A DNA stretch of 64,000 nt from Pyrinomonadaceae bacterium (GTDB lineage: Bacteria; Acidobacteriota; Blastocatellia; Pyrinomonadales; Pyrinomonadaceae): contig JAVEDP010000041.1 in the NCBI GenBank assembly GCA_030841085.1, positions 248,001 through 312,000 on the forward strand. Reading direction: 5' to 3'. The notes beneath the pieces were generated by a model, which worked only from the letters and a program-made list of their open reading frames with translations, did not search any database and had not been told where the DNA came from. This document shows, in pieces, positions 1-64,000 of the stretch. A program made the translations under genes and the position numbers. Positions within the stretch are counted from its first letter, which is position 1, and every line of letters begins with the position of its first letter.

Positions 1-635
1 CCAACCCCGGGCTTAATCATGTAAGCATCCGGAATGGACGGCTGCGGTACTACATCGCGAGTAATGTCGACCGTTTGCAACCGATTGTCAGCCGCGCGTT
101 CAATCGTGACCTTTACCACTGACCCGCGTGGTCCACGAATCTTGTCGCGAACCTCGAGCGAAGGCTTGCCAGTCATCTTGATGCCGTCAACCGCGACGAT
201 CCTGTCGCCAAAACGGAGGCCGGCGCGCGCCGCCGGCGAATTTTGAAACGTAGCCGTGACGAAAGTGTCGCCATCATCGCCGAAAAAATAACTCTGGATC
301 GAGGCGCCAATGCCAAAGTATTCAGAACGCTGATCGGTTTTCAGTTCTTCATACTCGTCGCGGTCGTAGTAGTTCGAATGCGGATCGAGCGAGCGCAGCA
401 TGCCCAGGATCGACGACTTGTAAGCAGAGTTGTAATCCAGCTTTGAGCCATCCACGTAATTGCGTTCGATAACTCGCAGCGCCTCGGAAAAATCTTTCTC
501 AACTGCCTGCGTTTCGTCTGTGGCGGCGCGCGCCGGGCGGCGCGAGGGCCGGGGCTTTTGTTGCCCAAAACTAGTGGTGCTCAAGCTGACTGTGACCAGG
601 ATGGTCATCAGCAGGATTGCGAGTTTCTTGTTCAC
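1..635 (-). CDS. S41 family C-terminal processing peptidase (CtpA-like), N-terminal part
   Basis: The gene is cut by the left window edge, so only about the first 211 residues are seen. It starts at a GTG (635-633) followed by a signal peptide (NKKLAILLMTILVTVSLS). A helical S41 N-terminal region follows (YVDGSKLDYN, SILGMLRSLDPHSNYY), then a PDZ domain from about residue 110 (GIGASIQ, AARAGLRFGDRIVAVDG, KIRGPRG). This order matches periplasmic carboxyl-terminal processing proteases, which cleave exported proteins from their C-termini. The catalytic Ser/Lys part lies outside the window, so activity cannot be judged. The start is inferred from the signal peptide; a downstream ATG inside it is possible. 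Confidence 0.85.
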   Translation of the reverse strand, partial: MNKKLAILLMTILVTVSLSTTSFGQQKPRPSRRPARAATDETQAVEKDFSEALRVIERNYVDGSKLDYNSAYKSSILGMLRSLDPHSNYYDRDEYEELKTDQRSEYFGIGASIQSYFFGDDGDTFVTATFQNSPAARAGLRFGDRIVAVDGIKMTGKPSLEVRDKIRGPRGSVVKVTIERAADNRLQTVDITRDVVPQPSIPDAYMIKPGV

Positions 636-772
636 TGGTGAAAAACCTCGAGATTGACTGGATTGAAGTGCCGGGACGGCAACGCGTAAAGTCGATCGTT
701 ATCCACGGCTTGCGTGCGCAAATACTAGCGAATGGTAACCTGCCCGGCAAGCGCCGGTATCAAGATGAACAC

Positions 773-951
773 TTTGGACTGCGGCGGTTTGACGCCGCTT
801 TGGTTTCCGGCGGCTTGACGCCGCTTTTGATCAAACCCAACGATCTTCATTTCCTGTTACCGAGTCTGCAGCGTAACTTTTAAAGCGGCGTCGAGCCGCC
901 GCAGTCCAAATTAAAAACAACCAAACCGGCGTCGGGCCGCCGCAGTCCAAA
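773..951. repeat. REP-like cluster (family C), four hairpin units
   Basis: Two units on the left (773-801 and 804-827) and two on the right (882-910 and 924-951) are arranged head to head. Each unit forms its own GC-rich hairpin around GGCGG..CCGCC, and the left arm beginning TTTGGACTGCGGCGG is the reverse complement of the right arm ending CCGCCGCAGTCCAAA. This is the form of a REP doublet with an extra unit on each side. It fills most of the 455-bp spacer between the protease gene and the next gene. Confidence 0.75.
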
Positions 952-985
952 TAAACTACTATCGCTGTTCGTTTTGTCCGCTTGC

Positions 986-1015
986 TTGACGGTTGTTTGA
1001 GTGCATCCTTAGAAT
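986..1015 (+). promoter_or_regulatory. Candidate sigma70-type promoter
   Basis: TTGACG (986-991) and TAGAAT (1010-1015) are 18 bp apart, each one mismatch from the consensus. The element lies about 75 bp upstream of the gene at 1091 and points towards it. It is the only good promoter match in this spacer. Confidence 0.5.
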
Positions 1016-1090
1016 GAACTTAGCCCGAGCGATAAACGTAATATCAAGCGAAGTTTTAATCCCTTGCGGTCGAAGGAGTTTTCTCAGATT

Positions 1091-1537
1091 ATGAGCAATC
1101 CTTATCAAAGCCCCCCTTATCAAAAAGAAGAACAGAAACCGGCGGAGACTGTCGACGACTTAATGTTAAGAGATGACGAAACGGAAAGCGATTCCGAAGA
1201 TAGATCCCGCGCTGCCTCCTCGGTCCGCGATATTGCATCGCGCATTCCGGAATCATTGAGCGCCATCGGGCGTGATATCAGCCGCACCATAGAACGCGCG
1301 ATTTCTGCGAAAGATGATTACGTCGTGGCAGTAAAAATCACTCCCGCCGCGCAGGAAAAGGTCGAGCAACTGGTCCAGGCGGGAATCTTTCGCAACCGTG
1401 CGGAAGCCGCTGGTTTTCTGGTTGAAGAAGGAATCAAAACGCAGTCTGCGCTATTCGAGCGAGTGCAACAGAAACTTGCTGAGATAGAGCGGCTGCGCGC
1501 CGAATTGCGAGGCATGGTTAACGAAAAACCATCCTGA
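1091..1537 (+). CDS. Small protein with RHH-like domain and coiled-coil tail
   Basis: This is a 148-residue protein of unknown function. The first 70 residues are charged and low-complexity. Residues about 80-125 (YVVAVKITPAAQEKVEQL..AGIFRNRAEAAGFLVEEGI) resemble a ribbon-helix-helix or CopG-like fold, and the C-terminus is a coiled coil rich in Glu, Arg and Leu. The ATG at 1091 was chosen because AAGGAG (1073-1078) precedes it; an in-frame TTG at 1064 has no such support. It could be a DNA-binding or assembly protein. No catalytic motif is visible. Confidence 0.7.
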   Translation: MSNPYQSPPYQKEEQKPAETVDDLMLRDDETESDSEDRSRAASSVRDIASRIPESLSAIGRDISRTIERAISAKDDYVVAVKITPAAQEKVEQLVQAGIFRNRAEAAGFLVEEGIKTQSALFERVQQKLAEIERLRAELRGMVNEKPS

Positions 1538-1628
1538 GCAAATTAGTCTCCCCACGCCCCACAAAGTACAATGGCTGCTTTCATCAGGGCCGTCGCGCGC
1601 AAACAACACCGGACGAAACGAGATCATA

Positions 1629-3116
1629 GTGGCCGACAGATTCGAGCTTTCACCGACACCGATCAAACAATTCACTCTTCAGAATGGCCTGCGCGTCGTC
1701 TTGTCTCCGGACAGCGCGGTTCCGGTTGTCTCCGTCGCGCTTTATTACGACGTTGGTTCGCGCAACGAGAAGACAGGACGCACGGGCTTTGCGCATCTTT
1801 TCGAGCACATGATGTTTCAGGGCTCGGAAAACGTGCCTAAGGCGGCGCACTTCCAATACATCTTCAACGCCGGCGGCACAATGAACGGCACCACCTCAAC
1901 CGAACGAACAAATTACTTTGAAACACTGCCCGCCAGTCACCTACCGCTGGCATTGTGGCTTGAAAGCGATCGCATGCGTTCGCTCAAGGTGACTCAGGAA
2001 AATCTGGACAACCAACGAAACGCGGTACAGGAAGAGAAGCGTTTGCGTTATGACAACCAACCATACGTGAATGCCTTCTTGCGCATTAACGAAATGATTT
2101 TTAGGAACCCTGCCAATGCGCATTCCACCATTGGCTCGATGGAAGATCTTGATGCCGCCACGATCGACGACGTGCAGGAGTTTTTCCGCATCTACTACGC
2201 GCCGAATAATGCCGTGCTAACGATCGTTGGGGACTTTGAAGAGCAGGAAGCGACGTCGCTGGTCAACAAATATTTCGCAGGCATTCCCAGTCAGCCACCG
2301 CCGCCTGCCGCGGATACGAGCGAACCGGAAGACGTCGCAAGCACTTTGGAGGTTTTTCCTGACCAGCTCGCTCCGGCTCCTGCTTTCGTGCTTGGCTGGA
2401 AAATCCCGCCGCGCCGCACGCCCGATTTTTATGCGCTGTCGCTGGCGGCGGATTTATTGTTCGAAGGCGACAGTTCGCGTCTTTATCAAAAGCTGGTTAA
2501 AGGCGACGAATCGGTGGTGTCGATTCAGGGCGGCATCGACGAAAGGCGCGGACCTTCTGCTCTGTACATCTTTGCCTTGCCTAAGCCCGGCGAAGAAGTC
2601 GCGACCATTCGCGATCAGATTTTCGCCGAGATTCGAGCGCTGAGAGTTTCCGGTCCATCCGCTGAAGAGATGGAGAAACTGCGCAACTCTCTTTGCAACG
2701 ACGTCGTTCGCGGCCGCCAATCGACGATGTATCGAGCGCAGCGTCTGGCTGAATACACGCTCTACGATCGCGACCCAACGTTGATGGACTCTGAACTCGA
2801 TCACTACCTGTCCATTACGCCGGAACAAATCCGAAGTTCAGTCGAGCGTTTTCTCGATATTGACAACCGTGTCGTTTTGGACATCGTGCCCGCCGCGTTA
2901 AGCGAAGAGTCGCAAGCCGAAGCCGCAGCATCACCGCTGCCGCCGGGCGAGCCGCAACAACCTGCCGCCCCCGCGCCTCAGGTACCGGCGCAGCCGCCCA
3001 CCCAACCCGCCGTCAATGGCGGCGCCGTGCTTGCCGATACCGAGAATAGAACAGAACAACAGCCAGCCGATCCGTCGCAACAAATTGAACGCGGGTCGGG
3101 TCCTTTGCATACTTAA
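1629..3116 (+). CDS. M16 family zinc metallopeptidase, active subunit
   Basis: This 495-residue pitrilysin-type peptidase keeps the inverted zinc motif HLFEH (H56, E59, H60) and a distal metal-ligand glutamate at about 135-136 (AVQEEKR). An N-terminal and a C-terminal M16 domain are present, the latter with the GDSSRLYQKL segment. The last 60 residues are a Pro/Ala/Gln-rich tail not needed by the family. It starts at GTG 1629, without a strong ribosome binding site. Its TAA stop overlaps the ATG of the next gene by one base, so the two are probably translated together as partners. No clear signal peptide is seen. Confidence 0.93.
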   Translation: MADRFELSPTPIKQFTLQNGLRVVLSPDSAVPVVSVALYYDVGSRNEKTGRTGFAHLFEHMMFQGSENVPKAAHFQYIFNAGGTMNGTTSTERTNYFETLPASHLPLALWLESDRMRSLKVTQENLDNQRNAVQEEKRLRYDNQPYVNAFLRINEMIFRNPANAHSTIGSMEDLDAATIDDVQEFFRIYYAPNNAVLTIVGDFEEQEATSLVNKYFAGIPSQPPPPAADTSEPEDVASTLEVFPDQLAPAPAFVLGWKIPPRRTPDFYALSLAADLLFEGDSSRLYQKLVKGDESVVSIQGGIDERRGPSALYIFALPKPGEEVATIRDQIFAEIRALRVSGPSAEEMEKLRNSLCNDVVRGRQSTMYRAQRLAEYTLYDRDPTLMDSELDHYLSITPEQIRSSVERFLDIDNRVVLDIVPAALSEESQAEAAASPLPPGEPQQPAAPAPQVPAQPPTQPAVNGGAVLADTENRTEQQPADPSQQIERGSGPLHT

Positions 3117-4822
3117 TGACGAACACACAAACGGAAACTCTCAAACAACCGCCGCCCCCGTTACCACCGCGACCGATAAAGCTGCCGACCACTTCGGAAA
3201 CGAAGCTGTCGAATGGACTGCTCGTGGTCGTCGTGCAAGACCAGCGCTTGCCGCTGGTCAGTTATCGACTGGCATGGCGAAGCGGCGACGCGCACGATCC
3301 GGCGGAACTGCCCGGTCTCGCAGACATGCTTACCGGTTTGCTGACTGAAGGAACGCAGTCGCGCACCAGCCGCGAGATTGCCGACGAAGTCGCGCGCCTG
3401 GGCGCAACGCTGCAAGCAGGTGCAAACTCCGACTACACAACCGTCGCCGCTTCTTCGCTGACAACTTTCAGTGACGAGATTCTCGAACTGTTGGCGGATG
3501 TCGCGCTTCGGCCCACCTTTCCCGAAAACGAAGTTGAGCTGACTAAGCAAAATACTAAAGAGAGTTTGAAGCAGCAGCGTGCACAACCGTCGTTCCTCGC
3601 CACCGAGATGGTGGCCCGCGTGATGTTTGGTCAGCACCCGTATTCAGTAACCGCGCCCACTCCCGAAGCCATTGACGCGACCACGCGTGAAAAGTTGATC
3701 GAGTTTCATCGGTCCAAGTTTATTCCTAACAACGCGGTGCTTCTGGTTGCTGGAGACGTCGAACACGATCCGCTGCTTAAGCGGATTGAAAGTCTCTTTG
3801 GCAGTTGGGAACCTGGTGAAGTTCCCGGTGACGACTTTCCTGCGCCGCCCACGCGCACGTCTCGGGGCGCGTATGTCATCGATCGGCCCGGCTCGGCGCA
3901 GGCGAACATCGTGATCGCTAACTCCGGAATTACGCGCACCAGTCCTGATTATTTCCCACTGCTGGTCATGCACACGGTGCTCGGCGCCAACGCTTCGTCG
4001 CGCTTGTTCATGAATTTGCGCGAAGAAAAGGGTTACACCTACGGCGCTTACTCGAGCCTCGACGCGCGCCGGACGGCTGGAACTTTTCGCGCGACGGCCG
4101 AGGTCAGAACGCCAGTCACCGGTGATTCTCTGAAAGAGTTTTTTTACGAACTAGGCAGAATTCGCAGCGAGCCGGTTTCGGAAAAGGAACTTGCGGATGC
4201 CAAGTCGTATTTGACGGGCGTGTTTCCGATTCGACTGGAAACGCAGGAAGGCCTAATCGATCAACTGTTACAGATAAGAATGTTTGGTTTGCCCGACAAT
4301 TATCTGGACACTTATCGCAGCCATATTCAGTCCGTCACCAGAGAACAGATTCAGACTGTCGCCAACAAGTATGTAAGGCCGGATGAGGCAGCGATTGTGA
4401 TCGTGGGCGATGCTGCCCAGTTGACCGAACAAATCAAGCCGTACGCCGAAGATATTCAGTTTTATAACACCGCAGGGAAAAAGAAGAGTAAGAACAAAGC
4501 GTCGTCGGAAGTATCCGGCGCTCTCTACGCCGGCAACTGGTCTTTGCAAATCGATACGCCGCTCGGACAAAGCATTCCAGCGACTTTAACTCTATTGCCA
4601 GGCCCAAACGGCCTCTCGGGAAAAGTTGAATCCGAAATGGGTAGTGGAGAGTTGTTGTCGGCAACCGTCGATGGTGAGTCGTTAGCCGCAGTCGTCTCGC
4701 TTGACGTTGCCGGCCATGCAATTGAAGCTAACATTTCCGCTGAATTGACTGACAATCAGATCGAAGGAACGATCCACCTGCAAGATGCGCCGGCACTCAC
4801 TTTCACCGGCACTCGAACGTAA
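3116..4822 (+). CDS. M16 family peptidase homologue, non-catalytic subunit
   Basis: This 568-residue M16 protein lacks the zinc motif: the position usually reading GLAHLLEH reads GLADMLTG, so both histidines and the glutamate are lost. It keeps the substrate-binding R/Y segment (NLREEKGYTYGAY, near residue 300). This is the split typical of two-subunit M16 proteases, in which the second subunit holds substrate. About 110 residues beyond the M16 fold form a probable beta-rich domain (GNWSLQIDTPLG onwards) that I do not recognise. Translation is coupled to the active subunit through TAATG. Confidence 0.9.
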   Translation: MTNTQTETLKQPPPPLPPRPIKLPTTSETKLSNGLLVVVVQDQRLPLVSYRLAWRSGDAHDPAELPGLADMLTGLLTEGTQSRTSREIADEVARLGATLQAGANSDYTTVAASSLTTFSDEILELLADVALRPTFPENEVELTKQNTKESLKQQRAQPSFLATEMVARVMFGQHPYSVTAPTPEAIDATTREKLIEFHRSKFIPNNAVLLVAGDVEHDPLLKRIESLFGSWEPGEVPGDDFPAPPTRTSRGAYVIDRPGSAQANIVIANSGITRTSPDYFPLLVMHTVLGANASSRLFMNLREEKGYTYGAYSSLDARRTAGTFRATAEVRTPVTGDSLKEFFYELGRIRSEPVSEKELADAKSYLTGVFPIRLETQEGLIDQLLQIRMFGLPDNYLDTYRSHIQSVTREQIQTVANKYVRPDEAAIVIVGDAAQLTEQIKPYAEDIQFYNTAGKKKSKNKASSEVSGALYAGNWSLQIDTPLGQSIPATLTLLPGPNGLSGKVESEMGSGELLSATVDGESLAAVVSLDVAGHAIEANISAELTDNQIEGTIHLQDAPALTFTGTRT

Positions 4823-4903
4823 AGCAAACTGTAGTTTGCGGTCGATCGTGGCCACTACAACGTTGATGTCTTTGCCCCACCGCAAACTAACAGTTTGCTT
4901 TAC
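4819..4903. repeat. REP doublet, family A, copy 1
   Basis: The left arm GTAAAGCAAACTGTAGTTTG (4819-4841) and right arm (4880-4903) are inverted copies separated by about 38 bp. Each arm is itself a hairpin (GCAAACT..AGTTTGC). It starts just before the stop codon of the M16 gene. Three more copies lie at 10666, 55801 and 59783. Confidence 0.85.
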
Positions 4904-4907
4904 TCAC

Positions 4908-4936
4908 AAAAAAACGCCCGGCTTTCGCGCCGGGCG
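4908..4936 (-). terminator. Intrinsic terminator-like hairpin
   Basis: An 8-bp GC stem (CGCCCGGC/GCCGGGCG, 4915-4936) is followed by seven T on the minus strand. No minus-strand gene runs into it, so it may be a relic, or it may serve as a weak stop for the M16 operon on the plus strand. Confidence 0.45.
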
Positions 4937-5043
4937 TAATCACAGGAGGAACCGAAGTTACGGTGGCCATTATAACCTACGGCCATCCAATTAACTTCAA
5001 ACTCTAAGATGCTAATTCAATCGAGTTCGGTTGTCTCGTTCAA

Positions 5044-5067
5044 GTAGGACAGGCATTCCTGCCTGTC
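5044..5067 (+). repeat. REP-like hairpin, family B, copy 1
   Basis: GTAGGACAGGCATTCCTGCC (first part of the unit) folds as GACAGGCA/TGCCTGTC with a TTCC loop. An inverted copy lies at 9514-9537 and further copies at 50701-50777. It marks the left boundary of the accessory island. Confidence 0.7.
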
Positions 5068-5115
5068 TTCCCTTCTTATCGATCGCAAGTAAGGGCAGAT
5101 TGAAAGAGAACACGA

Positions 5116-5156
5116 ATTTTCCATTCATCATCTGACATTTCTCATTTGTCATTTGA
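5116..5156 (+). repeat. 7-bp-period array; left inverted repeat of island
   Basis: Units CATTCAT, CATCTGA, CATTTCT, CATTTGT and CATTTGA run from 5122 to 5156 in strict 7-bp steps. Positions 5116-5149 match 9447-9480 in inverted orientation at 33 of 34 bases. Confidence 0.75.
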
Positions 5157-5249
5157 TTCACCGCAATGCAGATGCATCAATCAAAATCCTACCGTCGCGT
5201 TCACGGCTGAAACCAAATTCGTTGGTATCCAGGGCATTCCTGGCCTGGC

Positions 5250-5693
5250 CAATGCAAGGGCAATAAGCTGCGCCGCTGTCCGCTATGGCCGCAGACTGTG
5301 ATTGAGCTTTCAAGTTTGGTTAACCAGCGATCACCATCTGAACGCGTCTTTCTCAATCGATGCGGACGACCACTTACTCGCTTTGGGATTCACACAATGA
5401 TCGAACGTTACGCAAAGAGACTATCAGAGGGAATGCCGTCACTGAAGACAAAGCGCGTGAGTCCGCACACGATCCGCCACACTACTGCTACGCATCTTCT
5501 GCGCGCGGGAGTAGACATCAACACAATCCGAGCATGGTTGGGTCATGTCTCGCTCAACACAACCAACATTTACGCTGAGGTCGATCTGGAAATGAAAGCG
5601 AACGCCCTAGCAGCGTGCGAAGTGACCACGACCAAGCCAGTGAAACACTGGCGCGAAGACGCGGGACTCATGGGGTTCCTACAAACTCTGTAA
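5250..5693 (+). pseudogene. Truncated tyrosine recombinase (phage integrase family), C-terminal half
   Basis: The reading frame holds the C-terminal catalytic half of a tyrosine recombinase: KGNKLRRCPLWPQT, then HTIRHTTATHLLRAG (H-x-x-R), LGHVSLNTTNIYAEVD with the box-II His and the nucleophile Tyr. The N-terminal core-binding domain and first catalytic Arg are missing, and the frame is not preceded by a plausible start; GTG 5298 would give only 131 residues. I read it as a remnant, not a working enzyme. A degenerate family-B repeat-like palindrome (about 5228-5247) lies exactly where the homology begins. It is the only mobility gene near the island that follows. Confidence 0.8.
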
Positions 5694-5755
5694 GCTCGCG
5701 ACCTTAGTGCAAACAACCGTCCGCGTGAGACATGTTGCTAATGTGCAGATATCTA

Positions 5756-5784
5756 TTGACTTTCAGGGATGGTCGGAGTACGTT
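5756..5784 (+). promoter_or_regulatory. Possible promoter upstream of exported-protein genes
   Basis: TTGACT (5756-5761) and TACGTT (5779-5784) are 17 bp apart. The -35 is good but the -10 is weak. It points to the gene at 5912, about 130 bp downstream. Confidence 0.3.
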
Positions 5785-5911
5785 GCGCGCGTTCTCGGTC
5801 CTCCACTGGCTTGCTTCATCGGAATTGTCAAAGCCAAACCGAAGCCATCCAGCGAAGAATCCTTCGATTGGAAAATCAAATAATCCGTCACCTGCTTTCC
5901 TGGGAGGGCAA

Positions 5912-6463
5912 ATGAAAAAGAAACAAGCGCTGACGATTGTATGCGTTCTTTCTCTGGCTGCGTGCGTCTTCGCCTTTGGACGGCGACAAGACCCGTCTGC
6001 CCGCGCGTCACAACAGCCCACTGCTAACATTCCAGAGCACGTGATCTACAAGCATCTTTTTCATCACGTCATGGCGCTTAAGAGAAAAGCCGAAGACGTA
6101 GAAAAGGAAGGCAAGGACGCCACCCAGTTCAAAACTCATTTCACACGGAAGGCGACTTTAACTCCGGAACAGAGTAGCGCCCTTGAAGAGGTGGCCTCTG
6201 AATTGGAGCAAGAAGAGCAAATGATTGCCGAGAGGGCAAAGCCGCTGATTGCTGCTTACAAAGCACAATACCCGAACGGCCAAGTCCCGCATGGCCAGAC
6301 TCCTGTTCCACCGCCGCCGGAGCTGCGGAAACTTTCAGAAGAACGCGATGCCAGTGTCCTGCGTGCAAGGGATCGCTTACGCCTTAGATTGGGCGATGCC
6401 GAGTTCGCGCGCTTCGATAATTTCGTGAAGACCAAGATCGCGCCCAATGTTCAAATGCAATGA
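5912..6463 (+). CDS. Exported protein of unknown function, helical
   Basis: A 183-residue protein with a signal peptide (KKKQALTIVCVLSLAACVFA). The mature part is helical and charged. It contains ALKRKAEDVEKEGKDATQF and a LTPEQSSALEEVASELEQ segment, loosely like the LTxxQ motifs of small periplasmic Spy/CpxP-type proteins; I would not assign that family. A proline-rich link (PVPPPPELRK) precedes a final helix. ATG 5912 was chosen because GGGAGGG (5902-5908) stands before it; the longer upstream frame has no signal sequence. It is the first gene of a run of four exported proteins. Confidence 0.75.
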   Translation: MKKKQALTIVCVLSLAACVFAFGRRQDPSARASQQPTANIPEHVIYKHLFHHVMALKRKAEDVEKEGKDATQFKTHFTRKATLTPEQSSALEEVASELEQEEQMIAERAKPLIAAYKAQYPNGQVPHGQTPVPPPPELRKLSEERDASVLRARDRLRLRLGDAEFARFDNFVKTKIAPNVQMQ

Positions 6464-6519
6464 ATAGCCGCGGAAGTTGATAGTCGAGGGCCAAGTCATC
6501 GAGAGCAAGGAGCTGGACG

Positions 6520-7488
6520 ATGAGAATGAGAACGCCGGTAATTCTTTCAACGCTGCTGGTTCTTTTTTGCTGCCTGGGCGTTGCGGTAGAAACGAGAGCA
6601 CAGGCAGTCACAGGCTATACAGAAATTGATTACTATGCCGACACCGACACGCTGGATGCTTATTCCGAAACCGACCTGGATTGGGATCTGGTTGGCGAAT
6701 ATGATGCCTATGTGTCATTGACGATCCGGGATGGCAACTTTTCCGTAGTCGCTCAGGGATCTGAAGAGGACCAGTGGAATGGAGTCGCCTCTGTGGAGTT
6801 GTTCTATTCCGGGACCAACCCTGATACTACCTATATTGCAAAAGGTTTTCATAAGCCCATCGCCGATTTGTGGGACTACGATTATGCATGGCCATATCGC
6901 ACCTACTACTACGATGATTACTACTTTGGCTACTTTGAGAATCAGGGCATCTATTCACCCTGGTATTATTATTTTTTGAGCCCGGGGTTCCAAGAGATTC
7001 ACCGACGCACTGCGCCGATCAGCGTCGGGAGTACATTTGATACTGACTCCGTGACCACACCCCCGGGAAATCCGGATCACCTACACGTTGTATCAGATAA
7101 TACCGGTGTCGTTGCAGGCTGCACGAGTGTGACTTCCCGGCAAATAAAGTTCAAAGTGGTAGATTCTAACGGGAAGAATACCGGCGCGACCCCGATGCAA
7201 GAATATTTCAGCAGCCTATCGACTAATACGTGTCGCTCTGATGGCGCGGGGCCAACTCCCGATTCTTGCGCACCCACCGACAGCAAAGGACAATTTACTG
7301 ACAACATTACGGTGAATTGTAACAGCGTAGGCGGTTCTTGTGGGTATACCATAACTGACCAATGGCAGTGGTGTGCTAGCGGGCAAACGCCGGCGACTGT
7401 TGGAACCTTAACGGAAACCGTTCACAATAATGCTATCACTGTAAATGGTGTTACGACGCCCGATAAACTAAAAGGGGACATCCATTAG
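6520..7488 (+). CDS. Exported tyrosine- and aspartate-rich protein, unknown function
   Basis: A 322-residue protein with a signal peptide ending near ETRAQA. The central part is very rich in Tyr and Asp (DWDLVGEYDAYVSL, YRTYYYDDYYFGYFE, YSPWYYYFL). The C-terminal third holds several cysteines (CTSVTSRQ, TCRSDG, DSCAPT, NCNSVGGSC, WCASG) that could form disulphides. AAGGAG at 6508-6513 supports the ATG at 6520. No family was recognised. Base composition is lower in GC than in the flanking housekeeping genes. Confidence 0.75.
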   Translation: MRMRTPVILSTLLVLFCCLGVAVETRAQAVTGYTEIDYYADTDTLDAYSETDLDWDLVGEYDAYVSLTIRDGNFSVVAQGSEEDQWNGVASVELFYSGTNPDTTYIAKGFHKPIADLWDYDYAWPYRTYYYDDYYFGYFENQGIYSPWYYYFLSPGFQEIHRRTAPISVGSTFDTDSVTTPPGNPDHLHVVSDNTGVVAGCTSVTSRQIKFKVVDSNGKNTGATPMQEYFSSLSTNTCRSDGAGPTPDSCAPTDSKGQFTDNITVNCNSVGGSCGYTITDQWQWCASGQTPATVGTLTETVHNNAITVNGVTTPDKLKGDIH

Positions 7489-7501
7489 GAAGGAAAATGC
7501 C

Positions 7502-8239
7502 ATGAAAAGAGTACTCGTGACTGGCTTTGCGATTATAGCCATTGCCGCAGCGGCGGCTATTTCCTATTCCTCGAGGAGAGATAGCGCTTCTCAGAATATC
7601 GCTCCGGGTTTTGGCGCCATTTCGGGAACTGTGCTTGACGAGAATGGTCGTCCGATAGGACTTGCGGACGTCTACTCCGGGCCCAGCGGACAGCCAAGTA
7701 ACGGAAGAGTAGTCTCGGTCCAAACTGACAGGAACGGCAAGTTTTTCCTTGAGAAAGTGCCGGCCGGCTTGAACACAGTTCACGCTTTTAAAGAGCAAGA
7801 TGGATACCCCGATACGTTCTTTGCTTTTTACGTCACCGATCCGAGGGCTATCCCGCAGGTCAGCGTATATGAGCAACAGGTGGCTAATGTGGTGGTGCAG
7901 TTGGGACCGAAAGCTGCCAAGATGATCATTCAGGTTTTCGATGCTGATACCAACGATCAGATTGAGGATGCCGCTATTGAACTTAGACGCCCGGGGGATC
8001 CGGCTGCCTATGTTTCATTATCCTGCATTCCCGACGAAAGGACTGGAAAGTGTGAAGTCCTAATTCCTCCCCTGCCAACGAATATTAAAGCCTCAAAGTC
8101 TGGTTATGACGAGCAAGACGTTACTAGCCGGTTGGGACCACGAACGGATGTTGCCACGCTGAATCCTGGCGAAATCAGGCAACTAGCAATCCACCTACGG
8201 CGCACAAAGAACGTGAAGCCTGAGAAGGCGAACAGATAA
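7502..8239 (+). CDS. Exported carboxypeptidase-regulatory-like domain protein
   Basis: A 245-residue protein with an N-terminal membrane or signal segment (VTGFAIIAIAAAAAISY). It has a carboxypeptidase-regulatory-like beta-sandwich (GAISGTVLDENGRPIGLADV..TDRNGKFFLEKVPAG), then a second Ig-like repeat (MIIQVFDADTNDQIEDAAIEL). Such domains occur in bacterial surface and periplasmic proteins. It lies 13 bp after the previous gene with GGAAGGAA before the ATG, so the two are probably co-transcribed. Confidence 0.75.
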   Translation: MKRVLVTGFAIIAIAAAAAISYSSRRDSASQNIAPGFGAISGTVLDENGRPIGLADVYSGPSGQPSNGRVVSVQTDRNGKFFLEKVPAGLNTVHAFKEQDGYPDTFFAFYVTDPRAIPQVSVYEQQVANVVVQLGPKAAKMIIQVFDADTNDQIEDAAIELRRPGDPAAYVSLSCIPDERTGKCEVLIPPLPTNIKASKSGYDEQDVTSRLGPRTDVATLNPGEIRQLAIHLRRTKNVKPEKANR

Positions 8240-8290
8240 TGATCAGTTTGCTAGCAGGCCGTAGAAGGATGGTTTGTTCGGCGGGGCTTA

Positions 8291-8434
8291 GTGCTAATAG
8301 TTTCGTCTCTGCTAGCGGTTGTTTCTAATGTTGTGCCTCAAGCAAAGCCGGTTAAGCAAAAGGCCGACGATCCAACTGTCCACACAGGAAGGGCGGAGGA
8401 ACCGGTGCCGATTGTCCCGCTTCTAGCAAGTTAG
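8291..8434 (+). CDS. Possible small exported peptide, 47 aa
   Basis: An open frame from GTG 8291 to TAG 8434 encodes a hydrophobic N-terminus (LIVSSLLAVVSNVVPQ) and a short polar tail (KADDPTVHTGRAEEP). GGCGGGG stands just upstream. The pattern is that of a tiny exported peptide or of a decayed larger gene. Evidence is limited to the frame and hydrophobicity. Confidence 0.3.
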   Translation: MLIVSSLLAVVSNVVPQAKPVKQKADDPTVHTGRAEEPVPIVPLLAS

Positions 8435-8513
8435 GACAGCTGATAAGGATGGCTCACACTTTAGGACAACTTGAGGGTGGCGCTTATTCAAATATTGTAG
8501 GAGGTAATTGATC

Positions 8514-9287
8514 ATGAGGTATCTGCTCGTCGGCATAGGGCTACTCTGCGTGGCGGTACTCGGGTTAGCCATGAATTCCACCCAGTCGCTACGGGATTCT
8601 GACTCCGCCTATGAGGAGGCGTACAAGAAATGGTCTGACGCTATCGATTCTAATCCAAATTTAGGGGAACCGTTTTGGACGCGGACTGACATTGGCCCCG
8701 CTGAAATGCGAAACGCGACCGGAGCACTTCTTTCGTTTGGACCAAACTTGACGCCGTTTCTCGTTAAGCATCTGAGAACTGAAACGGATCCGCTGCGCCT
8801 TTACCGTTTGGTGCTTTTGCTAAACGCCGTGTCCGGTATCAATCTGTACTATGAAAGCGGAGCGGAAAATTTTTACGCTGCGTCCCCGAAATTTAGGGAT
8901 CAGTTTATCCATGATTGGGATTCGCAAAAATATTCGAATGCTACGCAGTTTCTTACAACGTTATATCCCGATGAAAACGATGACACGTTGACGCGAATTG
9001 ATCCAAGAAATCTGGCACAGATTCGACGATTCGGGGTCTACGCAATACCGTTTATCACGGAGAGGGTAAAGAATCGCAATTCTCGGAGACTCTTTGCCGC
9101 ATTTCTCATCATCACAGGCAATTCGGATCTATATGCACAGTACATAGAAAACGCCTCGGGGTTTTTCATTGGTCGAGACCACAAGCTATCGCTTATGAAA
9201 TCGTGGGCGCGCGAAAACGGAAGCAAGCTCGATAAACTACAGAGCTTGCACGATCGTGTCCGCGATCTGGCGAATGATCCGGATTAA
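8514..9287 (+). CDS. Exported alpha-helical protein of unknown function
   Basis: A 257-residue protein with a signal peptide (RYLLVGIGLLCVAVLGLAM). The mature part is helical and may be HEAT-like (LTPFLVKHLRTETDPLRLYRLVLLL, LAQIRRFGVYAIPFITERVK). ATG 8514 is preceded by TAGGAGGT (8498-8505), one of the strongest ribosome binding sites in the window. I do not recognise a family. It closes the run of exported proteins in the island. Confidence 0.75.
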   Translation: MRYLLVGIGLLCVAVLGLAMNSTQSLRDSDSAYEEAYKKWSDAIDSNPNLGEPFWTRTDIGPAEMRNATGALLSFGPNLTPFLVKHLRTETDPLRLYRLVLLLNAVSGINLYYESGAENFYAASPKFRDQFIHDWDSQKYSNATQFLTTLYPDENDDTLTRIDPRNLAQIRRFGVYAIPFITERVKNRNSRRLFAAFLIITGNSDLYAQYIENASGFFIGRDHKLSLMKSWARENGSKLDKLQSLHDRVRDLANDPD

Positions 9288-9423
9288 GTTGTTCACCGTG
9301 TTCTTGAGTCGGCAACAAAGCACGCATCTTCACAGAGTGCAATCAAATTCTGAAAGGTGGGAGTTCCGCTGAGGTCTCTTCTCGGGGGCTAAAGAAACTT
9401 ATGTGGCCTTCGAGGAGGGGTAA

Positions 9424-9482
9424 GACGCAAGACGCAATACCATTTAACAAATGAGAACTGTCAGATGATGAATGGAAAATCT
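9424..9482 (-). repeat. 7-bp-period array; right inverted repeat of island
   Basis: Two AAGACGC units (from 9423) lead into an array whose 9447-9480 part is the reverse complement of 5116-5149 with one mismatch. Together with the inverted family-B unit at 9514 it mirrors the left boundary of the island. Confidence 0.7.
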
Positions 9483-9513
9483 GCTGTCTCCTTCCGGAAT
9501 GCAACTGCCAGTC

Positions 9514-9537
9514 GACAGGCAGGAATGTCGGTCCTAC
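9514..9537 (-). repeat. REP-like hairpin, family B, inverted copy
   Basis: The reverse complement reads GTAGGACCGACATTCCTGCC at its start and is the family-B unit with two changes. It overlaps the stop of the gene ending at 9534. Confidence 0.65.
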
Positions 9538-10508
9538 TGCTGATAACGAAGCAACATGCCGTCGCCGCCCACCGCCCAGCCGGCTTTCTTTACAAAATAT
9601 AATCCGTAGAGATTTTGTTTAGTCCCTGATTCTTGTTCGACCCAGGTAGCGCCCGCATCATCGGTGCGCAGGATAGTACCGCTGCGGCCGATTGCCCAGC
9701 CGCTGTTGTCATCGATAAACTGAACGCTCAATAGTGTCGCGTGCGTTTTGATCGTGACGGGCGCCCAGGTATTTCCGCCGTCTGTAGTTCGCAGAATGGT
9801 GCCGCGCTCGCCGACCGCGATGCCCCTTTTTTCACCGCGGAAATCGAGATGATAAATTGTTCCCGGCGTTTTTGAGTCTTGTTTTGCCCAGCTTTGTCCG
9901 CCGTCAACGGTCGTAAGAATTGTGCCTCCAGTCCCAACGATCCAACCTCGTTTGTCGCTGGCAAACTCAATATGAATCAACTCCAGGCGGCTGGGCGCGC
10001 GTTGCCGGCGCCAAGTCTCGCCGCCGTCCTCGGTGTAGAGCAGAATGCTGTCGGTAACGCGATCATTTTTACTGACAGAACCAACCACCCAACCTTTTTT
10101 CTTGCTCGAGAAGCGCACGCTGTAAAGCTCGACATCGGCGCCCTCAAATTCTCGCGGCAGAAAGCGGCGCACTTCGGTCCAGCGAGCGCCGTCATCGCGG
10201 GTTGAAAAAACCGCGTTGCCCGCCAGCACAAAACCAATTTCTTTGTCGCGAAAGTAAATGTCATTAATCGCGTCGGGCGTATCAACTGTTTGCCGCACCC
10301 AACTAGTTCCACCATCGTCCGTGCGCGCCAGGAAACCACCGTCACCGCCGACCCAGCCTCGTTTGCTATCAAGAAAGAAAACTGTGTTCAGATCTTTGCC
10401 GGCAAGGCCGACGCGCGTTGCGGTCCAGCCCTGTTGAGCCTTAGCCGACAAGGCAAGCGCAAACAGAAATAGCATCGCCGCGAATAATCGAGTTTGTGAT
10501 TTTTGCAC
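9534..10508 (-). CDS. YCF48/Hcf136-like beta-propeller exported protein
   Basis: A 324-residue protein with a signal peptide (RLFAAMLFLFALALSAKA) and about six repeats of the type GWxxGxxGxxxxTxDGGxxW (GWVGGDGGFLARTDDGGTSW, GWIVGTGGTILTTVDGGQSW, GWAIGRSGTILRTDDAGATW). This is the BNR/YCF48-like propeller, exported here and probably used in protein interaction or cell-surface assembly. GTG 10508 was chosen because AGGGG precedes it and the signal peptide follows; a longer frame reaches into the REP doublet upstream and encodes repeat sequence (KLTVCFT). Confidence 0.85.
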   Translation of the reverse strand: MQKSQTRLFAAMLFLFALALSAKAQQGWTATRVGLAGKDLNTVFFLDSKRGWVGGDGGFLARTDDGGTSWVRQTVDTPDAINDIYFRDKEIGFVLAGNAVFSTRDDGARWTEVRRFLPREFEGADVELYSVRFSSKKKGWVVGSVSKNDRVTDSILLYTEDGGETWRRQRAPSRLELIHIEFASDKRGWIVGTGGTILTTVDGGQSWAKQDSKTPGTIYHLDFRGEKRGIAVGERGTILRTTDGGNTWAPVTIKTHATLLSVQFIDDNSGWAIGRSGTILRTDDAGATWVEQESGTKQNLYGLYFVKKAGWAVGGDGMLLRYQQ

Positions 10509-10665
10509 GAGTGTTTCCCCTGGTTCGTAATTGGATGCCGAAGCTTTTTCGAAAGCGCCAGCCCAATCAATCTGCCTCTTCACTAAACGATTTTCTGGGG
10601 GTTGATTGTTTACAGTTTTTACCTTAACTGCAAAGCCAACACAAGCTGTCGATAGTGTCCTGGAG

Positions 10666-10749
10666 GTAAAGCAAACTGTTAGTTTGCGTTGGTCGGGTGC
10701 CATTCACTTGAGTGCTAACGAACGACCGCAAACTAACAGTTTGCTATAC
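10666..10749. repeat. REP doublet, family A, copy 2
   Basis: Left arm 10666-10688 and right arm 10726-10749 are inverted copies with a 37-bp centre. It lies in the spacer between two convergent-in-series minus-strand genes (9534-10508 and 10808-13003). Confidence 0.85.
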
Positions 10750-10807
10750 GGCCGAAGGGCCGCGCGAGTTTTCCCGTCGGCCCTTCGTCTTCCAATTATC
10801 GCTTGCC

Positions 10808-13003
10808 TCAATTACCAGCAGAGTCAACGCGATAGACAGTGCCGTCGAGAATGACTAAGACTTTTTCTCCCAACGAGAAAAACGCTGCCAACCGCGGCTT
10901 CTGCTTCAGCAGCGCAAAATATTCGTCGCTGCCAAACTTCACCACCGTCTGCGGCAAAGTCATGCCTGCCTTGAAGTCCGCGTCGGTCCATACGCCATCG
11001 CGCAAATAGAAAGTCTTGCCGCCGGCGATTCGAATCGCGCTTGATTCATCTTTATCGACACGCATTACTTCTTGTTGCGCGCGCGCCTTCTTGCTTTGCT
11101 GCACGGCGATATTGCCGGTAACTGCTTTCGCATCCGCGACGCTCGGCGGCGGCGGGGCATTTAATCCGCCACGCCCGCTCCCAAACCCATTGGGCCGCGA
11201 GACCGTCGCGCTGGTAAAGCCCAGCACTGAGGCGTTCTGCTCGACGGCCAGATAAGAAGTGTACGGCGTAACTATGCCGTAGCGCGTTCCCAGATCAACG
11301 ATCTCATCGCGCAGCTCCTGCTGCTCGCCGTTAGTTCGCACCTGTTCCATCAGCCAGCCGACGCGTCGCGTGGCCCACAAACGCGGCAGAAAATCATTCG
11401 CTTCTTCAGTCAATGCGAAATGAAGATTGTTGTAGTAAAACTTTCGTTCGCTGCCGCCACTTTTACCGGTCAGGGTCAGGCGCACAAAATTCATATCGAT
11501 CGGATTGCGATAGCGGCCGATAATCGTCAATTGCGAGCCGCGGAATAAGTCAGGCATCGTTCGCGGATAAGAGAGGTCGGTTTCCACGCCTGCCATGTCC
11601 AGTCGCAGATCGCTCAGAACCGGATAACTAATTCGCGAAAAGAAATTGGAGACCTTAACTTCCAAATCCTCTTTCGGTTCAATGTAGTCAGCAACGCCGC
11701 CTGATTGCGACGCAAGCCGATCCAACAAGGAAGTGTTCACGTCATAACCGACGCCGAAGGGAAAGATGCGCGCCCCGTCTGTCTTGTTTGCGTTCGCCAG
11801 AATTTGTTCGATGTTAGTGGTGCCAACTGTTGGCAAGCCGTCAGTGAGAAAAACGATCATGCGCGGATGGCCCAAATTGGCGGAGCGACTGATTTGTTCG
11901 CGAGCGGCGGTCAGCGCGGCATCAATATTTGTGCTGCCAACCGGCTTTAGCGCTTCAACAAAACGTAATGCGCGCGTTCGGCCGTTTTCGTCAGCATTGA
12001 TCAATTCGTTAGCCAGCAAGTGTTCTTCGCCGGCGAACGAAATCACGTTGAAGCGATCCGCCGGGCGGAGAATCTTGATGCCATAGAGTAAAGCTGCGCG
12101 CGCTTTCTCCATCTTGCTGGCATCGGCCATCGAGCCCGACGTGTCGAGCACAAACACAATGTCCTTGGCCGCATACTCCCGTTCCGACCAATCGTCTTTT
12201 GGTGAAACCATTAAAAGGAAATAGCCATCCTTGCCCGGCTCGCGATGTGTCAACAGCGTGACCCCGAAATCTTCGCGCGAGAGGGCGTAGAACATTTGAA
12301 AGTCCTGCGGTTCGCCCTGGTTTTCAAAAGTCACCAGGGCGCGGCCCGTGCCGTTTCGTTTTACTTCAATCGCATGCGTGGGTGAATAAATGTTGCGCAG
12401 TGGGTCTTTGCTTTCAAGTTCTATTCGCCCGGAGACAGAACCGATCTGGGCCATCTGCCTGCCGGTACCAAGTGGATAACGATAAGCAACGGTGCCGGAC
12501 TCGGCGCGCAGAATCTGGCTGTAACTAATTTCCAACTTCTTGTCGGCATGTGGTGGTATCGGAAATATGCTCGCCTGAAAAAGATCTTTGCCCGCGTACT
12601 CGAGCAAACCGGGGTCGCGTTGCCGGCGTACAATCTCGTCATAGATGCGACGCGCTTCTTCGCGCGTGCGCACTTCGCCGACCAGTCGCCGGTCACCATC
12701 CCAAATGGCAAATTCAGTTATTGAGGCTTGTTCGGGAATAGGAAAAAAGTATGTGCCTTCCAACGTCGCGTCGGTATCGTTGCGGAAGATTTGCTCGATG
12801 TGGGTGGTCGCCACCTGCGAGACGATTTTTGTGTCGATCTTTATTGATTTGATCGGCAACGAGCGTGGCAAAGCCGGTCGAGGTTGATCCGGACAGCGCC
12901 GGCACGGGCCCGGAACGATGACGCCCTGGGCCGCAGCGCTCGCCGCAATCAGGAATAACATTGAGACTGACAATAGAAGTGGTCGAATATTTGTGGCTTT
13001 CAT
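10808..13003 (-). CDS. VIT and von Willebrand type A domain exported protein
   Basis: A 731-residue protein with a signal peptide (LLLSVSMLFLIAASAAA). An N-terminal VIT domain (SLPIKSIKIDTKIVSQVATT, GTYFFPIPEQASITEF) is followed by a VWA domain with an intact metal site (VLDTSGSMAD near residue 283, FLTDGLPTVG). This is the inter-alpha-trypsin-inhibitor heavy-chain layout, common in bacteria as an exported adhesion or protein-binding module. The C-terminus has a Gly/Pro-rich stretch and a small domain (FYLRDGVWTDADF). ATG 13003 gives the cleanest signal peptide; GTG 13027 with its own AGGGG is an alternative. Confidence 0.88.
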   Translation of the reverse strand: MKATNIRPLLLSVSMLFLIAASAAAQGVIVPGPCRRCPDQPRPALPRSLPIKSIKIDTKIVSQVATTHIEQIFRNDTDATLEGTYFFPIPEQASITEFAIWDGDRRLVGEVRTREEARRIYDEIVRRQRDPGLLEYAGKDLFQASIFPIPPHADKKLEISYSQILRAESGTVAYRYPLGTGRQMAQIGSVSGRIELESKDPLRNIYSPTHAIEVKRNGTGRALVTFENQGEPQDFQMFYALSREDFGVTLLTHREPGKDGYFLLMVSPKDDWSEREYAAKDIVFVLDTSGSMADASKMEKARAALLYGIKILRPADRFNVISFAGEEHLLANELINADENGRTRALRFVEALKPVGSTNIDAALTAAREQISRSANLGHPRMIVFLTDGLPTVGTTNIEQILANANKTDGARIFPFGVGYDVNTSLLDRLASQSGGVADYIEPKEDLEVKVSNFFSRISYPVLSDLRLDMAGVETDLSYPRTMPDLFRGSQLTIIGRYRNPIDMNFVRLTLTGKSGGSERKFYYNNLHFALTEEANDFLPRLWATRRVGWLMEQVRTNGEQQELRDEIVDLGTRYGIVTPYTSYLAVEQNASVLGFTSATVSRPNGFGSGRGGLNAPPPPSVADAKAVTGNIAVQQSKKARAQQEVMRVDKDESSAIRIAGGKTFYLRDGVWTDADFKAGMTLPQTVVKFGSDEYFALLKQKPRLAAFFSLGEKVLVILDGTVYRVDSAGN

Positions 13004-13109
13004 GATCTCCTCACTCGCGTTCTTCACAGAGGTTTACCCCTTGCCTGCTTTGTAGAACGCCGCTCCACCTCTTTCTTGCGCCGGACTGACTCTTGTCGGC
13101 CAATGGAAG

Positions 13110-13240
13110 AGCGGGGGCAAGCCCACCTTCCCAACCTCGAGACTCCGGGACTGCGCGATTGCTTTGCAGGCGTTCCCGAAAGGGTATCACCACTCAACTT
13201 TGATCAGCTCGCGGTTGGGAAGGCGGGCATGCCCCCGCTC
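13110..13240. repeat. REP doublet, family D
   Basis: Left arm 13110-13136 (AGCGGGGGCAAGCCCACCTT onward) and right arm 13213-13239 are inverted copies with 25 of 27 bases identical. Each arm folds on GGGGGC/GCCCCC-type pairs. It separates the VIT/VWA gene from the MFS gene. Confidence 0.75.
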
Positions 13241-13252
13241 TGGCGTTGACGG

Positions 13253-14530
13253 TCAATATAGTTCGCGCAGTCGCCGGTTAAAGAGAATCATTGCGGTTGC
13301 AAATAACGAAATGATCACACCGCCAACCGCCAACGTGCGCGGTGCGCCATATCGGTGTGAAGCCGAGCCGGCGATGATATTGCCAATGGGCATGGTGCCG
13401 ATGAAGGAAAGAATGAACATGCTCATAACGCGCCCTCGCATTTCATCGGTCACGAGCTTTTGCAGCAGCGTGTTGGTGACGGCCACGGAAGTGACGATGG
13501 CAAAGCCGAGGCAGAAAAGAAATACGTAGCTAAGGTGCAAATGAGTTGACAGCGCAAAAGCGGTAACGCCGGCGCCAAAGAAAAGGCTGCCGCCCAGCAC
13601 GAACCAACCCTTGCGGCGAAAATCGCCCATCACTGTCAGCAGCACTGCGCCACAAAACGCCCCGGCGCCGGCCATGCCCATCAACCAGGCCAGACCTGTA
13701 GCGCCCAGGTGAAAAATGTCGCGCGCATAAATCGGAATCATTGAAAAGTAAGGCGCGCCAAAAAGACTGTTCACGGAAGAGATCATGAGCAACGACCAGA
13801 CACGCGGCCGGTGGCGTACATAGCGAAAGCCTTCCACCAGGTCCGTCCAAAGCGCGCGTCGATCTTTTATTGAATGCGAAGGCGCGCGTGCCGGGTGCGT
13901 GGCGCCGTCGAAGCGCACCATGTTCAAACTGATGACTACAGCCGCAAAAGACAGCCCGTTGACGTAAAAGCAGCCGGCCAGTCCAAACAAACTAAGACCA
14001 ACGCCGGCCAATGCGGGTCCGACTACGCGCGAAAGTTGGAACTGCGATGAGTTTAGTGCGACTGCGTTGGCCAGGTCTTCGCGTCCGACCAGATCAAAGG
14101 TCATCGCCAAATAAGAAGGACTGGCGAGCGCCATGCAACAGCCGGTAACAAAAGAAAAACCCAGCACCATCCACCGGTTGACAAGTCCCGTCCAAATCAG
14201 TGTTGCCAACCCGAGCGCGGCCACACCGGCAACGACTTGTGTGTAAATCAGCAAGCGGCGGCGATCGACCAGGTCGGCAAAAACTCCACCAAGCAAAGTC
14301 AAGAAGAAGCCGGGAATCGTGGCCATGAACGCATCGAGCCCCAGCCAAAACGCGGAGTTGGTTAACTGTAGAACGAGCCAGCCCTGGGCGACTGCCTGCA
14401 TCCATGTGCCACAGTTTGAGAGAAATGCGCCGGCCCAAAATAGGCGGAAGTTGCGATGCGACAGCGCGCGAAACATTCCAGTTCTCGCGATGCGGGGCGC
14501 GGGGACGCGCTCGAGGTTTTCAGTCTGCAT
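13253..14530 (-). CDS. MFS transporter, enterobactin-exporter-like (MFS_3)
   Basis: A 425-residue inner-membrane protein with about 12 hydrophobic segments. The N-terminus (ALSHRNFRLFWAGAFLSNCG, TWMQAVAQGWLVLQLTNSAF) and the A-like loop (GGVFADLVDRRRLL) are typical of the MFS_3 branch of proton-driven exporters. The loop after the sixth helix holds the basic segment FRYVRHRPRVW. The substrate cannot be told from the sequence. It appears to be a single-gene unit. Confidence 0.9.
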   Translation of the reverse strand: MQTENLERVPAPRIARTGMFRALSHRNFRLFWAGAFLSNCGTWMQAVAQGWLVLQLTNSAFWLGLDAFMATIPGFFLTLLGGVFADLVDRRRLLIYTQVVAGVAALGLATLIWTGLVNRWMVLGFSFVTGCCMALASPSYLAMTFDLVGREDLANAVALNSSQFQLSRVVGPALAGVGLSLFGLAGCFYVNGLSFAAVVISLNMVRFDGATHPARAPSHSIKDRRALWTDLVEGFRYVRHRPRVWSLLMISSVNSLFGAPYFSMIPIYARDIFHLGATGLAWLMGMAGAGAFCGAVLLTVMGDFRRKGWFVLGGSLFFGAGVTAFALSTHLHLSYVFLFCLGFAIVTSVAVTNTLLQKLVTDEMRGRVMSMFILSFIGTMPIGNIIAGSASHRYGAPRTLAVGGVIISLFATAMILFNRRLRELY

Positions 14531-14593
14531 TGGAATTAGTTGAATGTCTTAACATGAGCGGCGGCAAGCTTCAAACACCGCTCGTGCTGGATG

Positions 14594-14628
14594 CAATCGG
14601 CAATCGGAAATCGGCAATTGGCAATACG
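14594..14628 (+). repeat. 7-bp-period array (CAATCGG type)
   Basis: Units CAATCGG, CAATCGG, AAATCGG, CAATTGG and CAATACG follow each other in 7-bp steps in the spacer between two divergent genes. Confidence 0.7.
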
Positions 14629-14687
14629 AAGCCCTCATGCTTTAATGCCCCACGACTTGATCATTTGTAAATTTCAGGAGCGTCACT

Positions 14688-15332
14688 GTGAAACTACACC
14701 GAACGTTTTTCGAATTTGTTCTTGCCAGCTTAATTTTGTCCGGCGCAACCAATACGATCATGGCTCAAACAAAGACTCCAACGCCGCAACCTGACACTTC
14801 CACTCAAAAGCCGGCAACTCCGAGCGCCACTCCGGCTTCGGCAGGGACGCCCCAGATTGCGTCGCCGCCTGCAGCAAATCCGGCTGACGTTGCCTCAGTC
14901 GATTCGATCATCGCCGCTGTCTATGACGTTATTTCCGGACCTGCAGGCAAGAAGCGTGATTGGGACCGCATGAAATCACTATTTGTTCCCGGCGCGCGCC
15001 TCATTCCAACCGGCCCCAAACAAAGCGGCGGTTACGGCTCGCGAGTCCTGACCGTTGATGAATACATAGAAAGGGCGAGCGGCTTTATGGCAAAGGAAGC
15101 TTTCTACGAACGCGAAGCCGCACGAAAGACTGAAGAGTTTGGCCAGATTGTTCACGTCTTCAGTACTTATGAATCGCGCCACGCTCCGGATGCGAAACCA
15201 TTCCAACGCGGTATCAACAGCATTCAGTTGATGAACGATGGCAGTCGTTGGTGGGTCGTCACAATCTTTTGGCAAGGCGAAGACGAGAAACATCCGCTTC
15301 CGGAGAAGTATCTGAAGAGCGGTGAGCAGTGA
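14688..15332 (+). CDS. Exported NTF2-like domain protein
   Basis: A 214-residue protein with a signal peptide (FFEFVLASLILSGATNTIMA) and a Thr/Pro/Ala-rich linker. The folded domain from about residue 70 (VDSIIAAVYDVISGPAGKKRDWDRMKSLFVPGARLI, GFMAKEAFYEREAARKTEEF, RWWVVTIFWQ) fits the cone-shaped NTF2/SnoaL superfamily. GTG 14688 follows AGGAG at a 7-bp spacing. The ligand or reaction is unknown. Confidence 0.75.
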   Translation: MKLHRTFFEFVLASLILSGATNTIMAQTKTPTPQPDTSTQKPATPSATPASAGTPQIASPPAANPADVASVDSIIAAVYDVISGPAGKKRDWDRMKSLFVPGARLIPTGPKQSGGYGSRVLTVDEYIERASGFMAKEAFYEREAARKTEEFGQIVHVFSTYESRHAPDAKPFQRGINSIQLMNDGSRWWVVTIFWQGEDEKHPLPEKYLKSGEQ

Positions 15333-15346
15333 GCATTTGCAGAGCG

Positions 15347-15437
15347 GTGAGTAGTGGGCAGTGGGCAGTGGGAGCGATTTACTAATACGATTCACCATTC
15401 ACTATTCACGATTCACGATTCACGATTCACGATTGGA
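15347..15437 (+). repeat. Two 7-bp-period arrays (GTGGGCA and GATTCAC types)
   Basis: The first array (15347-15374) reads GTGAGTA, GTGGGCA, GTGGGCA, GTGGGAG. The second (15389-15437) has seven in-phase units of the GATTCAC type. The second array runs up to the ribosome binding site of the following methyltransferase gene. Confidence 0.8.
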
Positions 15438-15443
15438 GAAGGC

Positions 15444-16253
15444 ATGACTCCGGAATTGGAAACATTGAAGTCAAGATTGAAGGCGACCTGGAGCGCTGGT
15501 GATTTTGGACAAATAGCAAAATCGACTGCGGACGGCGCGGCAGAGTTTATCGAACGGCTGCATTTGCAACCGGGAATGAAGGTGCTCGATGTCGCCTGCG
15601 GTTCCGGAAATCTTGCACTGCCGGCCGCGCGCGCGGGAGCCATTGTAACGGGTGTCGATATTGCGCCGAATTTGATCAAGCAAGCACGCGAAAATGCCGA
15701 GCGCGAAGCTTTGCAAATTCAATTCGACGAAGGCGACGCTGAAGCCTTGCCTTATGAGGATGCGAGTTTCGACGCAGTGGTCACGATGTTCGGAGCAATG
15801 TTTGCTCCCCGCCCAGAATTGGTGGCCGCCGAACTCAAGCGCGTCTGCAAGCCCGGCGGCTTTATCGCGATGGCGAATTGGACACCCACTGGTTTCGTGG
15901 GACGAATGTTCAAGACCGTTGCCAATCACTTCCCTCCTCCAGCAGGCATGCCGCCTCCCATCCTCTGGGGCGTTGATGCAACTGTGCGCGATCGCCTTCG
16001 AGCAGGTTTTTCCGATATTCGCACCAACGAGCGAACAATAACTTTCAAGTTTCCGTTTGCACCCGCGGAAGTTGTGGAACATTTCCGAACTTATTTTGGT
16101 CCAGTGCAAAAAGCATTTGGCGCCCTCGACGAACATGGACAAGCTGCGCTGCGTCACGACCTCGAGCAGCTTTGGACTGGGAACAATAGTGCTTCCGATG
16201 GAACGACCGAGGTCGAGGCGCAGTACCTGGAAGTGCTTGCTGTTCGTGAGTAG
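15444..16253 (+). CDS. Class I SAM-dependent methyltransferase, UbiE-like
   Basis: A 269-residue protein with the Rossmann motifs of class I methyltransferases: motif I VLDVACGSGNLALPAA (near residue 47), the acidic end of strand 2 (VTGVDIAP), GDAEALPYEDASFDAVVTMFG and the post-motif LKRVCKPGGFIAMANW. The C-terminal substrate region is specific and does not identify the acceptor. ATG 15444 follows GGAGAAGG; the longer frame upstream encodes only repeat sequence. It lies about 110 bp after the NTF2-like gene. Confidence 0.85.
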   Translation: MTPELETLKSRLKATWSAGDFGQIAKSTADGAAEFIERLHLQPGMKVLDVACGSGNLALPAARAGAIVTGVDIAPNLIKQARENAEREALQIQFDEGDAEALPYEDASFDAVVTMFGAMFAPRPELVAAELKRVCKPGGFIAMANWTPTGFVGRMFKTVANHFPPPAGMPPPILWGVDATVRDRLRAGFSDIRTNERTITFKFPFAPAEVVEHFRTYFGPVQKAFGALDEHGQAALRHDLEQLWTGNNSASDGTTEVEAQYLEVLAVRE

Positions 16254-16269
16254 AACAGGACGAATCCGC

Positions 16270-16511
16270 AGATTACGCAGATTACACGGATTAGAAAACG
16301 AGAGCGGTGACCACCAGGCACACGTGCTCCTGCTTTGTCCTTTGTGCTTCCGGCTTTCTGCCTTCTGCTTTCTGCCTTCTGCCTTTTTCGTGCCTTTTCT
16401 TCTGCGTAATCGGCGTAATCTGTGGATATTGCTTCTCGATCCACGATTTACGGATTGTCTGCTCCACCTTCACTGCCTTTGTCGATTCACGATTTCGATT
16501 TACGATTCACG
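16270..16511 (+). repeat. Spacer with several 7-bp-period tracts
   Basis: CTGCCTT, CTGCTTT, CTGCCTT, CTGCCTT (16359-16386) are strict heptamers. GATTCAC, GATTTAC and GATTCAC-type units lie at about 16483-16510. CAGATTACG-like repeats start near 16270. No gene was seen in this 264-bp spacer. Confidence 0.65.
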
Positions 16512-16517
16512 GGCTCA

Positions 16518-17513
16518 ATGATTCCAATTTCCATTCTCGACCTGGTCCCCGTGATCGTGGGTGAAACGCCGCGTGAGGCGCTGCCGAAGAGCCTTAATCT
16601 GGCTCAACATGCCGAAGCACTTGGTTACAAACGGTTCTGGGTCGCTGAGCATCACAACATGACGGGCATCGCCAGCGCGGCGACCTCCGTCGTGATTGGT
16701 TACCTCGCTTGCGGCACCTCGACTATTCGTGTCGGGTCAGGCGGCATCATGCTGCCTAACCATTCGCCGCTCGTAATCGCCGAACAGTTTGGCACGCTCG
16801 AATCCCTTTATCCGGATCGGATTGACTTAGGCCTCGGCCGCGCGCCGGGTACCGATGGGCGAACGCTGCGTGCGTTGCGTCGCGACCCAGGACGCGCTGA
16901 TAGTTTTCCCGAAGACGTTCTGGAGTTGCAGTCGTACCTCGCGGCAGTTGAATCCGAGCAGCCTCGTGCGGTGGTTCGCGCGGTGCCGGGCCGCGGTACT
17001 GAAGTTCCAATTTGGATTCTCGGATCCAGCACCTTCGGAGCTGAGCTCGCCGCGGCCTTTGGACTGCCTTACGCGTTCGCTTCACACTTCGCGCCCGACG
17101 CTCTGTTCGATGCTCTCGAGATTTACCGAAACGAATTTAAACCGTCGAAACAGCTTGGCCGCCCCTACGCGATGGTGGGCGTAAATGTTATTGCTGCCGA
17201 TACTGACGAAGAGGCGCGGCGGCTGTTCACTACGGTGCAGCAATCGTTCACAAATCTGCTGCGCGGCAGTCCCGGAAAACTGCAACCGCCCATTGATGAC
17301 ATCGAACAATACTGGACGCCGCCGGAGAAGCAGCACGCTTCGCGCATGCTGAAATACTCGATCGTCGGTTCGTCTGAAACGGTGCGCAGAGATTTGGAAA
17401 GTTTCGTGGCGCTAACGAAGGCGGATGAGTTGATGGTTGTCTGCAGCCTACATGATCACGCCGCCCGCATCAGGTCCTACGAGATCGTTGCTGAGATTAC
17501 CGGCCCGCGCTAG
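16518..17513 (+). CDS. LLM class flavin-dependent oxidoreductase (luciferase-like)
   Basis: A 331-residue bacterial-luciferase-family TIM barrel. It opens with [19 protein letters not shown], then [34 protein letters not shown] and [21 protein letters not shown], all diagnostic of the subgroup related to alkanal monooxygenase. Such enzymes use reduced flavin to oxidise small organic substrates; the substrate here is unknown. ATG 16518 was chosen at the homology start; no clear ribosome binding site is visible because the heptamer tract ends 6 bp upstream. Confidence 0.88.
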
Positions 17514-17545
17514 TGCTCGTTACGCCTAGCGGGAAGACTATGAGG

Positions 17546-17791
17546 TCACTGCCCAGCGGCTCGGGTGAAGGGGACGACAGCGCTGTCAGCAGGGGCTTCT
17601 GTTGGAGAATGTTTGTAGTGTCGGCCTTCGAACACGCCCTTATGCTTGCACTCAGGACAAGTCAGTTGATAACTACCGCGAAAGTTGGATGCGCCCTGGG
17701 TGAGATCGCGAAACAGCGGTATGAGCTTTTGGCAGTGCGGACAAAGGGCGCCGATATACCACACTCCAGCTCTGAGGGTTACGGGAAACAT
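17546..17791 (-). CDS. Small zinc-ribbon-like protein, unknown function
   Basis: An 81-residue protein with two CxxC pairs (CPHC, CPECKHKG) in a zinc-ribbon arrangement and a basic HYKH tail. ATG 17791 follows AAAGGTG; the longer frame to 17908 has no such support. It runs against the preceding gene (tail to tail). A role in nucleic-acid or protein binding is likely but not shown. Confidence 0.6.
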   Translation of the reverse strand: MFPVTLRAGVWYIGALCPHCQKLIPLFRDLTQGASNFRGSYQLTCPECKHKGVFEGRHYKHSPTEAPADSAVVPFTRAAGQ

Positions 17792-18051
17792 TGGGGGCAC
17801 CTTTCGATTGGTCGCGGGCCGAACGGTTGAAGTCGGGAAACCATTCGACCCGCATTCTACGGCGATGCCTCTAATCTTAGATCGGGTCGTCTGTGCGCTT
17901 TCGGACACTGGAGGCTGTTTGCTGTTTTGTCGAATCTTAGGAAAGACATCCGATAATTGGAGTCCAAAAGGCTACCGAATTGACCGGAAAAAAAGTACAC
18001 TTTTCCTCTGTCCCGGGTTTACGGAAATAGTCTTTTTTTTTGTCGAAAAGG

Positions 18052-18163
18052 TATACTGTCAGGGAAGTTTTCGTGGCAACGACGTGAGCATTTCGTGAAT
18101 CTTATTGTCGGTTGTTTGAGGAGTTCATCGTTAGTAATTACCTTTTCGGTAGTTGCCTTTTTT
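18052..18163 (+). promoter_or_regulatory. Leader region with -10 box and attenuator-like hairpin
   Basis: A TATACT hexamer (18052-18057) has no good -35. About 80 bp later GTAATTACC (18134-18142) pairs with GGTAGTTGC (18148-18156) with two G-U pairs, followed by CTTTTTT. This is an intrinsic-terminator shape inside the 480-bp region before the phosphatase gene at 18276. The rest of this gap (17909-18275) holds no gene that I can support. Confidence 0.4.
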
Positions 18164-18275
18164 GGTTCCCCGAGTTCGGGAAATCAAGTAGTCCCCCGAC
18201 AGCGTTGTTTAGATTTAATGGCCTTAGAGGCCGCCAGTTATCAACCTGTTCGCTTTACTTGAGGAGTTTAAGATA

Positions 18276-18872
18276 ATGAGTTTTGTTAAAAAGTCTTCCC
18301 TGACCGTCATCGCAATATTAGCTGTTGTTTTCTCATTTTCCACCCTCTCTTTTGCTAAGAGCAAGGACACCCGTTTCCCGAATGTCAAAATCTCCAACTT
18401 TGGTCAAATGGACGAGCGCTTCTATCGCGGCGCCCGACCTGAACAAGGGGACTACCAGGCTCTCGCCGCGCTCGGAATTAAGACGGTGATTGATTTAACG
18501 GACAATTCCAGAGCGTATGAGCAACCTGCCGTTGAGGCTGCCGGACTGCGCTACATCAACATCCCCATGGTTGATAAGAGCTATCCCAGCATGGACCAAG
18601 TGAATGCGTTTCTGAAGGTGGTTGACGATCCGGCGACGGGCAAGTTTTACCTGCACTGCGCGGGTGGCCGGCATCGGACGGGCGTGATGGGCGCGGTGTA
18701 TCGCTTCAATCACGATCACTGGAATCTTGAGCAGGCCTTTACCGAAATGAATCAATACGAGTTCGGTTCCGGCATGGGCCACGGCAAGCAGAAGAGTTTC
18801 GTTGAGGACTATTGGCAGCAATTCCAGGCGAAACAGGGCAGCGCCAGTGTTGCAACAACTGCCGGTCGCTAA
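18276..18872 (+). CDS. Exported dual-specificity/tyrosine phosphatase-like protein
   Basis: A 198-residue protein with a signal peptide (SLTVIAILAVVFSFSTLSFA) and the phosphatase P-loop HCAGGRHRTG near residues 127-136, which is the HCx5R(S/T) signature with intact Cys and Arg. Upstream segments (MDERFYRGARPEQGDYQALAA, GIKTVIDLTDN) match the cyclin-phosphatase-like DSP families. It probably acts on phosphate esters in the periplasm or outside. TGAGGAG precedes the ATG. A strong terminator follows at 18898, so the gene is monocistronic. Confidence 0.88.
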   Translation: MSFVKKSSLTVIAILAVVFSFSTLSFAKSKDTRFPNVKISNFGQMDERFYRGARPEQGDYQALAALGIKTVIDLTDNSRAYEQPAVEAAGLRYINIPMVDKSYPSMDQVNAFLKVVDDPATGKFYLHCAGGRHRTGVMGAVYRFNHDHWNLEQAFTEMNQYEFGSGMGHGKQKSFVEDYWQQFQAKQGSASVATTAGR

Positions 18873-18897
18873 AGCAATCAGACAGTGAATAGAAGCA

Positions 18898-18929
18898 GGG
18901 CCGCTCAAGTCGAGCGGCCCTTTTCATTT
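18898..18929 (+). terminator. Intrinsic terminator of the phosphatase gene
   Basis: GGGCCGCTC (18898-18906) pairs perfectly with GAGCGGCCC (18912-18920) around a 5-base loop and is followed by TTTTCATTT. Confidence 0.85.
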
Positions 18930-18990
18930 GTGGCTATCGAATTCGCCGGGCGACGCAGACGTCACCATCAGACAAGTCGTCGGTCAGAGC

Positions 18991-19725
18991 CTATCTTCTT
19001 CTGGGAAGCGGTATGAGCATGGAGACTTTCTGGCGATAGCCCCGATAGGTTTCTCCGTAAGCTCTAATCAGGTCACGTTCTTCAAATTGAATCGCCACGA
19101 CAATGTAGGCGGTTGTCATTATCGCGAAGAACAAATGCCCAAAGGTCATGCGCGGCGTGCTCCAGAACGCAATGATGAATCCGAGATAAAGCGGATGCCG
19201 CACCATCTTATAAAGCGCGGGCGACTGGAAAGGTATCGGCTCCGCCTCTCTACGTTTCAAGTAGTTGTAAATCTGCCTCAGTCCGAAGAGCGCGAAGTGA
19301 TCGACCAGATACGTCGAGACAAAAACAATTCCCCAGCCAATCCAGAACAGAGCCAGCAATAGAGTGCGGGCGCTTGCATTTCGCACTTCCCAGATGATGG
19401 GTCCCAGCGGCTGCCACTGCCAGCAAAGCAGCGCCAGTGTAAGACTCGCGACTAAAACATAGGTGCTGCGTTCGATGTGCGAGGGCACGATTTTGGTCCA
19501 GGCGTGTTTGAACCATTGCCGGGCCATAACGCTGTGCTGCACTGCAAACAGACTGAGCAGCGCGGCATCAATGATTAGCGCAATGCCGAAAGGACTATTT
19601 AGTGTGCCGGTATCGATGGCCTTCGGCACGAAAACATTTCCAACAAACCCTATCGCATAGAGAAAGGTCACGAAGAAGATCAGATAGCAAATCACTCCGT
19701 AAAGGAAAGCAAGGATTCGGCCCAT
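18991..19725 (-). CDS. mddA: Methanethiol S-methyltransferase (MddA), NnrU/ICMT-like membrane protein
   Basis: A 244-residue integral membrane protein with about five or six hydrophobic segments. The C-terminal SAM-binding region reads YKMVRHPLYLGFIIAFWSTP and RMTFGHLFFAIMTTAYIVVA followed by EERDLI and YGETYRGYRQKV, the isoprenylcysteine-methyltransferase fold. The N-terminus (VTFLYAIGFVGN..VPKAIDTG) and the STPRMTFGHL segment are as I recall them for MddA, which methylates methanethiol to dimethyl sulphide. The general alternative is an NnrU-family methyltransferase of unknown substrate. It is a single gene. Confidence 0.82.
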   Translation of the reverse strand: MGRILAFLYGVICYLIFFVTFLYAIGFVGNVFVPKAIDTGTLNSPFGIALIIDAALLSLFAVQHSVMARQWFKHAWTKIVPSHIERSTYVLVASLTLALLCWQWQPLGPIIWEVRNASARTLLLALFWIGWGIVFVSTYLVDHFALFGLRQIYNYLKRREAEPIPFQSPALYKMVRHPLYLGFIIAFWSTPRMTFGHLFFAIMTTAYIVVAIQFEERDLIRAYGETYRGYRQKVSMLIPLPRRR

Positions 19726-19935
19726 GGCTGGAATCTCCTCAATCTTTTGTTTGAATGAGCGAAAAGTACAGATAATGATCGCTGGCGGTGTAACGGGTCC
19801 GGATTATGGGCGGAGATTACTTCCGGTATTATGAGGTGTCAAGCAGTTCTGCATACCATAAGAAAAATCATTAGGTCACAACCTCACAAGCATATATTTT
19901 CGCGGCTGATTCCGTTAGAGGTTCCGCGGCTGGCG

Positions 19936-20742
19936 TCATCGGTGCGACAGCGAGCCACCACTCCCGCCGCGGCGAACGGAAACAATCTCAGCAAGGATCG
20001 CCAGCGCAACTTCTTCCGGCGTGACGGCCCCAATGTCGAGGCCGATCGGCGCATGAACCTTTGCCAATTGCTCAGAGCTGATGCCGGATTCGCGTAAGCG
20101 TTCGAGCACGATGCGCGTGCGCCGTTTGCTGCCAATCAAACCAACATAATCAGGAATGCTGGATGTCACCGTCGCGCGCAGGCATTGTTCATCTTCACTA
20201 TGGCCACGCGTTACGATCGCGATAGCGACGCCCCGTCCGTTGCCGATAGTCGCGCGCACTGCCTCAGTCCAACTTTCAGCCAGCACCAATTCGATATTCG
20301 TTTCCCGAAAATCTTCGCGTCTTACGAATTCTTTGCGGTCGTCAATCAGCGTGGCGCGATAACCCAACAACGCCGCGAACCGCGCCAGCGAAGCCCCGAC
20401 GTGTCCCGCACCGCAGATAACGACCCGCTGCTCAGGCTGGATTAGTTCAAAAAGAAATTGCGCTTCGCTGAACTCGGTCAACTCGGGAGCGAATTCACGG
20501 CCGTAAAAAGTGCGCGTCTCTTCTTTAGTCGCGAGCAAGGCGGGAGCTTGCCGGATTACTGCTTTGTCGAGGGTCGCATCCGCAAAGCTGCCGTGATGAC
20601 TCCCGTTTTCTTCGATGATCATCTTGGCGCCTACATTGCGCGGCGCTTCGATCAAGGTCACGACAATCGCAAGCGCGCCGTCCTCGAACAGCCGTTGCAG
20701 CGAAGAAGAAATGGAGCGGGTATGGTCGGTTGAATCCTTCAT
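19936..20742 (-). CDS. XdhC family molybdoenzyme maturation protein, full length
   Basis: A 268-residue protein with an XdhC/CoxI N-terminal domain and a C-terminal Rossmann domain (VVICGAGHVGASLARFAALLGY near residue 107 in part). The segment VTRGHSEDEQCLRATVTS and the end YVGLIGSKRRTRIVLERL, GLDIGAVTPEEVALAILAE are diagnostic of XdhC. XdhC proteins bind and sulphurate the molybdenum cofactor for xanthine- or CO-dehydrogenase-type enzymes. No such enzyme lies in the window. It starts 12 bp after the DUF962 reading frame ends. Confidence 0.88.
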   Translation of the reverse strand: MKDSTDHTRSISSSLQRLFEDGALAIVVTLIEAPRNVGAKMIIEENGSHHGSFADATLDKAVIRQAPALLATKEETRTFYGREFAPELTEFSEAQFLFELIQPEQRVVICGAGHVGASLARFAALLGYRATLIDDRKEFVRREDFRETNIELVLAESWTEAVRATIGNGRGVAIAIVTRGHSEDEQCLRATVTSSIPDYVGLIGSKRRTRIVLERLRESGISSEQLAKVHAPIGLDIGAVTPEEVALAILAEIVSVRRGGSGGSLSHR

Positions 20743-20754
20743 GCGGAAAGGATT

Positions 20755-21050
20755 CTATTTCGATGCGGGTCGCTTTTGCGAACTGAGAGAGCCGAACGCG
20801 CGGCGTAACAACCACCAGGGACCGACGAGAAGATAAAGCGGATTGCGGAAGAAAGCGGGCTGGTTCCCTTCAATAAGTGGCCGAGAAACTGGAACGCCCA
20901 GCCGACAATGAAAAGGCCAAGCGCCCAGCGCCATTTGAAGAAGAACAGCGGCAGCGAAATAACTATCAGCGGAATGCCGATGCTGTGCGAGAGCTTGTTC
21001 AGCGGGTGGCGATGCTTGGCCTTGTAGTTTTCGATGAACGATTCAGACAT
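20755..21050 (-). pseudogene. DUF962 (Mpo1-like) membrane protein, frameshifted
   Basis: ATG 21050 opens SESFIENYKAKHRHPLNKLS followed by two membrane helices (IVISLPLFFF, LGLFIVGWAFQFLGHL), the start of a DUF962/Mpo1-like protein. Near 20872-20875 the frame breaks: the family reading GHLIEGNQPAFFRNPLYLL, VGPWWLLRRAF continues in another frame to a stop at 20755-20757. One missing base explains this (CACTTATTGAA where CACTTAATTGAA would be in frame). The open frame instead runs on into XdhC. Either the gene is freshly inactivated or the base was lost in sequencing. Confidence 0.75.
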
Positions 21051-21054
21051 TTTC

Positions 21055-21180
21055 TGGTTTTGGTCTTTGGTCTTTGGTCTTTGGTCTTTGGTCTTTGGTC
21101 TTTGGAACCGCGGCTTTAGTACAGCACTAACTGAGCCAAACACGAAAAGCAAGGACCAAAAAACCAAAGGCCTAAGACCG
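21055..21180. repeat. 7-bp-period array (GGTCTTT type) with inverted partner
   Basis: At least six GGTCTTT units run from 21060 to 21105. An inverted, degenerate partner (ACCAAAAAACCAAAGGCC region) lies at 21151-21180. The array begins 5 bp upstream of the DUF962 start codon. The same unit recurs at 37421. Confidence 0.75.
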
Positions 21181-21186
21181 CAAGTA

Positions 21187-21519
21187 TTAAGTAGGTTTCC
21201 AAACGTCAAGAAAAATATCCATCGTCCCGCCACAGACCATACCTTCCTCACTAGCTTCTTCAGCGGTCAACGAAAAGTGATGCAAAGCTGATTGTCCCGA
21301 GCGCAGCGCCTCGCGAGCTTCGGCCCAAACTTCCGCTTCGACGCAACCACCGCCGACCGTTCCGGCTGCTTCGCCGCTTGCAAAGAAAAGCATCTTGGCG
21401 CCGCGTTGCTGCGGCGTTGAGCCGCGCGTGCGCGCCACCGTGGCTACCACAACACGCTCGCCGCGCTGGTTCGCCTGTTCGATTTGGCGATAGAGATCCG
21501 CCGCTGGAAGTGTCCCCAT
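21187..21519 (-). CDS. XdhC/CoxI N-terminal domain protein, stand-alone
   Basis: A 110-residue protein made only of the XdhC/CoxI domain: ERVVVATVARTRGSTPQQRG, AKMLFFASGEAAGTVGGGC and VEAEVWAEAREAL. The Rossmann half is absent, but the second XdhC gene at 19936 carries both. Both lie on the same strand with the DUF962 frame between them, so they may be a split or duplicated maturation pair. The ATG has no obvious ribosome binding site. Confidence 0.82.
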   Translation of the reverse strand: MGTLPAADLYRQIEQANQRGERVVVATVARTRGSTPQQRGAKMLFFASGEAAGTVGGGCVEAEVWAEAREALRSGQSALHHFSLTAEEASEEGMVCGGTMDIFLDVWKPT

Positions 21520-21533
21520 GATTTAACTTGAAA

Positions 21534-22289
21534 CTAAGGCTTGTCGGGTGTCGCGGCCGGCTCAGCGCGCGAAGCGTTGTTCAACTGCTTCTGGTCGATG
21601 CGCCGCCGTAATACGTCGACTTCTGCTTCGGCAGTTGATAACGAAGCCTGCAAGCGTGTGCGACTGTTCTCCAATAAATTAATTTGCGCCTGCAGCCGCG
21701 CCTTCTCGTTTTCCAGTTGGCGGCGACGCGCGTCGCGAGCTTCTTCCGGATGTACAGTCCCGTAACCCGCAATGGAGCGGTCGATGTTTTCCGGCTTCAA
21801 CGAATAATCAACCTGGTCCATGCGCGCTTGTAAATCCGCCAGCTTACTTTCGGTGTCCAGCATCTGCGACCGGACACTCTCGGCGCGCTGCTCCGCACGC
21901 GTCAAGCGTTCCATGTCCATTAGCGAACGGTCGTTCTCCTGCATCTGGCTTAACTTATCGTTAAGCCTATTGACCTGGTTCGAGAGCGCATCGATCGTTT
22001 GCTGCATGTTGGCCTCGCCGCTCCTCGTCACTCTCTTCTTCGGCGGCGCGCCTTCGTCTGCCGTGTCAGCCGGATTGCCATTTTCGTCGGCCGTGCTAAT
22101 TATTTTTTCCGAGCCATCGCCCTGCTCGCTTCCGGGCGGCGCGATGGCGGGATTCGTGACTACAGCGCGTGGCGCACGGCGGACGCGCCGCTTGCGGCGC
22201 CGCTGGGCATCGGTTTCGATCGAGCAAACACTGACGCCGATTAGAATGGCCAACAAGAGCGTGATGTAGCGAATAGATCGTTTTTGCAT
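21534..22289 (-). CDS. Exported coiled-coil protein of unknown function
   Basis: A 251-residue protein with a signal peptide (ITLLLAILIGVSVCSIETDA), a short basic stretch (QRRRKRRVRRAPR), a disordered linker and then a long coiled coil from about residue 90 to 235 (heptads in MQQTIDALSNQVNRLNDKLS and ENEKARLQAQINLLENSRTR). No enzyme motif is visible. It may be a periplasmic structural or tethering protein. It precedes the XdhC-domain gene by 14 bp. Confidence 0.75.
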   Translation of the reverse strand: MQKRSIRYITLLLAILIGVSVCSIETDAQRRRKRRVRRAPRAVVTNPAIAPPGSEQGDGSEKIISTADENGNPADTADEGAPPKKRVTRSGEANMQQTIDALSNQVNRLNDKLSQMQENDRSLMDMERLTRAEQRAESVRSQMLDTESKLADLQARMDQVDYSLKPENIDRSIAGYGTVHPEEARDARRRQLENEKARLQAQINLLENSRTRLQASLSTAEAEVDVLRRRIDQKQLNNASRAEPAATPDKP

Positions 22290-22444
22290 GGTTATTCCTC
22301 GAATCCGAGCGGGGAGTCTCTAAAAGATACGCCTTGTCAGGAGTGCCTTCAAGCGGGCGCAAGTCGTTAGCATTTACACGGTGTGCAAACCGCCTGGTTC
22401 CATTCAGGTGAGGAGCGCGGGCCTCGGTCCCAGACCGCGTAGCT

Positions 22445-22981
22445 CTATTCGAGTGTTACCTGGCTCGAATCAAACGCTATGCAACCGCAACCGTCGTCTA
22501 CTTCCACACTGACCCTATAGGTGCCGGGCCGAGTCACTCCGCTTAAGCTCCAGACAGCCGACTCGCCGTCGCCAGTAATGCGGCCGCCGGTAGTTGTATA
22601 AGTGTAAAGAATGCTGTCGCCGTCAGCGTCACACGCGACCGCTTTCAGGTTAACTTGCTCGGCGGCGTTTGTCGCAATGTAAGCCGTTGAAGTAGCTAGG
22701 CCGACTTTAGGCGGCGTGTTCGGAAGTATGCTTCCGGGCCGGCCACCTGATGAGAGGCGCAGGCAACGCGTGCCGGGTGCGGCAGTGCCTGAAGCGGCCG
22801 CGATTTCCTTTTTGGACGTCGGCTTCTTTGGTCTTGGTCCGAACGTCAGGCGAGTGCAGCGAGACCCGGGAGCTTGCGCGACGATGGTCGCGCCTTTTGC
22901 TTTGCTCTTCAGAACGGAGGAGGATCCAAAAACAATTAAAGCCAGAACAATAATGGTTAACGAAAACAGAGTTCGACGCAT
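22445..22981 (-). CDS. Exported Ig/PKD-like domain protein
   Basis: A 178-residue protein with a signal peptide (RRTLFSLTIIVLALIVFGSS). Two near-identical segments (GSRCTRLTFGPRPKKP and GTRCLRLSSGGRPGS) precede one Ig- or PKD-like domain (NLKAVACDADGDSILYTYTT, GTYRVSVEVDDGCGC). Paired cysteines suggest disulphides in the periplasm or outside. ATG 22981 follows AAGGAG by 8 bases; the longer frame has no signal sequence. Function unknown. Confidence 0.72.
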   Translation of the reverse strand: MRRTLFSLTIIVLALIVFGSSSVLKSKAKGATIVAQAPGSRCTRLTFGPRPKKPTSKKEIAAASGTAAPGTRCLRLSSGGRPGSILPNTPPKVGLATSTAYIATNAAEQVNLKAVACDADGDSILYTYTTTGGRITGDGESAVWSLSGVTRPGTYRVSVEVDDGCGCIAFDSSQVTLE

Positions 22982-23090
22982 TTCAGGGACTCCTTCGCGG
23001 TTCGGGCTTTCTAACGATCTTGAGCGGGAGTCTAACATGCGGCTTCGTGGTGATGCGCTTGACACAGGATGTTAAAGTTGGTTGGTTGCT

Positions 23091-23441
23091 TTAGCGTGAC
23101 CTCGAAACGCTCTGGACAGCATCGCGCATTACCACTGTCAAACCGTGCCATTGATCATCCGAGAACTGATCCAGAGCCTGCATAACACGATCATGAATCT
23201 TTCGCTCATTCGGCTGCCGCAGACGCACAACAAGTAATCCATCATGTGATTCACCTCGATGTTGCACAAATCCTTTGTCGGTCGTAATCAGCAGTCGCCC
23301 TTCTCTTATCACTAGCTCCCAGAGAAGATCATCTGACATTCCTTGATCCGGCGTGCTCCGAATATCTAAAACCTCGTGTCGAAGTGCCCTCAGCGCCAAG
23401 ACTGTAATAACCGGGATATTTTCATCAACGAATATCTTCAT
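23091..23441 (-). CDS. DUF5615 PIN-like toxin-type protein
   Basis: A 116-residue protein starting MKIFVDENIP, with the acidic FVDEN site and ITTDKGF of the DUF5615 PIN-like nucleases. Members pair with DUF433 proteins and are proposed toxin-antitoxin modules with RNase activity. Its start overlaps the stop of the DUF433 gene by 4 bp (ATGA), which fits co-translation. Activity is inferred from the family. Confidence 0.85.
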   Translation of the reverse strand: MKIFVDENIPVITVLALRALRHEVLDIRSTPDQGMSDDLLWELVIREGRLLITTDKGFVQHRGESHDGLLVVRLRQPNERKIHDRVMQALDQFSDDQWHGLTVVMRDAVQSVSRSR

Positions 23442-23674
23442 ACGCCACTTGGCACTTCCTCGATCGGCGTAATCTGTTCTTCTGTCAGCGAGGAGGCATA
23501 CTCCAGACAGGCGCGAATGTCTTCCTTGGTAATATTTGGATAGGCCTTCATCAGGCTTTCGAAGGTATCGCCATTCGCCAACATGCCCACAATTTGGTGA
23601 ACTGGTATTCGGGTACCTTTAATACAAGCGTGTCCGTGACAAATGCTCGGATTGATTGAAATTCGATCAAACAT
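23438..23674 (-). CDS. DUF433 antitoxin-like protein
   Basis: A 78-residue protein with the DUF433 helix-turn-helix pattern: INPSICHGHACIKGTRIPV, HQIVGMLANGD and YPNITKEDIRACLEYA. It lies directly upstream of the DUF5615 gene with a 4-bp overlap. ATG 23674 follows GGGAGG; the longer frame to 23716 has no such support. It is likely the antitoxin and a DNA-binding autoregulator of the pair. Confidence 0.85.
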   Translation of the reverse strand: MFDRISINPSICHGHACIKGTRIPVHQIVGMLANGDTFESLMKAYPNITKEDIRACLEYASSLTEEQITPIEEVPSGV

Positions 23675-23746
23675 GGATGTCCTCCCTCGGCTGACTCGAA
23701 TAATATCAGGCTGCACATCGTTCGAATAGAGCGTCCAGCGGCCGGG

Positions 23747-26434
23747 TCACTGCAGGTTTTCGATCGTTTGCTCGAGTTGCATTGTACGCTGGGCGATGTC
23801 GGCAATGCGCGCACGCACTTCCTCAACCTTTTCGGTGGGCGCACGTTCGGCAAACTGCGGATTCGCAAGTTGGGCCTCAAGCTTTGACGCCTCCGCCGAC
23901 AACTTTTCTTTTTCTTTGCTCAGACGTTGCCGCTCTTTTTCAAAATCAATTAAGCCCTCAAGCGGAACCGCTACTTCCGCGCCGCCGATTAAAACCGCTC
24001 GAGCCGAAGCGCGCGGCGCTTCAAGTTTTTCATCGATTGAAACTTCGGCAGCGCGCACTAATCTGCTGATTTGAGCCGTGTTGGCCCTGAACACCGCGCG
24101 CAGTTTTTCATCTGGCGAACCGATCAACAAGGTCACGCGTTCGCCTGGCTTGATGTTCATCTCCGAACGAATGTTGCGCACACGTGTGATGAGATCGATG
24201 ACCGCCTGCATTTCCCATTCGGCATTTTCGTCAATCAATTCCGCCTGCGCCTCGGGATAAGCGGCCAACATGATCGAAGGCGCCGCCCCGGCATAAGCAG
24301 GATGCAACAAGGTGCTGCTCACGCTAGGAAGTGTCTGCCACAGCTCTTCGGTGATGTAAGGCATGAACGGATGCAGCAGTCGCAGCGATTGTTCGAGGAC
24401 AGTCAGCAAACGGGTGCGTGCTTCAGTACGAGTTGAGCTGACTTCCTCAGCGCTGATCTCGCTCTTTGTTAGTTCGATGTACCAATCGCAAAAATCGTCC
24501 CAGAAGAAGTGATAGAGCGTCTGCACCGCCTCGTGAAACTCATAACCAGCGAGCGCCTTGCGCATCTCGCCCGCGGTCTTGTTAAGACGCGAAACAATCC
24601 AGCGATCCTGCAATGCTGATTCAGGACCGACATTTAATGTCTCAGGATCGATCGTTGCGCCTTCTGAATTCAGCAGACAAAACCGCGCCGCGTTCCAGAT
24701 CTTGTTGGCAAAGTTGCGATAGCTTTCGACTTGCTTCTCGCTCCAGCGAATGTCAGTGCTGCCAACCGAAGCGAGTTTCAGACGCGTCGCATCCACCCCA
24801 TACTTGTCGAACACTTCCAACGGATCGACGCCGTTCATTTTCGTTTTCGACATGCGTTGGCCGTGCGCGTCGAGGATCGTGCCGGTGACGAAGACATCCG
24901 CGAATGGTGCCTGGTCCATAAACTTCAAACCCGACATCACCATTCGCGATACCCATAAGAAGATGATGTCGCGCGCCGTCACCAGTACCGACGTTGGATA
25001 AAAAGTCGCGAGGTCTTTGGTTTCTTCCGGCCAGCCCAAGGTGGAAAAAGGCCATAGCGCGGACGAAAACCAGGTATCGAGCACGTCCGGATCCTGAGTC
25101 AGCTCGTCCGTGCCGGCCTTCGCGCGCGCTTCATCTTCCGAACGCGCGACGATGACGGTGCCGTCATTCATGTACCACGCCGGAATCTGATGTCCCCACC
25201 ACAATTGTCGCGAGATGGTCCAATCGCGCAGGTTCTCCAGCCAGTTTGAGTAAACTTTTTCGTAAGGAACTTCCGGGAAGAACTGCGGTGCCTTGTCCTG
25301 CTGCAACGATTCAAGCGCGCGGTCGCGCAGTTGGTCCATGCGCATAAACCACTGCGTCGAAATCAATGGCTCAATGACCGTCTTACAACGTTCGCACTTC
25401 GAGATTGCGAACTCATAGTCGTCAACTTTCTCGAGCAAACCGAGTTCTTCAAACTTCTCGACAACTTTCGTACGCGCTTTGTAGCGATCCATGCCGACAA
25501 ACTCTTCGCCTGCGTCTGCCGTCATCTTTGCCTGTCCGTCAATTACGACGACCTGAGGCAAGGAATGGCGCTGGCCCATGTCGTAGTCGTTCGCATCGTG
25601 CGCTGGCGTTACCTTGACCGCACCGGTGCCGAACTCAGGTTCGACAAACTCGTCAGCGATTACCAAAATCTCGCGCCCGGTGAGCGGCAGCAACAATGTT
25701 TCGCCAACCAGCGCGCGATAGCGTTCGTCTTCCGGGTTTACGGCCACAGCCGTGTCGCCGAGCATCGTCTCTGGCCGCGTGGTTGCAACCGTTACATGAC
25801 CGTTGCCATTTTTCAGCGGGTAGCGCAGGTAATAAAGCTTGCCGCTTTGGGAGATTTTTTCTACTTCCAAATCGGACAGCACCGTCTGGTCGGTTGGACA
25901 CCAGTTAACGATGCGATTGCCGCGATAAATCATTCCTTCGTCATACAGACGAACGAAAACTTCGCCCACGGCCCGCGTCAGGTCGGCGTCCATCGTGAAT
26001 TTTTCGCGCGACCAATCGACTGATGCGCCCTCGCGCCGCATTTGTTTGGTAATCTGGCCGCCCGATTCCTGTTTCCATTTCCAAACGCGCTCGACGAATT
26101 TCTCGCGGCCAAGATCGTGCCGGGACAGTCCCTCTTTTTTCAGTTCGCGCGTTACAACCATCTGCGTCGAGATGCCGGCGTGGTCCATGCCCGGCAGCCA
26201 CAAGGTGCGATAGCCGCACATGCGTTTGTAACGCGTCAGCACATCCATCATCGTGTGCTGCAGCGCGTGGCCCATGTGCAACGAGCCGGTCACGTTCGGC
26301 GGCGGAATGACGATTGAAAAGACAGGCGCGCGCGGGTCGCGGTTGATCTCAGGCGCGAAAAACCCTTCGCGCTCCCAACGTTCGTAGTGATTTTGTTCGG
26401 CCTGTTTGGGATCGTAAGTTTTCGGAATTTCCAT
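23747..26434 (-). CDS. valS: Valyl-tRNA synthetase
   Basis: An 895-residue class Ia synthetase that charges tRNA-Val in the cytoplasm. The HIGH motif reads HMGH (residues 53-56, within [15 protein letters not shown]) and the KMSKS motif reads RMSKTK near residue 528. The editing domain ([18 protein letters not shown]) and a C-terminal coiled coil ([20 protein letters not shown]) typical of ValS are present. Length is normal. The KMSKS loop differs slightly from the usual KMSKSKGN form. A 7-bp-period array begins 3 bp before its start codon, so the promoter lies further upstream or is embedded there. Confidence 0.98.
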
Positions 26435-26437
26435 TGT

Positions 26438-26472
26438 TAATTAGTTAGTAGTCAGTTGCCAGTGGTTAGTTG
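26438..26472. repeat. 7-bp-period array (TTAGTTG type)
   Basis: Units TTAATTA, GTTAGTA, GTCAGTT, GCCAGTG and GTTAGTT run in 7-bp steps immediately upstream of valS. Confidence 0.6.
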
Positions 26473-26615
26473 CAAAGATGCATTGTAAGGCAGAGTGCGA
26501 CGTTTTTCATGTATGCGGCAATTTGAGATAGCGTATTACTCAACTACTCGACTGCGCTGGAGGGCTTTCAAATCCACTAGAACCGCGCCGCGGCTGTGCC
26601 GCTTGCAGTAATTCG

Positions 26616-26648
26616 CAAAAGAAAAGCAGGTGCCTGTCAAGCACCTGC
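26616..26648 (-). terminator. Intrinsic terminator after the response regulator gene
   Basis: GCAGGTGC (26626-26633) pairs with GCACCTGC (26641-26648); on the minus strand it is followed by TTTTCTTTT. It ends the gene at 26675. Confidence 0.8.
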
Positions 26649-26674
26649 CTATTCTTTGCGCTGTAATCAAACCT

Positions 26675-27784
26675 TCAAGAATTCTTTTCTTCGAGTTGAC
26701 GCTTAATCATCAATTCTGCGAGTTGCGGAACGACTTCCCAGGCGATTTCCTGCACAACTTTTTCGGAAAGTTGTTCGACGGCCCGTCGCGCAATCGCGTC
26801 AATCATCTCCGGCGATAATTCGCTGGACGTGCCGACTGTTCCAACGCCGATTTCACTGGTTGAGGCTGATGCTTTCTCGGTTATTGGCTCGGATTGTGCC
26901 GCAGGCGCTGGTTCCACGGATGGTTCGCTCGGACTCGGAAATTGTTGGGTGCGCGCCATCGGATCCACTGTTGGAGTGACAGCCACGGGGCTATCGCTTT
27001 CGCGCCGTCGCTGCATAAATGAAGTTGCTGAATACGCGGCCACCGCGGGCGAGGCCTCGGCCGGTTCGTCGAGGTCCAAATCCAAAACAAAGTCGTCTGC
27101 GATACCGGTACCGCCTGTTTTCACATCACTGAGATCAAGCAAGAAATCATCAGCGTTGTCGTCAGTTTGCGGAGCAGCGGACACATCCGGCCTTTTGCTT
27201 TCTATCGTTGCAGCCAAACGAGAACGGTCAGCCGCTTGCGCTTCCTGCTTGGCCGCGTAGTAAGCGACGACTTCGGCCTGCTCAGCCGGAAGGGGAAGCG
27301 TATCGGCAGTAGTGACTTGAATTTCTTCTTCGGTCAATTTTTCCGGTTCAGGTGCAGGTTCGCGGTGATGCGGCAGTTCCGCAGTCGGAATCCGTTCCTC
27401 TGCCGCGCGGCCACCGACCAGCGCGCCAACTTTATCTATCAGATTTCGGATTGATTGAAAGGGCTTCGTCAACGTGTCGTTCGCGCCAACCCGGCGCGCC
27501 TCCGCTTCGTCGAACGGCTCAAACGAGCCTACCAAAAGAATAACAGGAATGTGCTTGAGCTGTTCATTTTGTTTTATGTGCTCGCAAACTTCATAACCGC
27601 TCAGCTGCGGCATGAACACATCGGCGAGCACGATATCCGGCGCAAACTCGCTTAACTTCTCAATCGCCTCGCGGCCGTTGTTAACAGTTAATACGGTGAC
27701 GCCTTCGTCGGCAAAGGTGAGGTCCACAACCTTTTGAATCGTGATTGAATCGTCGGCAAGTAGGAGTTTTTTGCCAGCTAACAA
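26675..27784 (-). CDS. Response regulator with long C-terminal region
   Basis: A 369-residue protein with an N-terminal receiver domain (KKLLLADDSITIQKVV, phospho-acceptor Asp near 55 in IVLADVFMP, Lys in TKPFQS). Residues 130-310 are disordered and acidic, with Pro/Ala stretches. The C-terminus (EMIDAIARRAVEQLSEKVVQ, EIAWEVVPQLAELMIKR) is a helical motif seen in myxobacterial and acidobacterial gliding or signalling regulators. The TTG start at 27784 places the receiver at residue 4; an ATG at 27865 would add 27 residues. Output is unknown; no DNA-binding domain is visible. Confidence 0.82.
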   Translation of the reverse strand: MLAGKKLLLADDSITIQKVVDLTFADEGVTVLTVNNGREAIEKLSEFAPDIVLADVFMPQLSGYEVCEHIKQNEQLKHIPVILLVGSFEPFDEAEARRVGANDTLTKPFQSIRNLIDKVGALVGGRAAEERIPTAELPHHREPAPEPEKLTEEEIQVTTADTLPLPAEQAEVVAYYAAKQEAQAADRSRLAATIESKRPDVSAAPQTDDNADDFLLDLSDVKTGGTGIADDFVLDLDLDEPAEASPAVAAYSATSFMQRRRESDSPVAVTPTVDPMARTQQFPSPSEPSVEPAPAAQSEPITEKASASTSEIGVGTVGTSSELSPEMIDAIARRAVEQLSEKVVQEIAWEVVPQLAELMIKRQLEEKNS

Positions 27785-27955
27785 AGCTTGGATAACCTTA
27801 GCTGAATTGCGCCACTGGCGGGGACATTCCTTGAATACAGTTGGCGCTTGGCTGTTTGGAACCAACGGCTAACAACGCTCAGGCCGCATTTCGAAACTAA
27901 CACCCACGCCAATTGCCAGTCAAGAACTTTAGCTCGCGGTGTTTGCTAAGGGACA

Positions 27956-28960
27956 TCACGGCCGCAACTGAATATCGTCGCCAGTCTGGTCTTTACCGTC
28001 AGGTCCCAATGAATGAAGGCTGAAGCGATCGCGTTGGCCATCATATTTATAAGGGTGACTCCAGGGATCCACTCGAATAATTTTGGCAAGATAACGAGGA
28101 TTCAAATGATCGATTAGTACCGCCTGGCTGTCGGAAACAACATAGAAGCCACGCTCGCGGCGATAGCGTTCGAGCGCCTGCGAGATCGTTTCCATATCAC
28201 TGCGCGCTTGTGCCGCCTTTCTTTCGTTCAGCCCGCCGATAATCGGCTGCAACTTGTACCAGTCGCGATTGCCGGTGCGCAGTTCAGAGACTTGCCAACC
28301 GTTACCCTCATTAACTAAACGTGCAGTCACTCTAATCCAGGCAACCACGACTGCTGACGCGCGTGAAGCGAGCGGCAGCGGCATCGGATCAACTTCCTGA
28401 ATGCGCACTGCGTCGGACGGGACCTCGATGCCTGTTAAAGCGCCAACCAGACAGCGCGCGCGCTTTACGCTTGGGTCGATCGCGGCCGTACCTTTGAACG
28501 GCGGATCGGGCACGTTGCATTCGCCGGTTGCAAGACTGGTATGCGCCGCGTCAGCAATGAAGTCGATAGACTCCCAGCGATCTTGCGCCGTTCGTATTTC
28601 GGCGATGCGCCACCGCCCACGCTCATCCTGTTCAAACTTGAAAACACTACGAATGTCGGCGGTGACTTCCGCGGGCGTGCCTGGCGTAATCGCCTTCACC
28701 CGTACCGCGCCGCTGGTTAACTTAAATCCGGCGAGGCGCGTCAGGGCGGTACGCGCTTGTTTTGAACTTGGCTGTGCAAACGCGTCGCCGGCAATGAAAA
28801 AGATGCAACACACCAACAGCGAAAGCGTACGAAGATCCAATCTTAGAGACACAGTTCGCATTCGTTTGCGCTGTTTAGCAATGGCAGAGCCCTGCCGCAC
28901 ATCGGACAGCAGAGCCGCGGTAAGACGATCCGGTGTTCCGATTCCGAGTGAATCAAACAT
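27956..28960 (-). CDS. Exported protein with GspG-like C-terminal domain
   Basis: A 334-residue protein. After about 33 residues comes a signal or membrane segment (LSLLVCCIFFIAGDAFA). Two related domains follow (TAEVTADIRSVFKFEQDERG, WIRVTARLVNEGNGWQVSEL). The C-terminus (SDMETISQALERYRRERGFY, IRVDPWSHPYKYDG, SLGPDGKDQTGDDI) is the globular domain of type II pseudopilin GspG, but the N-terminal pilin helix and prepilin site are missing. It starts at ATG 28960 inside TAATG, coupled to the response regulator before it. Another start at the second Met (about 33 residues in) is possible. Confidence 0.72.
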   Translation of the reverse strand: MFDSLGIGTPDRLTAALLSDVRQGSAIAKQRKRMRTVSLRLDLRTLSLLVCCIFFIAGDAFAQPSSKQARTALTRLAGFKLTSGAVRVKAITPGTPAEVTADIRSVFKFEQDERGRWRIAEIRTAQDRWESIDFIADAAHTSLATGECNVPDPPFKGTAAIDPSVKRARCLVGALTGIEVPSDAVRIQEVDPMPLPLASRASAVVVAWIRVTARLVNEGNGWQVSELRTGNRDWYKLQPIIGGLNERKAAQARSDMETISQALERYRRERGFYVVSDSQAVLIDHLNPRYLAKIIRVDPWSHPYKYDGQRDRFSLHSLGPDGKDQTGDDIQLRP

Positions 28961-29382
28961 TAGCTTTCGGCTTTGCTGATCAGCATCTGCAGCATGATGT
29001 GCAGTTGTGCGGTAGTAAAAGGTTTGGGTAAAAAGACGACTGCTCCGGCAGCGAAACTGTCAGACGATAGCTTGGGGTCCTGTTCCGCAGTCATCATCAT
29101 GACCGGAATGCGCATCAGGCGTTTTTCAGTTTTCATGAAGCGGACCAGCTCGGGTCCGGAAATGTGTGGCATGACGACGTCGAGGATTGCCGCCGTAAAA
29201 TCCTGATCGCTTTGCAGAATTTTATATGCTTCGCGCCCATCGCGGGCGCTGACCACACCGAAGTTTTCCTTCTCGAGAATCGCCGTGACCAGCCGCAGAA
29301 TGGCGGGATCGTCGTCAGCCACCAGGATGCGCCGGGTGTGATTATCGTCGATGTTTGAGGTCTTTGGGTCTTTGTTTGGCAT
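28960..29382 (-). CDS. Single-domain response regulator (CheY-like)
   Basis: A 140-residue stand-alone receiver: RRILVADDDPAILRLVTAIL, phospho-acceptor D68 in AAILDVVMP, and Lys in FLPKPFTTAQL. No output domain follows, so it likely acts by protein contact after phosphorylation. Its stop overlaps the start of the GspG-like gene by one base (TAATG), which suggests that the two products are made together. Confidence 0.88.
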   Translation of the reverse strand: MPNKDPKTSNIDDNHTRRILVADDDPAILRLVTAILEKENFGVVSARDGREAYKILQSDQDFTAAILDVVMPHISGPELVRFMKTEKRLMRIPVMMMTAEQDPKLSSDSFAAGAVVFLPKPFTTAQLHIMLQMLISKAES

Positions 29383-29389
29383 TTCTTTT

Positions 29390-30454
29390 TTAGACTTCCA
29401 CTGCGCGGCTGCTTTCTCCGGCCTGCGTGGACAACTGTGCAGCTAACTTGATTGCAGCTACCATGCTGGAGTGTTCTGCAATTCCCTTACCGGCTATGTC
29501 GAATGCCGTGCCGTGATCGACTGAGGTGCGAATGAACGGCAATCCCAGAGTAACATTCACAGCCTCGCCAAAGGAAAGACATTTTACCGGGATCATCGCC
29601 TGGTCGTGGTAACAGGCAATTACAGCATCGAACTCGCCGCGCGAGGCGCGCAGAAATACTGTGTCCGCGGAAAACGGCCCGGCAACATTCATGTCCTCGA
29701 CACCGTGACAGCTCTCGATCGCCGGCATAATTTCCGAAGCCTCTTCGACGCCGAACAACCCTCCTTCCGCGCCATGCGGATTGAGCGCGGCGACCGCGAG
29801 CCGCGGACGTTCAATACCCCAACGTCTCAACTCGCGATGGGCCAGGCGAATCGTGCGTATTAGGAGATCGCGTCGCACCAGTTTTATCGCATCTGCTAAC
29901 GGCACGTGCGTCGAGATCAAAACTACCCGCAGATTCTCGGCAACAAACGCCATTGCATATTCTTCACTGCCGGTTAGGTGCGCCAAAAATTCCGTGTGGC
30001 CGGGAAAACTGTAACCCCCGAGAAAAAGCGCGCGCTTGTTAATCGGCGCCGTCGCAATTGCATCAACGCTACCCGCGGCGCACAGTTCCACCGCGGCTTC
30101 TATATAACCTGCCGCCGCCCGGCCAGCAGCGCCGGATTCAATACCGGGCTCGATAAACCCGCTGATGTTGTCGAGATGATAAATGATCGGCTCGGAGAGT
30201 TGCTCTGGAATCGGTTCACCCTTGCGGATGATGTCATAGCCCGACTGTAAGTCGAGCGTGCGGGCGGTATGCGCCAGCAATTGCGCGTCGCCGATAATCA
30301 CCGGCACGCAGCAGCGCACAACCTCTTCTTCAGCAACCGCTTTTAAAACTACTTCCGGGCCAATTCCCGACGGGTCGCCCATGGTTATGGCGATGCGCGG
30401 CAGAGGCCCGGAAGATCTAGGTTTCGGCGATTGGTTATTGGCGAACTGCCTCAT
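29390..30454 (-). CDS. pdxA: 4-hydroxythreonine-4-phosphate dehydrogenase
   Basis: A 354-residue PdxA, which oxidises 4-phosphohydroxy-L-threonine in pyridoxal phosphate synthesis (DXP-dependent route). Diagnostic segments are RIAITMGDPSGIGPEVVLKA, the metal-site HTEFLAHLTG, CYHDQAMIPVK and TSVDHGTAFDIAGKG. ATG 30454 was chosen over an upstream TTG at 30475. It lies 7 bp upstream of the response-regulator gene and 57 bp after the Hfq-like gene, on the same strand. Confidence 0.95.
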   Translation of the reverse strand: MRQFANNQSPKPRSSGPLPRIAITMGDPSGIGPEVVLKAVAEEEVVRCCVPVIIGDAQLLAHTARTLDLQSGYDIIRKGEPIPEQLSEPIIYHLDNISGFIEPGIESGAAGRAAAGYIEAAVELCAAGSVDAIATAPINKRALFLGGYSFPGHTEFLAHLTGSEEYAMAFVAENLRVVLISTHVPLADAIKLVRRDLLIRTIRLAHRELRRWGIERPRLAVAALNPHGAEGGLFGVEEASEIMPAIESCHGVEDMNVAGPFSADTVFLRASRGEFDAVIACYHDQAMIPVKCLSFGEAVNVTLGLPFIRTSVDHGTAFDIAGKGIAEHSSMVAAIKLAAQLSTQAGESSRAVEV

Positions 30455-30511
30455 TGGTTTGAGACTGAAGCACAATAAGGGTAGGGGCGGGAGGCCCAGC
30501 TGGGCCAGTTT

Positions 30512-30928
30512 CTAACTGGCGGCTTCTTCGACGCGCTCGTCCGCTTTGAACATGTACTTGATGTTGCGCTTGAGCAGCAAAAGATTCGGCGCGTCCTTGC
30601 GATTAACCTTTAACGCTCCGCGATCATACCACTCAATTGTGCCTTCAATTTCCTCGCCATCAAGCAACACGATAATCATCGGCGTATGCGAGTCTATCTG
30701 CTTCTTGTAGTAGAAGAGTTCGGCATTTGTTTCCATCGGCGGCGGAGTTCGTTTCCTTACTGCCACCGGCGCACTGTGTTGTACTGGACGATGTGCCTCT
30801 CGGCTGCCATCGCCGCTGCCGCCGCCCGAGCTGCGTTGAGAACCGTTGGAACGCTCTCTGGGCTGAGGCATCTCGCGCGCTTTTCCTTTAACCTCGGCGA
30901 GCGTGGTCCTAATAAGTTTGCGATTCAC
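30512..30928 (-). CDS. Hfq-like Sm-fold RNA chaperone with extended N-terminus
   Basis: A 138-residue protein. Residues 70-132 ([57 protein letters not shown]) follow the Hfq Sm fold, with the strand and loop lengths of Hfq. The YKH triad at the end of Sm2 is KRN, so the usual RNA-binding surface is changed. The first 70 residues are disordered and Ser/Gly/Arg-rich. GTG 30928 follows GGAGG by nine bases. It sits directly upstream of pdxA and downstream of ftsZ, each separated by a gap. Hfq identity is inferred from fold and length. Confidence 0.75.
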
Positions 30929-31147
30929 TTGTTCCTACCTCCAAAGATTAAGACGGGTTAATAATTTGATCGCGCGACGTAATGGGCGGGCAAAGCGACG
31001 CTGATCCACACTTACTCTCGCAGGCTGCGGCCATTCAAGGAGAGGGCTTAACTTATACTTTTTGCCCGAAATGGAAAACCTGCCAGGGAATGCGCGTATG
31101 CTACACAAGCGGCGCGCAAAAAGCAAAGCGGAAAACATCTGCTCGCA

Positions 31148-31188
31148 AGGGAAATGAAAAAGGAAGGCAGAAGTTTCTGCCCTCCCTA
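31148..31188 (-). terminator. Probable terminator of the dcw operon
   Basis: GGCAGA/TCTGCC with a 4-base loop (31166-31181), extended by GGA/TCC with one mismatch, is followed on the minus strand by TTCCTTTTTCATTT. It lies just after ftsZ. Confidence 0.7.
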
Positions 31189-31210
31189 GCTTAACGCCGG
31201 ATGAGATTGC

Positions 31211-32365
31211 CTAATCGGCTTTCTTGCGAATGAAAGTAGGCACGTCGAGATCGTCAGAACGCGCGCCGTGCATCATCGGCCGCGGCAGATCGTCCGCTGG
31301 TCGTTGCACAAAGCGCGGCGCCGTCGACGGCATCGCTGTCACGCCAGCCGCCGACGCGATTGCCACCGCTTCTTCGCCAAAGCCTGTGGCAATCACGGTA
31401 ATCTTCATTTCATCGCGCAGGTTCTCATCAATGACAGCGCCGAAAATTATGTTGGCATCTTCATCGGCCGCTTCGCGAATGATCGTCGAGGCGACGTTAA
31501 CTTCGTAAAGCGTCAGGTCAGGTCCGCCGGTGATGTTGATGAGCACACCCTTGGCACCTTGAATCGTCGCTTCCTCAAGCAGCGGCGAAGAGATAGCCTG
31601 CTGCGTTGCCTCGATGGCCCGATTCTCCCCGCGTGCCCGGCCTGCGCCCATCAGCGCCATTCCCATTCCTTGCATGATCGATTTCACGTCCGCGAAATCG
31701 AGATTGATCAAACCCGGCACGGTGATCAGATCGCTAATGCCCTGGACAGCCTGGCGCAGCACGTCGTCCGCAACGCCAAACGAATCTGCCAGCGAAGAAT
31801 CTCTTTCAACGGTGTGCAGCAATCGCTCGTTGGGAATCGTGATGACCGTGTCAACGCATTCACGCAGTTCACGCAGCCCGTGCTCGGCCTGCTGCATACG
31901 GCGGCGGCCTTCGAAATGAAATGGTTTAGTTACTACGGCAACGGTCAGGCAATCAAGTTCTGTCGCCAGTGAAGCAATAATCGGCGCGCCGCCAGTGCCG
32001 GTGCCGCCGCCCAATCCCGTGGTCACAAAAACCATATCCGCGCCTTCAAGCACTTCAATGATCTTGTCCGTGTCTTCGAGCGCGGCTTCGCGACCAACAT
32101 GGGGATTGGCGCCTGCGCCGAGACCCTTAGTCAGCCGGCTGCCCAGCTGAATTTTGATTGGTGCTTTCGAGCGTTTCAGTGCTTGCAGGTCGGTGTTGGC
32201 AACGAGAAACTCGATTCCCTCGATGCCCGCTTCGATCATACGGTTGACAGCATTGCCACCGCCGCCGCCAATCCCAATCACTTTTATGCGCGCACCGGTG
32301 ATCGGGGGATCGTCATCGATGAAAATATTAATGCCTCTTTCGAGTTTACGAGCATCCGTTGGCAT
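31211..32365 (-). CDS. ftsZ: Cell division GTPase FtsZ
   Basis: A 384-residue tubulin-like GTPase that forms the Z ring. The G-box [12 protein letters not shown], the N-terminal [19 protein letters not shown] and the T7 region [11 protein letters not shown] are intact. The C-terminal conserved peptide [12 protein letters not shown], which binds FtsA, is present. ATG 32365 follows GAGG with an 8-base spacing; the longer frame encodes no family sequence. It is the last gene of the dcw cluster, 133 bp after ftsA. Confidence 0.98.
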
Positions 32366-32498
32366 AGGTATGTCCTCTCTTCCGAAGCGGGAAGGCTTCC
32401 ATGGTCTTTTTCTGCTATGTTGGGTTGCTCGTGGCATCGGCCTCGATATATAGCGGACTATATCTTGTGCGACCGGGCCGAGAGCATACAACAACTTG

Positions 32499-33761
32499 TC
32501 AAAAAATACTACTGAAACGATTACGAAATTTTGAAACAAAGTGCGTGAGCTTTCCCGTCGAGCCTCGCCGGCTCACTGCGCTCCGCCCTTCGCTAACCTG
32601 TGTGCGGCTGGCTACCAGCGCTAATCCGGCGGCTGCGGCCCATGCCGGACTTTGAACGTCTTCAACCAATCCGCCAAATCGATCTCGTTCGGGAAAGCCA
32701 ACACGGACCGGCGCGTCAAAAACTTGTTCGGCGATTTCGGGCATGCCGCTCAACAATGCGCCGCCGCCCGTAAGCACTACGCCGCTCGAGAGTTGTCTTT
32801 CCCAGCCGGCGTCTTTGATTTCATCGGCGACGTGCATCAACACTTCTTCGGCGCGCGGCTGCAAGATGTCGCAAAGAATCTGACGGGATAGTTGTCGCGG
32901 CGCGCGCCCGCCGACCGAAGGAACATCAACCAACTCGCCACGCTGTAGTTCGGATAACGAAGTGCTGCAAGCGCAACCGACTGTGCGTTTGATCTTCTCG
33001 GCGTCGGGAATCGGCGTGCGCAGACCGAACGCAATGTCATTAGTGAAATGCGACCCGCCAAGCGGAAACACGGCCGTGTGCTGCACGGCTCCACGCTGGT
33101 AGATGATCAAGCCCGTGGTTTCCGCGCCGATATCGACTAACGCTGCGCCAAACTCCTTGTCGTCTTCGGTCAATGAAGCTTCGGCTGCAGCCAGTTGTTC
33201 GAGCACCATGTCCGCCACCATCAAACCGGCGCGGTTAACCGCATTTATGGCGTTCTGCCGAGCGGTCACGGGACTGGTGACGATGTGAACTTTGACGGCG
33301 AGGCGCGCCCCGATCATGCCGACCGGATCATTAATTCCATCCTGGTCGTCAACAATGAATTCCTGCGGCAGCCGATCCACAATTTCGCGGCCGGCGGGCA
33401 GTTGAATTGCGCAAGCGGAATCGATCGCGCGGCGTACGTCCTCGGGAGTGATTTCGCGATCGCGGCCTGACACGGCAACAATCGCCTGGCCGTTGAATCC
33501 GAGAATGTGCGATCCGGCGAGATTGATGGTTACTTCTTCCGCCTGAATGCCGCTCATGCGTTCCGCTTCGTCGACTGCTCGCTTGATCGCGTCGACGGCC
33601 GCTTCCGGATTTACGATGACGCCCTTACGAAGTCCGCGCGCTTCCGCTTCGCCGATGCCAACTATCTCGAGCAGACCGCTCTCGCCGGGTTCGCAAGCAA
33701 TACACGTCACCCGGCTCGTGCCAATGTCGAGTCCGATTGTGTGTTGTGTTCGCTTGGCCAT
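32499..33761 (-). CDS. ftsA: Cell division protein FtsA
   Basis: A 420-residue actin-like protein that anchors FtsZ to the membrane. [14 protein letters not shown] is phosphate loop 1, [15 protein letters not shown] is phosphate loop 2, and [20 protein letters not shown] is the adenosine loop. The C-terminal amphipathic helix [16 protein letters not shown] is the membrane anchor. Located between ftsQ and ftsZ in canonical order, 32 bp after ftsQ. Confidence 0.97.
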
Positions 33762-33793
33762 TCAGCAATGCTCCTTGACGACGACGTTAGAAA

Positions 33794-34918
33794 TCATTGT
33801 TTACGGCGCGCCGCGGTTTGCGACTTTTCTGACTTCTTGTCAGCCTTCTGGGATCGATCATTTTTATCGTTCTTAGTCTTGTCGGTCACAGTTCGCTTGT
33901 CCGCGTTGGCCTTCACACGCGGCGTGGTAATCGCTGCGTTGTCAGCCGGTTTCGTGTCGCTGGGTGCCTCGACAGAATCAGTTGCACGCGCCGCTGCCGG
34001 CGCTTCCGCGCTATCAGTTGTGGTGTGAGCGCCGGAAGTCAGCCCGACAATTGCCTTGCCGTTTCCGAGACTCATGTCGATGTAGCTGATCATGGCGCGA
34101 TTGGGAATGTCATCGTGCGAGTCCAGCGCCTTCAAGGCGCCTTTCAAGCGCGTGGCTTGATCGCGCGCCCCTAGTCTTACTTCAATCTGCGAATTGTCGC
34201 CGGCCAACTGTGCTCGCACGTCGCGAATGTCCATCAGGTTGACTTCACTGACGCGCTCCGAAATTCCGGCAGTGTTCCACGCTTGTTCCAACTCGAGAAA
34301 CCTGGCAACGCGTTCACGATTTTCGTTTCGCGCTGATTCCGAGTCTTCGTCGCTCAGACCGTGTAGAAAGAACGCCGGCACTTGATCCGTCGGCTGCATT
34401 TCGCCGAGCAGGGCAGCATCCTCATCGACCCAACGAAAACGGCCCGCGGAAGTTCGCACCACGGCTCGCGGCGATCGTTCAGTAATGCGGACGCGAATGC
34501 CGTCCGGCAAGACTCGCGAAACTACCGCGGCTCTCACCCAAGGCAACCCTTCAAGTCGTTCGTTGAGGCTGTTGAGATCCGCTTTCCAAACGCCAGTCTT
34601 GTCCACCGATTGCCTGACCAGCGCTTGAATCTCGGCCGGCTGCAAACGCGATGTGCCTTGCACTTCAATAGTTTTCAACTGAAAAAAACTCGCTGAAGCG
34701 GCGGCACGGTAACCGGCAAAGACGAGCACTCCTATAACAATCGCCATCGCCAATTTTAGAAATGAAGGGACGTAAGCAAGCAAAGCTCGCAAGCGCACGC
34801 TGACCGGCTCGCCGCCGCTTTCACGTCGCGCCGGTTTCTGTGTTACAGCGCCCGAGCGCCGTTGACCGCCGATGCCCGAACGGTTGCCAACTTTTTGTGC
34901 GATGACCTGCTCTCTCAT
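33794..34918 (-). CDS. ftsQ: Cell division protein FtsQ (DivIB)
   Basis: A 374-residue bitopic protein with a cytoplasmic basic N-terminus, one membrane helix (LKLAMAIVIGVLVFAGYRAA) and a POTRA domain (FQLKTIEVQGTSRLQPAEIQ). It then has the FtsQ domain (GLPWVRAAVVSRVLPDGIRV, ITERSPRAVVR). The last 75 residues are a Lys/Ala-rich low-complexity tail absent from most FtsQ proteins. FtsQ links FtsB/FtsL to late division proteins. Its start overlaps the murB stop by 4 bp. Confidence 0.92.
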   Translation of the reverse strand: MREQVIAQKVGNRSGIGGQRRSGAVTQKPARRESGGEPVSVRLRALLAYVPSFLKLAMAIVIGVLVFAGYRAAASASFFQLKTIEVQGTSRLQPAEIQALVRQSVDKTGVWKADLNSLNERLEGLPWVRAAVVSRVLPDGIRVRITERSPRAVVRTSAGRFRWVDEDAALLGEMQPTDQVPAFFLHGLSDEDSESARNENRERVARFLELEQAWNTAGISERVSEVNLMDIRDVRAQLAGDNSQIEVRLGARDQATRLKGALKALDSHDDIPNRAMISYIDMSLGNGKAIVGLTSGAHTTTDSAEAPAAARATDSVEAPSDTKPADNAAITTPRVKANADKRTVTDKTKNDKNDRSQKADKKSEKSQTAARRKQ

Positions 34919-35910
34919 GTCGGCTCCTTTTCTTCCGCGACGTCAGCCGTCCTGTCTTCTTTACTTTCGTTCGCGCGCCACAGTTCTACTTCATACTCCA
35001 GCTCGATCCCGTGTTCGCGCTTGACGCGTTCACGCACTTCTTCGGCAAGCGCCAGCGTATCTGCGGCATTCGCGCCTTCTTCAGTAACGATAAAATTCGC
35101 GTGAACCGGCGAAATTACCGCGCTTCCTTTGCGCGCGCCCTTCATGCCCATTTCGTCAATCATCTTGCCAGTCCCGACTGTCGCTGCTGGTGGATTTTTG
35201 AAGAAGCAACCGGCCGAGCGCGAGCCGTGCGGTTGCGTTGCCATCCGGCGCGACTTCGCGTCTTCCATTCGCGCGCGAATTTTTTCAGGGTCGTCCGGCG
35301 TCAAACGCAATGTGCCTCCCAACAACAATTCGCCTTCCTTGAACGACGTGTGCCGGTAATTCCATTGAACTTCAGTCCCTGGAATTTCGACGACTTTGCC
35401 TTCGCGGGCTACGCGAACAGTTTCAGTAACCGTTCCGATTTCGTGACCGTAAGCGCCGGCGTTCATCCAAAGCGCGCCGCCAACTGTTCCCGGAATCCCA
35501 CCCAGCCCTTCGATTCCGGAAAGTCCGCGGCGCGACACATCGATGCAAAGCCGCGGCAGCGAATAGCCTGCGGGTACCGAAACGCGTTCGCCATCGAATT
35601 CCAGTTCGCCCTTAAGTTCTTTAAGACTCAAGACTACGTAACGATGATCGCCGTCGTCGGCGAGAATGTTGCTGCCGGAGCCGAGCGCGCGCCAGCCAAT
35701 GCCTGCCTGGTCCATCGCATGGACCACTGCCGCGGCCTCTGCTTCGTTTTCCGGCGACACGACCCAATCGATTGCTCCGCCAACGCGCAAACTGGTTAAC
35801 TCCGCAAAGCGGCGGCCGCGCTCAGCCCGCACGCCAAGCCGCGCCACAATCGCTTCAAGCGACTGATCACGTTCGCGGAATTTGTTTTCGTCGGCGTTCA
35901 TAAACTTCAT
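34915..35910 (-). CDS. murB: UDP-N-acetylenolpyruvoylglucosamine reductase
   Basis: A 331-residue FAD enzyme that reduces the enolpyruvyl group to make UDP-MurNAc. The FAD-binding part has TSLRVGGAIDWVV, ALGSGSNIL and GIEGLGGIPGTVGGAL, and the active-site segment is SRSAGCFFKNP, with Cys at the usual Ser proton-donor position. Its start shares one base with the murC stop (TAATG). Length and order are normal for the family. Confidence 0.96.
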   Translation of the reverse strand: MKFMNADENKFRERDQSLEAIVARLGVRAERGRRFAELTSLRVGGAIDWVVSPENEAEAAAVVHAMDQAGIGWRALGSGSNILADDGDHRYVVLSLKELKGELEFDGERVSVPAGYSLPRLCIDVSRRGLSGIEGLGGIPGTVGGALWMNAGAYGHEIGTVTETVRVAREGKVVEIPGTEVQWNYRHTSFKEGELLLGGTLRLTPDDPEKIRARMEDAKSRRMATQPHGSRSAGCFFKNPPAATVGTGKMIDEMGMKGARKGSAVISPVHANFIVTEEGANAADTLALAEEVRERVKREHGIELEYEVELWRANESKEDRTADVAEEKEPT

Positions 35911-37319
35911 TACCCACCCGCGACTGCGGGCGGTGCTGACTTCTCACTGAGCAACTCCAACAGTTGATCGCTGACGCGGCTGACAGTTCCTGCGCCCAAA
36001 GTCAACACCAAATCGCCGGGCTGCACATAATCGCGCAACGTGGTGGCGGCATTCTCGAGCGCGCCGATGTAGCGCACGTCTTTGTGGCCAAAACGTTTGA
36101 TCGCCGCGGTCAACGTTTCGGCGGTTGTGCCTTCAATCGGATCTTCGCTGGCCGCATAGATGTCAGTAATAAAAAGCGTGTCGGCGTTGTTAAAAGAACG
36201 CGCAAACTCTTCCATCAGATCGTGCGTGCGGCTGTAGCGATGCGGCTGAAACAGCACGACAATTCGCCGGCCACCGGAACCAATCTTCGCCGCCGCCAGC
36301 GTCGCTTTCACTTCGGTGGGATGATGTCCGTAATCGTCGACAATCATTACGCCGTTCCTTTCGCCCTTAGGTTGAAAGCGCCTTCCTGCTCCCGCAAAAC
36401 TCGCGAGCGCTTCGGCGATTTGGTTGAACGGCACATCCAATTCAAAGCCGACGGCGATGGCCGCGAGTGCGTTGTAAACGTTATGCAGGCCGGGCACGCG
36501 CAAGCTAATATCACCAACAACATCCGCGCCGTGCCAGATTGTGAAGATCGAGCCAAAGCTCTGGTCGTAACGAATGTTGTGTGCCGAGATGTCGGCCTGC
36601 GCGCTCAAGCCGTAAGTGATTCGCCGCCGCTCGATATGCGGAATGATCGCCTGCACATTCGGATCGTCGAGACAAAGGATCGAGGCGCCATAAAACGGCA
36701 CGCTGTTAACGAATTTAGTGAAGCACGTACGCACATCGTCCATGTCGTGGTAGTAGTCCATGTGCTCGCGATCGATGTTCGTCACCACCGCGATTGTCGG
36801 AATCAGCATCAGAAACGAACGGTCGCTTTCGTCAGCCTCAACCACCATCAAGTCGCTGGTGCCGAGGTGCGCATTCGATCCGAAAGCACCGACAACGCCG
36901 CCAACCACAATCGTCGGATCCATTCCCGCGTAACCCAGCACAGTTGCGACCATGGATGTCGTCGTCGTTTTTCCGTGCGAGCCGGCGACCGCCACGGTGT
37001 GCGGTTTAAGGCGCATCAGTTCCGCCAACATTTCCGCGCGCGGAATAACTGGAATAGAACGATGATGAGCTTCGATAATTTCGGGGTTGTCATCGCGCAC
37101 TGCCGTCGAGCGAACGACTACATGCGCATCGCCGACATTTTCTCCGTTGTGTCCTTCAGCGAAATCGATGCCCATTTGTTGCAGACGATCCGTCACGCTC
37201 GAACGTTTCGCGTCAGAACCTGAGACACGAAAGCCCAGATTGACCAGCACCTCGGCGATACCGGACATGCCGATGCCGCCTATGCCGACGAAGTGAATGT
37301 GTTGAATGCGACGGAACAT
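35910..37319 (-). CDS. murC: UDP-N-acetylmuramate--L-alanine ligase
   Basis: A 469-residue Mur ligase that adds L-Ala to UDP-MurNAc. [17 protein letters not shown] opens the UDP domain. The ATP loop is [13 protein letters not shown], and the later [12 protein letters not shown] and [14 protein letters not shown] are MurC markers. A 300-bp heptamer array begins 11 bp upstream of its start, separating it from murG. No clear ribosome binding site remains there. Confidence 0.97.
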
Positions 37320-37329
37320 TTTCTTTGGT

Positions 37330-37560
37330 CAGTTGTCAGTTGTCAGTTGTCAGTTGTCAGTTGTCAGTTGTCAGTTGTCAGTTGTCAGTTGTCAGTTGTC
37401 AGTTGTCAGGTGTCAGTTGGTCTTTGGTCTTTGGTCTTTGGTCTTTGGTCTCTGGTCTTTGCTTTGTCTTTGTCTTTGGTCTTTGTCTTTGGTCTTTGTC
37501 TTTGTCTTTGTCTTTGCTTCTTTGCTTCTTTGCTTCTTTGTTCTTTATTCTGGAATCTGG
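37330..37560 (+). repeat. Long 7-bp-period array between murC and murG
   Basis: From 37330 eleven exact CAGTTGT units are followed in phase by CAGGTGT, CAGTTGG, four TCTTTGG units, TCTCTGG and TCTTTGC (to 37462). Looser TTTGTCT and TTTGCTTC-type repeats continue to about 37545 and TCTGGAA-type units to 37560. There is no gene in this 301-bp spacer. Confidence 0.95.
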
Positions 37561-37620
37561 AATTTGAAATCTGGAATCCGGCTCCTGCTTCTGCTCCGAG
37601 CTCCTGCTCCTACCGTCTGC

Positions 37621-38703
37621 TTATTTTCTTTCCACCATTCGCTCAACCAGATCAGCCACCTTCGCGGCCGCGTCGCCGCGGCCCATCGCGCGTGCAGCGT
37701 GCTCCATCGCAGTTACCTTCCCGGGTTCGCGCACGAGCATCTCAATCTCGGCCGCCAATCGTTGCGGCGAAAGATCCTGCTGCAGAATCATCTTTCCGGC
37801 ACCCGCCGCTTCCATTGCTTCCGCGTTCTTCCGCTGATGATCGTCGGCCGCAAACGGAAACGGAATCATCAGCGACGCCTTCCCGGCGGCAATCAATTCC
37901 GCAGTGGTCGTCGCCCCCGCCCGGCTAATCACCAAATCGGCATCCGCAAATGCGGCAACCATGTCGTCAATGTACTTCCTAACACTCGCTTGCTCGCCCC
38001 AACCCGATTTCGCATAGCCGGCTGCAACCTGTTCGTAGTCAGCGTCTCCAGTTTGATGCGTGACTCGCAACCTTGCCTTAACTTCACCGAGCAGCGGCAA
38101 CGCTTCAACCATCGCTTCGTTGATTGCGTGCGCGCCCTGCGACCCACCAAAGATCAGTATCGACAACTGCGCCGGGTCGCGCTGCTTTTGCGCTATCTCA
38201 AAGAACTCGCGTCGCACCGGATTACCTGTAACCACGCCTTTGCCGCGAAAGAACGGCAGCGCAGCGTCAAACGAAACTGCTGCCTTATCAATAAAACGCG
38301 CCAGCACCCGATTGGTCCAACCGGGCAACGCGTTGGATTCCATTACCAACGTCGGCAGTTTCAACAATGACGCAGTCAAAAGAACCGGACCCGAAACATA
38401 ACCGCCGGCGCCGATGACGACGTTCGGTCGAAATTCCTTAAGCAACGCTCGCGCCTGTCGCAGACTTTTTGGCAATACCAACAAACCGCGGACGCGCGCC
38501 GCGACACCAACATTCTTCAAGCCCGTGCTGTCAATGAGCGAAAGTTCAAAACCCGCGTTTGGAACCAGCTTGTTTTCAAGTCCGCGCGCCGTGCCCACAA
38601 ACTTCACTTCAGCGTCCGGATGGCGGCGCATAATTTCTTTTGCCACCGCAATCCCGGGATAGATGTGGCCGCCCGTGCCGCCGGCGGCGATCATTACGCG
38701 CAT
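37621..38703 (-). CDS. murG: UDP-N-acetylglucosamine--lipid I transferase MurG
   Basis: A 360-residue GT-B glycosyltransferase that turns lipid I into lipid II on the inner face of the membrane. The N-terminal loop IAAGGTGGHIYPGIAVA, VIGAGGYVSGPVLL and the donor-binding RAGATTTAELIAAGKASLMI are intact, as are IFGGSQGAHAIN and PFAADDHQRKNAEAM. ATG 38703 matches the homology start, four bases after ftsW. Confidence 0.97.
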   Translation of the reverse strand: MRVMIAAGGTGGHIYPGIAVAKEIMRRHPDAEVKFVGTARGLENKLVPNAGFELSLIDSTGLKNVGVAARVRGLLVLPKSLRQARALLKEFRPNVVIGAGGYVSGPVLLTASLLKLPTLVMESNALPGWTNRVLARFIDKAAVSFDAALPFFRGKGVVTGNPVRREFFEIAQKQRDPAQLSILIFGGSQGAHAINEAMVEALPLLGEVKARLRVTHQTGDADYEQVAAGYAKSGWGEQASVRKYIDDMVAAFADADLVISRAGATTTAELIAAGKASLMIPFPFAADDHQRKNAEAMEAAGAGKMILQQDLSPQRLAAEIEMLVREPGKVTAMEHAARAMGRGDAAAKVADLVERMVERK

Positions 38704-38707
38704 CGCG

Positions 38708-39907
38708 CTATCCCAACCTCGACGAAGCCACGCGTCGGGCCGGCGCCACGCGCAACCTTTTCGGTTTTCTATCGGCGACGGTTCCACGAGACTTCAGAGC
38801 CGAGAAACTTACTGAGCCGGTCGCGTGCTGCGAGATATTCAGCAAGATGCCCACCGCCGCCAGCGTCGGCACCAGCGACGAGCCGCCGTATGAAATGAAC
38901 GGCAGCGGAATACCTTTCGTCGGCACCAGGGACAGCACCACGCTGATATTGAACATTGCCTGGGCGACAATCCCAGTCACCAAACCCAACGACAGCAACA
39001 TGCCGAAACGATCTGGCGCCAACAGCGAAGTACGAATGCCGCGCCACAAGAACAGTGCAAAGATCAACACCACCGTTAACGTTCCAATAAGTCCCAGCTC
39101 TTCACCAATGACCGCGAAAATAAAATCGGAATGTGCAAAAGGCAGAAACATCATTTTCTGTTTGCCTTGCGCAAAGCCCAATCCATTTGGACCACCCGAA
39201 CCGATCGCGATCAGCGATTGCACAACTTGAAAACCGCTACCTTGCGCGTCCGCCCAGGGATCGAGAAACATGATCATGCGCCGCATACGAAACGGAACGA
39301 ATATCAATAAGCCTGCAACGCCAACCAACGCCGGCGCCGCGACCATTCCCAAATGCAAGAGGCGCGCACCTGATGTGTAGATCAAAACGCCGAAGATGAC
39401 TGCCAACATCATTGCCGTTCCCAGATCGGGCTCGGCCACCACCAGCACGGCCAGCAATCCGGTGATGAAAGCGCACGGAACAAAAGTGCGCCAGAACGAT
39501 TGCTCCTCGCCCGCATGCTTCTCGAGAAAGTAGGCAAGAAAGAGCGCCAGCACGAGTTTCGACAATTCCGACGGCTGAATTGAAAACCCTTTGAACTTGA
39601 TCCAGCGATGCGCGCCGTTAATTCTGCCAAAAGCGAAGACAGCCAGCAGCATCAGTATCGTCAGCAGCAGCAATCCGTAAACAATGCGCCGATCGCGCAG
39701 CCGGTTGTAATCAAACTGCATGGCAGCGAGCATCACCACGAAACCGATCGACGTCCAGATGGCTTGCTTGATCACGTAATAATATTGCGTGCCGTTTTCG
39801 CGCTGCGCTATCACCGCCGAGGCGCTGTAAACCATGACCACGCCAAACAGCGCCAACCCGATGGTCGCTGCGAAAAGCCATTTGTCTGGATAGAGCTTCT
39901 TTGCCAT
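38708..39907 (-). CDS. ftsW: SEDS-family peptidoglycan polymerase FtsW
   Basis: A 399-residue membrane protein with about ten helices. SEDS markers are VMVYSASAVIAQ, LSKLVLALFLAYFLEKH, FAHSDFIFAVIGEELGLIG and LPFISYGGSSLVPTL. With FtsI it builds septal peptidoglycan. ATG 39907 was preferred over the TTG four codons upstream. An inverted heptamer array lies between it and murD. The last 25 residues form a basic tail. Confidence 0.95.
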   Translation of the reverse strand: MAKKLYPDKWLFAATIGLALFGVVMVYSASAVIAQRENGTQYYYVIKQAIWTSIGFVVMLAAMQFDYNRLRDRRIVYGLLLLTILMLLAVFAFGRINGAHRWIKFKGFSIQPSELSKLVLALFLAYFLEKHAGEEQSFWRTFVPCAFITGLLAVLVVAEPDLGTAMMLAVIFGVLIYTSGARLLHLGMVAAPALVGVAGLLIFVPFRMRRMIMFLDPWADAQGSGFQVVQSLIAIGSGGPNGLGFAQGKQKMMFLPFAHSDFIFAVIGEELGLIGTLTVVLIFALFLWRGIRTSLLAPDRFGMLLSLGLVTGIVAQAMFNISVVLSLVPTKGIPLPFISYGGSSLVPTLAAVGILLNISQHATGSVSFSALKSRGTVADRKPKRLRVAPARRVASSRLG

Positions 39908-39910
39908 TTT

Positions 39911-39988
39911 TAGTTTCAAGTTTCAGGTTTCAAGTTTCAAATCTCAGGCGTGATTAACCTGAAACTTGCAACTTGAGACTTGAAACTT
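39911..39988. repeat. Inverted pair of 7-bp-period arrays (GTTTCAA type)
   Basis: GTTTCAA, GTTTCAG, GTTTCAA, GTTTCAA (39913-39940) face the reverse-complement array CTGAAAC, TTGCAAC, TTGAGAC, TTGAAAC (39959-39986). The right array encodes the last residues of MurD (SSLKLQVSG). Confidence 0.9.
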
Positions 39989-41327
39989 CTTCTTTAAAGA
40001 CCCGTCCGCGATGTTCAAAGCTATCGAACATGTCAAAACTCGCGCATGCCGGCGCGAGCAAAACGATGTCGCCGGGTTCTGCGGCCTGAAATGAAATCGT
40101 GACCGCGTCCTTCATATCCGTCGCAAACTTAGTCGTTGCAAACTGTCCTAACTCATCGTCAATTGTTTGCGCGTCTTCGCCGATCAGAACAAGCATGCGC
40201 ACCTTCTTGCGAACCAGCGACGCCAGCGGAAGATACGGCGCCTTTTTGCCGCGTCCGCCCAAAATCAAAATGATCTTTCCCGGCTCATCCGCAAAAGCCT
40301 CGAGCGCTTTCAGCGTCGCGTCCACGCTCGTCGCTTTCGAGTCGTTATAAAACTTGACGCCGTTCAACTCTGAAACAAACTCGAGCCGGTGCTCAACTGG
40401 CTGAAAACTGTTTAGCGTTGCGCGCATCGACTCGGGCGCCGCGCCACACGCCAAGCCGGCTGCCAGCGCCGCCAGCACATTCTCAACATTGTGCAGACCA
40501 CGCAGTTGTATTTCGTCTCGCTGCAGCAGGACTTTCTCCCCATCTTTGGTGCGCGAAACAATTTCGCTGCCGCGCAGGAACAAGCCTTCATCCAGTTCCC
40601 GCTTGACGCTGAACCTGACCACCTGGGCGCGCAAACCACCTGCCCAACTCGAAACGATCTCGTCGTCCGCATTCAGAATCGCCAGGTCGCCCGCAACCTG
40701 GTTCATAAAAATCCGGTGCTTGGCGCCGGCGTAATCAGTCAATGATTCGTAACGATCCATATGATTCGGCGTAACGTTCAAAACCGCGGCAACAGACGGA
40801 TGAAAATCCTTGATCGTTTCCAACTGAAAACTGGATAACTCGGCAACCGTCCAGCCGTCTTCGCGGGAACTTTCAACGAGCGAAATCAATGGGGTGCCGA
40901 TGTTGCCGCCAACTTGCGTCGGCACTCCCGCGTTTTTCAAAAACTCTCCAACCAGCGTCGTAGTCGTTGTCTTGCCGTTCGAACCCGTTATCGCGACGAC
41001 GCGCCCTTTCAAGAATCGTGACGCCAGCTCAACTTCGCCAATCACTTCCGCGCCCGCCCGCTCGGCGTAGCGAATGGGAATGGATTTCGTTGGCACCCCC
41101 GGGCTGACGATTACTAATTCGAGCTGGTCCAACAACCAACCCGGCAATTCGCCTGGCAAAAACCCGATGCCATCTGTTTTCAAAGCGAGCGCTTCCGCGT
41201 TCCACTCTTCAAGCGGCTTGGCGTCGTTCAATGCAACGGTTGCTCCACGCTTTGCCAAGAACTTCGCGCAAGCAATGCCACTGCGCGCCGCTCCTATCAC
41301 CAAAGCTTTCTTGCCATTCAATTCCAA
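39954..41327 (-). CDS. murD: UDP-N-acetylmuramoylalanine--D-glutamate ligase
   Basis: A 457-residue Mur ligase that adds D-Glu. The UDP domain opens ALVIGAARSGIACAKFLAKRG. The ATP loop is GSNGKTTTTTLVGEFL, followed by NHMDRYESLTDYAGAK and FYNDSKATSVDATLKAL. The last nine codons (SSLKLQVSG) lie in a heptamer array, so the original C-terminus has probably been replaced by repeat sequence. It sits between mraY and ftsW as usual. Confidence 0.96.
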   Translation of the reverse strand: MELNGKKALVIGAARSGIACAKFLAKRGATVALNDAKPLEEWNAEALALKTDGIGFLPGELPGWLLDQLELVIVSPGVPTKSIPIRYAERAGAEVIGEVELASRFLKGRVVAITGSNGKTTTTTLVGEFLKNAGVPTQVGGNIGTPLISLVESSREDGWTVAELSSFQLETIKDFHPSVAAVLNVTPNHMDRYESLTDYAGAKHRIFMNQVAGDLAILNADDEIVSSWAGGLRAQVVRFSVKRELDEGLFLRGSEIVSRTKDGEKVLLQRDEIQLRGLHNVENVLAALAAGLACGAAPESMRATLNSFQPVEHRLEFVSELNGVKFYNDSKATSVDATLKALEAFADEPGKIILILGGRGKKAPYLPLASLVRKKVRMLVLIGEDAQTIDDELGQFATTKFATDMKDAVTISFQAAEPGDIVLLAPACASFDMFDSFEHRGRVFKEEVSSLKLQVSG

Positions 41328-41349
41328 ACAATCTCACGTCCAATTTAAA

Positions 41350-41438
41350 CAGTCGGCAGACGGCAGCAGCAGTCGGCAGCACGTTTCTTAAGAAGGCATC
41401 CGGCTTTAACTGCCGACTGCTGCTGCCTACTGCCAACT
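41350..41438. repeat. Inverted pair of CAGTCGGCAG-type arrays
   Basis: CAGTCGGCAGACGGCAGCAG (41350-41369 and on to 41380) faces its reverse complement at 41408-41438. The arms match at most positions and could pair over about 30 bp. They fill the murD-mraY spacer. Confidence 0.8.
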
Positions 41439-41440
41439 GA

Positions 41441-42595
41441 TCAACGCAGCTTCAGCGTCGACAGACTTAACAGCGCAAACAGGATCGCCAGAATCAAAAA
41501 GCGAAAGACGATCTTCGATTCCTTCCAATCCTGCATTTCAAAGTGATGATGCAGCGGCGTCATCTTGAACATGCGCCGCCCGGTGCCTGTCGTGCGCTTA
41601 GTCATCTTAAAAACGCCCACTTGCAACACCACTGAAAGCGCTTCGATCACAAACACGCCGCCAACCATCAGCAGCATGAATTCCTGTTTGGTCAGCACTG
41701 CCACCGTGCCAATCGCGCCGCCGATGGCCAGACTGCCGACGTCGCCCATAAAGACTTCGGCCGGCGGCGCGTTGTACCAAAGGAAGCCCAAACTCGCGCC
41801 CGCCATGGCGCCGCAAAAGACCGTCAACTCCGCCGCTTCAGGCCGGTGCGTCAATTCCAGGTAACGCGCCCAGCGCGCATCGCTGGCGAGATAAGTAAAG
41901 CCCGTCAACGCCGTCATCGCGATAAAGGTCACGCTGATCGCCAAACCGTCCAAGCCGTCCGTCAGGTTCACTGCGTTGGACGAGCCGAGCAACACGACAA
42001 TAATCAGGACAAGATAAAAATAAGGTCCGATAAAACTTTTCCCGTTTGGATCGGCCGTCGCTTTCAAAAACGGTATGCTGACGTTCCAGGAATAATCGCT
42101 CGCGAAGTATTTCGTCAGTATGAAAAGAACGACCCAAACACCTACGGCCACCAGCAATTGTCCGAGCAGTTTTTGCTTGCCGGTCAAGCCAAGGCTGCGC
42201 TGCTTGGCCATCTTGTAGTAGTCGTCGGCAAAACCGATGGCGCCAAACAACAACGTCGCGATAACGACCGTCCATACATAAACGCTCGACAGCCGCGCCC
42301 ACAGCAAAGTCGAACCAATTACCGAACCGACGATCAGCACGCCGCCCATCGTTGGCGTGCCGCGCTTGGCCATGTGTCCCTGCGGGCCTTCCTCGCGAAT
42401 CTGTTGTCCGATATTCCATCTTCGTAAACCTTCGATCAGCTTGCCGCCAAACAACAACGACAACAGCAGCGCGGTGATCGACGCGTAGGCCGTGCGAAAA
42501 GTAACGTACTGAAAAACGTTGAGCGCCTTGACGACATACCAATCCTTGTCCTTGAAGTGACCGTAGAACAGTTCGTATAAAACGTAATAGATCAT
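41441..42595 (-). CDS. mraY: Phospho-N-acetylmuramoyl-pentapeptide transferase
   Basis: A 384-residue membrane enzyme with about ten helices that transfers phospho-MurNAc-pentapeptide to undecaprenyl phosphate, giving lipid I. The acidic active-site segments [16 protein letters not shown] and [16 protein letters not shown] and the final [15 protein letters not shown] are intact. It is nine bases downstream of murF. Length is usual for the family. Confidence 0.97.
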
Positions 42596-42604
42596 CTGTT
42601 TTCG

Positions 42605-44083
42605 CTAAGGCCTATTCGTTTTGCCTGCCAGCGGAAATCGATCTCGAATAGCGCGCACTATCTTGTCGGTTGCAACTCCGCGCGAACCCTTTATCAAGAC
42701 CAGGTCGCCTGCTTTGATCTCTGTCACGATGGACCGCGCCGCTTCATTTGAGTCGGCAAAGAACCTTGTTTCCTTCAGGCCTGCATCCTTAGCACCGCTG
42801 ACAATCTCAGCAGCCAGGCCGCGGACTCCCCACACAGCGTCTATTCCGGTGCGTGCAATTTCGGCTCCCGTTTCTCGATGCAGTGCCGCAGATTCAGGCC
42901 CAAGTTCCAACATCTCTCCCGCAATAACAATGCTTCGCGACGATCGCGTTCCGCCTTCGGTTATCGTCCGCACCATGTTCACCAGCGAGCGCGGATTCGA
43001 ATTGTACGAATCATCAACAACGCGGAAGCCGGCGGCAAAATCGAGCACCTCGCCGCGCATCGGTGGCGGTTCGGCGCTGCTCAGCGCGTCTGCGATCTTT
43101 TCCGGCGTGACGCCAAAAGAAGTTGCCACCGCCGCCGCGGCCAGCGCGTTCATCAGGTTGTGTCGCCCACTCATCGGCAACCTCGCCGGCGAGTCGCCCA
43201 GCGGCGTTTGCAAACGAAAACTAATCAACCCCAGGTGGCCGGCATCGATCTCTTTCGCCGTAACGTCCGCCGAATTTTCAATGCCAAACGTGATGGCACG
43301 GCCCGTGTGTTTCTCGCGCATGCGCATGACCAGCGCGTCATCCGCATTCAGGACCGCGACGCCGTCGGGCTTTAATCCTTCAATCAGTTCCGCCTTTGCG
43401 GCAGCGATGTTTTCAATCGTGCCGAGATATTCAAGATGCACTGGCGCCACCATCAGCTCAACCGCGATGTCAGGCGGCGTGATTTCGCACAACCGCCGAA
43501 TCTCATGAGTCGGTGACGACATTCCCATTTCGAGTACTGCCACATCGAACTGATCCGGCCTGCGGCCTTCGCTCACCATTTGCAAAACCGAAAGCGGTAA
43601 GCCGAGACCGTTGTTGTAATTCTTCTCGCTCTTCAAAACGCGCCGCCCGCTGTTGCTCAAAAGATGGGCCGTTAATTCCTTGGCGGTGGTTTTTCCGGCG
43701 CTGCCGGTTATGGCGACCACTGGCTTCGCCCATTGCTGGTAAACGCGATGGGCCAGGGTCTGCAATGCTGCAATCGCGTCGTCAACCAGCAGCAAACGAT
43801 CGTTCAATCGCTGCAGGTTTGCGTCAGCGCGCACTCGATCGGCGCGCGCAACAGCGGCCACTGCTCCCTGGGCCAGCGCGTCGGCGATATATTGATGCGC
43901 GTCAGCGAAAGTGCCGTTAAAGCCGGCGCGGGCGTAATCTTCCTGCGACAGCGCAAAGAAAAGTTCGCCCGCGCCAACTGATCGCGAGTCAATCGAAAAG
44001 TCTTTGATTTCTTTGTCAAACAACTCGGGGCTTGCGCCTGTGGCGTTCGCGCCCATTAAAAGCGATGCTTGCCCAACCTTCAC
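42605..44083 (-). CDS. murF: UDP-N-acetylmuramoyl-tripeptide--D-Ala-D-Ala ligase
   Basis: A 492-residue Mur ligase that adds D-Ala-D-Ala. The N-terminal domain (KDFSIDSRSVGAGELFFALS) and ATP loop (GSAGKTTAKELTAHLL) are MurF-type, as are NYNNGLGLPLSVLQM and DDSYNSNPRSLVNMVRTI. The GTG start overlaps the stop of the 78-aa gene by 4 bp, so it is translationally coupled to that gene. MurE, normally the upstream neighbour, is not here. Confidence 0.95.
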   Translation of the reverse strand: MKVGQASLLMGANATGASPELFDKEIKDFSIDSRSVGAGELFFALSQEDYARAGFNGTFADAHQYIADALAQGAVAAVARADRVRADANLQRLNDRLLLVDDAIAALQTLAHRVYQQWAKPVVAITGSAGKTTAKELTAHLLSNSGRRVLKSEKNYNNGLGLPLSVLQMVSEGRRPDQFDVAVLEMGMSSPTHEIRRLCEITPPDIAVELMVAPVHLEYLGTIENIAAAKAELIEGLKPDGVAVLNADDALVMRMREKHTGRAITFGIENSADVTAKEIDAGHLGLISFRLQTPLGDSPARLPMSGRHNLMNALAAAAVATSFGVTPEKIADALSSAEPPPMRGEVLDFAAGFRVVDDSYNSNPRSLVNMVRTITEGGTRSSRSIVIAGEMLELGPESAALHRETGAEIARTGIDAVWGVRGLAAEIVSGAKDAGLKETRFFADSNEAARSIVTEIKAGDLVLIKGSRGVATDKIVRAIRDRFPLAGKTNRP

Positions 44084-44316
44084 GTGATGCCAACCTCTTG
44101 CGCCGCTGAACTCAATTCGATACTCGATAACGATTCTCTCATTGCCGACTCATCATCGAGAAACGTGGCCTTCGGCACGCTAAAACCTTGATCCAATTCG
44201 CGGCCGATCGTCGCCTTCGTGAAACGGTTGTTGCGCAATCGTTTGCGGCACGCTGTTACTCTTTCTCTAAGTTCACTTCCGGCAAAATCGGCCAGCGGCG
44301 TTCGTTGGGGGATCAT
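44080..44316 (-). CDS. Unknown 78-aa protein in the murE position
   Basis: A 78-residue protein that I do not recognise. It begins IPQRTPLADFAGSELRERV and is rich in Arg, Leu and Ser, with no membrane segment. ATG 44316 is preceded by CGGAG at nine bases, and its stop overlaps the murF start, so it is probably a real gene. It lies exactly where murE stands in most dcw clusters, between ftsI and murF. Nothing in it resembles the Mur ligase fold. Confidence 0.6.
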   Translation of the reverse strand: MIPQRTPLADFAGSELRERVTACRKRLRNNRFTKATIGRELDQGFSVPKATFLDDESAMRESLSSIELSSAAQEVGIT

Positions 44317-44363
44317 GTGTTATGGCTCCGTGAACGTTTAAGTTAACTTCCCAGTTTCGTGCT

Positions 44364-46463
44364 TCAGTTGGGCCGGCCGAAATCGAGGTAGATCGTTTGG
44401 CCCGATTGCAATTCAGTCCCCGGTTCGGGCGTTTGTTTGATGACGCGGCCTTCACCATGAGCTTCAAGTTGCAAACCAAGTTGCGCACAGGCGCGCGCCA
44501 CGTCGCGCACGCTGCGCCCGCGCAGGTCCGGCATCAACATCGATTTGTTGGTTGAGATCGCATAAACAACTTCGCCGCTGTTGGTCCTGGAAACAACTTT
44601 AGGCAAAGTGGCCGCACTCGATCGTTTCTCTTCTTCAATTTGATTTTGTAGTTTCGCGTCGCGCGCCGGCGCTTCACGCACGCTCGCCACCAGCTCGTTC
44701 GCGTTTTTGAATTCGGTATCAGGCATTACGCCCATCTCGGGCAGAATCTGTTCGGCGATCTGGCGAAACACCGGCGCCGCCACGTCACCGCCGTGGTACG
44801 CGCCGGCCGGCTCGTCAATCACAACGATGATTACGACTGCCGGGTTGTTGACGGGTGCAAAGCCGACAAACGATGCGATGTATTTCGAGTTCGAATAGCG
44901 CTTGGTTTGCGGATCGATCTTTTGTGCCGTGCCGGTTTTGCCGGCGGCTGAGTAGCCATCCAGTTGCGCCTTCTTGGCGGTCCCGTTGAGCGTCACGACT
45001 TCCAGCATCCCTCGCAACGCGCGCGCTGTGTCTTTGCTGATCACGCGATGCTGTTCCGGATTGGGCCGGTAAATGCTCGTGCCGGTTGCCGATCGAATTT
45101 CGCGAATAAGATGTGGCGCAATGCGTACGCCGTCGTTCGCCAGTGCGCCAAATGCTGCGGCCATCTGCAACGGCGTCACGCCAACTTCCTGGCCGATGGC
45201 AATCGAACCAATGGACGACGGCAGCCAATGGCTAACCGGATGAATCATGCCGGCACTCTCGCCGGGCAATTCGATTCCGGTTCGTGAACCAAAACCAAAG
45301 CGCGTGATGTATTCGTACATCGTCGGATCGCCCACGCGCAGTCCCAGTTTGATCGCGGCCACGTTGCTTGATTTGGCGAGCGCTTCGGTCAGCGTCAGAT
45401 TTCCAAAGGGTTTGTGATCGTGAATGACGCGTTTGGCGACCGTGATCGAACCCATCTGGCAATCGATATGATCGTCAGGTTTCGCCAACCCTTTTTCGAT
45501 GGCCGCGGAGTAGGCAACAACTTTGAATGTGGAGCCGGGTTCGTAAATATTTTGCAGCGCCCAGTTGGCCCGCGCGGCGGGCGGCGCGGCGCCCACGTTG
45601 TTTGGATCAAACGTGGGGGCGTTTGCCAACGCCAGAATCTCGCCGGTGTGCGGATCCATGACGATTGCCGTTCCCGACTTCGCATGCGACTCGGCAATTG
45701 CTGACGTCAAGGCTGCTTCGGCCGCGTACTGAATGGACTGGTCAATCGTTAGAACAATTGTGTGACCAGGCCGTCCGGGAATTTCAGTGCTCTCGTAAGC
45801 AAGCCCGCGCGAGTCTTTTTCAATGAACAACTTCCCAGGCTCGCCGATTATCTTTTCATTGAAGGCTTGTTCAATTCCGGCCAGCCCGTTTCCATCGAGG
45901 CCAACAAAGCCCAGCACGTTGGCCGCGAGTGGTCCGTTCGGATAAAAGCGTTTCGGCTCTTTGCGTGTATGCACGGCGGGCAGGTTCATCGCCTCCAACG
46001 CCAGCGCCTGGTCGGGATCGATGCGGCGGGCGATCCAAAGAAAGCCGCGACCGTTTTTTCGCGCGTCCGTAATTTGGCCGAGCAGTTCTTTCTGGTTCAA
46101 ACCCAACACAGAAGAAAGACTGTTCGCAGTGCAGTCGATCTCTCCCAGCGTCTGTGCTTCGGTTTCTTTCTTCTCCGTCTTGAATTCGTCGGGCGCAACA
46201 AACACCGAGGTCGTGTCGATGGTGCGCGCCAGTTCACGCTCACGACGATCGAGCAGCGGCCCGCGCTGTGGCGCCGTTTCAATCGCATCCTGCTGTTGCC
46301 GGTGTGCGCGTTCGACCAACCGGTCGTGACTTGAAACTTGCAAATAGACCAGCCGGGCGCTGATGCCCAACATCCAGAAAACCACGAACGCCGCAACAAA
46401 CAACGTGCGGCGAATCGAAACGTCGGATTGTGCTTCTGATTGAGCGGAAGAGCGCGCCAACAT
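44364..46463 (-). CDS. ftsI: Septal penicillin-binding protein FtsI (PBP3) with PASTA domain
   Basis: A 699-residue transpeptidase. One membrane helix (TLFVAAFVVFWMLGISARLV) is followed by a dimerisation domain (RGPLLDRRERELARTIDT). The catalytic domain has GSTFKV (nucleophile Ser near 311), SSN near 365 and KTGT near 508. The C-terminus (SMLMPDLRGRSVRDVARACA to TIYLDFGRP) is one PASTA domain, found in SpoVD- and PBP2x-type proteins and absent from proteobacterial FtsI. It crosslinks septal peptidoglycan. Located downstream of ftsL. Confidence 0.95.
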   Translation of the reverse strand: MLARSSAQSEAQSDVSIRRTLFVAAFVVFWMLGISARLVYLQVSSHDRLVERAHRQQQDAIETAPQRGPLLDRRERELARTIDTTSVFVAPDEFKTEKKETEAQTLGEIDCTANSLSSVLGLNQKELLGQITDARKNGRGFLWIARRIDPDQALALEAMNLPAVHTRKEPKRFYPNGPLAANVLGFVGLDGNGLAGIEQAFNEKIIGEPGKLFIEKDSRGLAYESTEIPGRPGHTIVLTIDQSIQYAAEAALTSAIAESHAKSGTAIVMDPHTGEILALANAPTFDPNNVGAAPPAARANWALQNIYEPGSTFKVVAYSAAIEKGLAKPDDHIDCQMGSITVAKRVIHDHKPFGNLTLTEALAKSSNVAAIKLGLRVGDPTMYEYITRFGFGSRTGIELPGESAGMIHPVSHWLPSSIGSIAIGQEVGVTPLQMAAAFGALANDGVRIAPHLIREIRSATGTSIYRPNPEQHRVISKDTARALRGMLEVVTLNGTAKKAQLDGYSAAGKTGTAQKIDPQTKRYSNSKYIASFVGFAPVNNPAVVIIVVIDEPAGAYHGGDVAAPVFRQIAEQILPEMGVMPDTEFKNANELVASVREAPARDAKLQNQIEEEKRSSAATLPKVVSRTNSGEVVYAISTNKSMLMPDLRGRSVRDVARACAQLGLQLEAHGEGRVIKQTPEPGTELQSGQTIYLDFGRPN

Positions 46464-46546
46464 TCCCTGGGTTCCCTTCTAACAAACTGATGAGGGAGAG
46501 CAACTCCACCGAACTTCCCCGGCGAGTTGCGAATCGCTAACGATTA

Positions 46547-46936
46547 CTAGCGCTGAAACGAGGCGGAAGGATTTATCAAAGCCGGCGCGATCGGTATCTG
46601 GCTGCTTCTGCCGGCCTTCTGGGTTCCGACCTGGCTAGCTAACAAAGGCTTCAGCCCCAGCCCGCGCGCTTCGGATTCAAGTCGGGCCGGAGCGAAGGCC
46701 TGCTCTTTCTTCAACATCAGCTGTTGCTGTTCCGCGAGCAGCTTTTCGCGTTCGCGCCGCAGGCCTTCACTCTTGTAGCCGTATTGAATGGCGGTGAAAT
46801 ATTGCTGCGCTGCAAAAACGAAACCGCCGGCCAACACCAGTCCACAACAAAGCAAGAGCGCGAGACGAGACAAGGCACGTACGTCACGGTCGCGGCGGAT
46901 GTTGGCGTTGCGTTGCTTCGAGGGGACTCTGTTCAT
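46547..46936 (-). CDS. ftsL: FtsL-like division protein
   Basis: A 129-residue bitopic protein: basic cytoplasmic N-terminus, one membrane helix (LALLLCCGLVLAGGFVFAA near 24-43), then a coiled coil (SEGLRREREKLLAEQQQLML). Size, topology and position between rsmH and ftsI fit FtsL, which forms a complex with FtsB and FtsQ. Sequence alone is weak because FtsL is poorly conserved. The C-terminal part is Pro/Ser-rich. Confidence 0.8.
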   Translation of the reverse strand: MNRVPSKQRNANIRRDRDVRALSRLALLLCCGLVLAGGFVFAAQQYFTAIQYGYKSEGLRREREKLLAEQQQLMLKKEQAFAPARLESEARGLGLKPLLASQVGTQKAGRSSQIPIAPALINPSASFQR

Positions 46937-46977
46937 TGCGGGGAACTCCGGGTCAGTTAGTTTTTTTTTGCTACTTT

Positions 46978-47090
46978 GAGATCTGAGATCTCAGATCTGA
47001 AATCTCAAAATCTAAAAAGAAATTTCAGATTCCCAATTCAAGTTTCAAATCCAAGAGTCTGGCGATTCAATTTTCAAATCTCAGAGCTTG
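46978..47090. repeat. Repeat-rich spacer, GATCTCA/TTTCAAAT types
   Basis: GAGATCTGAGATCTCAGATC begins a stretch of GATCTCA-like units (46978-47015), then TTTCAAATC/AAGTTTCAAATC-like units to 47090. Period 7 is visible but degenerate. It lies between ftsL and rsmH and reaches the rsmH stop. Confidence 0.6.
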
Positions 47091-48043
47091 CGACAGGCTC
47101 GCAGCTTGGCGCTGCGCGCTCGGGGATTCGCCTCAATCTCAAACTCGTCCGGCGTCACCGGACGTTTCGTCAACAACTCAACAGCGCGTCGTGCGCCGCA
47201 GTTGCAAACTCCGGTTCGGTGCTGACACTGGCACCGCCCCGAAAGCCGCCTTAACTCGTGCTTCATGATCCGGTCTTCAAGGGAGTGAAAACTGATAACA
47301 ACGAAGCGGCCGTCGGTTTCTAAAAGATCGATTACTTCTTCAACGAATGGAGCTAAATCTTCCAACTCGTGGTTAACTGCGATGCGTAATGCCTGGAAAG
47401 TGCGCGTTGCCGGATGAATGCGCTGGTGTTTCTTTTTACCGGCCGCGCGTGCCACCAAGTCGGCTAGTTCTTTCGTGGTGGATATCGGCGTCCCTTGCTC
47501 GCGCTGTTCAACTATCCATTTGGCGATGCGGCGCGAGTTCCGCTCTTCACCATACTCAAAAATAATTCGCGCTATTTCTTCTTCGGAAAGTCGCAGCAGA
47601 AGTTCGGCGGCCGTCTCTTCATCGCCGGCTGCGTCCATGCGCATGTCCAGTGGCGCATCAAAGCGAAAACTAAACCCGCGCGTTTCCGAATCGAACTGCA
47701 GCGACGAAACACCGAGGTCGACGAGAACGCCCGCAACTTGCTTTTCGCCACGCTCGTTCATCACGCGACTGACTTCTCGAAAATCGGCGTGAACCGCTTG
47801 AAAGCGATTGCCAAATCGCAGAAGCCGTTGCGTTGCCGCAGCGAGTGCCTCACCGTCGCGATCGAATCCGATTACGCGTGTTGCTTCTGAAGTTTCAAGG
47901 ATCGCTTCGCTGTGTCCACCCAGTCCCACCGTGCAGTCGAGAAACAGGCCTCCTCGTTCCGGCTTGAGGAATTCAATCGCTTCTCGAAGCAGCACGGGGC
48001 GATGGGGCGCGCTCCTGCCCCCCAAGAGCGCAGCCATCACCAC
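47081..48043 (-). CDS. rsmH: 16S rRNA (cytosine(1402)-N4)-methyltransferase RsmH
   Basis: A 320-residue methyltransferase that modifies C1402 of 16S rRNA. SAPHRPVLLREAIEFL opens the protein, followed by LDCTVGLGGHSEAIL (motif I), GFDRDGEALAAA and ADFREVSRVM. GVLVDLGVSSLQFDSETRGF, ISFHSLEDRIMKHELRRL and the C-terminal NPRARSAKLRACRKL are RsmH markers. Start at 48043 or the Met two codons in. It lies 119 bp after mraZ, with an inverted heptamer array between. Confidence 0.96.
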   Translation of the reverse strand: MVMAALLGGRSAPHRPVLLREAIEFLKPERGGLFLDCTVGLGGHSEAILETSEATRVIGFDRDGEALAAATQRLLRFGNRFQAVHADFREVSRVMNERGEKQVAGVLVDLGVSSLQFDSETRGFSFRFDAPLDMRMDAAGDEETAAELLLRLSEEEIARIIFEYGEERNSRRIAKWIVEQREQGTPISTTKELADLVARAAGKKKHQRIHPATRTFQALRIAVNHELEDLAPFVEEVIDLLETDGRFVVISFHSLEDRIMKHELRRLSGRCQCQHRTGVCNCGARRAVELLTKRPVTPDEFEIEANPRARSAKLRACRKL

Positions 48044-48075
48044 CGCCCCGTGATCTCGTGCAAAGAACTTTCAAC

Positions 48076-48163
48076 TGGTAAATGGTGAATGGTAAATAGT
48101 GAATGGACCATGTTGTTTGGTCACCTCGTATCGTCCATTTACCATTGACCATTTACCATTTAC
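48076..48163. repeat. Inverted pair of 7-bp-period arrays (TGGTAAA type)
   Basis: TGGTAAA, TGGTGAA, TGGTAAA, TAGTGAA (48076-48103) face the reverse-complement array at 48134-48163, which ends at the mraZ stop codon. Arms of about 30 bp could pair over a 26-base centre. Confidence 0.9.
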
Positions 48164-48603
48164 TAGATTCCCAGTTTCGCGATTGCCGCTTCGTCGTCTT
48201 CGGTATAAGGATCCGCAAGCAAGCGCGCTTTGAAAACATCTAACTCCCAAACCTCGAGATAAGTCAGATAACCAAGCACCGCAACGTCGCCCATCACGCC
48301 GGCCGCTTTTCGCAGCAGCGGATGAATCAACAAACGCCCCTGGCCATCAATCGTGGCCTGCTGACCGTAATAGTTCGTCCTATCAAGGAACTTGCGCCGG
48401 GCCGGATCCATCGTCGGCAAGAGCGAAAGGCGCTGCTCTATCGACTCCCACTCCGGCAAGGGGTAAATCCGAACGTTGTCACCAGTAAGACTAGTTATGT
48501 AGAATTCGCCGCCGTGCTTTTCGTCGATTAGCCGGCGAAACGGCGTCGGCACCTTTAGCCGACCCTTGGCATCTATCCGGGCCGTGTAGTTTCCCCGCAA
48601 CAT
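48163..48603 (-). CDS. mraZ: Transcriptional regulator MraZ
   Basis: A 146-residue MraZ with its two SpoVT/AbrB-like repeats: [20 protein letters not shown] and [20 protein letters not shown]. It binds the repeats in its own promoter and represses the dcw operon. The operator at 48681-48705 lies about 80 bp upstream. Its stop codon lies at the edge of the heptamer array. First gene of the cluster. Confidence 0.97.
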
Positions 48604-48680
48604 AGAATTGACCGATCAATAGTTTGGCGGGTGGCCGTTTCAGGAAAAGTAGACTAATGATCGGTTCGCTACGAGGTTGG

Positions 48681-48705
48681 ACCCACTTCCGACCACTTTT
48701 GACCA
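48681..48705 (-). promoter_or_regulatory. MraZ operator, three repeats with 10-bp period
   Basis: On the minus strand TGGTC, TGGTC and TGGGT are each followed by a 5-bp spacer, giving an exact 10-bp period, the arrangement of the known TGGGN MraZ boxes. The site starts 12 bp downstream of the -10 box, over the expected transcription start, where binding would block RNA polymerase. Confidence 0.85.
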
Positions 48706-48716
48706 CCCGGAGCCGG

Positions 48717-48745
48717 ATACTACGCTCCATCATTTTGGCTGTCAA
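48717..48745 (-). promoter_or_regulatory. dcw operon promoter
   Basis: TTGACA (48740-48745) and TAGTAT (48717-48722) on the minus strand are separated by 17 bp. This is near consensus and the best promoter in the window. It drives mraZ and probably the whole dcw cluster. Confidence 0.85.
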
Positions 48746-48892
48746 TACCAAAATCCGCGAAAAACTGGAGTTTTTGCAGGTTTCATCGCTCCCAGGCAAA
48801 GTTACTGTTCGCCTGTTGTCGGCCTAACGCCTCGGTGGCACGAGCCCTCGAACTAGCCTTCGTAGCCGCGGGCCATGGCTTGTTGTATATTG

Positions 48893-48922
48893 GCGCGCCC
48901 GTTTTGGGGGAACCGGGCGCGC
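48893..48922 (+). promoter_or_regulatory. Leader hairpin before the ZIP gene
   Basis: GCGCGCCC (48893-48900) pairs with GGGCGCGC (48915-48922) with GTTTTGGGGGAACC between; the start codon follows 13 bp later and no ribosome binding site is visible. It might control translation. Confidence 0.35.
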
Positions 48923-48935
48923 TCCACACTAAATA

Positions 48936-49739
48936 ATGAATCTTGATTCCGGGGGATTTGTCGCCCTTCTTTTCTTTGGCCTGCTGGCCGCAGCCGCAAA
49001 CCTTGTTGGCGGATTTGTGCTCATCAAGTCGGGGGCGCACCGCTTTGGCGAGCGCTTTCTAAAGTATCTAGTCGCACTCGGCGCCGGCTTTATGTTGGCA
49101 GCGATCTTCCTTGAGATCGTGCCCGAGACGATTAGCATTTGGACTGAAAATCTTGGCGGTAAGACCGCGGCCGAAGCCATCATCGGCGCCATGACCCTGC
49201 TGCTGGGCGGTTATCTGGTCATTCAACTGTTCGAACACACCATCGCTCCACATTTTCACTTCGGCGCGGAGACTCATCCGGAATCTTTCATGCGACCTTC
49301 GGCGGCATACGCTGCGGTTGGTGGACTGTGGATTCATACTTTCTTCGATGGCGTTTCGATCGCCGCGGCGTTCCTGGTGAACTTTCGCGTCGGTTTGCTG
49401 GTATTCATTGCCATCCTGCTGCACAAGATGCCGGAAGGATTTACGGTTGCTTCCATCATGCTCGCCTCCGGACGCTCGTCGCGAATAGCATTGTGGGCCA
49501 CAGCGGCGATTGGCGCGGCAACGTTGGCTGGAGTTGTCGCAGTCGCATTATTGAACACCAGAATAAGCGGCGCTGTCGGCTACGCGCTTCCCTTCTCGGC
49601 GGGGGTTACACTCTACGTCGCCGCAAGCGACTTGATTCCGGAGGTGAATCACAAAGAAGAACGAAACCCGATGGTCTCGATTGTCGTTTTTGTAGGGGTG
49701 GCGCTTTTCTATTTGTTGCATCTGGTGATCGAAGGATAG
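48936..49739 (+). CDS. ZIP family metal transporter
   Basis: A 267-residue membrane protein with about eight helices. The metal-pathway motifs are HTFFDGVSIAAAF (helix 4, His and Asp) and HKMPEGFTVASIM (helix 5, His and Glu), as in ZupT/ZIP transporters of zinc or other divalent ions. An internal His-rich loop (HTIAPHFHFGAETH) may bind metal. It is divergent from mraZ. Metal specificity cannot be read from the sequence. Confidence 0.9.
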   Translation: MNLDSGGFVALLFFGLLAAAANLVGGFVLIKSGAHRFGERFLKYLVALGAGFMLAAIFLEIVPETISIWTENLGGKTAAEAIIGAMTLLLGGYLVIQLFEHTIAPHFHFGAETHPESFMRPSAAYAAVGGLWIHTFFDGVSIAAAFLVNFRVGLLVFIAILLHKMPEGFTVASIMLASGRSSRIALWATAAIGAATLAGVVAVALLNTRISGAVGYALPFSAGVTLYVAASDLIPEVNHKEERNPMVSIVVFVGVALFYLLHLVIEG

Positions 49740-49803
49740 ATTCAGATTTCAATTGTCATCGAAAAAACATTCGTGTCTTGTATCAAGCTGCTCGTTATCG
49801 ATA

Positions 49804-50700
49804 TTGATTAAGAAGTCCCACAAAACTTGCTTTACACGGCGCGGTGTATTTCTTCACGCGCTTGTCTGCGCGGTCCTGCTGCTCACCTTTCAAATCGCAG
49901 CCACAGCTCAAACTGGGCAATCACCGATCCCGCTGCCCACGCCTTTTACTCCCGTCGTCGACTACGCAAACGTCATTGATTCTGACACCAGGCAAAAGCT
50001 GGAGTCGATCTATCTCAACCTAAAACAGCGTGCTGATATTGAATTCGCGGTAGTTACCGTCGATACCACCGGCGATCAGGATATTTACGACTACTCGCTG
50101 GCGATTGCGCGCGGTTGGGGAATTGGCTCTAAAGGCGGAGAGAAAAACGGCTTTCTGCTCGTGGTCGCGATTAAGGATCGGAAGTATTTCACTCAGGTCA
50201 GCGATCATCTGGAAGGCGATCTGAATGATGGACTCGTCGGCGAAATTCAGCGGGCGCGCCTGGTACCCCAATTCAAAAAGGGAAATTATAGCCAGGGAAT
50301 TTACGACACAATTCAAAGCTACGTTGCCACGTTGGCTGAAAAGCGCGGGTTTAATATCGAGGGGATTGATCAGCGCTATGCCTATCGCGAGGCGCCCGCG
50401 CAGCCGGCAACGAGTTCGCCTGGAGGACTTCCTTCATTCTGCACCTTGATCATCATCCTCTTTATCATCGCGCTGGTGTTGTCATCGTTTCGGAAGGGCG
50501 GTAAAGGCGGAGGCGGTGGTTGTCTCAACATGTTTCTGCTGGGCTCGCTGCTTAACAGCGGCAGTCGCGGTGGCTGGGGCGGTTCGAGCAGCGGTTGGGG
50601 CGGCGGTGGCTTTGGCGGCGGCGGAGGTGGTGGTGGTTTCGGCGGTGGTTTTGGTGGCGGCGGAAGTTTCGGCGGCGGTGGCGCCGGCGGCGGCTGGTAA
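49804..50700 (+). CDS. TPM domain protein with Gly-rich tail (YgcG-like)
   Basis: A protein of about 298 residues with a signal peptide (FLHALVCAVLLLTFQIAATA) and a TPM_phosphatase domain (VVDYANVIDSDTRQKLESIY, EFAVVTVDTTGDQDIYDYSL, GEKNGFLLVVAIKDRKYF). One membrane helix (FCTLIIILFIIALVLSSF) and a very long Gly-rich tail follow (GGGFGGGG type). TPM proteins work near photosystems and in membrane proteins of unknown function. TTG 49804 is my best start; TTG 49753 gives 17 more residues. It is first in an operon with a nucleotidyltransferase and LemA. Confidence 0.82.
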   Translation: MIKKSHKTCFTRRGVFLHALVCAVLLLTFQIAATAQTGQSPIPLPTPFTPVVDYANVIDSDTRQKLESIYLNLKQRADIEFAVVTVDTTGDQDIYDYSLAIARGWGIGSKGGEKNGFLLVVAIKDRKYFTQVSDHLEGDLNDGLVGEIQRARLVPQFKKGNYSQGIYDTIQSYVATLAEKRGFNIEGIDQRYAYREAPAQPATSSPGGLPSFCTLIIILFIIALVLSSFRKGGKGGGGGCLNMFLLGSLLNSGSRGGWGGSSSGWGGGGFGGGGGGGGFGGGFGGGGSFGGGGAGGGW

Positions 50701-50777
50701 GTAGGACAGGCATTCCTGCCTGTCCGTTTCGGAAACTGTTCCACCACGGATAGACGGTTCAGGCATTCCCGTCTGTC
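50701..50777 (+). repeat. REP-like units, family B, two direct copies
   Basis: GGACAGGCATTCCTGCCTGT (50702-50721) and a diverged copy (about 50757-50777, CAGGCATTCCCGTCTGTC) lie in the same orientation between the TPM gene and the nucleotidyltransferase gene. The first begins at the TPM stop codon. Confidence 0.7.
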
Positions 50778-50818
50778 TGTTCTGAACATGGAAGTCTGTT
50801 AATATCGAGCTAAACGCG

Positions 50819-51562
50819 ATGGCAAAGACGGTCATTCAGGAAGCACTAAACGGTCTCATCGGAGATCTGCGCGCAACGCATGGCGACAACCTCGCTTCTG
50901 TTGTGCTGTACGGCTCGGCAGCCGCGGGCGATCATGTCGAATTGCGTTCGGATTACAACCTGCTGATCACTCTCAATCGCATAACTCCCGAGGACCTGCG
51001 CCTGGCCCAGGCGCCAATGCGCGAATGGCAGCGGCTCGGCCATCCGCTTCCGGTTTATTTCACAACCGAGGAACTGTCAGACGCAGCCGACGTATTTCCG
51101 ATTGAGTTTCATCAGATGGCCAAAGCGCGCGTCGTGCTTTTCGGGAAAGATCCGTTTGAGTTCGTGACGTTGTCGGATGCGAATCTGCGACACCAAACGG
51201 AATATGAGCTGCGCAGCAAACTGATTCAGCTTCGCCGGCTGTACATTCCCGCGTCAGTTTCAATTGAAAAGTTGTGCGATTTGATGAGCGATAGCCTGGC
51301 GAGCTTTGCGGCGTTGTTTCGCGCGGTATTGATGTTGCACGGTGAAGAAGCGCCGGTCGCGAAACCCGAATGCGTTCGCGCGACTGCCCGGCGTTTCCAG
51401 CTTGACCCGGAACCTTTTGAAAAGATTTTTGCCTTTCGCGCGAATGATTATCTGCCCCCTACTGAAAAAGAAGCGAACGACATTTTCGGCGCTTATCTGG
51501 AACAAATCGATCGCGTCATCCAGGTAGTAGACGAATTCGATAACGCACCATCAGGAGATTGA
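50819..51562 (+). CDS. Nucleotidyltransferase-fold protein, active site possibly impaired
   Basis: A 247-residue protein whose N-terminal domain has the GSxxxG of nucleotidyltransferases (LYGSAAAGDHVELRSDYNLL). The usual SDxD reads SDYN, so the second catalytic acid is Asn. The C-terminus is helical (LRRLYIPASVSIEKLCDLM, SLASFAALFRAVLML), like HEPN or kanamycin-transferase-type tails. It may bind nucleotides without catalysis. It lies between the TPM gene and lemA, with one base to lemA, so the three form an operon. Confidence 0.7.
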   Translation: MAKTVIQEALNGLIGDLRATHGDNLASVVLYGSAAAGDHVELRSDYNLLITLNRITPEDLRLAQAPMREWQRLGHPLPVYFTTEELSDAADVFPIEFHQMAKARVVLFGKDPFEFVTLSDANLRHQTEYELRSKLIQLRRLYIPASVSIEKLCDLMSDSLASFAALFRAVLMLHGEEAPVAKPECVRATARRFQLDPEPFEKIFAFRANDYLPPTEKEANDIFGAYLEQIDRVIQVVDEFDNAPSGD

Positions 51563-51563
51563 A

Positions 51564-52208
51564 ATGATGCAACGAAGACTTTGTTTACTCGCTTTGGTTG
51601 TTTTTATCGCTGCCACCGCCAGCGGTTGCAGCTACAACACGCTGACCACGAAGCATGAGAATGTGAAGGGCAAATGGGCCAACGTTGAAACGCAACTACA
51701 GCGGCGCAGTGACTTGCTGAATAACTTGATCGAGACGGCAAAACTCGCAGGCGTTCAGGAGCAGGAAGTGTTCGGCAAGATCGCCGAGGCTCGGTCCAAG
51801 CTGCTGAATGCCTCACAGCAGGCGCCACAGGGCGAAGGCGGCGACAAGAGTCCGGAACAGAAGCAGGCCGTCATCGATGCGGCAAACAGCTTCGGCGGGA
51901 CGATCGGCCGGCTGCTGGTGTTGCAGGAAAACTATCCGCAGCTGAAATCCAACGAGAATTTTTTGAAGGCGCAGGACGAAGTGGTGGGCACCGAGAATCG
52001 CATCGCCACATCGCGCAAGGATTACAACGAAGCGGTGCAGGACTACAACACCACCCGCGCAAAATTCCCGACGGTTATTTCCGCAAAACTCTTTGGTTTC
52101 AAAGAGGAGCCGTACTTCAAAGCTGAAGAAGGCGCGACGCAGGTTCCGAAAATTGATTCAAACAGCCTGCGCCAGAATCAAGCGCCCGCTCCTGCTCCGT
52201 CGAAATAG
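51564..52208 (+). CDS. lemA: LemA family lipoprotein
   Basis: A 214-residue LemA protein with a lipoprotein signal (LVVFIAATASGC, lipobox Cys near residue 20), a helical LemA core (KWANVETQLQRRSDLLNNLI, FPTVISAKLFGF) and a Pro/Ala-rich end. LemA genes are often next to TPM genes, as here. The role is unknown, probably in envelope or membrane stress functions. A GC hairpin follows. Confidence 0.88.
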   Translation: MMQRRLCLLALVVFIAATASGCSYNTLTTKHENVKGKWANVETQLQRRSDLLNNLIETAKLAGVQEQEVFGKIAEARSKLLNASQQAPQGEGGDKSPEQKQAVIDAANSFGGTIGRLLVLQENYPQLKSNENFLKAQDEVVGTENRIATSRKDYNEAVQDYNTTRAKFPTVISAKLFGFKEEPYFKAEEGATQVPKIDSNSLRQNQAPAPAPSK

Positions 52209-52270
52209 TCGCGCGGAATGCTGGCACTGTGTGGCCGAGCTGATTCCTTTGGGGAATTTTCATGAAACAA

Positions 52271-52292
52271 GAGGCCGCCTCGTGGCGGCCTC
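52271..52292 (+). terminator. Possible terminator after lemA
   Basis: GAGGCCGCC (52271-52279) pairs with GGCGGCCTC (52284-52292) around TCGT. Only TTCG follows, so it is a weak intrinsic terminator or a shared stop for two convergent genes. Confidence 0.5.
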
Positions 52293-52365
52293 TTCGAATG
52301 GTACAGCGATCTCGGCGACCAATAACAGGCAGGTTATCCTTAAATCACCTTGTACATTACACAGC

Positions 52366-52887
52366 TCACTGAAGATCGAAGATCCGCTGGATCACTCTTC
52401 TTTCGTCGGCTTCCTTCAATTTTCCCACCCAAACGTCCGCGATGCGGCCAGAGCGATCAATCAGGAGAAGCGTTGGCGTGGCGGAAACTTTGACTTCAGA
52501 TAAATTCTTGCTAACGACGTCATCTACTGCAACGCCGTGCTCTGACAGGTAGCTCAAGGATTCTGATTTGTCGCCTGGCATAACCGCGAGAATGCGCGGT
52601 AGCGGTCTCTGTCCTCTCTGGTCATAAAGCTTGCGGTAAAAAGCCGCGCTTCCCTCGCAATATCGACAACCTTTCTGAAGCACCATCAAGAGAGTTGTCC
52701 CGTTCTCACCCCAATTGACGTCCGTCAACGGCATCTGCGCTCCAACGGGTGGCGCGAAGGGTTCCGTCGTCTTCGGCTTAAGTCGAGCCCATAGCAAATT
52801 GCCAAGGACGATCACGGTGAGAACTATGATCGCTAGGTTAGCTGTTACCTCGAGAACTCGCCGGAAGCGCGGAGAGGGCATCTTCAT
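52366..52887 (-). CDS. Membrane-anchored thioredoxin-like protein
   Basis: A 173-residue protein with one N-terminal helix (ANLAIIVLTVIVLGNLLWAR) and a thioredoxin-fold domain. The redox pair is CRYC (LLMVLQKGCRYCEGSAAFY) and the cis-Pro is in VSATPTLLLIDRSG. This resembles periplasmic TlpA/peroxiredoxin-like reductases that reduce disulphides outside the cell. The 601-aa gene starts upstream and the Cys-rich peptide lies beyond it, all on the same strand. Confidence 0.82.
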   Translation of the reverse strand: MKMPSPRFRRVLEVTANLAIIVLTVIVLGNLLWARLKPKTTEPFAPPVGAQMPLTDVNWGENGTTLLMVLQKGCRYCEGSAAFYRKLYDQRGQRPLPRILAVMPGDKSESLSYLSEHGVAVDDVVSKNLSEVKVSATPTLLLIDRSGRIADVWVGKLKEADERRVIQRIFDLQ

Positions 52888-52905
52888 ACTTACTTTCTTC
52901 TGCCT

Positions 52906-54711
52906 TTATGGACGGGTTGACTTTTGGGTTGTACTCTTCGGCTCGCTAGCAAGTACACCCCTAGCGAACGCAAGCTTTAAGGAAAGTCGCAGTCGAGGAT
53001 CGCGGAAGTCATCAGCAATACTCTGGCTCCCAAACCAATCGGCCTTGGCGAGGAGCGAAAGAGACTTGTTTATTTCAATCTCACCGAGACTTTCCGGTGC
53101 ATTCGCAAGCAGTGTGGAGAAATTTTCGATTACGACCTTGAGCCTAATGCCCCCCGCAAGGTCCTGACCTTGTTTTACATTGGACGGGGAAGAGTTGGCG
53201 TACTTCGCGGCGACAGACAATATCTCGAACGCGCGCCGAGGATCGTCCTTGGCTAATAGCGCGGAAGCCATTAAAGCTAGTTCGACCTTTTTCGGACTTG
53301 GTGACGCAAGATCGAGGCATTTCATCGCATCGCTGACGAATTCGAATCCAAGAACACGATCTTGTTTTGCAACTGCTGACGAGAGCGCGAGCAGCGCCCA
53401 AGCCCGCGTTTCGGTGGAGGCGATTGATTCCGCCACGCGGCTCGCATCAATGAACTTTCCTTGCTTTGCCAGTAAACTCAACTGCGTAATAGTCAGAAAA
53501 TCACTCAGAGTTGTTTTAAGTCTTGCGTCGCTGACGTGACTGATCGCGTCCGCTGCAAGATCCAGCTCGATCTGCGAGTAATCGTTCACGCTTTTGCGCA
53601 CAAGATCGAGAACAAACCGCATAAGCCGTATGTCGCGCCCTCCTGCACTCTTTCCTTTAAGGATGTCCCCCAGGCGGTCCTTAGGGTCCACAATTGCTTC
53701 CGGTGATACCGACTGTATTAACGATTTCGCCTTATCAGGAACAAGCGGCGAAACTTGATCGAGTAATAGATCGAAGGTCATTAGCTGTTCTGGCTGCCCA
53801 TTGGCCATCACTGGTCGTACACTGAGAACGAAGGCAAGATAGCTGGAGCTTACGTACGAGGGGTCAAGCGCGCCGTTATTGTTCGCGTCTAACGCCAAAT
53901 CGACCCAAGCCCGCAACGAGTTCAAGAAGAAAAGCTGGAAACCGCTTCTTGCGGCTGCCGGCATGTCGCGATCAGATTGAACCAGGATGGGGACAAACCG
54001 TAGGTTGAGGGGGTCAAGACTCACCGAATGCGCCAGAATTTGACCTATCGAGCTTTCAAGCTTGTTAAGAGCCAAGCGGCTCCCGTCTTGCAGTAGCTTC
54101 TGAAAGATGTCGGATATCGTCGATGAGACTACCCCACTTTGCACACTCTGGAGGATCAGTGCTGACGCTTTCTCGAAATCAGTACCCATGATTGAAAGAG
54201 CGATCTTAGCTGTCTCGTCGGCGCGTTTGCCACGGCTCAACATTTCAGCGCTCCAATTGCCGTTCCGAAGCACACTTGTCGGATCTTTATTCGAGTCAGC
54301 TTCGGGCTGTGATTCCTTCCGCAGCGCCGAGACTCTGTCAATATCCAACTTTGCATATGCGGAGAGAATCTGATTACGAAGGGTTGCTGCTGTGTATCGT
54401 CGGCCCCAGCCTGCTTTCTCATCAGAGGTCCATTCTTTCAGGTCACGCAGCGCGAGCTCCAGCAAGCGAATCTCGTCCTCACGCTTTGACGATGGCAAGA
54501 GCTCAGAGGCCATCACAAGCAAAGTAATTCTCTGCTCTATGTCTGAAAGCTTGGATGCTTCTTCAGCGGAAGTGAGAATTGACGCTACCGCTAACGATCT
54601 ATAGTCGTAGTCAGGCTGGGGTTTCTGGGCGAGACAGAGATAAGACGGGAGAAGAGCGAACGGACCCACCCCACAAGTTACCAGAACGATGATCCCGAGG
54701 ACTCGGCGCAC
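52906..54711 (-). CDS. Exported helical-repeat protein of unknown function, 601 aa
   Basis: A 601-residue protein with a signal peptide (VLGIIVLVTCGVGPFALLPS). The rest is almost all alpha-helix with Leu/Ala periodicity, as in TPR- or HEAT-like repeats (RAWALLALSSAVAKQDRVLG, KKVELALMASALLAKDDPRR, EILSVAAKYANSS). No catalytic motif is visible. Runs of helical pairs around 400-520 look most repeat-like. It lies 18 bp upstream of the thioredoxin-like gene, probably in one transcript. Confidence 0.75.
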   Translation of the reverse strand: MRRVLGIIVLVTCGVGPFALLPSYLCLAQKPQPDYDYRSLAVASILTSAEEASKLSDIEQRITLLVMASELLPSSKREDEIRLLELALRDLKEWTSDEKAGWGRRYTAATLRNQILSAYAKLDIDRVSALRKESQPEADSNKDPTSVLRNGNWSAEMLSRGKRADETAKIALSIMGTDFEKASALILQSVQSGVVSSTISDIFQKLLQDGSRLALNKLESSIGQILAHSVSLDPLNLRFVPILVQSDRDMPAAARSGFQLFFLNSLRAWVDLALDANNNGALDPSYVSSSYLAFVLSVRPVMANGQPEQLMTFDLLLDQVSPLVPDKAKSLIQSVSPEAIVDPKDRLGDILKGKSAGGRDIRLMRFVLDLVRKSVNDYSQIELDLAADAISHVSDARLKTTLSDFLTITQLSLLAKQGKFIDASRVAESIASTETRAWALLALSSAVAKQDRVLGFEFVSDAMKCLDLASPSPKKVELALMASALLAKDDPRRAFEILSVAAKYANSSPSNVKQGQDLAGGIRLKVVIENFSTLLANAPESLGEIEINKSLSLLAKADWFGSQSIADDFRDPRLRLSLKLAFARGVLASEPKSTTQKSTRP

Positions 54712-54871
54712 GATAATACTCCTTCGGCTATTTTCTCTCGTTTTGATTTCGGCCCTCTGCCTTTAATTCCTACGACCACAGGTTGAACGTAGTTCTGCTC
54801 CGCTAGCCAGAACTCCGATCATTACAAGCTCATCAGCGCGCCCAACAAGAAGATGATTTTTAACGCGGTAC

Positions 54872-55081
54872 CTAGTTCTGTGGTGGTTCTTCGAATGCTG
54901 GGTTACATTTCGACAAGCACTTTCCGTAGGCGTCTGAGCAGGCGCGTCTGCAAGCCTGGTCGTTCCCGCAGTTGAAACTACAGTTGGCTTCAACGCTATC
55001 ACAGTTATCACTACAGATGCCTGGCTCAGCGGTAGATACGGGAGAAAGATAGTTTGTAAAGAGAACTACAGTAAGTAGCAT
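54872..55081 (-). CDS. Exported cysteine-rich mini-protein with four CxxxC motifs
   Basis: A 69-residue peptide: hydrophobic start (LLTVVLFTNYLSPVSTA) and a mature part with eight Cys in four CxxxC pairs (CSDNC, CSFNC, CRRAC, CLSKC) at regular 6-5-6 spacing, which would form disulphide-linked helices. ATG 55081 follows an amber codon (55084-55082) that is itself in frame with a better start at 55114 (AAGGGA before it). The natural reading may thus start 11 codons earlier, with the stop later acquired. No known family. Confidence 0.6.
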   Translation of the reverse strand: MLLTVVLFTNYLSPVSTAEPGICSDNCDSVEANCSFNCGNDQACRRACSDAYGKCLSKCNPAFEEPPQN

Positions 55082-55361
55082 CTACAGCACGACGAGACGT
55101 GACATAAGGCGCATGATTCATCCCTTTCGGCGAACGGTTGAAAGTGGGCTAACAGGAGTGAGGCTCTATGAAAAGCGGGGACTCTTGTTAACGGAGCGCG
55201 AGGAACGACTAACGCTTGATCGATGAGAACGTCCGCACGCTACTTCCAGGATGGGCAGATGTCAATAAAAGATTTCTTGTATGAATTTCTATTAATCGGA
55301 GATACCACTGAGAGCACGAAATCTTGCTTGAGAGCTCCAAATGAATTAGGCAGGAGGTAAT

Positions 55362-55796
55362 TTAAAACCCGCGGGAGCTGCACATGGCGCAATGATCGCA
55401 AGGTTTACCACCCGGTTCGACGCTGCACGTTTTTTCTTTTTCGAAAAAGTCTACCAGCTCGGCAACCGTGGCTTCTTCAACGCCGAATTTTTCCTGACTC
55501 GGATGTGAATAAGAACTGTTGATGCCGGCTAACCAGGGTGAGTGGGTTGTGGGGGCCGATGGCGCGGCGGATGGAAACGAACTAATCGCAGCGGGTTGAC
55601 GGGAGGGTGTCGTTGTTATCTTCGCTTCTAACTGAGAAATCTTTCTTTGCAATTCACTGAGCCCGGCGCGGACTGCGGCAAGTTCCGAACTCACTTCGCC
55701 GGTTTGTTGTGGACGGATTGTTGGCGAGCTCTCGGCGGAAACGCGGCGAGCGATTCGTTCTGCAATCTCGCGAGCTTGATCTTGTTCGGTGGACAT
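55362..55796 (-). CDS. BMC-associated cysteine-rich coiled-coil protein, unknown
   Basis: A 144-residue protein not recognised. Residues 5-20 form an amphipathic helix (DQAREIAERIARRVSAES) like encapsulation peptides. Residues 36-60 are a coiled coil (SELAAVRAGLSELQRKISQL), then a Ser/Pro/Ala linker. The end has a helix (VEEATVAELVDFFEKEK) and Cys124, Cys133, Cys136 and Cys139 in the pattern CDHCAMC, which could bind an Fe-S cluster or metal. It is the last gene of the BMC locus, after a REP doublet. A role as cargo or adaptor is inference. Confidence 0.6.
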   Translation of the reverse strand: MSTEQDQAREIAERIARRVSAESSPTIRPQQTGEVSSELAAVRAGLSELQRKISQLEAKITTTPSRQPAAISSFPSAAPSAPTTHSPWLAGINSSYSHPSQEKFGVEEATVAELVDFFEKEKTCSVEPGGKPCDHCAMCSSRGF

Positions 55797-55800
55797 AAGC

Positions 55801-55893
55801 GTAAAGCAAACTGTTAGTTTGCGGACCGCAGTGAAAAATACCGTTGGAGAAAGAAGGCTAACTATCCCATCGCAAACTAATAGTTTGCTTTAC
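55801..55893. repeat. REP doublet, family A, copy 3
   Basis: Left arm 55801-55824 and right arm 55871-55893 are inverted copies with a 46-bp centre, inside the BMC locus between the cysteine-rich gene and a shell gene. Confidence 0.88.
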
Positions 55894-56162
55894 ATCAAAT
55901 CGATGCGGTCGACGACACCGACGATTGCTGAATCAATCGCCGCTTGCGGCTTTCCGGTTGCGGCGGTCGAGGCGCCCCAACCTTCCTGCACTATCAAAAC
56001 CGTATCGCCAACTCCCGAATCAACCGAGTCGAGCGCCAGGAGCGTGTAGGCCGTCTCTTCGCCTTCGGGCGTGATCTGCTGGCAAAGCATTATCCGCGCA
56101 TTGTCATAGCGCTGGTTTTTTTGCGAAGCAACAACGTTGCCAACGACTTTAGCGAGAATCAT
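55890..56162 (-). CDS. BMC pentameric shell protein (EutN/CcmL), BMC-P 3
   Basis: A 90-residue vertex protein (MILAKVVGNVVASQKNQRYD, VGDTVLIVQEGWGASTAATG, AAIDSAIVGVVDRIDL). Pentamers close the vertices of microcompartments. It starts 14 bp inside the end of the second vertex gene, so the two are translationally coupled. The last codons overlap the REP arm. Confidence 0.92.
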   Translation of the reverse strand: MILAKVVGNVVASQKNQRYDNARIMLCQQITPEGEETAYTLLALDSVDSGVGDTVLIVQEGWGASTAATGKPQAAIDSAIVGVVDRIDLM

Positions 56163-56463
56163 CCATTACCTGCCGGGCGGTTTTAGTCGATCCGTTGGTG
56201 ACGTGCGCATCTGAATCGACGATGCCGATAATTGTGCAGTCGGTGGGCGTGTCTTCCCGTTTGAAAGGAAAGCTGGCTTCTTTGCCGCGGCACCAAAAAA
56301 CCAACTCGCCAACTCCGGCGCCAACAGCATCGACCGCTACCATCGGTTTTCCGTTCGGCTGCAGATCTTTGTTCAAGGTTTGCACGACCAAAAGTTTGCG
56401 ACCTTCAAGCGCTTCGTTCTTGATGGTTGCTACCACAGTGCCAATGACGCGTGCCAGTTGCAT
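56149..56463 (-). CDS. BMC pentameric shell protein (EutN/CcmL), BMC-P 2
   Basis: A 104-residue EutN/CcmL protein (QLARVIGTVVATIKNEALEG, MVAVDAVGAGVGELVFWCRG, TDCTIIGIVDSDAHV). It has an extended C-terminus (TNGSTKTARQVMDDSR) relative to the other two. It is the middle of three vertex genes and overlaps the next by 14 bp. It lies after a REP doublet that separates it from the first. Confidence 0.92.
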   Translation of the reverse strand: MQLARVIGTVVATIKNEALEGRKLLVVQTLNKDLQPNGKPMVAVDAVGAGVGELVFWCRGKEASFPFKREDTPTDCTIIGIVDSDAHVTNGSTKTARQVMDDSR

Positions 56464-56467
56464 ATCT

Positions 56468-56527
56468 TAGTGGCACAGACTTTAGTCTGTGTATCGTTCA
56501 AAGAGCACAGACTGAAGTCTATGCTAC
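56468..56527. repeat. REP doublet, family E
   Basis: Left arm 56468-56491 (CACAGACTTTAGTCTGTG hairpin) and right arm 56503-56527 are inverted with three mismatches, 11 bp apart. It sits between the first and second vertex genes. Confidence 0.75.
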
Positions 56528-56799
56528 TCCGGTTGCGCTATGTCCACCGTATCAATCACGCCGACGATTGCGGCATCCACCGGCGTGTCTTTCATGCCCT
56601 GCGCCAGTCGCGCGCTCGAGCCCGCGACTACCAACACGCGTTCATGAAAGCCCGCCCCGACAGTATCGACAGCAACCACATAGCCGGTCGTATCGCTACC
56701 ATCAACGTTAATGGGACGCACGATCAGCAATTTCTTGCCGAGTAATCGTTCGTCCTTCTGCGATGAAACAACTGTTCCGAGGATGCGCGCGATGATCAT
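56524..56799 (-). CDS. BMC pentameric shell protein (EutN/CcmL), BMC-P 1
   Basis: A 91-residue vertex protein (MIIARILGTVVSSQKDERLL, VVAVDTVGAGFHERVLVVAG, VDAAIVGVIDTVDIAQ). Its start lies two bases after the hexamer gene. Three BMC-P paralogues in a locus are typical of the planctomycete/verrucomicrobial type (PVM) of microcompartment, as I recall. Confidence 0.93.
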   Translation of the reverse strand: MIIARILGTVVSSQKDERLLGKKLLIVRPINVDGSDTTGYVVAVDTVGAGFHERVLVVAGSSARLAQGMKDTPVDAAIVGVIDTVDIAQPE

Positions 56800-56801
56800 G
56801 C

Positions 56802-57083
56802 TTAGCCGCGATTGCCGATAGGAAGCGCATCGTCAACACTGCCATGTGGGCGTGGGATAACATGCACGCTGACCAATTCGCCAACGCGCCGGGCGGCAGC
56901 CGCACCAGCATCAGTCGCGGCTTTAACCGCCGCCACATCGCCGCGCACGATTGCAGTAACAAAGCCCGCGCCAATTTTTTCATAGCCGATCAGCGTTACG
57001 TTTGCGGCCTTGACCATGGCGTCGGCAGCTTCGATCATCGCAACCAGGCCTTTAGTTTCAACCATACCGAGTGCTTCTTGCAT
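56802..57083 (-). CDS. BMC hexameric shell protein (BMC-H)
   Basis: A 93-residue single-domain BMC protein ([40 protein letters not shown]). The pore loop reads KIGAG at 36-40 where carboxysome CcmK reads KIGSG, so the hexamer pore may differ in charge and size. It would tile the facets of the compartment shell. It is followed by the three BMC-P genes. There is only one hexamer gene in the window. Confidence 0.95.
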
Positions 57084-57098
57084 TCAGTTCTCCTTTTA

Positions 57099-57288
57099 AC
57101 TCGTGAATCGTCTAACTCGTGAATCGTAAATCGTAAATCGTGAATAGTTCGCTAGATTACCTTGTTTTGTTAATCTGAACCACTCTACTGCTGCGATCTA
57201 GATATTTATTAATTCTCTATGGAACAATTCTTGTTGGATACCGCGATTTTTCTTTCACGATTTACGATTCACTATTTACGATTTACGG
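57099..57288. repeat. Inverted pair of 7-bp-period arrays in the BMC locus
   Basis: AACTCGT, GAATCGT, AAATCGT, AAATCGT, GAATAGT (57099-57147, one unit 9 bp) face TTCACGA, TTTACGA, TTCACTA, TTTACGA, TTTACGG (57254-57288). The 210-bp spacer between aldolase and shell genes holds no other gene. Confidence 0.8.
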
Positions 57289-57293
57289 CATCA

Positions 57294-58115
57294 TTACCGG
57301 CTTTGCAGCACCGCCTGCGCCAGCAGTTCCATCAACTCTTCTCGCGTCAACGTGATTTTTCCTGCGCCGTTCGCCGGCGTTGCGTTTGGATAAACAGTCG
57401 GCGGGGGACGGTCGCCCGTGGGACAAGTCAACTGTGTTTCGTGCAGGTAGCCGCAAGCCTGACAACGCGCGCTTTCGCCGAGATAACCTGCGGCTTCGCG
57501 CACGTTGATTAGTTTTTCGATCGCGTCAGCAGGCAAATTTTTTGAGCCGCCGAGCATCCTCGCCAGAATCGCAATACGAGCTGTGTGTTCCAAGGTCTCC
57601 AGCCTGTCGAATGCCTGCCAAAGATCCGAACCATAAGCCACCGCGCCGTGGTTGGCCATCAACAATGCGTTGTGATGTTTGACCAGCGGACGCATGGCTT
57701 CGGTCAGTTCGTCGGTTGAAGGCGTTCCGTAAGCCGCAAGCGGAACACAGCCGAGGGTCAGAATAACTTCAGACAGAATCGGTTGATCGATCGGCAAGCC
57801 GGCGACGGCAAACGCGGTCCCGTGCGGAGGGTGAGCATGACAGACCGCTTTCACATCCGGACGCTCATGGTAAATCAGCAAATGCATCGCCAACTCGCTC
57901 GATGGCCTGCGCTGCGTTAAAGGTTTCCCCGAGGCATCTGTCACGGCCAGCGCGTCTTCTGTCATGCGGCCTTTGCACATCATGGTTGGCGTCGCCACGA
58001 TGCGGCCATCGTCGAGGCGCGCGCTGACGTTGCCGTCGGAAGAAACGACGTAGCTGCGCGCGTACAGTAAATTTCCGATCTCCACTATTTCGCGCCGTGC
58101 GGTTTGCTCGTCCAT
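57294..58115 (-). CDS. Class II aldolase (L-fuculose-phosphate aldolase type) with probable encapsulation tail
   Basis: A 273-residue class II aldolase/adducin protein. Zinc and catalytic residues match FucA: E74, H93 and H95 (HAHPPH) and H156 (MANHGAV), where E. coli FucA has E73, H92, H94 and H155. After residue 215 comes a Cys pair with a third Cys (CQACGYLHETQLTC) and a Pro/Ala linker. It ends with an amphipathic helix (KITLTREELMELLAQAVLQS), a typical BMC encapsulation peptide. It would cleave fuculose- or rhamnulose-type phosphates to lactaldehyde in the compartment. The substrate is inferred. Confidence 0.9.
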   Translation of the reverse strand: MDEQTARREIVEIGNLLYARSYVVSSDGNVSARLDDGRIVATPTMMCKGRMTEDALAVTDASGKPLTQRRPSSELAMHLLIYHERPDVKAVCHAHPPHGTAFAVAGLPIDQPILSEVILTLGCVPLAAYGTPSTDELTEAMRPLVKHHNALLMANHGAVAYGSDLWQAFDRLETLEHTARIAILARMLGGSKNLPADAIEKLINVREAAGYLGESARCQACGYLHETQLTCPTGDRPPPTVYPNATPANGAGKITLTREELMELLAQAVLQSR

Positions 58116-58211
58116 AACTGATCTTGTTTCGCTTGATGCCCGCAGTTCAGAGTCCCAGGCTTCAGCTTGCCGGCTACACCCGCAAGAGCAACCTGAAGGT
58201 TGTATTCTGAA

Positions 58212-58922
58212 CTACTTCAACTCTTGCTCGTTGATTTCGTCTAACTTTTCAAACTGCTGCTTGTGTGTGCGGGTTGTCGTCACTTTGGACTGCGGCCGCG
58301 CCAGGAAAAAAGACAGCGACTCGAGCGAGGTCGTCAAATCCACCGTCTTCACTTTTACATCAAGCCGTGCGCTGAGCGGCGCCGGCGCGAAATTCAAAAT
58401 CGCCTTGATGCCCGCCGACATGATTTGGTTGAGAACTTTTTGCGCAACGCGCGCGGGCACGGCAATCACCATCACATCGATTGATTGCTGCTTGACCACA
58501 AGCGGCATCCTTTTCACGTTGTGAATGGCAATCTCGTCTTCACCAATGCGCCGTCCAATTTTCTCTTCATCGTCATCAAAGATTGCGACTACCGTAAAGT
58601 TTGATTTCGAAAAGCCGCGGTAGTTCGCCAGCGCTGTACCCAGACGCCCGGCGCCAACAATGCCGACTCGATGCGGTTTATCCAACCCCAAAATCTTGGT
58701 GATGTGGGCGCGCAGATCGGCGACGTAATAGCCGACGCCGCGCACGCCAAACTCGCCAAAGTAGCCCAAATCCTTCCTGATTTGCGCGGAATTTAGATTG
58801 AACTGTTCGGCCAGCGCCTGTGACGAAATGGTCTTTATGCCGGCAGCAGCGAGCGTATTCAGACAGCGCAGGTAAACGCTCAACCGGTTGGTAGTCAGTT
58901 CGGAAATTTTCTCTGATTTCAT
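58212..58922 (-). CDS. rex: Redox-sensing transcriptional repressor Rex
   Basis: A 236-residue Rex: a winged-helix N-terminus (TTNRLSVYLRCLNTL, IRKDLGYFGEFGVRGVGY) and a Rossmann domain (RVGIVGAGRLGTALANYRGF) that binds NADH. Rex releases DNA when NADH is high. ATG 58922 is the family start; the longer frame encodes the heptamer array. It lies 96 bp upstream of the aldolase gene on the same strand, suggesting redox control of the BMC locus. No clear Rex operator was found. Confidence 0.92.
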   Translation of the reverse strand: MKSEKISELTTNRLSVYLRCLNTLAAAGIKTISSQALAEQFNLNSAQIRKDLGYFGEFGVRGVGYYVADLRAHITKILGLDKPHRVGIVGAGRLGTALANYRGFSKSNFTVVAIFDDDEEKIGRRIGEDEIAIHNVKRMPLVVKQQSIDVMVIAVPARVAQKVLNQIMSAGIKAILNFAPAPLSARLDVKVKTVDLTTSLESLSFFLARPQSKVTTTRTHKQQFEKLDEINEQELK

Positions 58923-58962
58923 TTCGAGGGCCTGACGGTAAGTATAGACCCAATGTGAAATA

Positions 58963-59096
58963 GTTTCGAGTTGCGAGTTTCGAGTTTCAAGTTGCGGTAT
59001 CCGAGGTAACTCGTCTGGCCCACAACCAACGCCCACGGACAGCAGCGCGAACCAACAAACTCCAAACTCGAAACCCGAAACTCGAAACTTGGAACT
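58963..59096. repeat. Inverted pair of 7-bp-period arrays between rex and ruvA
   Basis: GTTTCGA, GTTGCGA, GTTTCGA, GTTTCAA, GTTGCGG (58963-58997) face a reverse-complement array (CTCGAAA type) at 59055-59096. The arrays lie in the divergent spacer of rex and ruvA. Confidence 0.85.
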
Positions 59097-59156
59097 ACCG
59101 GCTTCATCAACTACAATCGCGTTCGTTAACGTGATTGCTCAATCAGACCTGCTTCA

Positions 59157-59783
59157 ATGATCGCATACTTATCGGGCACCCTTCTTTTCAAGCTACCCAA
59201 TTCTGTCATTCTGGATGTTGACGGAGTTGGTTATGAAGTTAATATTCCCGTCTCTACGTTCTACGATCTCGAAGACCCGGGTTCGAATGTGCAGCTCCGC
59301 ATCTACACGCACGTGCGCGAGGATGCGTTGCAACTTTATGGTTTCAAGACGGCGCGTGAGCGTGAACTGTTCCTGCGCCTTATCTCCGTCAGCGGAATTG
59401 GACCACGGCTCGGTATCACTTTATTGTCGGGAATGAGTGCGGATGAAATGATCGCTTCGATCAGAACGAACAATCTGGCAAGGTTAACGTTGATCCCCGG
59501 TGTGGGACGAAAGACTGCCGAGCGGTTGGTAATGGAACTGCGCGATAAAGTAGCTTCGCTGTCTTCGGCTGAGCTTGAAGGAGAGTTGGGCGCCAGGAGC
59601 GAAACGGGCGCTCCGGTGTTGACGGAAGATTCAATGCGCGCCGATGTGCTTTCCGCGCTTTTGAATCTTGGTTATCAACGTAACGCCGCCGAAAAAGCTG
59701 TGACCGCCGCTATTGATGAAGGCGGCGACATCTCAGTGGAACTGATTCTGCGGCGCAGCTTGCGAAAGCTCGCTAAGGTGTAG
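59157..59783 (+). CDS. ruvA: Holliday junction branch migration protein RuvA
   Basis: A 208-residue RuvA with OB domain (MIAYLSGTLLFKLPNSVILD), HhH motifs (GIGPRLGITLLSGM, IPGVGRKTAERLVMEL) and C-terminal domain III (MRADVLSALLNLGYQRNAA). It binds Holliday junctions and loads RuvB. The TAG stop overlaps the first base of a REP doublet; ruvB follows 87 bp later. Confidence 0.97.
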   Translation: MIAYLSGTLLFKLPNSVILDVDGVGYEVNIPVSTFYDLEDPGSNVQLRIYTHVREDALQLYGFKTARERELFLRLISVSGIGPRLGITLLSGMSADEMIASIRTNNLARLTLIPGVGRKTAERLVMELRDKVASLSSAELEGELGARSETGAPVLTEDSMRADVLSALLNLGYQRNAAEKAVTAAIDEGGDISVELILRRSLRKLAKV

Positions 59784-59863
59784 GCAAACTGTTAGTTTGC
59801 GGTGATTCGTTGCCACTCACTTTGGAATCTAGGGAACCAAGGCAAACTAACAGTTTGCTTTAC
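59783..59863. repeat. REP doublet, family A, copy 4
   Basis: Left arm 59783-59802 and right arm 59841-59863 are inverted copies. The left arm begins with the last base of the ruvA stop codon and the right arm ends 7 bp before the ruvB start. Confidence 0.85.
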
Positions 59864-59870
59864 AGAAATC

Positions 59871-60911
59871 ATGTCAACTGAACAACCAGCACGCGTCCGC
59901 GACACGCCGCTCAGCGACGACGAGCGCCAGTTTGAGGTGACAGTCCGTCCCGCCAAACTCGCCGAATACATCGGCCAGCGCCAGGTAAAGGAGAATTTGC
60001 GTATTTACATGAAGGCGGCGCTCAACCGAAAAGAGGCGCTGGACCATGTGCTGCTGACCGGCCCGCCCGGTCTGGGCAAGACAACGCTCGCAAACATCAT
60101 TGCCAACGAAATGGGAGCGGAGCTGCGCTCGACTGCGGGACCGGCGATTGAAAAAGCCGGTGACATAGCGGCGCTCTTAACCAATCTTCAGGAAGGCGAC
60201 GTCCTCTTCATCGACGAGATCCATCGCCTGTTGCCGGCGCTGGAGGAAAAGCTTTATCCGGCGATGGAAGACTATCAACTTGATTTGTTGATTGGTCAGG
60301 GCGCGGGCGCGCGTTCGATAAAACTCGAGCTGCCAAAGTTCACGTTGGTTGGGGCAACGACGCGTGCCGGCTTACTGACGGCGCCATTGCGTGGACGTTT
60401 TGGCATTGTCTTTCATCTCGATTTTTATCCTCACGAAGATTTGGAAATAATTTGCAAACGCTCGGCGCAGATTTTGGGAGTGGAGATCGATGACGATGGC
60501 GCGCGCGAGATTGCGCGCCGCTCGCGCGGCACACCGCGTATCGTCAATCGCTTGCTGCGTCGCGTTCGCGATTACGCGCAGGTTGATTACGACGGCAGGA
60601 TTAGCCAGGCAGTCGCCAACGACGCGCTCAATCGCATGGAAGTCGACACCTTTGGTCTCGATGAGATGGACCGCAAACTGCTGTTTACGATCATCGAGAA
60701 ATTTAATGGCGGTCCCGTTGGTCTCGGGACAATTTCTGCGTCTATCCATGAAGAAAAAGATTCAATTGAGGAAATCATTGAGCCTTATCTTATTCAAATC
60801 GGGTTTCTCAATCGCACGCCACGCGGCCGCATGGCGACGCGTCTCGCTTACGACCACTTTGGTATCTCACCCACCAACCCGTTCAAGCCCAGCCTGTTCG
60901 ATTCCCAGTAA
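59871..60911 (+). CDS. ruvB: Holliday junction branch migration helicase RuvB
   Basis: A 346-residue AAA+ motor with Walker [10 protein letters not shown] (64-72), Walker [11 protein letters not shown], sensor [18 protein letters not shown] and the C-terminal winged-helix end ([20 protein letters not shown]). It drives branch migration with RuvA. ATG 59871 is at the homology start; the longer frame reads through the REP doublet. The doublet leaves only seven bases and no ribosome binding site before the start. Confidence 0.97.
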
Positions 60912-60963
60912 AGAATTTGTTAGGGTAGATTAATCAATCGTTTCATAACGCCGCCGGATTCAC

Positions 60964-61854
60964 ATGCGAAAGCTATCTTCCTTTTCTCGTCATTCCTTTG
61001 GTGTCCGCAACGCCGGTCCCTGGCGCTCGATCATTATTCATACGCTGCATCAGTTTCACGAAAACGATCTGTACACTTCGGCGGCCGCGATGAGTTATTT
61101 CGGGCTTATGACTTTGTTTCCCGCGTTGTTATTGATGCTGGCCATAAGCAATCAAATACCCGCAGGCGCAGAAATGCTGCGACACGCGGCCGATGTGTAT
61201 CCGGGCTCGAGCAACTTTTTACGAGACACAGTGCGTTCATTATCGTCTGTGTCCACGGGAATAATTATTACTTGCGTCATCGTGACACTGTGGGCCGGCT
61301 CGTGGGTTTTCGCCGTGCTCGAGCGCGCCTTGAATCGAATTTGGGGAACGATCTCCCGCGCGTTCTGGCATGGACGCGCGATAACAATCGGTATGATCGG
61401 GATTGTCGGGGTGCTGCTTTCCGTGTCAGTACTGATCACGTCGTGGCTGGTTGCCCTGCGCGATGTAGCCGGCAGATTTTCGCCGCGCCAAATTGCCAGG
61501 TACCCAATTCTGCTGGCCGTTGGCAGTGTTTTCTGGCAAGGAATCTTTGCGATTTTGAGCTTTCTTATCACAGTGCTTCTGTTCGTAGCCGTCTATCGCT
61601 TCCTGCCGCGCTCGGGGGTTACGTTGCGCGACACGCTGCCGGGCGCAATCGTTGCCGGGCTGCTGTGGGAGCTGGCGAAGTATGTGTTCGCCTGGAGCCT
61701 GGGCTACTTTCATTACGATCAGATTTATGGATCCGTCGGCGCTGTGGTTGCGGTGCTGACCTGGAGCTACGTGTCCAGTCTGATTCTGTTGTTCGGCGCG
61801 CAACTTACCGCAGTGTTCCATCGAGAGCATCCCCACTTTCCTTCCATCGTTTGA
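60964..61854 (+). CDS. YihY/virulence factor BrkB family membrane protein
   Basis: A 296-residue inner-membrane protein with about six helices. ASYFGLMTLFPALLLMLAIS, the central WAGSWVFAVLERALNRIWG and the end VGAVVAVLTWSYVSSLILLFGAQ are family hallmarks. The function is unknown (formerly called ribonuclease BN). It is 52 bp after ruvB and precedes queA, a common neighbourhood. Confidence 0.92.
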   Translation: MRKLSSFSRHSFGVRNAGPWRSIIIHTLHQFHENDLYTSAAAMSYFGLMTLFPALLLMLAISNQIPAGAEMLRHAADVYPGSSNFLRDTVRSLSSVSTGIIITCVIVTLWAGSWVFAVLERALNRIWGTISRAFWHGRAITIGMIGIVGVLLSVSVLITSWLVALRDVAGRFSPRQIARYPILLAVGSVFWQGIFAILSFLITVLLFVAVYRFLPRSGVTLRDTLPGAIVAGLLWELAKYVFAWSLGYFHYDQIYGSVGAVVAVLTWSYVSSLILLFGAQLTAVFHREHPHFPSIV

Positions 61855-61871
61855 ATGTTCCGCTTGCAACG

Positions 61872-62909
61872 ATGCAACTTTCAGAATTTGACTACGAGCT
61901 TCCCGAAGAGTTGATCGCGCAACAACCGTTGGAACGACGCGATGCCTCGCGCATGCTGGTGGTTAATCGCGCCGCGGAAGCCTGGAACGAATCCACCTTT
62001 GCATCGTTTCCTGAGTTGCTTCGCGCGGGAGATGTCGTCGTCATCAACAACACGCGCGTGTTTCCGGCGCGCTTACTGGGACAACGCGATCCTTCCGGCG
62101 GGCGCGTGGAAGTATTTCTCCTTCGCGAAATTGAGCCGTCGATTTGGGAAGCGCTCGTGCGGCCGGCGCATCGATTGAATGAAGGTGCGCAAGTGCGCTT
62201 TGGCGATTCAAGCTTGCGAGCTGAAGTAGTTGCCTCTTCAACCCGGGGGCTGCGTACGCTTAAGTTTGCTGGAGAAAAACCACTGGATACGTTGATAGAC
62301 GAGGTTGGGCAGACGCCGCTCCCGCCTTACATCAAGCGCATGAGCGGTAGTTCTGAAACCGATAGAGAGCGGTATCAAACAATGTTCGCGCGCGAAAGAG
62401 GGGCGATTGCGGCGCCAACTGCCGGCCTTCATTTCACGCCTGAAATCATAAAGGCTCTGCACGAGCGAGGGGCGCGCATTGCAGAAATAACTCTTCATGT
62501 CGGCTACGGCACATTTGAACCCGTCCGAGTAGACGAGATTGCGGGACACAAAGTGGCGGCGGAATTTTTTAACGTTAGCGACGCAGCAGCGCAGATGATT
62601 AATGAAGCGCGCGCCGCAGGTGGACGCATCGTCGCCATTGGGACGACCACCACGCGCGCTTTGGAAACGGCCGCGGGAGACGACGGAATTATCAGCGCCG
62701 GAAACGGTGCGACCGAACTAACCATCAAACCCGGTTACAAGTTTCGCGCGGTTGACGCGCTGCTAACAAACTTTCATCTGCCGCGCTCGTCTCTTTTGAT
62801 TCTGGTTTCCGCTTTTGTCGGGCCCGAGTTGGCGCTAAACGCTTATCGCGATGCGGTAAAGGCGCGATTTCGTTTCTATAGTTACGGCGATTGTATGTTT
62901 GTGATCTAG
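61872..62909 (+). CDS. queA: S-adenosylmethionine:tRNA ribosyltransferase-isomerase
   Basis: A 345-residue QueA, which transfers the ribosyl part of SAM to 7-aminomethyl-7-deazaguanine in tRNA during queuosine synthesis. MQLSEFDYELPEELIAQQPL, VVINNTRVFPARLLG, RGAIAAPTAGLHFTPEI and LTNFHLPRSSLLILVSAF are diagnostic. ATG 61872 is the homology start. It lies 17 bp after the YihY gene. Confidence 0.96.
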   Translation: MQLSEFDYELPEELIAQQPLERRDASRMLVVNRAAEAWNESTFASFPELLRAGDVVVINNTRVFPARLLGQRDPSGGRVEVFLLREIEPSIWEALVRPAHRLNEGAQVRFGDSSLRAEVVASSTRGLRTLKFAGEKPLDTLIDEVGQTPLPPYIKRMSGSSETDRERYQTMFARERGAIAAPTAGLHFTPEIIKALHERGARIAEITLHVGYGTFEPVRVDEIAGHKVAAEFFNVSDAAAQMINEARAAGGRIVAIGTTTTRALETAAGDDGIISAGNGATELTIKPGYKFRAVDALLTNFHLPRSSLLILVSAFVGPELALNAYRDAVKARFRFYSYGDCMFVI

Positions 62910-62971
62910 TGCTTAGCAAAACGATGATGTTAGACTAGAACCAAACCAGAAACCGCTTAATTGCATTTCGC

Positions 62972-63520
62972 ATGGCAGTATTAAAGAAAATTCGTTCTCG
63001 TTTGTGGGCGCCGCCAGCTGAGGTTTACGTCCCCGAGCCGCAACTCACGGCGCCGGTAGCGGTAGGTGCGCGCTACGATATCCGTCCGCTAACGATTTCC
63101 AGCCTCGATGACTGTTGGCGCCTCGATCAGCGTTGTTTTGTGGACGGCGAAGCTTACAGCCGCGAGACTTTCGAATACCTTTTGACAGCGCCCGAATCAG
63201 TTTCCTATCGAGCCGCAACTGCCAACGGCGCGATGGTCGGTTTCGTCATTGGCTTAATTGAGCCAGATCATACCGGACACATTACGACAGTTGGTATTGC
63301 GCCTGAACACCGACGCCGTCACCTGGGTCAACGCTTAATGGCTGAAGTTGAAAAGGGATTTAAGAAACGAAATGTGCGAATAGTGCGCCTGGAAGTGAGG
63401 TCACTCAATATTCCCGCACAAAAGCTCTACCAACATCTCGGATACGCGATTACTCAACGATTACCGAAATACTATTCAAATGGCGGGGATGGTTTATTGA
63501 TGCTGAAATCGCTTGAATAG
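62972..63520 (+). CDS. RimI-like GNAT acetyltransferase
   Basis: A 182-residue GNAT protein. After a 35-residue lead, ISSLDDCWRLDQRCFVDGEAYS and VTTVG-type strand (HITTVGIAPEHRRRHLGQRL) match RimI, in which the CoA-binding loop follows. The end (LEVRSLNIPAQKLYQHLGYA, LPKYYSNGGDGLLML) is also RimI-type. RimI acetylates the N-terminus of ribosomal protein S18, but such homologues vary, so the substrate is uncertain. Confidence 0.85.
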   Translation: MAVLKKIRSRLWAPPAEVYVPEPQLTAPVAVGARYDIRPLTISSLDDCWRLDQRCFVDGEAYSRETFEYLLTAPESVSYRAATANGAMVGFVIGLIEPDHTGHITTVGIAPEHRRRHLGQRLMAEVEKGFKKRNVRIVRLEVRSLNIPAQKLYQHLGYAITQRLPKYYSNGGDGLLMLKSLE

Positions 63521-63528
63521 TCGTACGC

Positions 63529-64000
63529 CTAGCCTTTACGCAGTTCAGTCAAAACCTGCTTAGCCACTGCCTTTAGAGTATCAAAAACTCCTGCCCCACT
63601 CGACGCAACCGCTTCAACGATTGGCTCTTCTTTTCGTCTCAATTCTGCCGCCAGGTCGGCTGCCGGGATTACATTTGGCAGATCGCGTTTGTTGAGTTGC
63701 AGAACGTAGGGCAGCTTCATCAAATCGTAACCCTGTGCCTTGAGATTCTCTTCAAGGTTGTAAAGCGATTCGACGTTTGCATCCATGCGCTCTTCCTGCG
63801 AGTCGGCTACGAACACTACTCCGTCAACACCTTTAAGGATGAGTTTGCGTGATGCGTCATAAAACACCTGGCCAGGCACGGTGTAGAGATGAAAGCGCGT
63901 TTTAAAACCGCGCACAGTTCCCAGTTCAAGCGGCATGAAGTCGAAGAACAACGTGCGATCCGTTTCGGTCGCCAGACTGATGAGCTTGCCGCGCGCTTGT
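63529..64000 (-). CDS. MglA-like Ras-type GTPase, C-terminal part
   Basis: The gene runs off the right edge; about 157 residues remain. It has [13 protein letters not shown], the switch region [20 protein letters not shown] (P-G in place of the D-x-x-G of most GTPases), [11 protein letters not shown] and the G4 motif LNKRDLP. This matches MglA-type GTPases for polarity and gliding. The P-loop lies outside the window. It is on the opposite strand, tail to tail with the acetyltransferase gene, 8 bp apart. Confidence 0.88.

Follow-up and report, generated by a model that had tools for sequence, protein, structure and literature searches.

The heptamer array between murG and murC in the Pyrinomonadaceae genome studied here is probably (we put the probability at roughly 0.6) the over-expanded left arm of a degenerate inverted-repeat element with heptamer arms, lying in the murG-murC gap. 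The preliminary description of the array had missed the inverted heptamer pair that fills this gap in most relatives, and of which the array would be one arm.

The heptamer array upstream of murC

We analysed a window of 64,000 nucleotides, in which murC (35910-37319) and murG (37621-38787) were identified as ORFs on the minus strand. A protein search with murC gave a match in 39 of 39 genomes. A census of the units between the two genes showed one continuous 7-bp register from 37330 to 37462, with eleven exact CAGTTGT units (37330-37406) followed by CAGGTGT, CAGTTGG, four TCTTTGG units, TCTCTGG and TCTTTGC, and the TRF result was consistent with this census. The thirteen CAGTTGT-type units make up the putative expanded left arm (37330-37420), and the remaining units form a second block in the same phase (37421-37462). 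The register breaks at 37463, and mixed units of 6 (TCTTTG), 7 and 8 bp (TTCTTTGC) continue out of phase up to 37546, as seen both in the sequence and by TRF. The order CAGTTGT, CAGGTGT, CAGTTGG was thus as originally described, but the TCTTTGG run, which had been taken to be in phase throughout, is so only for its first six units because the register is lost from 37463. A short period-7 tract, (TCTGGAA)n, was detected by TRF at 37547-37578 and probably lies in the former core. The CTCCTGC-like stretch at 37580-37620 is probably a decayed right arm; regular (CTACTGC)n or (CTCCTGC)n units are present in the relatives G011 and G005. The first CAGTTGT unit lies 11 bp from the start of murC, a gene that transcription reaches after the array, and the ORF coordinates therefore agree with the position first reported for the array.

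Period-7 runs as strong as this one were observed six times in the 64 kb, as against approximately 0.1 per 64 kb in sequences generated from a dinucleotide model. The array is real and far above chance, and, consisting of 7-bp tandem units in excess of chance, it is a heptameric simple sequence repeat. The shared phase of the two unit types had been used to deduce that one mechanism extends both. This does not follow from phase alone, since two abutting period-7 tracts would have the same phase with a probability of 1/7; a single mechanism is nevertheless plausible apart from the phase argument.

The murG-murC gap in related genomes

Spacers of orthologous murG-murC pairs were compared using an alignment of murG, which provided 20 genomes, including that of the window, with a readable spacer of 4 to 321 bp. 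One genome represented each species, and the differences in array length that we found are therefore differences between species. A conserved, non-repetitive spacer, which would have spoken against the array, was looked for in these relatives and was not found. Self-complementarity exceeded that of all 100 shuffles in 15 of the 18 spacers of at least 60 bp, with narrow passes that include L029, L034 and L036. Mean complementarity within a spacer (18.2) was twice that between spacers (9.6), and the heptamers depended on the species (for example GGTCAGT, CAGTGGG, TTTGGTC and GTCAGCC). The three spacers that did not exceed their shuffles were those of the window's genome, G011 and G005, and self-complementarity of the window's own spacer was 7.0, compared to a shuffle maximum of 10.0. 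Folding as single-stranded DNA, relative to shuffles, gave z = -8.7 for the G006 spacer and z = +1.85 for that of the window. Pairing is thus lost in the window's genome and in the two genomes nearest to it. Inverted heptamer arrays do not bracket the gap at the focal site, and it is the paired spacers of the relatives that lead us to regard the array, from sequence comparison, as a degenerate remnant of such an element.

Other states of the gap were also observed. The site is empty in G012, with practically no spacer. Inverted repeats of a non-heptameric kind are found in the L027, L028 and L029 spacers, and that of L028 (in G007) is long, nearly perfect and free of heptamers. In L023 (G001:C34) the elements are nested, with ATTGCC-type arms lying within CAGTGGG-type arms. 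Separately, in L023, L024 and L025 the stop codon of murG is seemingly supplied by the heptamer arm, with TAG inside the array.

The nearest genome to that of the window is G011, with approximately 88% gene identity; the two share 97% identity in murC, and the murC match of another relative is 90% identical. The G011 counterpart of the array consists of about four diverged CAGTNGT units, an identical junction, TCAGTTGGTCTTTGGTCTTTGG, and three GTCTTTG units, and its right arm, (CTACTGC)n, agrees by eye with the left arm at approximately 6 of 7 positions. In G005 the units follow one another as they do in G011, with a run of N within the array. Presence of the junction in G011 indicates that the in-phase junction was inherited and that each block later changed in length separately. 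Since the boundary between unit types is common to the window and its nearest relative, the change of unit type dates from before their divergence, and the long run is the younger feature. The block of 13 CAGTTGT-type units may therefore represent a lineage-specific expansion from about 4 to 13 units or, less simply, G011 may have lost units; this reading is drawn from one close relative together with G005, whose array is masked by N. The idea that loss of pairing permits expansion was considered as a general rule and rejected, because unpaired arrays showed no overall excess in length over paired ones (p = 0.38).

Paired heptamer arms across the genome

A search for other tracts with period 7 had been proposed as a check, and such tracts proved abundant genome-wide. 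A mismatch-tolerant scan covering 1.19 Mb, about a quarter of the 4.69-Mb genome, detected 222 period-7 arrays and at most 15 of any other period from 4 to 13, and the same period scan on 0.82 Mb gave approximately zero in a Markov-chain control. The period-7 array is thus not peculiar to murC. Neighbouring arrays (less than 250 bp apart) were complementary, at 6 or more of 7 positions in the best rotation, in 72 of 106 pairs, whereas random re-pairing of the same arms predicted 6.9. The arrays form intergenic elements of about 120 bp that consist of a heptamer arm, an unrelated core and a reverse-complement arm. For 62 elements in 0.82 Mb the median total length was 120 bp, with a median core of 52 bp and a median array of 31 bp. 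Elements frequently extended to a few bases from a flanking gene, on one side or on both. In a set of 98 elements that included those of relatives, median distances to the flanking genes were 15 and 12 bp, 22 elements lay within 12 bp of a gene on both sides, and 80 were flanked by co-directional genes; these distances are approximate, because gene positions were taken from a simple dicodon gene finder.

Within the window, intact elements are present at 39912-39988 (AGTTTCA and its complement, in the gap between murD-like and ftsW-like ORFs, with a class differing by one base in G011), 48076-48163 (TGGTAAA and its complement, also conserved in G011), 57117-57287 (TCGTGAA and its complement, with other unit counts in G011) and 58962-59096 (AGTTTCG and its complement). 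A TTTGGTC array at 21059-21105 is followed about 50 bp downstream by a short, diverged complementary stretch. Intergenic palindrome pairs of a non-heptameric kind, of the GTGGCACAGACTTTAGTCTGTG and GCAAACTGTTAGTTTGC types, were noticed at 56454-56533 (C15:304454-304533) and 59774-59880 (C15:307774-307880), and G011 carries them too. When syntenic gaps of the window's genome and G011 were assigned to classes manually by eye, an assignment that depends on the gap boundaries, about six held the same or a near-identical class, about three held different elements, and about four had an element in one genome and none in the other. In C15 gaps 249-250 and 198-199, for example, the element is present in only one of two close genomes.

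We then compared arms and cores. Across 16 heptamer classes with at least four arms each, the direction of the heptamer, read from the outer end inward, was the majority one in 131 of 138 arms, although direction is bound to be equal in both arms of an element, so that the independent count is roughly half of this. The start phase was the majority one in 92 of 137 arms, compared to an expected 1/7. Arm identity was 90.0% within one element and 87.9% between elements of the same class. Lengths of 7n+3 or 7n+4 were in excess among the arms, an excess that the detector can bias. Upkeep of the arms by mirror-copying in cis was not clearly supported, because identity in register (89.8%) differed little from that one unit out (87.8%) and arms were scarcely more alike within than between elements. 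An ordered composite of GTCAGTN, TTTGGTC and GGAATCT, seen by eye at a few unlinked sites, was also rejected as a recurrent structure, since a label shuffle was unsupportive (2 seen and 0.7 expected, with 803 of 5000 shuffles reaching 2, using a detector that merges the focal array).

Comparison of cores within a class gave no matches beyond a nested palindrome family, and among the matches listed for the cores against 1.19 Mb of their own genome, strong copies were found for one core only, which belongs to this family. Any match elsewhere was obtained for 9 of 57 cores, compared to 6 of 57 reversed controls. The element at G000:C15:130550-130735 holds, in its core, a second dispersed palindrome family with many genomic copies. 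The lack of relatedness between cores of a class counts against the elements being recent copies of one mobile element. The genome contains 15 matches to Y1 (IS200/REP-type) transposases, which seems a high number for a genome. Heptamer arrays were found near Y1 genes at 2 of 8 loci (three or four if short two-unit arrays are included), which is approximately the background density, and a link of the arms to the Y1 transposases, or to the single reverse-transcriptase match, was looked for in the genome and not found.

Origin of the elements and wider distribution

We suggest that arms within a class go back to common copies, in which case the elements would have spread at the DNA level, probably by being moved in trans as non-autonomous elements of the REPIN/MITE kind; the arguments for dispersal are arm direction, start phase, and presence or absence between genomes. 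Arms would then gain and lose whole units when replication slips, with steps of 7 bp strongly favoured, and one mechanism would thereby act on both unit types of the focal array. In the lineage of the window, the right arm would have decayed and the left arm expanded. The array is most probably near-neutral DNA that spaces two genes of an operon. The chief difficulty for dispersal is that cores are unrelated, which leaves room for other routes, such as units being added to the two edges of a break.

The elements look like a variant of known heptamer repeats and of REPIN/MITE-like elements. REPINs and REPs with their RAYT transposases are also short intergenic inverted pairs dispersed in families (PMC3116915, PMC2817692), but the arms here are tandem heptamers of many words around unrelated cores, with no consistent association with Y1 genes, and no single REP sequence provides the conserved palindromic arms in inverted pairs by which REPs are defined. 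MITEs are likewise small, non-coding and intergenic, with terminal inverted repeats and presence or absence between relatives (reviewed in PMC10969869). Copies of a MITE share internal sequence, whereas cores here are not common to the copies of a class, and no target-site duplication is readable at a gene identity of about 88%.

Alternatively, there may be no element behind the array, and chance 7-bp repeats may simply grow by slippage in intergenic DNA. The excess of period 7 without a fixed sequence and the differing array lengths among relatives are consistent with this, and an excess of heptamers, known from many bacteria, has been ascribed to polymerase slippage (PMC4692102, PMC4679880). 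The STRR repeats of cyanobacteria and the TAACTGA repeats of Beggiatoaceae are, as here, intergenic 7-bp tandem arrays, often beside start codons (PMC4692102, PMC4679880), and the focal unit, read as AACTGAC, is one base off AACTGAT, a rotation of the Beggiatoaceae heptamer. Those repeats, however, are direct arrays of one or a few words, with one inverted case in Beggiatoaceae, whereas here each genome carries many words, most often as complementary pairs on either side of a gap. Independent seeding does not predict 72 complementary pairs among 106 neighbours, and leaves unexplained the constant direction and start phase within a class and the paired arms at a single gap in 15 of 18 genomes. 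Simple growth of chance repeats is disfavoured for the element class as a whole, and we consider it rather unlikely for the focal array.

It is also possible that an RNA hairpin between murG and murC is selected for mRNA stability, processing or attenuation, so that the sequence drifts and the pairing is kept. Pairing does persist while the heptamer changes between species, and 80 of the 98 elements lie between co-directional genes. In addition, the P6b stem of the Nostoc trnL(UAA) intron has complementary heptamer sides that switch repeatedly between two motif classes (PMC4476775), although this is one site, in a self-splicing intron with functional pairing, while the elements here occupy many intergenic sites and lack a G-U signature. 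In 2396 aligned cells from the 80 elements between co-directional genes, sense-strand mismatches showed no G-U bias (71 G-U and 81 A-C), which speaks against RNA pairing being the principal force across the class. The window's own clade is without pairing, G012 has lost or never had the spacer, a scan of the spacer for intrinsic terminators (a GC stem and a T run) gave none, and an Rfam scan at the locus gave no match. RNA pairing may act at single sites, but a selected hairpin is a distinctly unlikely explanation of the array.

Fixed inward direction and start phase, unique cores, and arms scarcely more alike within elements than between them could also result if a telomerase-like reverse transcriptase wrote heptamers on both ends of a break, which was then sealed around filler DNA. 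A bacterial enzyme, DRT10, does produce short tandem repeats in this manner, through re-alignment with a short template (PMC12632851). The product of DRT10, however, is defence cDNA (PMC12632851); its repeat unit has 9 nt in the system studied best, and entry of such repeats into the chromosome is not known, and the single reverse-transcriptase match in the genome faces more than a dozen heptamer classes. We regard templated addition as very improbable. Least credible is a contingency (phase-variation) locus in which array length tunes murC expression, for although the array lies 11 bp upstream of the murC start, varies between species and overlaps, at its end, the one promoter-like match found in a scan of the locus, that match is at chance level (0.4 expected), the operon is a housekeeping one, and similar arrays occur in many unrelated gaps.

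Returning to the heptamer-armed elements themselves, we searched other genomes for hairpins of the GTCAGTN pattern. At least 80 loci were obtained, and the hosts among the loci listed were Nostocales, Pyrinomonadaceae and other Acidobacteriota, Planctomycetes, Chloroflexi, Bacteroidetes, proteobacterial bins and one Oscillospiraceae bin. The pattern was present in 5 of 149 Acidobacteriota genomes and a reversed control pattern in none of the 149; because the word was picked from the present finding, these counts are uninformative on the frequency of other words. Period-7 arrays were dense in Calothrix, Anabaena and a Thermomicrobiales bin and absent from the 80-kb samples taken of Phycisphaera and Hymenobacter; inverted pairing in the density samples from other phyla draws on few pairs and is tentative. 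It is unlikely, though conceivable, that the elements constitute a distinct dispersed class found in several phyla with overlapping words, in which 7-bp units are written inward starting at the two edges of a gap, with unrelated filler DNA between them. A literature search, outside which most subscription journals lay, found no description of genome-wide paired heptamer arms, and this is no proof of novelty.

An excess of heptamers in bacteria has been noted since 2007 and, to our knowledge, the number seven has no established explanation. Complementary pairs that bracket gaps, an inward direction that is fixed for each word, and unrelated cores place strong new constraints on this excess. With hairpins of the same word occurring in cyanobacteria, Planctomycetes, Chloroflexi and Bacteroidetes, the question is a general one. 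Within one family, the murG-murC spacer has arrays that are present or absent, built of another word, nested, or expanded on one side, and this range of states provides a ready natural experiment on how such arrays originate, change and decay.

Follow-up and report, generated by a model that had tools for sequence, protein, structure and literature searches.

The ACI type of BMC, as described by Sutter et al. (2021, PMC8217296), occurs in Acidobacteria and combines a class II aldolase that has a C-terminal encapsulation-peptide-like helix with a BMC-P triplet and BMC-H, an AldDH in a satellite locus, and a D-2-hydroxyacid dehydrogenase as the candidate NAD-recycling enzyme. Its describers also mention "several proteins of unknown function", and in the parts of the literature considered here no substrate, assembly factor or redox partner is named for this compartment of soil Acidobacteria. 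In the PDU system, PduM is a low-abundance protein with a functional N-terminal signal sequence that helps to join core and shell (PMC12108088, PMC9132943). PduK homologues of GRM4 loci carry a tetracysteine motif on a long flexible linker near the C-terminus, for which an Fe-S centre has been proposed, and the Fe-S proteins PduS, PduT and GrpU of other BMCs hold clusters that appear to be O2-sensitive (PMC6325248).

The window, a 64,000-nucleotide stretch of DNA from a Pyrinomonadaceae genome, contains a locus of the known ACI type. Its operon encodes Rex, a class II aldolase, BMC-H and three BMC-P proteins and ends with a previously unnamed gene, here called CysP, of which no description was found in the open-access literature, including the accessible part of the report on the ACI type (PMC8217296). 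The locus shares with the described type the aldolase and its helix, the BMC-P triplet, BMC-H and the acidobacterial host, and an AldDH is present in a satellite locus of the same genome, on contig C27 with BMC-H and BMC-P; it differs in that the hydroxyacid dehydrogenase of the type is missing from the window operon (PMC8217296). The features of the operon and of the CysP protein are as follows.

58212..58922, minus strand: Rex redox-sensing repressor (ATG at 58922 chosen; mechanical open reading frame 58212-59036)
57294..58115, minus strand: class II aldolase with a Cys-containing linker and a C-terminal encapsulation-peptide-like helix (PF00596, 7.5e-47)
56802..57083, minus strand: BMC-H shell hexamer protein, EutM-like (PF00936, 8.1e-31; NF012018 above cut-off)
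56524..56799, minus strand: first BMC-P (PF03319, 1.5e-29)
56149..56463, minus strand: second BMC-P (PF03319, 1.4e-31)
55890..56162, minus strand: third BMC-P, the pentamer gene directly upstream of CysP (PF03319, 8.7e-21)
55362..55796, minus strand: CysP gene, 144 aa (open reading frame and orthologues)
55728..55790, minus strand: N-terminal helix of CysP, encapsulation-peptide-like, residues 3-23 (AlphaFold2 helix; pattern IAERIARRV)
55611..55703, minus strand: predicted coiled coil, residues 32-62 (AlphaFold2 helix and heptads; absent from short relatives in other lineages)
55506..55610, minus strand: variable Pro/Ser/Ala linker, residues 63-97 (alignment; pLDDT mostly <50)
55434..55505, minus strand: HPSQEKF motif and second helix, residues 98-121 (alignment; AlphaFold2 helix at 108-121)
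55365..55427, minus strand: four-cysteine tail CSVEPGGKPCDHCAMCSSRGF, residues 124-144, at the extreme C-terminus (130 distinct tails)

Operon and host genome

No hydroxyacid dehydrogenase (PF00389/PF02826) was found in the window operon, and the two strong 2-hydroxyacid dehydrogenase matches of the genome lie elsewhere, with no BMC genes beside them in the stretches of sequence inspected. A PduL-type phosphotransacylase (PF06130) was not found in the genome either, despite the aldolase/AldDH character of its BMC. The satellite locus (L160:708-4173 on contig C27) comprises BMC-H, AldDH, BMC-P and an ACT-domain protein; this AldDH carries an internal encapsulation-like helix and a C-terminal SEDDVR stretch, and the ACT-domain protein has an encapsulation-like N-terminus. 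The RpiB of the genome (ribose-5-phosphate isomerase B; L175, region C15:196854-196994) combines an N-terminal encapsulation-like helix with an ITEDDVR domain similar to the C-terminal parts of both the TIGR02536 and the PduM model. In the window operon, the aldolase linker ARCQ[AS]CGYL...C, located before the C-terminal helix, is kept in most Pyrinomonadaceae and degraded in three loci (L044, L045 and L046), and it represents a possible second metal site in the compartment.

The CysP gene

The CysP frame runs from ATG to TAA over exactly 55362-55796 of the minus strand and encodes 144 aa, while the plus strand of the same span is interrupted by stops. The cysteines are residues 124, 133, 136 and 139, giving the arrangement C-x8-C-x2-C-x2-C with the last Cys 5 residues from the C-terminus. 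The 144-aa protein with a C-terminal CxxCxxC and a fourth Cys that was reported in the initial annotation therefore exists, on the minus strand, and its fourth Cys (C124) is located upstream of the motif. A second genomic match of the CDHCxxC pattern was set aside, as it overlies the frame of another gene and is not read as CDHC there.

A chance frame or a decaying gene would be in keeping with the start of CysP, where no recognisable Shine-Dalgarno sequence precedes the ATG. The likelihood of this explanation is nonetheless negligible, given that CysP has relatives in 39 of the 59 genomes from the window's own surroundings (own genome included) and that, in the tail codons of 58 Pyrinomonadaceae-like rows, synonymous changes occur at every codon but Met while the residues remain constant. 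Relatives were also located at 39 loci of a genome collection, a cultured species, Pyrinomonas methylaliphatogenes (L057), is among the carriers of the gene, and wherever upstream DNA was included the gene order was the third BMC-P followed by CysP. Orthologues in the same place, synonymous variation and membership of a BMC operon establish CysP as a real gene, far beyond chance.

The spacer between the third BMC-P gene and CysP contains a palindrome pair, GCAAACTNNYAGTTTGC, at 55806-55822 and 55872-55888. It belongs to a REP-like genome-wide repeat, the copies of which are often paired about 58 bases apart, with 263 forward-strand matches in the genome compared to 0 for a reversed control pattern. 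Downstream of CysP, a 69-aa frame at 54872-55081 of the minus strand would encode a small protein that is rich in Cys and begins like a signal peptide.

Protein architecture and family relationships

AlphaFold2 modelling of CysP from a 34-row alignment gave low overall confidence (mean pLDDT 65, pTM 0.24), with helices at residues 3-23, 32-62, 108-121 and 134-140 and confident prediction only at residues 1-20 and 40-60. The coiled coil described initially is present in the window protein according to this model and to heptad residues L39, V42, L46, L49, I53, L56 and I60, but the core layout does without it. Outside Blastocatellia, CysP is often 70-102 aa in length, the helix being followed by a linker, the motif H-x-S and then the tail (e.g., L113, a 70-aa form, L115, L131 and L135), and only the N-terminal helix and the tail are constant across the family. 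Since the short relatives of other classes lack the coil, it is a lineage addition.

The N-terminal helix is a probable encapsulation helix, based on its residue pattern. BMC signal sequences display paired hydrophobic and hydrophilic residues (PMC12108088), and this paired pattern was identified in 26 of 34 CysP N-termini (related rows) compared to 0.4 expected from shuffles, and in 6 of 25 members of a divergent set compared to 0.68 expected. In a plain hydrophobic-moment test, however, no more than 7 of 33 rows reached significance, and the encapsulation-like character first attributed to the helix holds only as a resemblance. Of four cargo helices in the same genome, that of RpiB alone has the CysP-type pairing.

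The earlier statement that no known family has this layout agrees with the Pfam and NCBIfam libraries, in which the window protein matched no family, and comparison with solved structures returned coiled-coil noise only. A hit to PspA/IM30 (PF04012) reached 18.3 bits against a gathering score of 33.9 and covered residues 6-70 only, and it was dismissed as coiled-coil similarity together with weak matches to DUF6779 and MscS-porin. The middle of one Blastocatellia relative, L103, corresponds to a TIGR02536 domain (model positions 5-158, 1.4e-9), although its 37.9 bits fall below the curated cut-off of 152.6 bits; weaker traces were detected in L132 (0.0066) and L210 (0.071), and the window CysP gave no match to this model. 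TIGR02536, the "eut_hyp" ethanolamine utilization protein, resembles CysP in being BMC-associated by name and in its match to L103, but its last 50 positions form another domain where L103 has the Cys tail. This terminal domain is also found on RpiB here, with a similar stretch at the C-terminus of AldDH. Interpretation of positions 158-206 as a ferredoxin-type domain was ruled out, as several of the matched frames are N-terminal extensions of RpiB, and a plasmid search with the L103 protein gave no match. CysP connects acidobacterial BMCs with the poorly understood TIGR02536/PduM group.

Distribution and association with shell genes

Among 395 Acidobacteriota genomes, BMC-P genes (PF03319) were identified in 167 and CysP in 42 with a 44-row profile (A1). 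A profile that includes divergent members (A3) identified CysP in 91, a recall that is partly by construction because some of its rows came from genomes later counted, which does not apply to its agreement with PF03319. All 91 CysP-positive genomes belong to the 167 that carry BMC-P genes, and CysP was found in 0 of the 228 BMC-P-negative genomes; in Acidobacteriota CysP is linked to BMC genes, and the wide occurrence without them that the initial annotation named as contrary evidence was not observed. Fisher tests gave p 3e-43 by genome, which is only indicative as the genomes are related, and p 9e-20 for a genus-level count of 56/212 against 113/212, again only indicative. The sole A1 match in a genome without BMC-P genes (G306) was discarded, because the match fell on the coil within a 596-aa frame.

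Searches of Acidobacteriota for the tail, in the manner of the profile search for the Cys motif suggested at the outset as a check, yielded 130 distinct tails, and 120 of these come directly after a shell gene. A further 6 lie at a contig edge, and the 4 relatives with no adjoining shell gene have shell genes about 28 kb off by contig position. In some members of one genus (L207 and L208), the tail gene is located about 28 kb from the shell genes on the same contig.

CysP is not universal in acidobacterial BMCs. A set of 40 BMC-P loci, chosen by hand and drawn almost exclusively from A1-negative genomes (G057 has an A1 match, elsewhere), comprised 14 with the tail, 2 at contig ends, 6 of the RpiB/AldDH type, 2 others, 8 split loci and 8 tail-less triplets. 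Because the tail gene is absent from these 8 full BMC-P triplet loci (L117, L125, L133, L141, L147, L148, L149 and L151) and from the P2/P3 stretches of split loci (families f4 and f7, G036 and G047), the shell does not strictly depend on CysP. The protein is a marker for a large part of the ACI type.

The four-cysteine tail

Profile and pattern searches produced 187 matches, of which 184 have full tails; the 3 left out, the only ones without a full tail, are truncated frames. After collapsing to 130 distinct tails, the family consensus is C-x2-E/D-x4/5-C-x2-[C/S/H]-x2/3-C-x3-G-[F/H/Y/L]. C124, C133, C139 and G143 are present in all 130, and position 127 is E in 123 and D in 7. Position 136 is C in 121, S in 8 and H in 1, a count open to bias in that the pattern-derived matches required C, S or H there, a limit that does not apply to the matches of the two profiles. 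The terminal residue is F (82), H (43), Y (3) or L (2), and the tail is preceded by HPS in 77 cases, by H-x-S in 31 and by neither in 22. The 17 non-Cys tail positions have a mean identity of 83% (24 full loci); the whole of CysP is 47% identical compared to 75% for the third BMC-P (26 loci, nearly the same set, with one truncated CysP included).

Judging by this conservation, the tail probably holds a metal. Position 136 is a likely ligand, because C, S or H occupies it in 130 of 130 tails but only 16% of positions in the 36 residues before the tail, with the caveat that a Cys-to-Ser change is also common at non-ligand sites. H135 and M138 were ruled out as ligands, as both vary outside the Pyrinomonadaceae-like set. 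The metal may be Fe-S or Zn. In the 58 Pyrinomonadaceae-like tails the non-ligand residues D134, M138, P128 and G143 are also fixed, which exceeds the needs of a bare metal loop and suggests a docking surface.

Docking could also be achieved by a metal-free tail, the cysteines acting as thiols in a disulfide staple or in a covalent or thiol contact to shell or cargo. The position of the tail at the extreme C-terminus, its invariant Gly, the F or H that closes it in 125 of the 130 cases and the adjoining pentamer genes are all compatible with such a peptide, yet we consider it improbable: position 136 is limited to C, S and H, of which His is not readily explained by a thiol role, and cysteines spaced as closely as C-x2-C-x2-C typically mark a metal site.

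The initial annotation proposed an Fe-S centre for electron transfer or for the NAD recycling that the locus otherwise lacks. In that case the tail would bind an Fe-S cluster, [4Fe-4S] or of another type, and CysP would be an encapsulated electron relay from NADH or a lumen enzyme. [4Fe-4S] clusters are usually ligated by CxxCxxC together with an additional Cys; the first gene of the operon encodes the redox regulator Rex, and the dehydrogenases of the genome are apart from its BMC genes in the stretches inspected, as described above. Fe-S proteins of other BMCs (PduS, PduT and GrpU) and the tetracysteine tail of PduK, already noted as a possible Fe-S holder, provide precedents (PMC6325248, PMC4207490). 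This relay is the main rival to the adaptor role proposed below, although on balance we judge it unlikely, since Ser or His replaces Cys at position 136 in 9 of 130 tails and the lack of NAD recycling, while true of the window operon, does not extend to the family. Of 13 tail loci outside Blastocatellia (a count without L114 and L132, whose Ser-type tails were not caught by the motif used), 9 have a D-2-hydroxyacid dehydrogenase gene next to that of the tail protein, and the co-occurrence of both genes also rules out CysP as a substitute for that enzyme. The fixed non-ligand residues of the tail would be unusual in a simple electron carrier. The acidobacterial hosts are soil bacteria, mostly aerobic, and the apparent O2 sensitivity noted above for the clusters of PduS, PduT and GrpU therefore weighs against a relay of this kind.

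A stronger form of the Fe-S reading, slightly less probable still, is that CysP constitutes a new class of minimal BMC metalloprotein, in which a linker connects an encapsulation helix to an autonomous Fe-S tail of 20 residues, the whole being as short as 70 residues. Such a protein would provide the electron wiring of the lumen of this compartment, in soil bacteria that are abundant.

Proposed role and comparison with known BMC proteins

Taking the observed context, conservation and architecture together, we infer, tentatively and at somewhat under even chances, that CysP is an encapsulated adaptor of the ACI-type BMC with a metal-binding tail. Its N-terminal helix would act as an encapsulation (signal) peptide joining the enzyme core, and the flexible middle would set spacing or oligomerisation, with a coil in Pyrinomonadaceae, hardly more than a linker at many loci in other classes, and a TIGR02536/PduM-like domain in some branches. 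The tail would fold around one metal centre through C124, C133, C139 and mostly also C136, and its fixed surface would be the docking site for an enzyme or a protein of the shell. Constant ends, an exchangeable middle and a fixed tail surface are the evolution to be expected of a two-ended adaptor. The tail would be either a new kind of module that docks core and shell or a minimal metal centre inside the compartment.

With respect to characterised redox proteins, an Fe-S tail would resemble PduS, PduT and GrpU in bringing a metal redox centre to a BMC (PMC6325248). PduS is a flavoenzyme, however, and PduT and GrpU are shell proteins with pore cysteines, unlike CysP, and family searches revealed no similarity of any of the three to CysP.

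The nearest characterised architecture is that of PduM, a small BMC protein with an N-terminal signal helix whose gene, in a Kosakonia locus, likewise adjoins a BMC-P gene, but which lacks the Cys tail in the one PduM sequence compared. The sequence relation, to which TIGR02536 provides a thin bridge, is weak: a single BLASTP comparison of PduM with L103 aligned 39 aa at 31% (E 0.004 for this one comparison), PduM and L210 gave no alignment, L103 returned nothing up to E 10 against TIGR04493, the model for PduM, and the window CysP did not match this model (cut-off 50 bits), for which a PduM control scored 175.5 bits.

The tail itself has a counterpart in PduK, where a tetracysteine motif also lies near the C-terminus on a long flexible linker (PMC6325248). 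PduK differs in being a BMC-H shell protein, and a Kosakonia BMC protein presumed to be PduK has the spacing C-x2-C-x4-C-x10-C compared to C-x7/8-C-x2-C-x2-C in CysP. The adaptor proposed here is thus modelled by analogy on both proteins, combining a signal helix like that of PduM with a tetracysteine tail like that of PduK.
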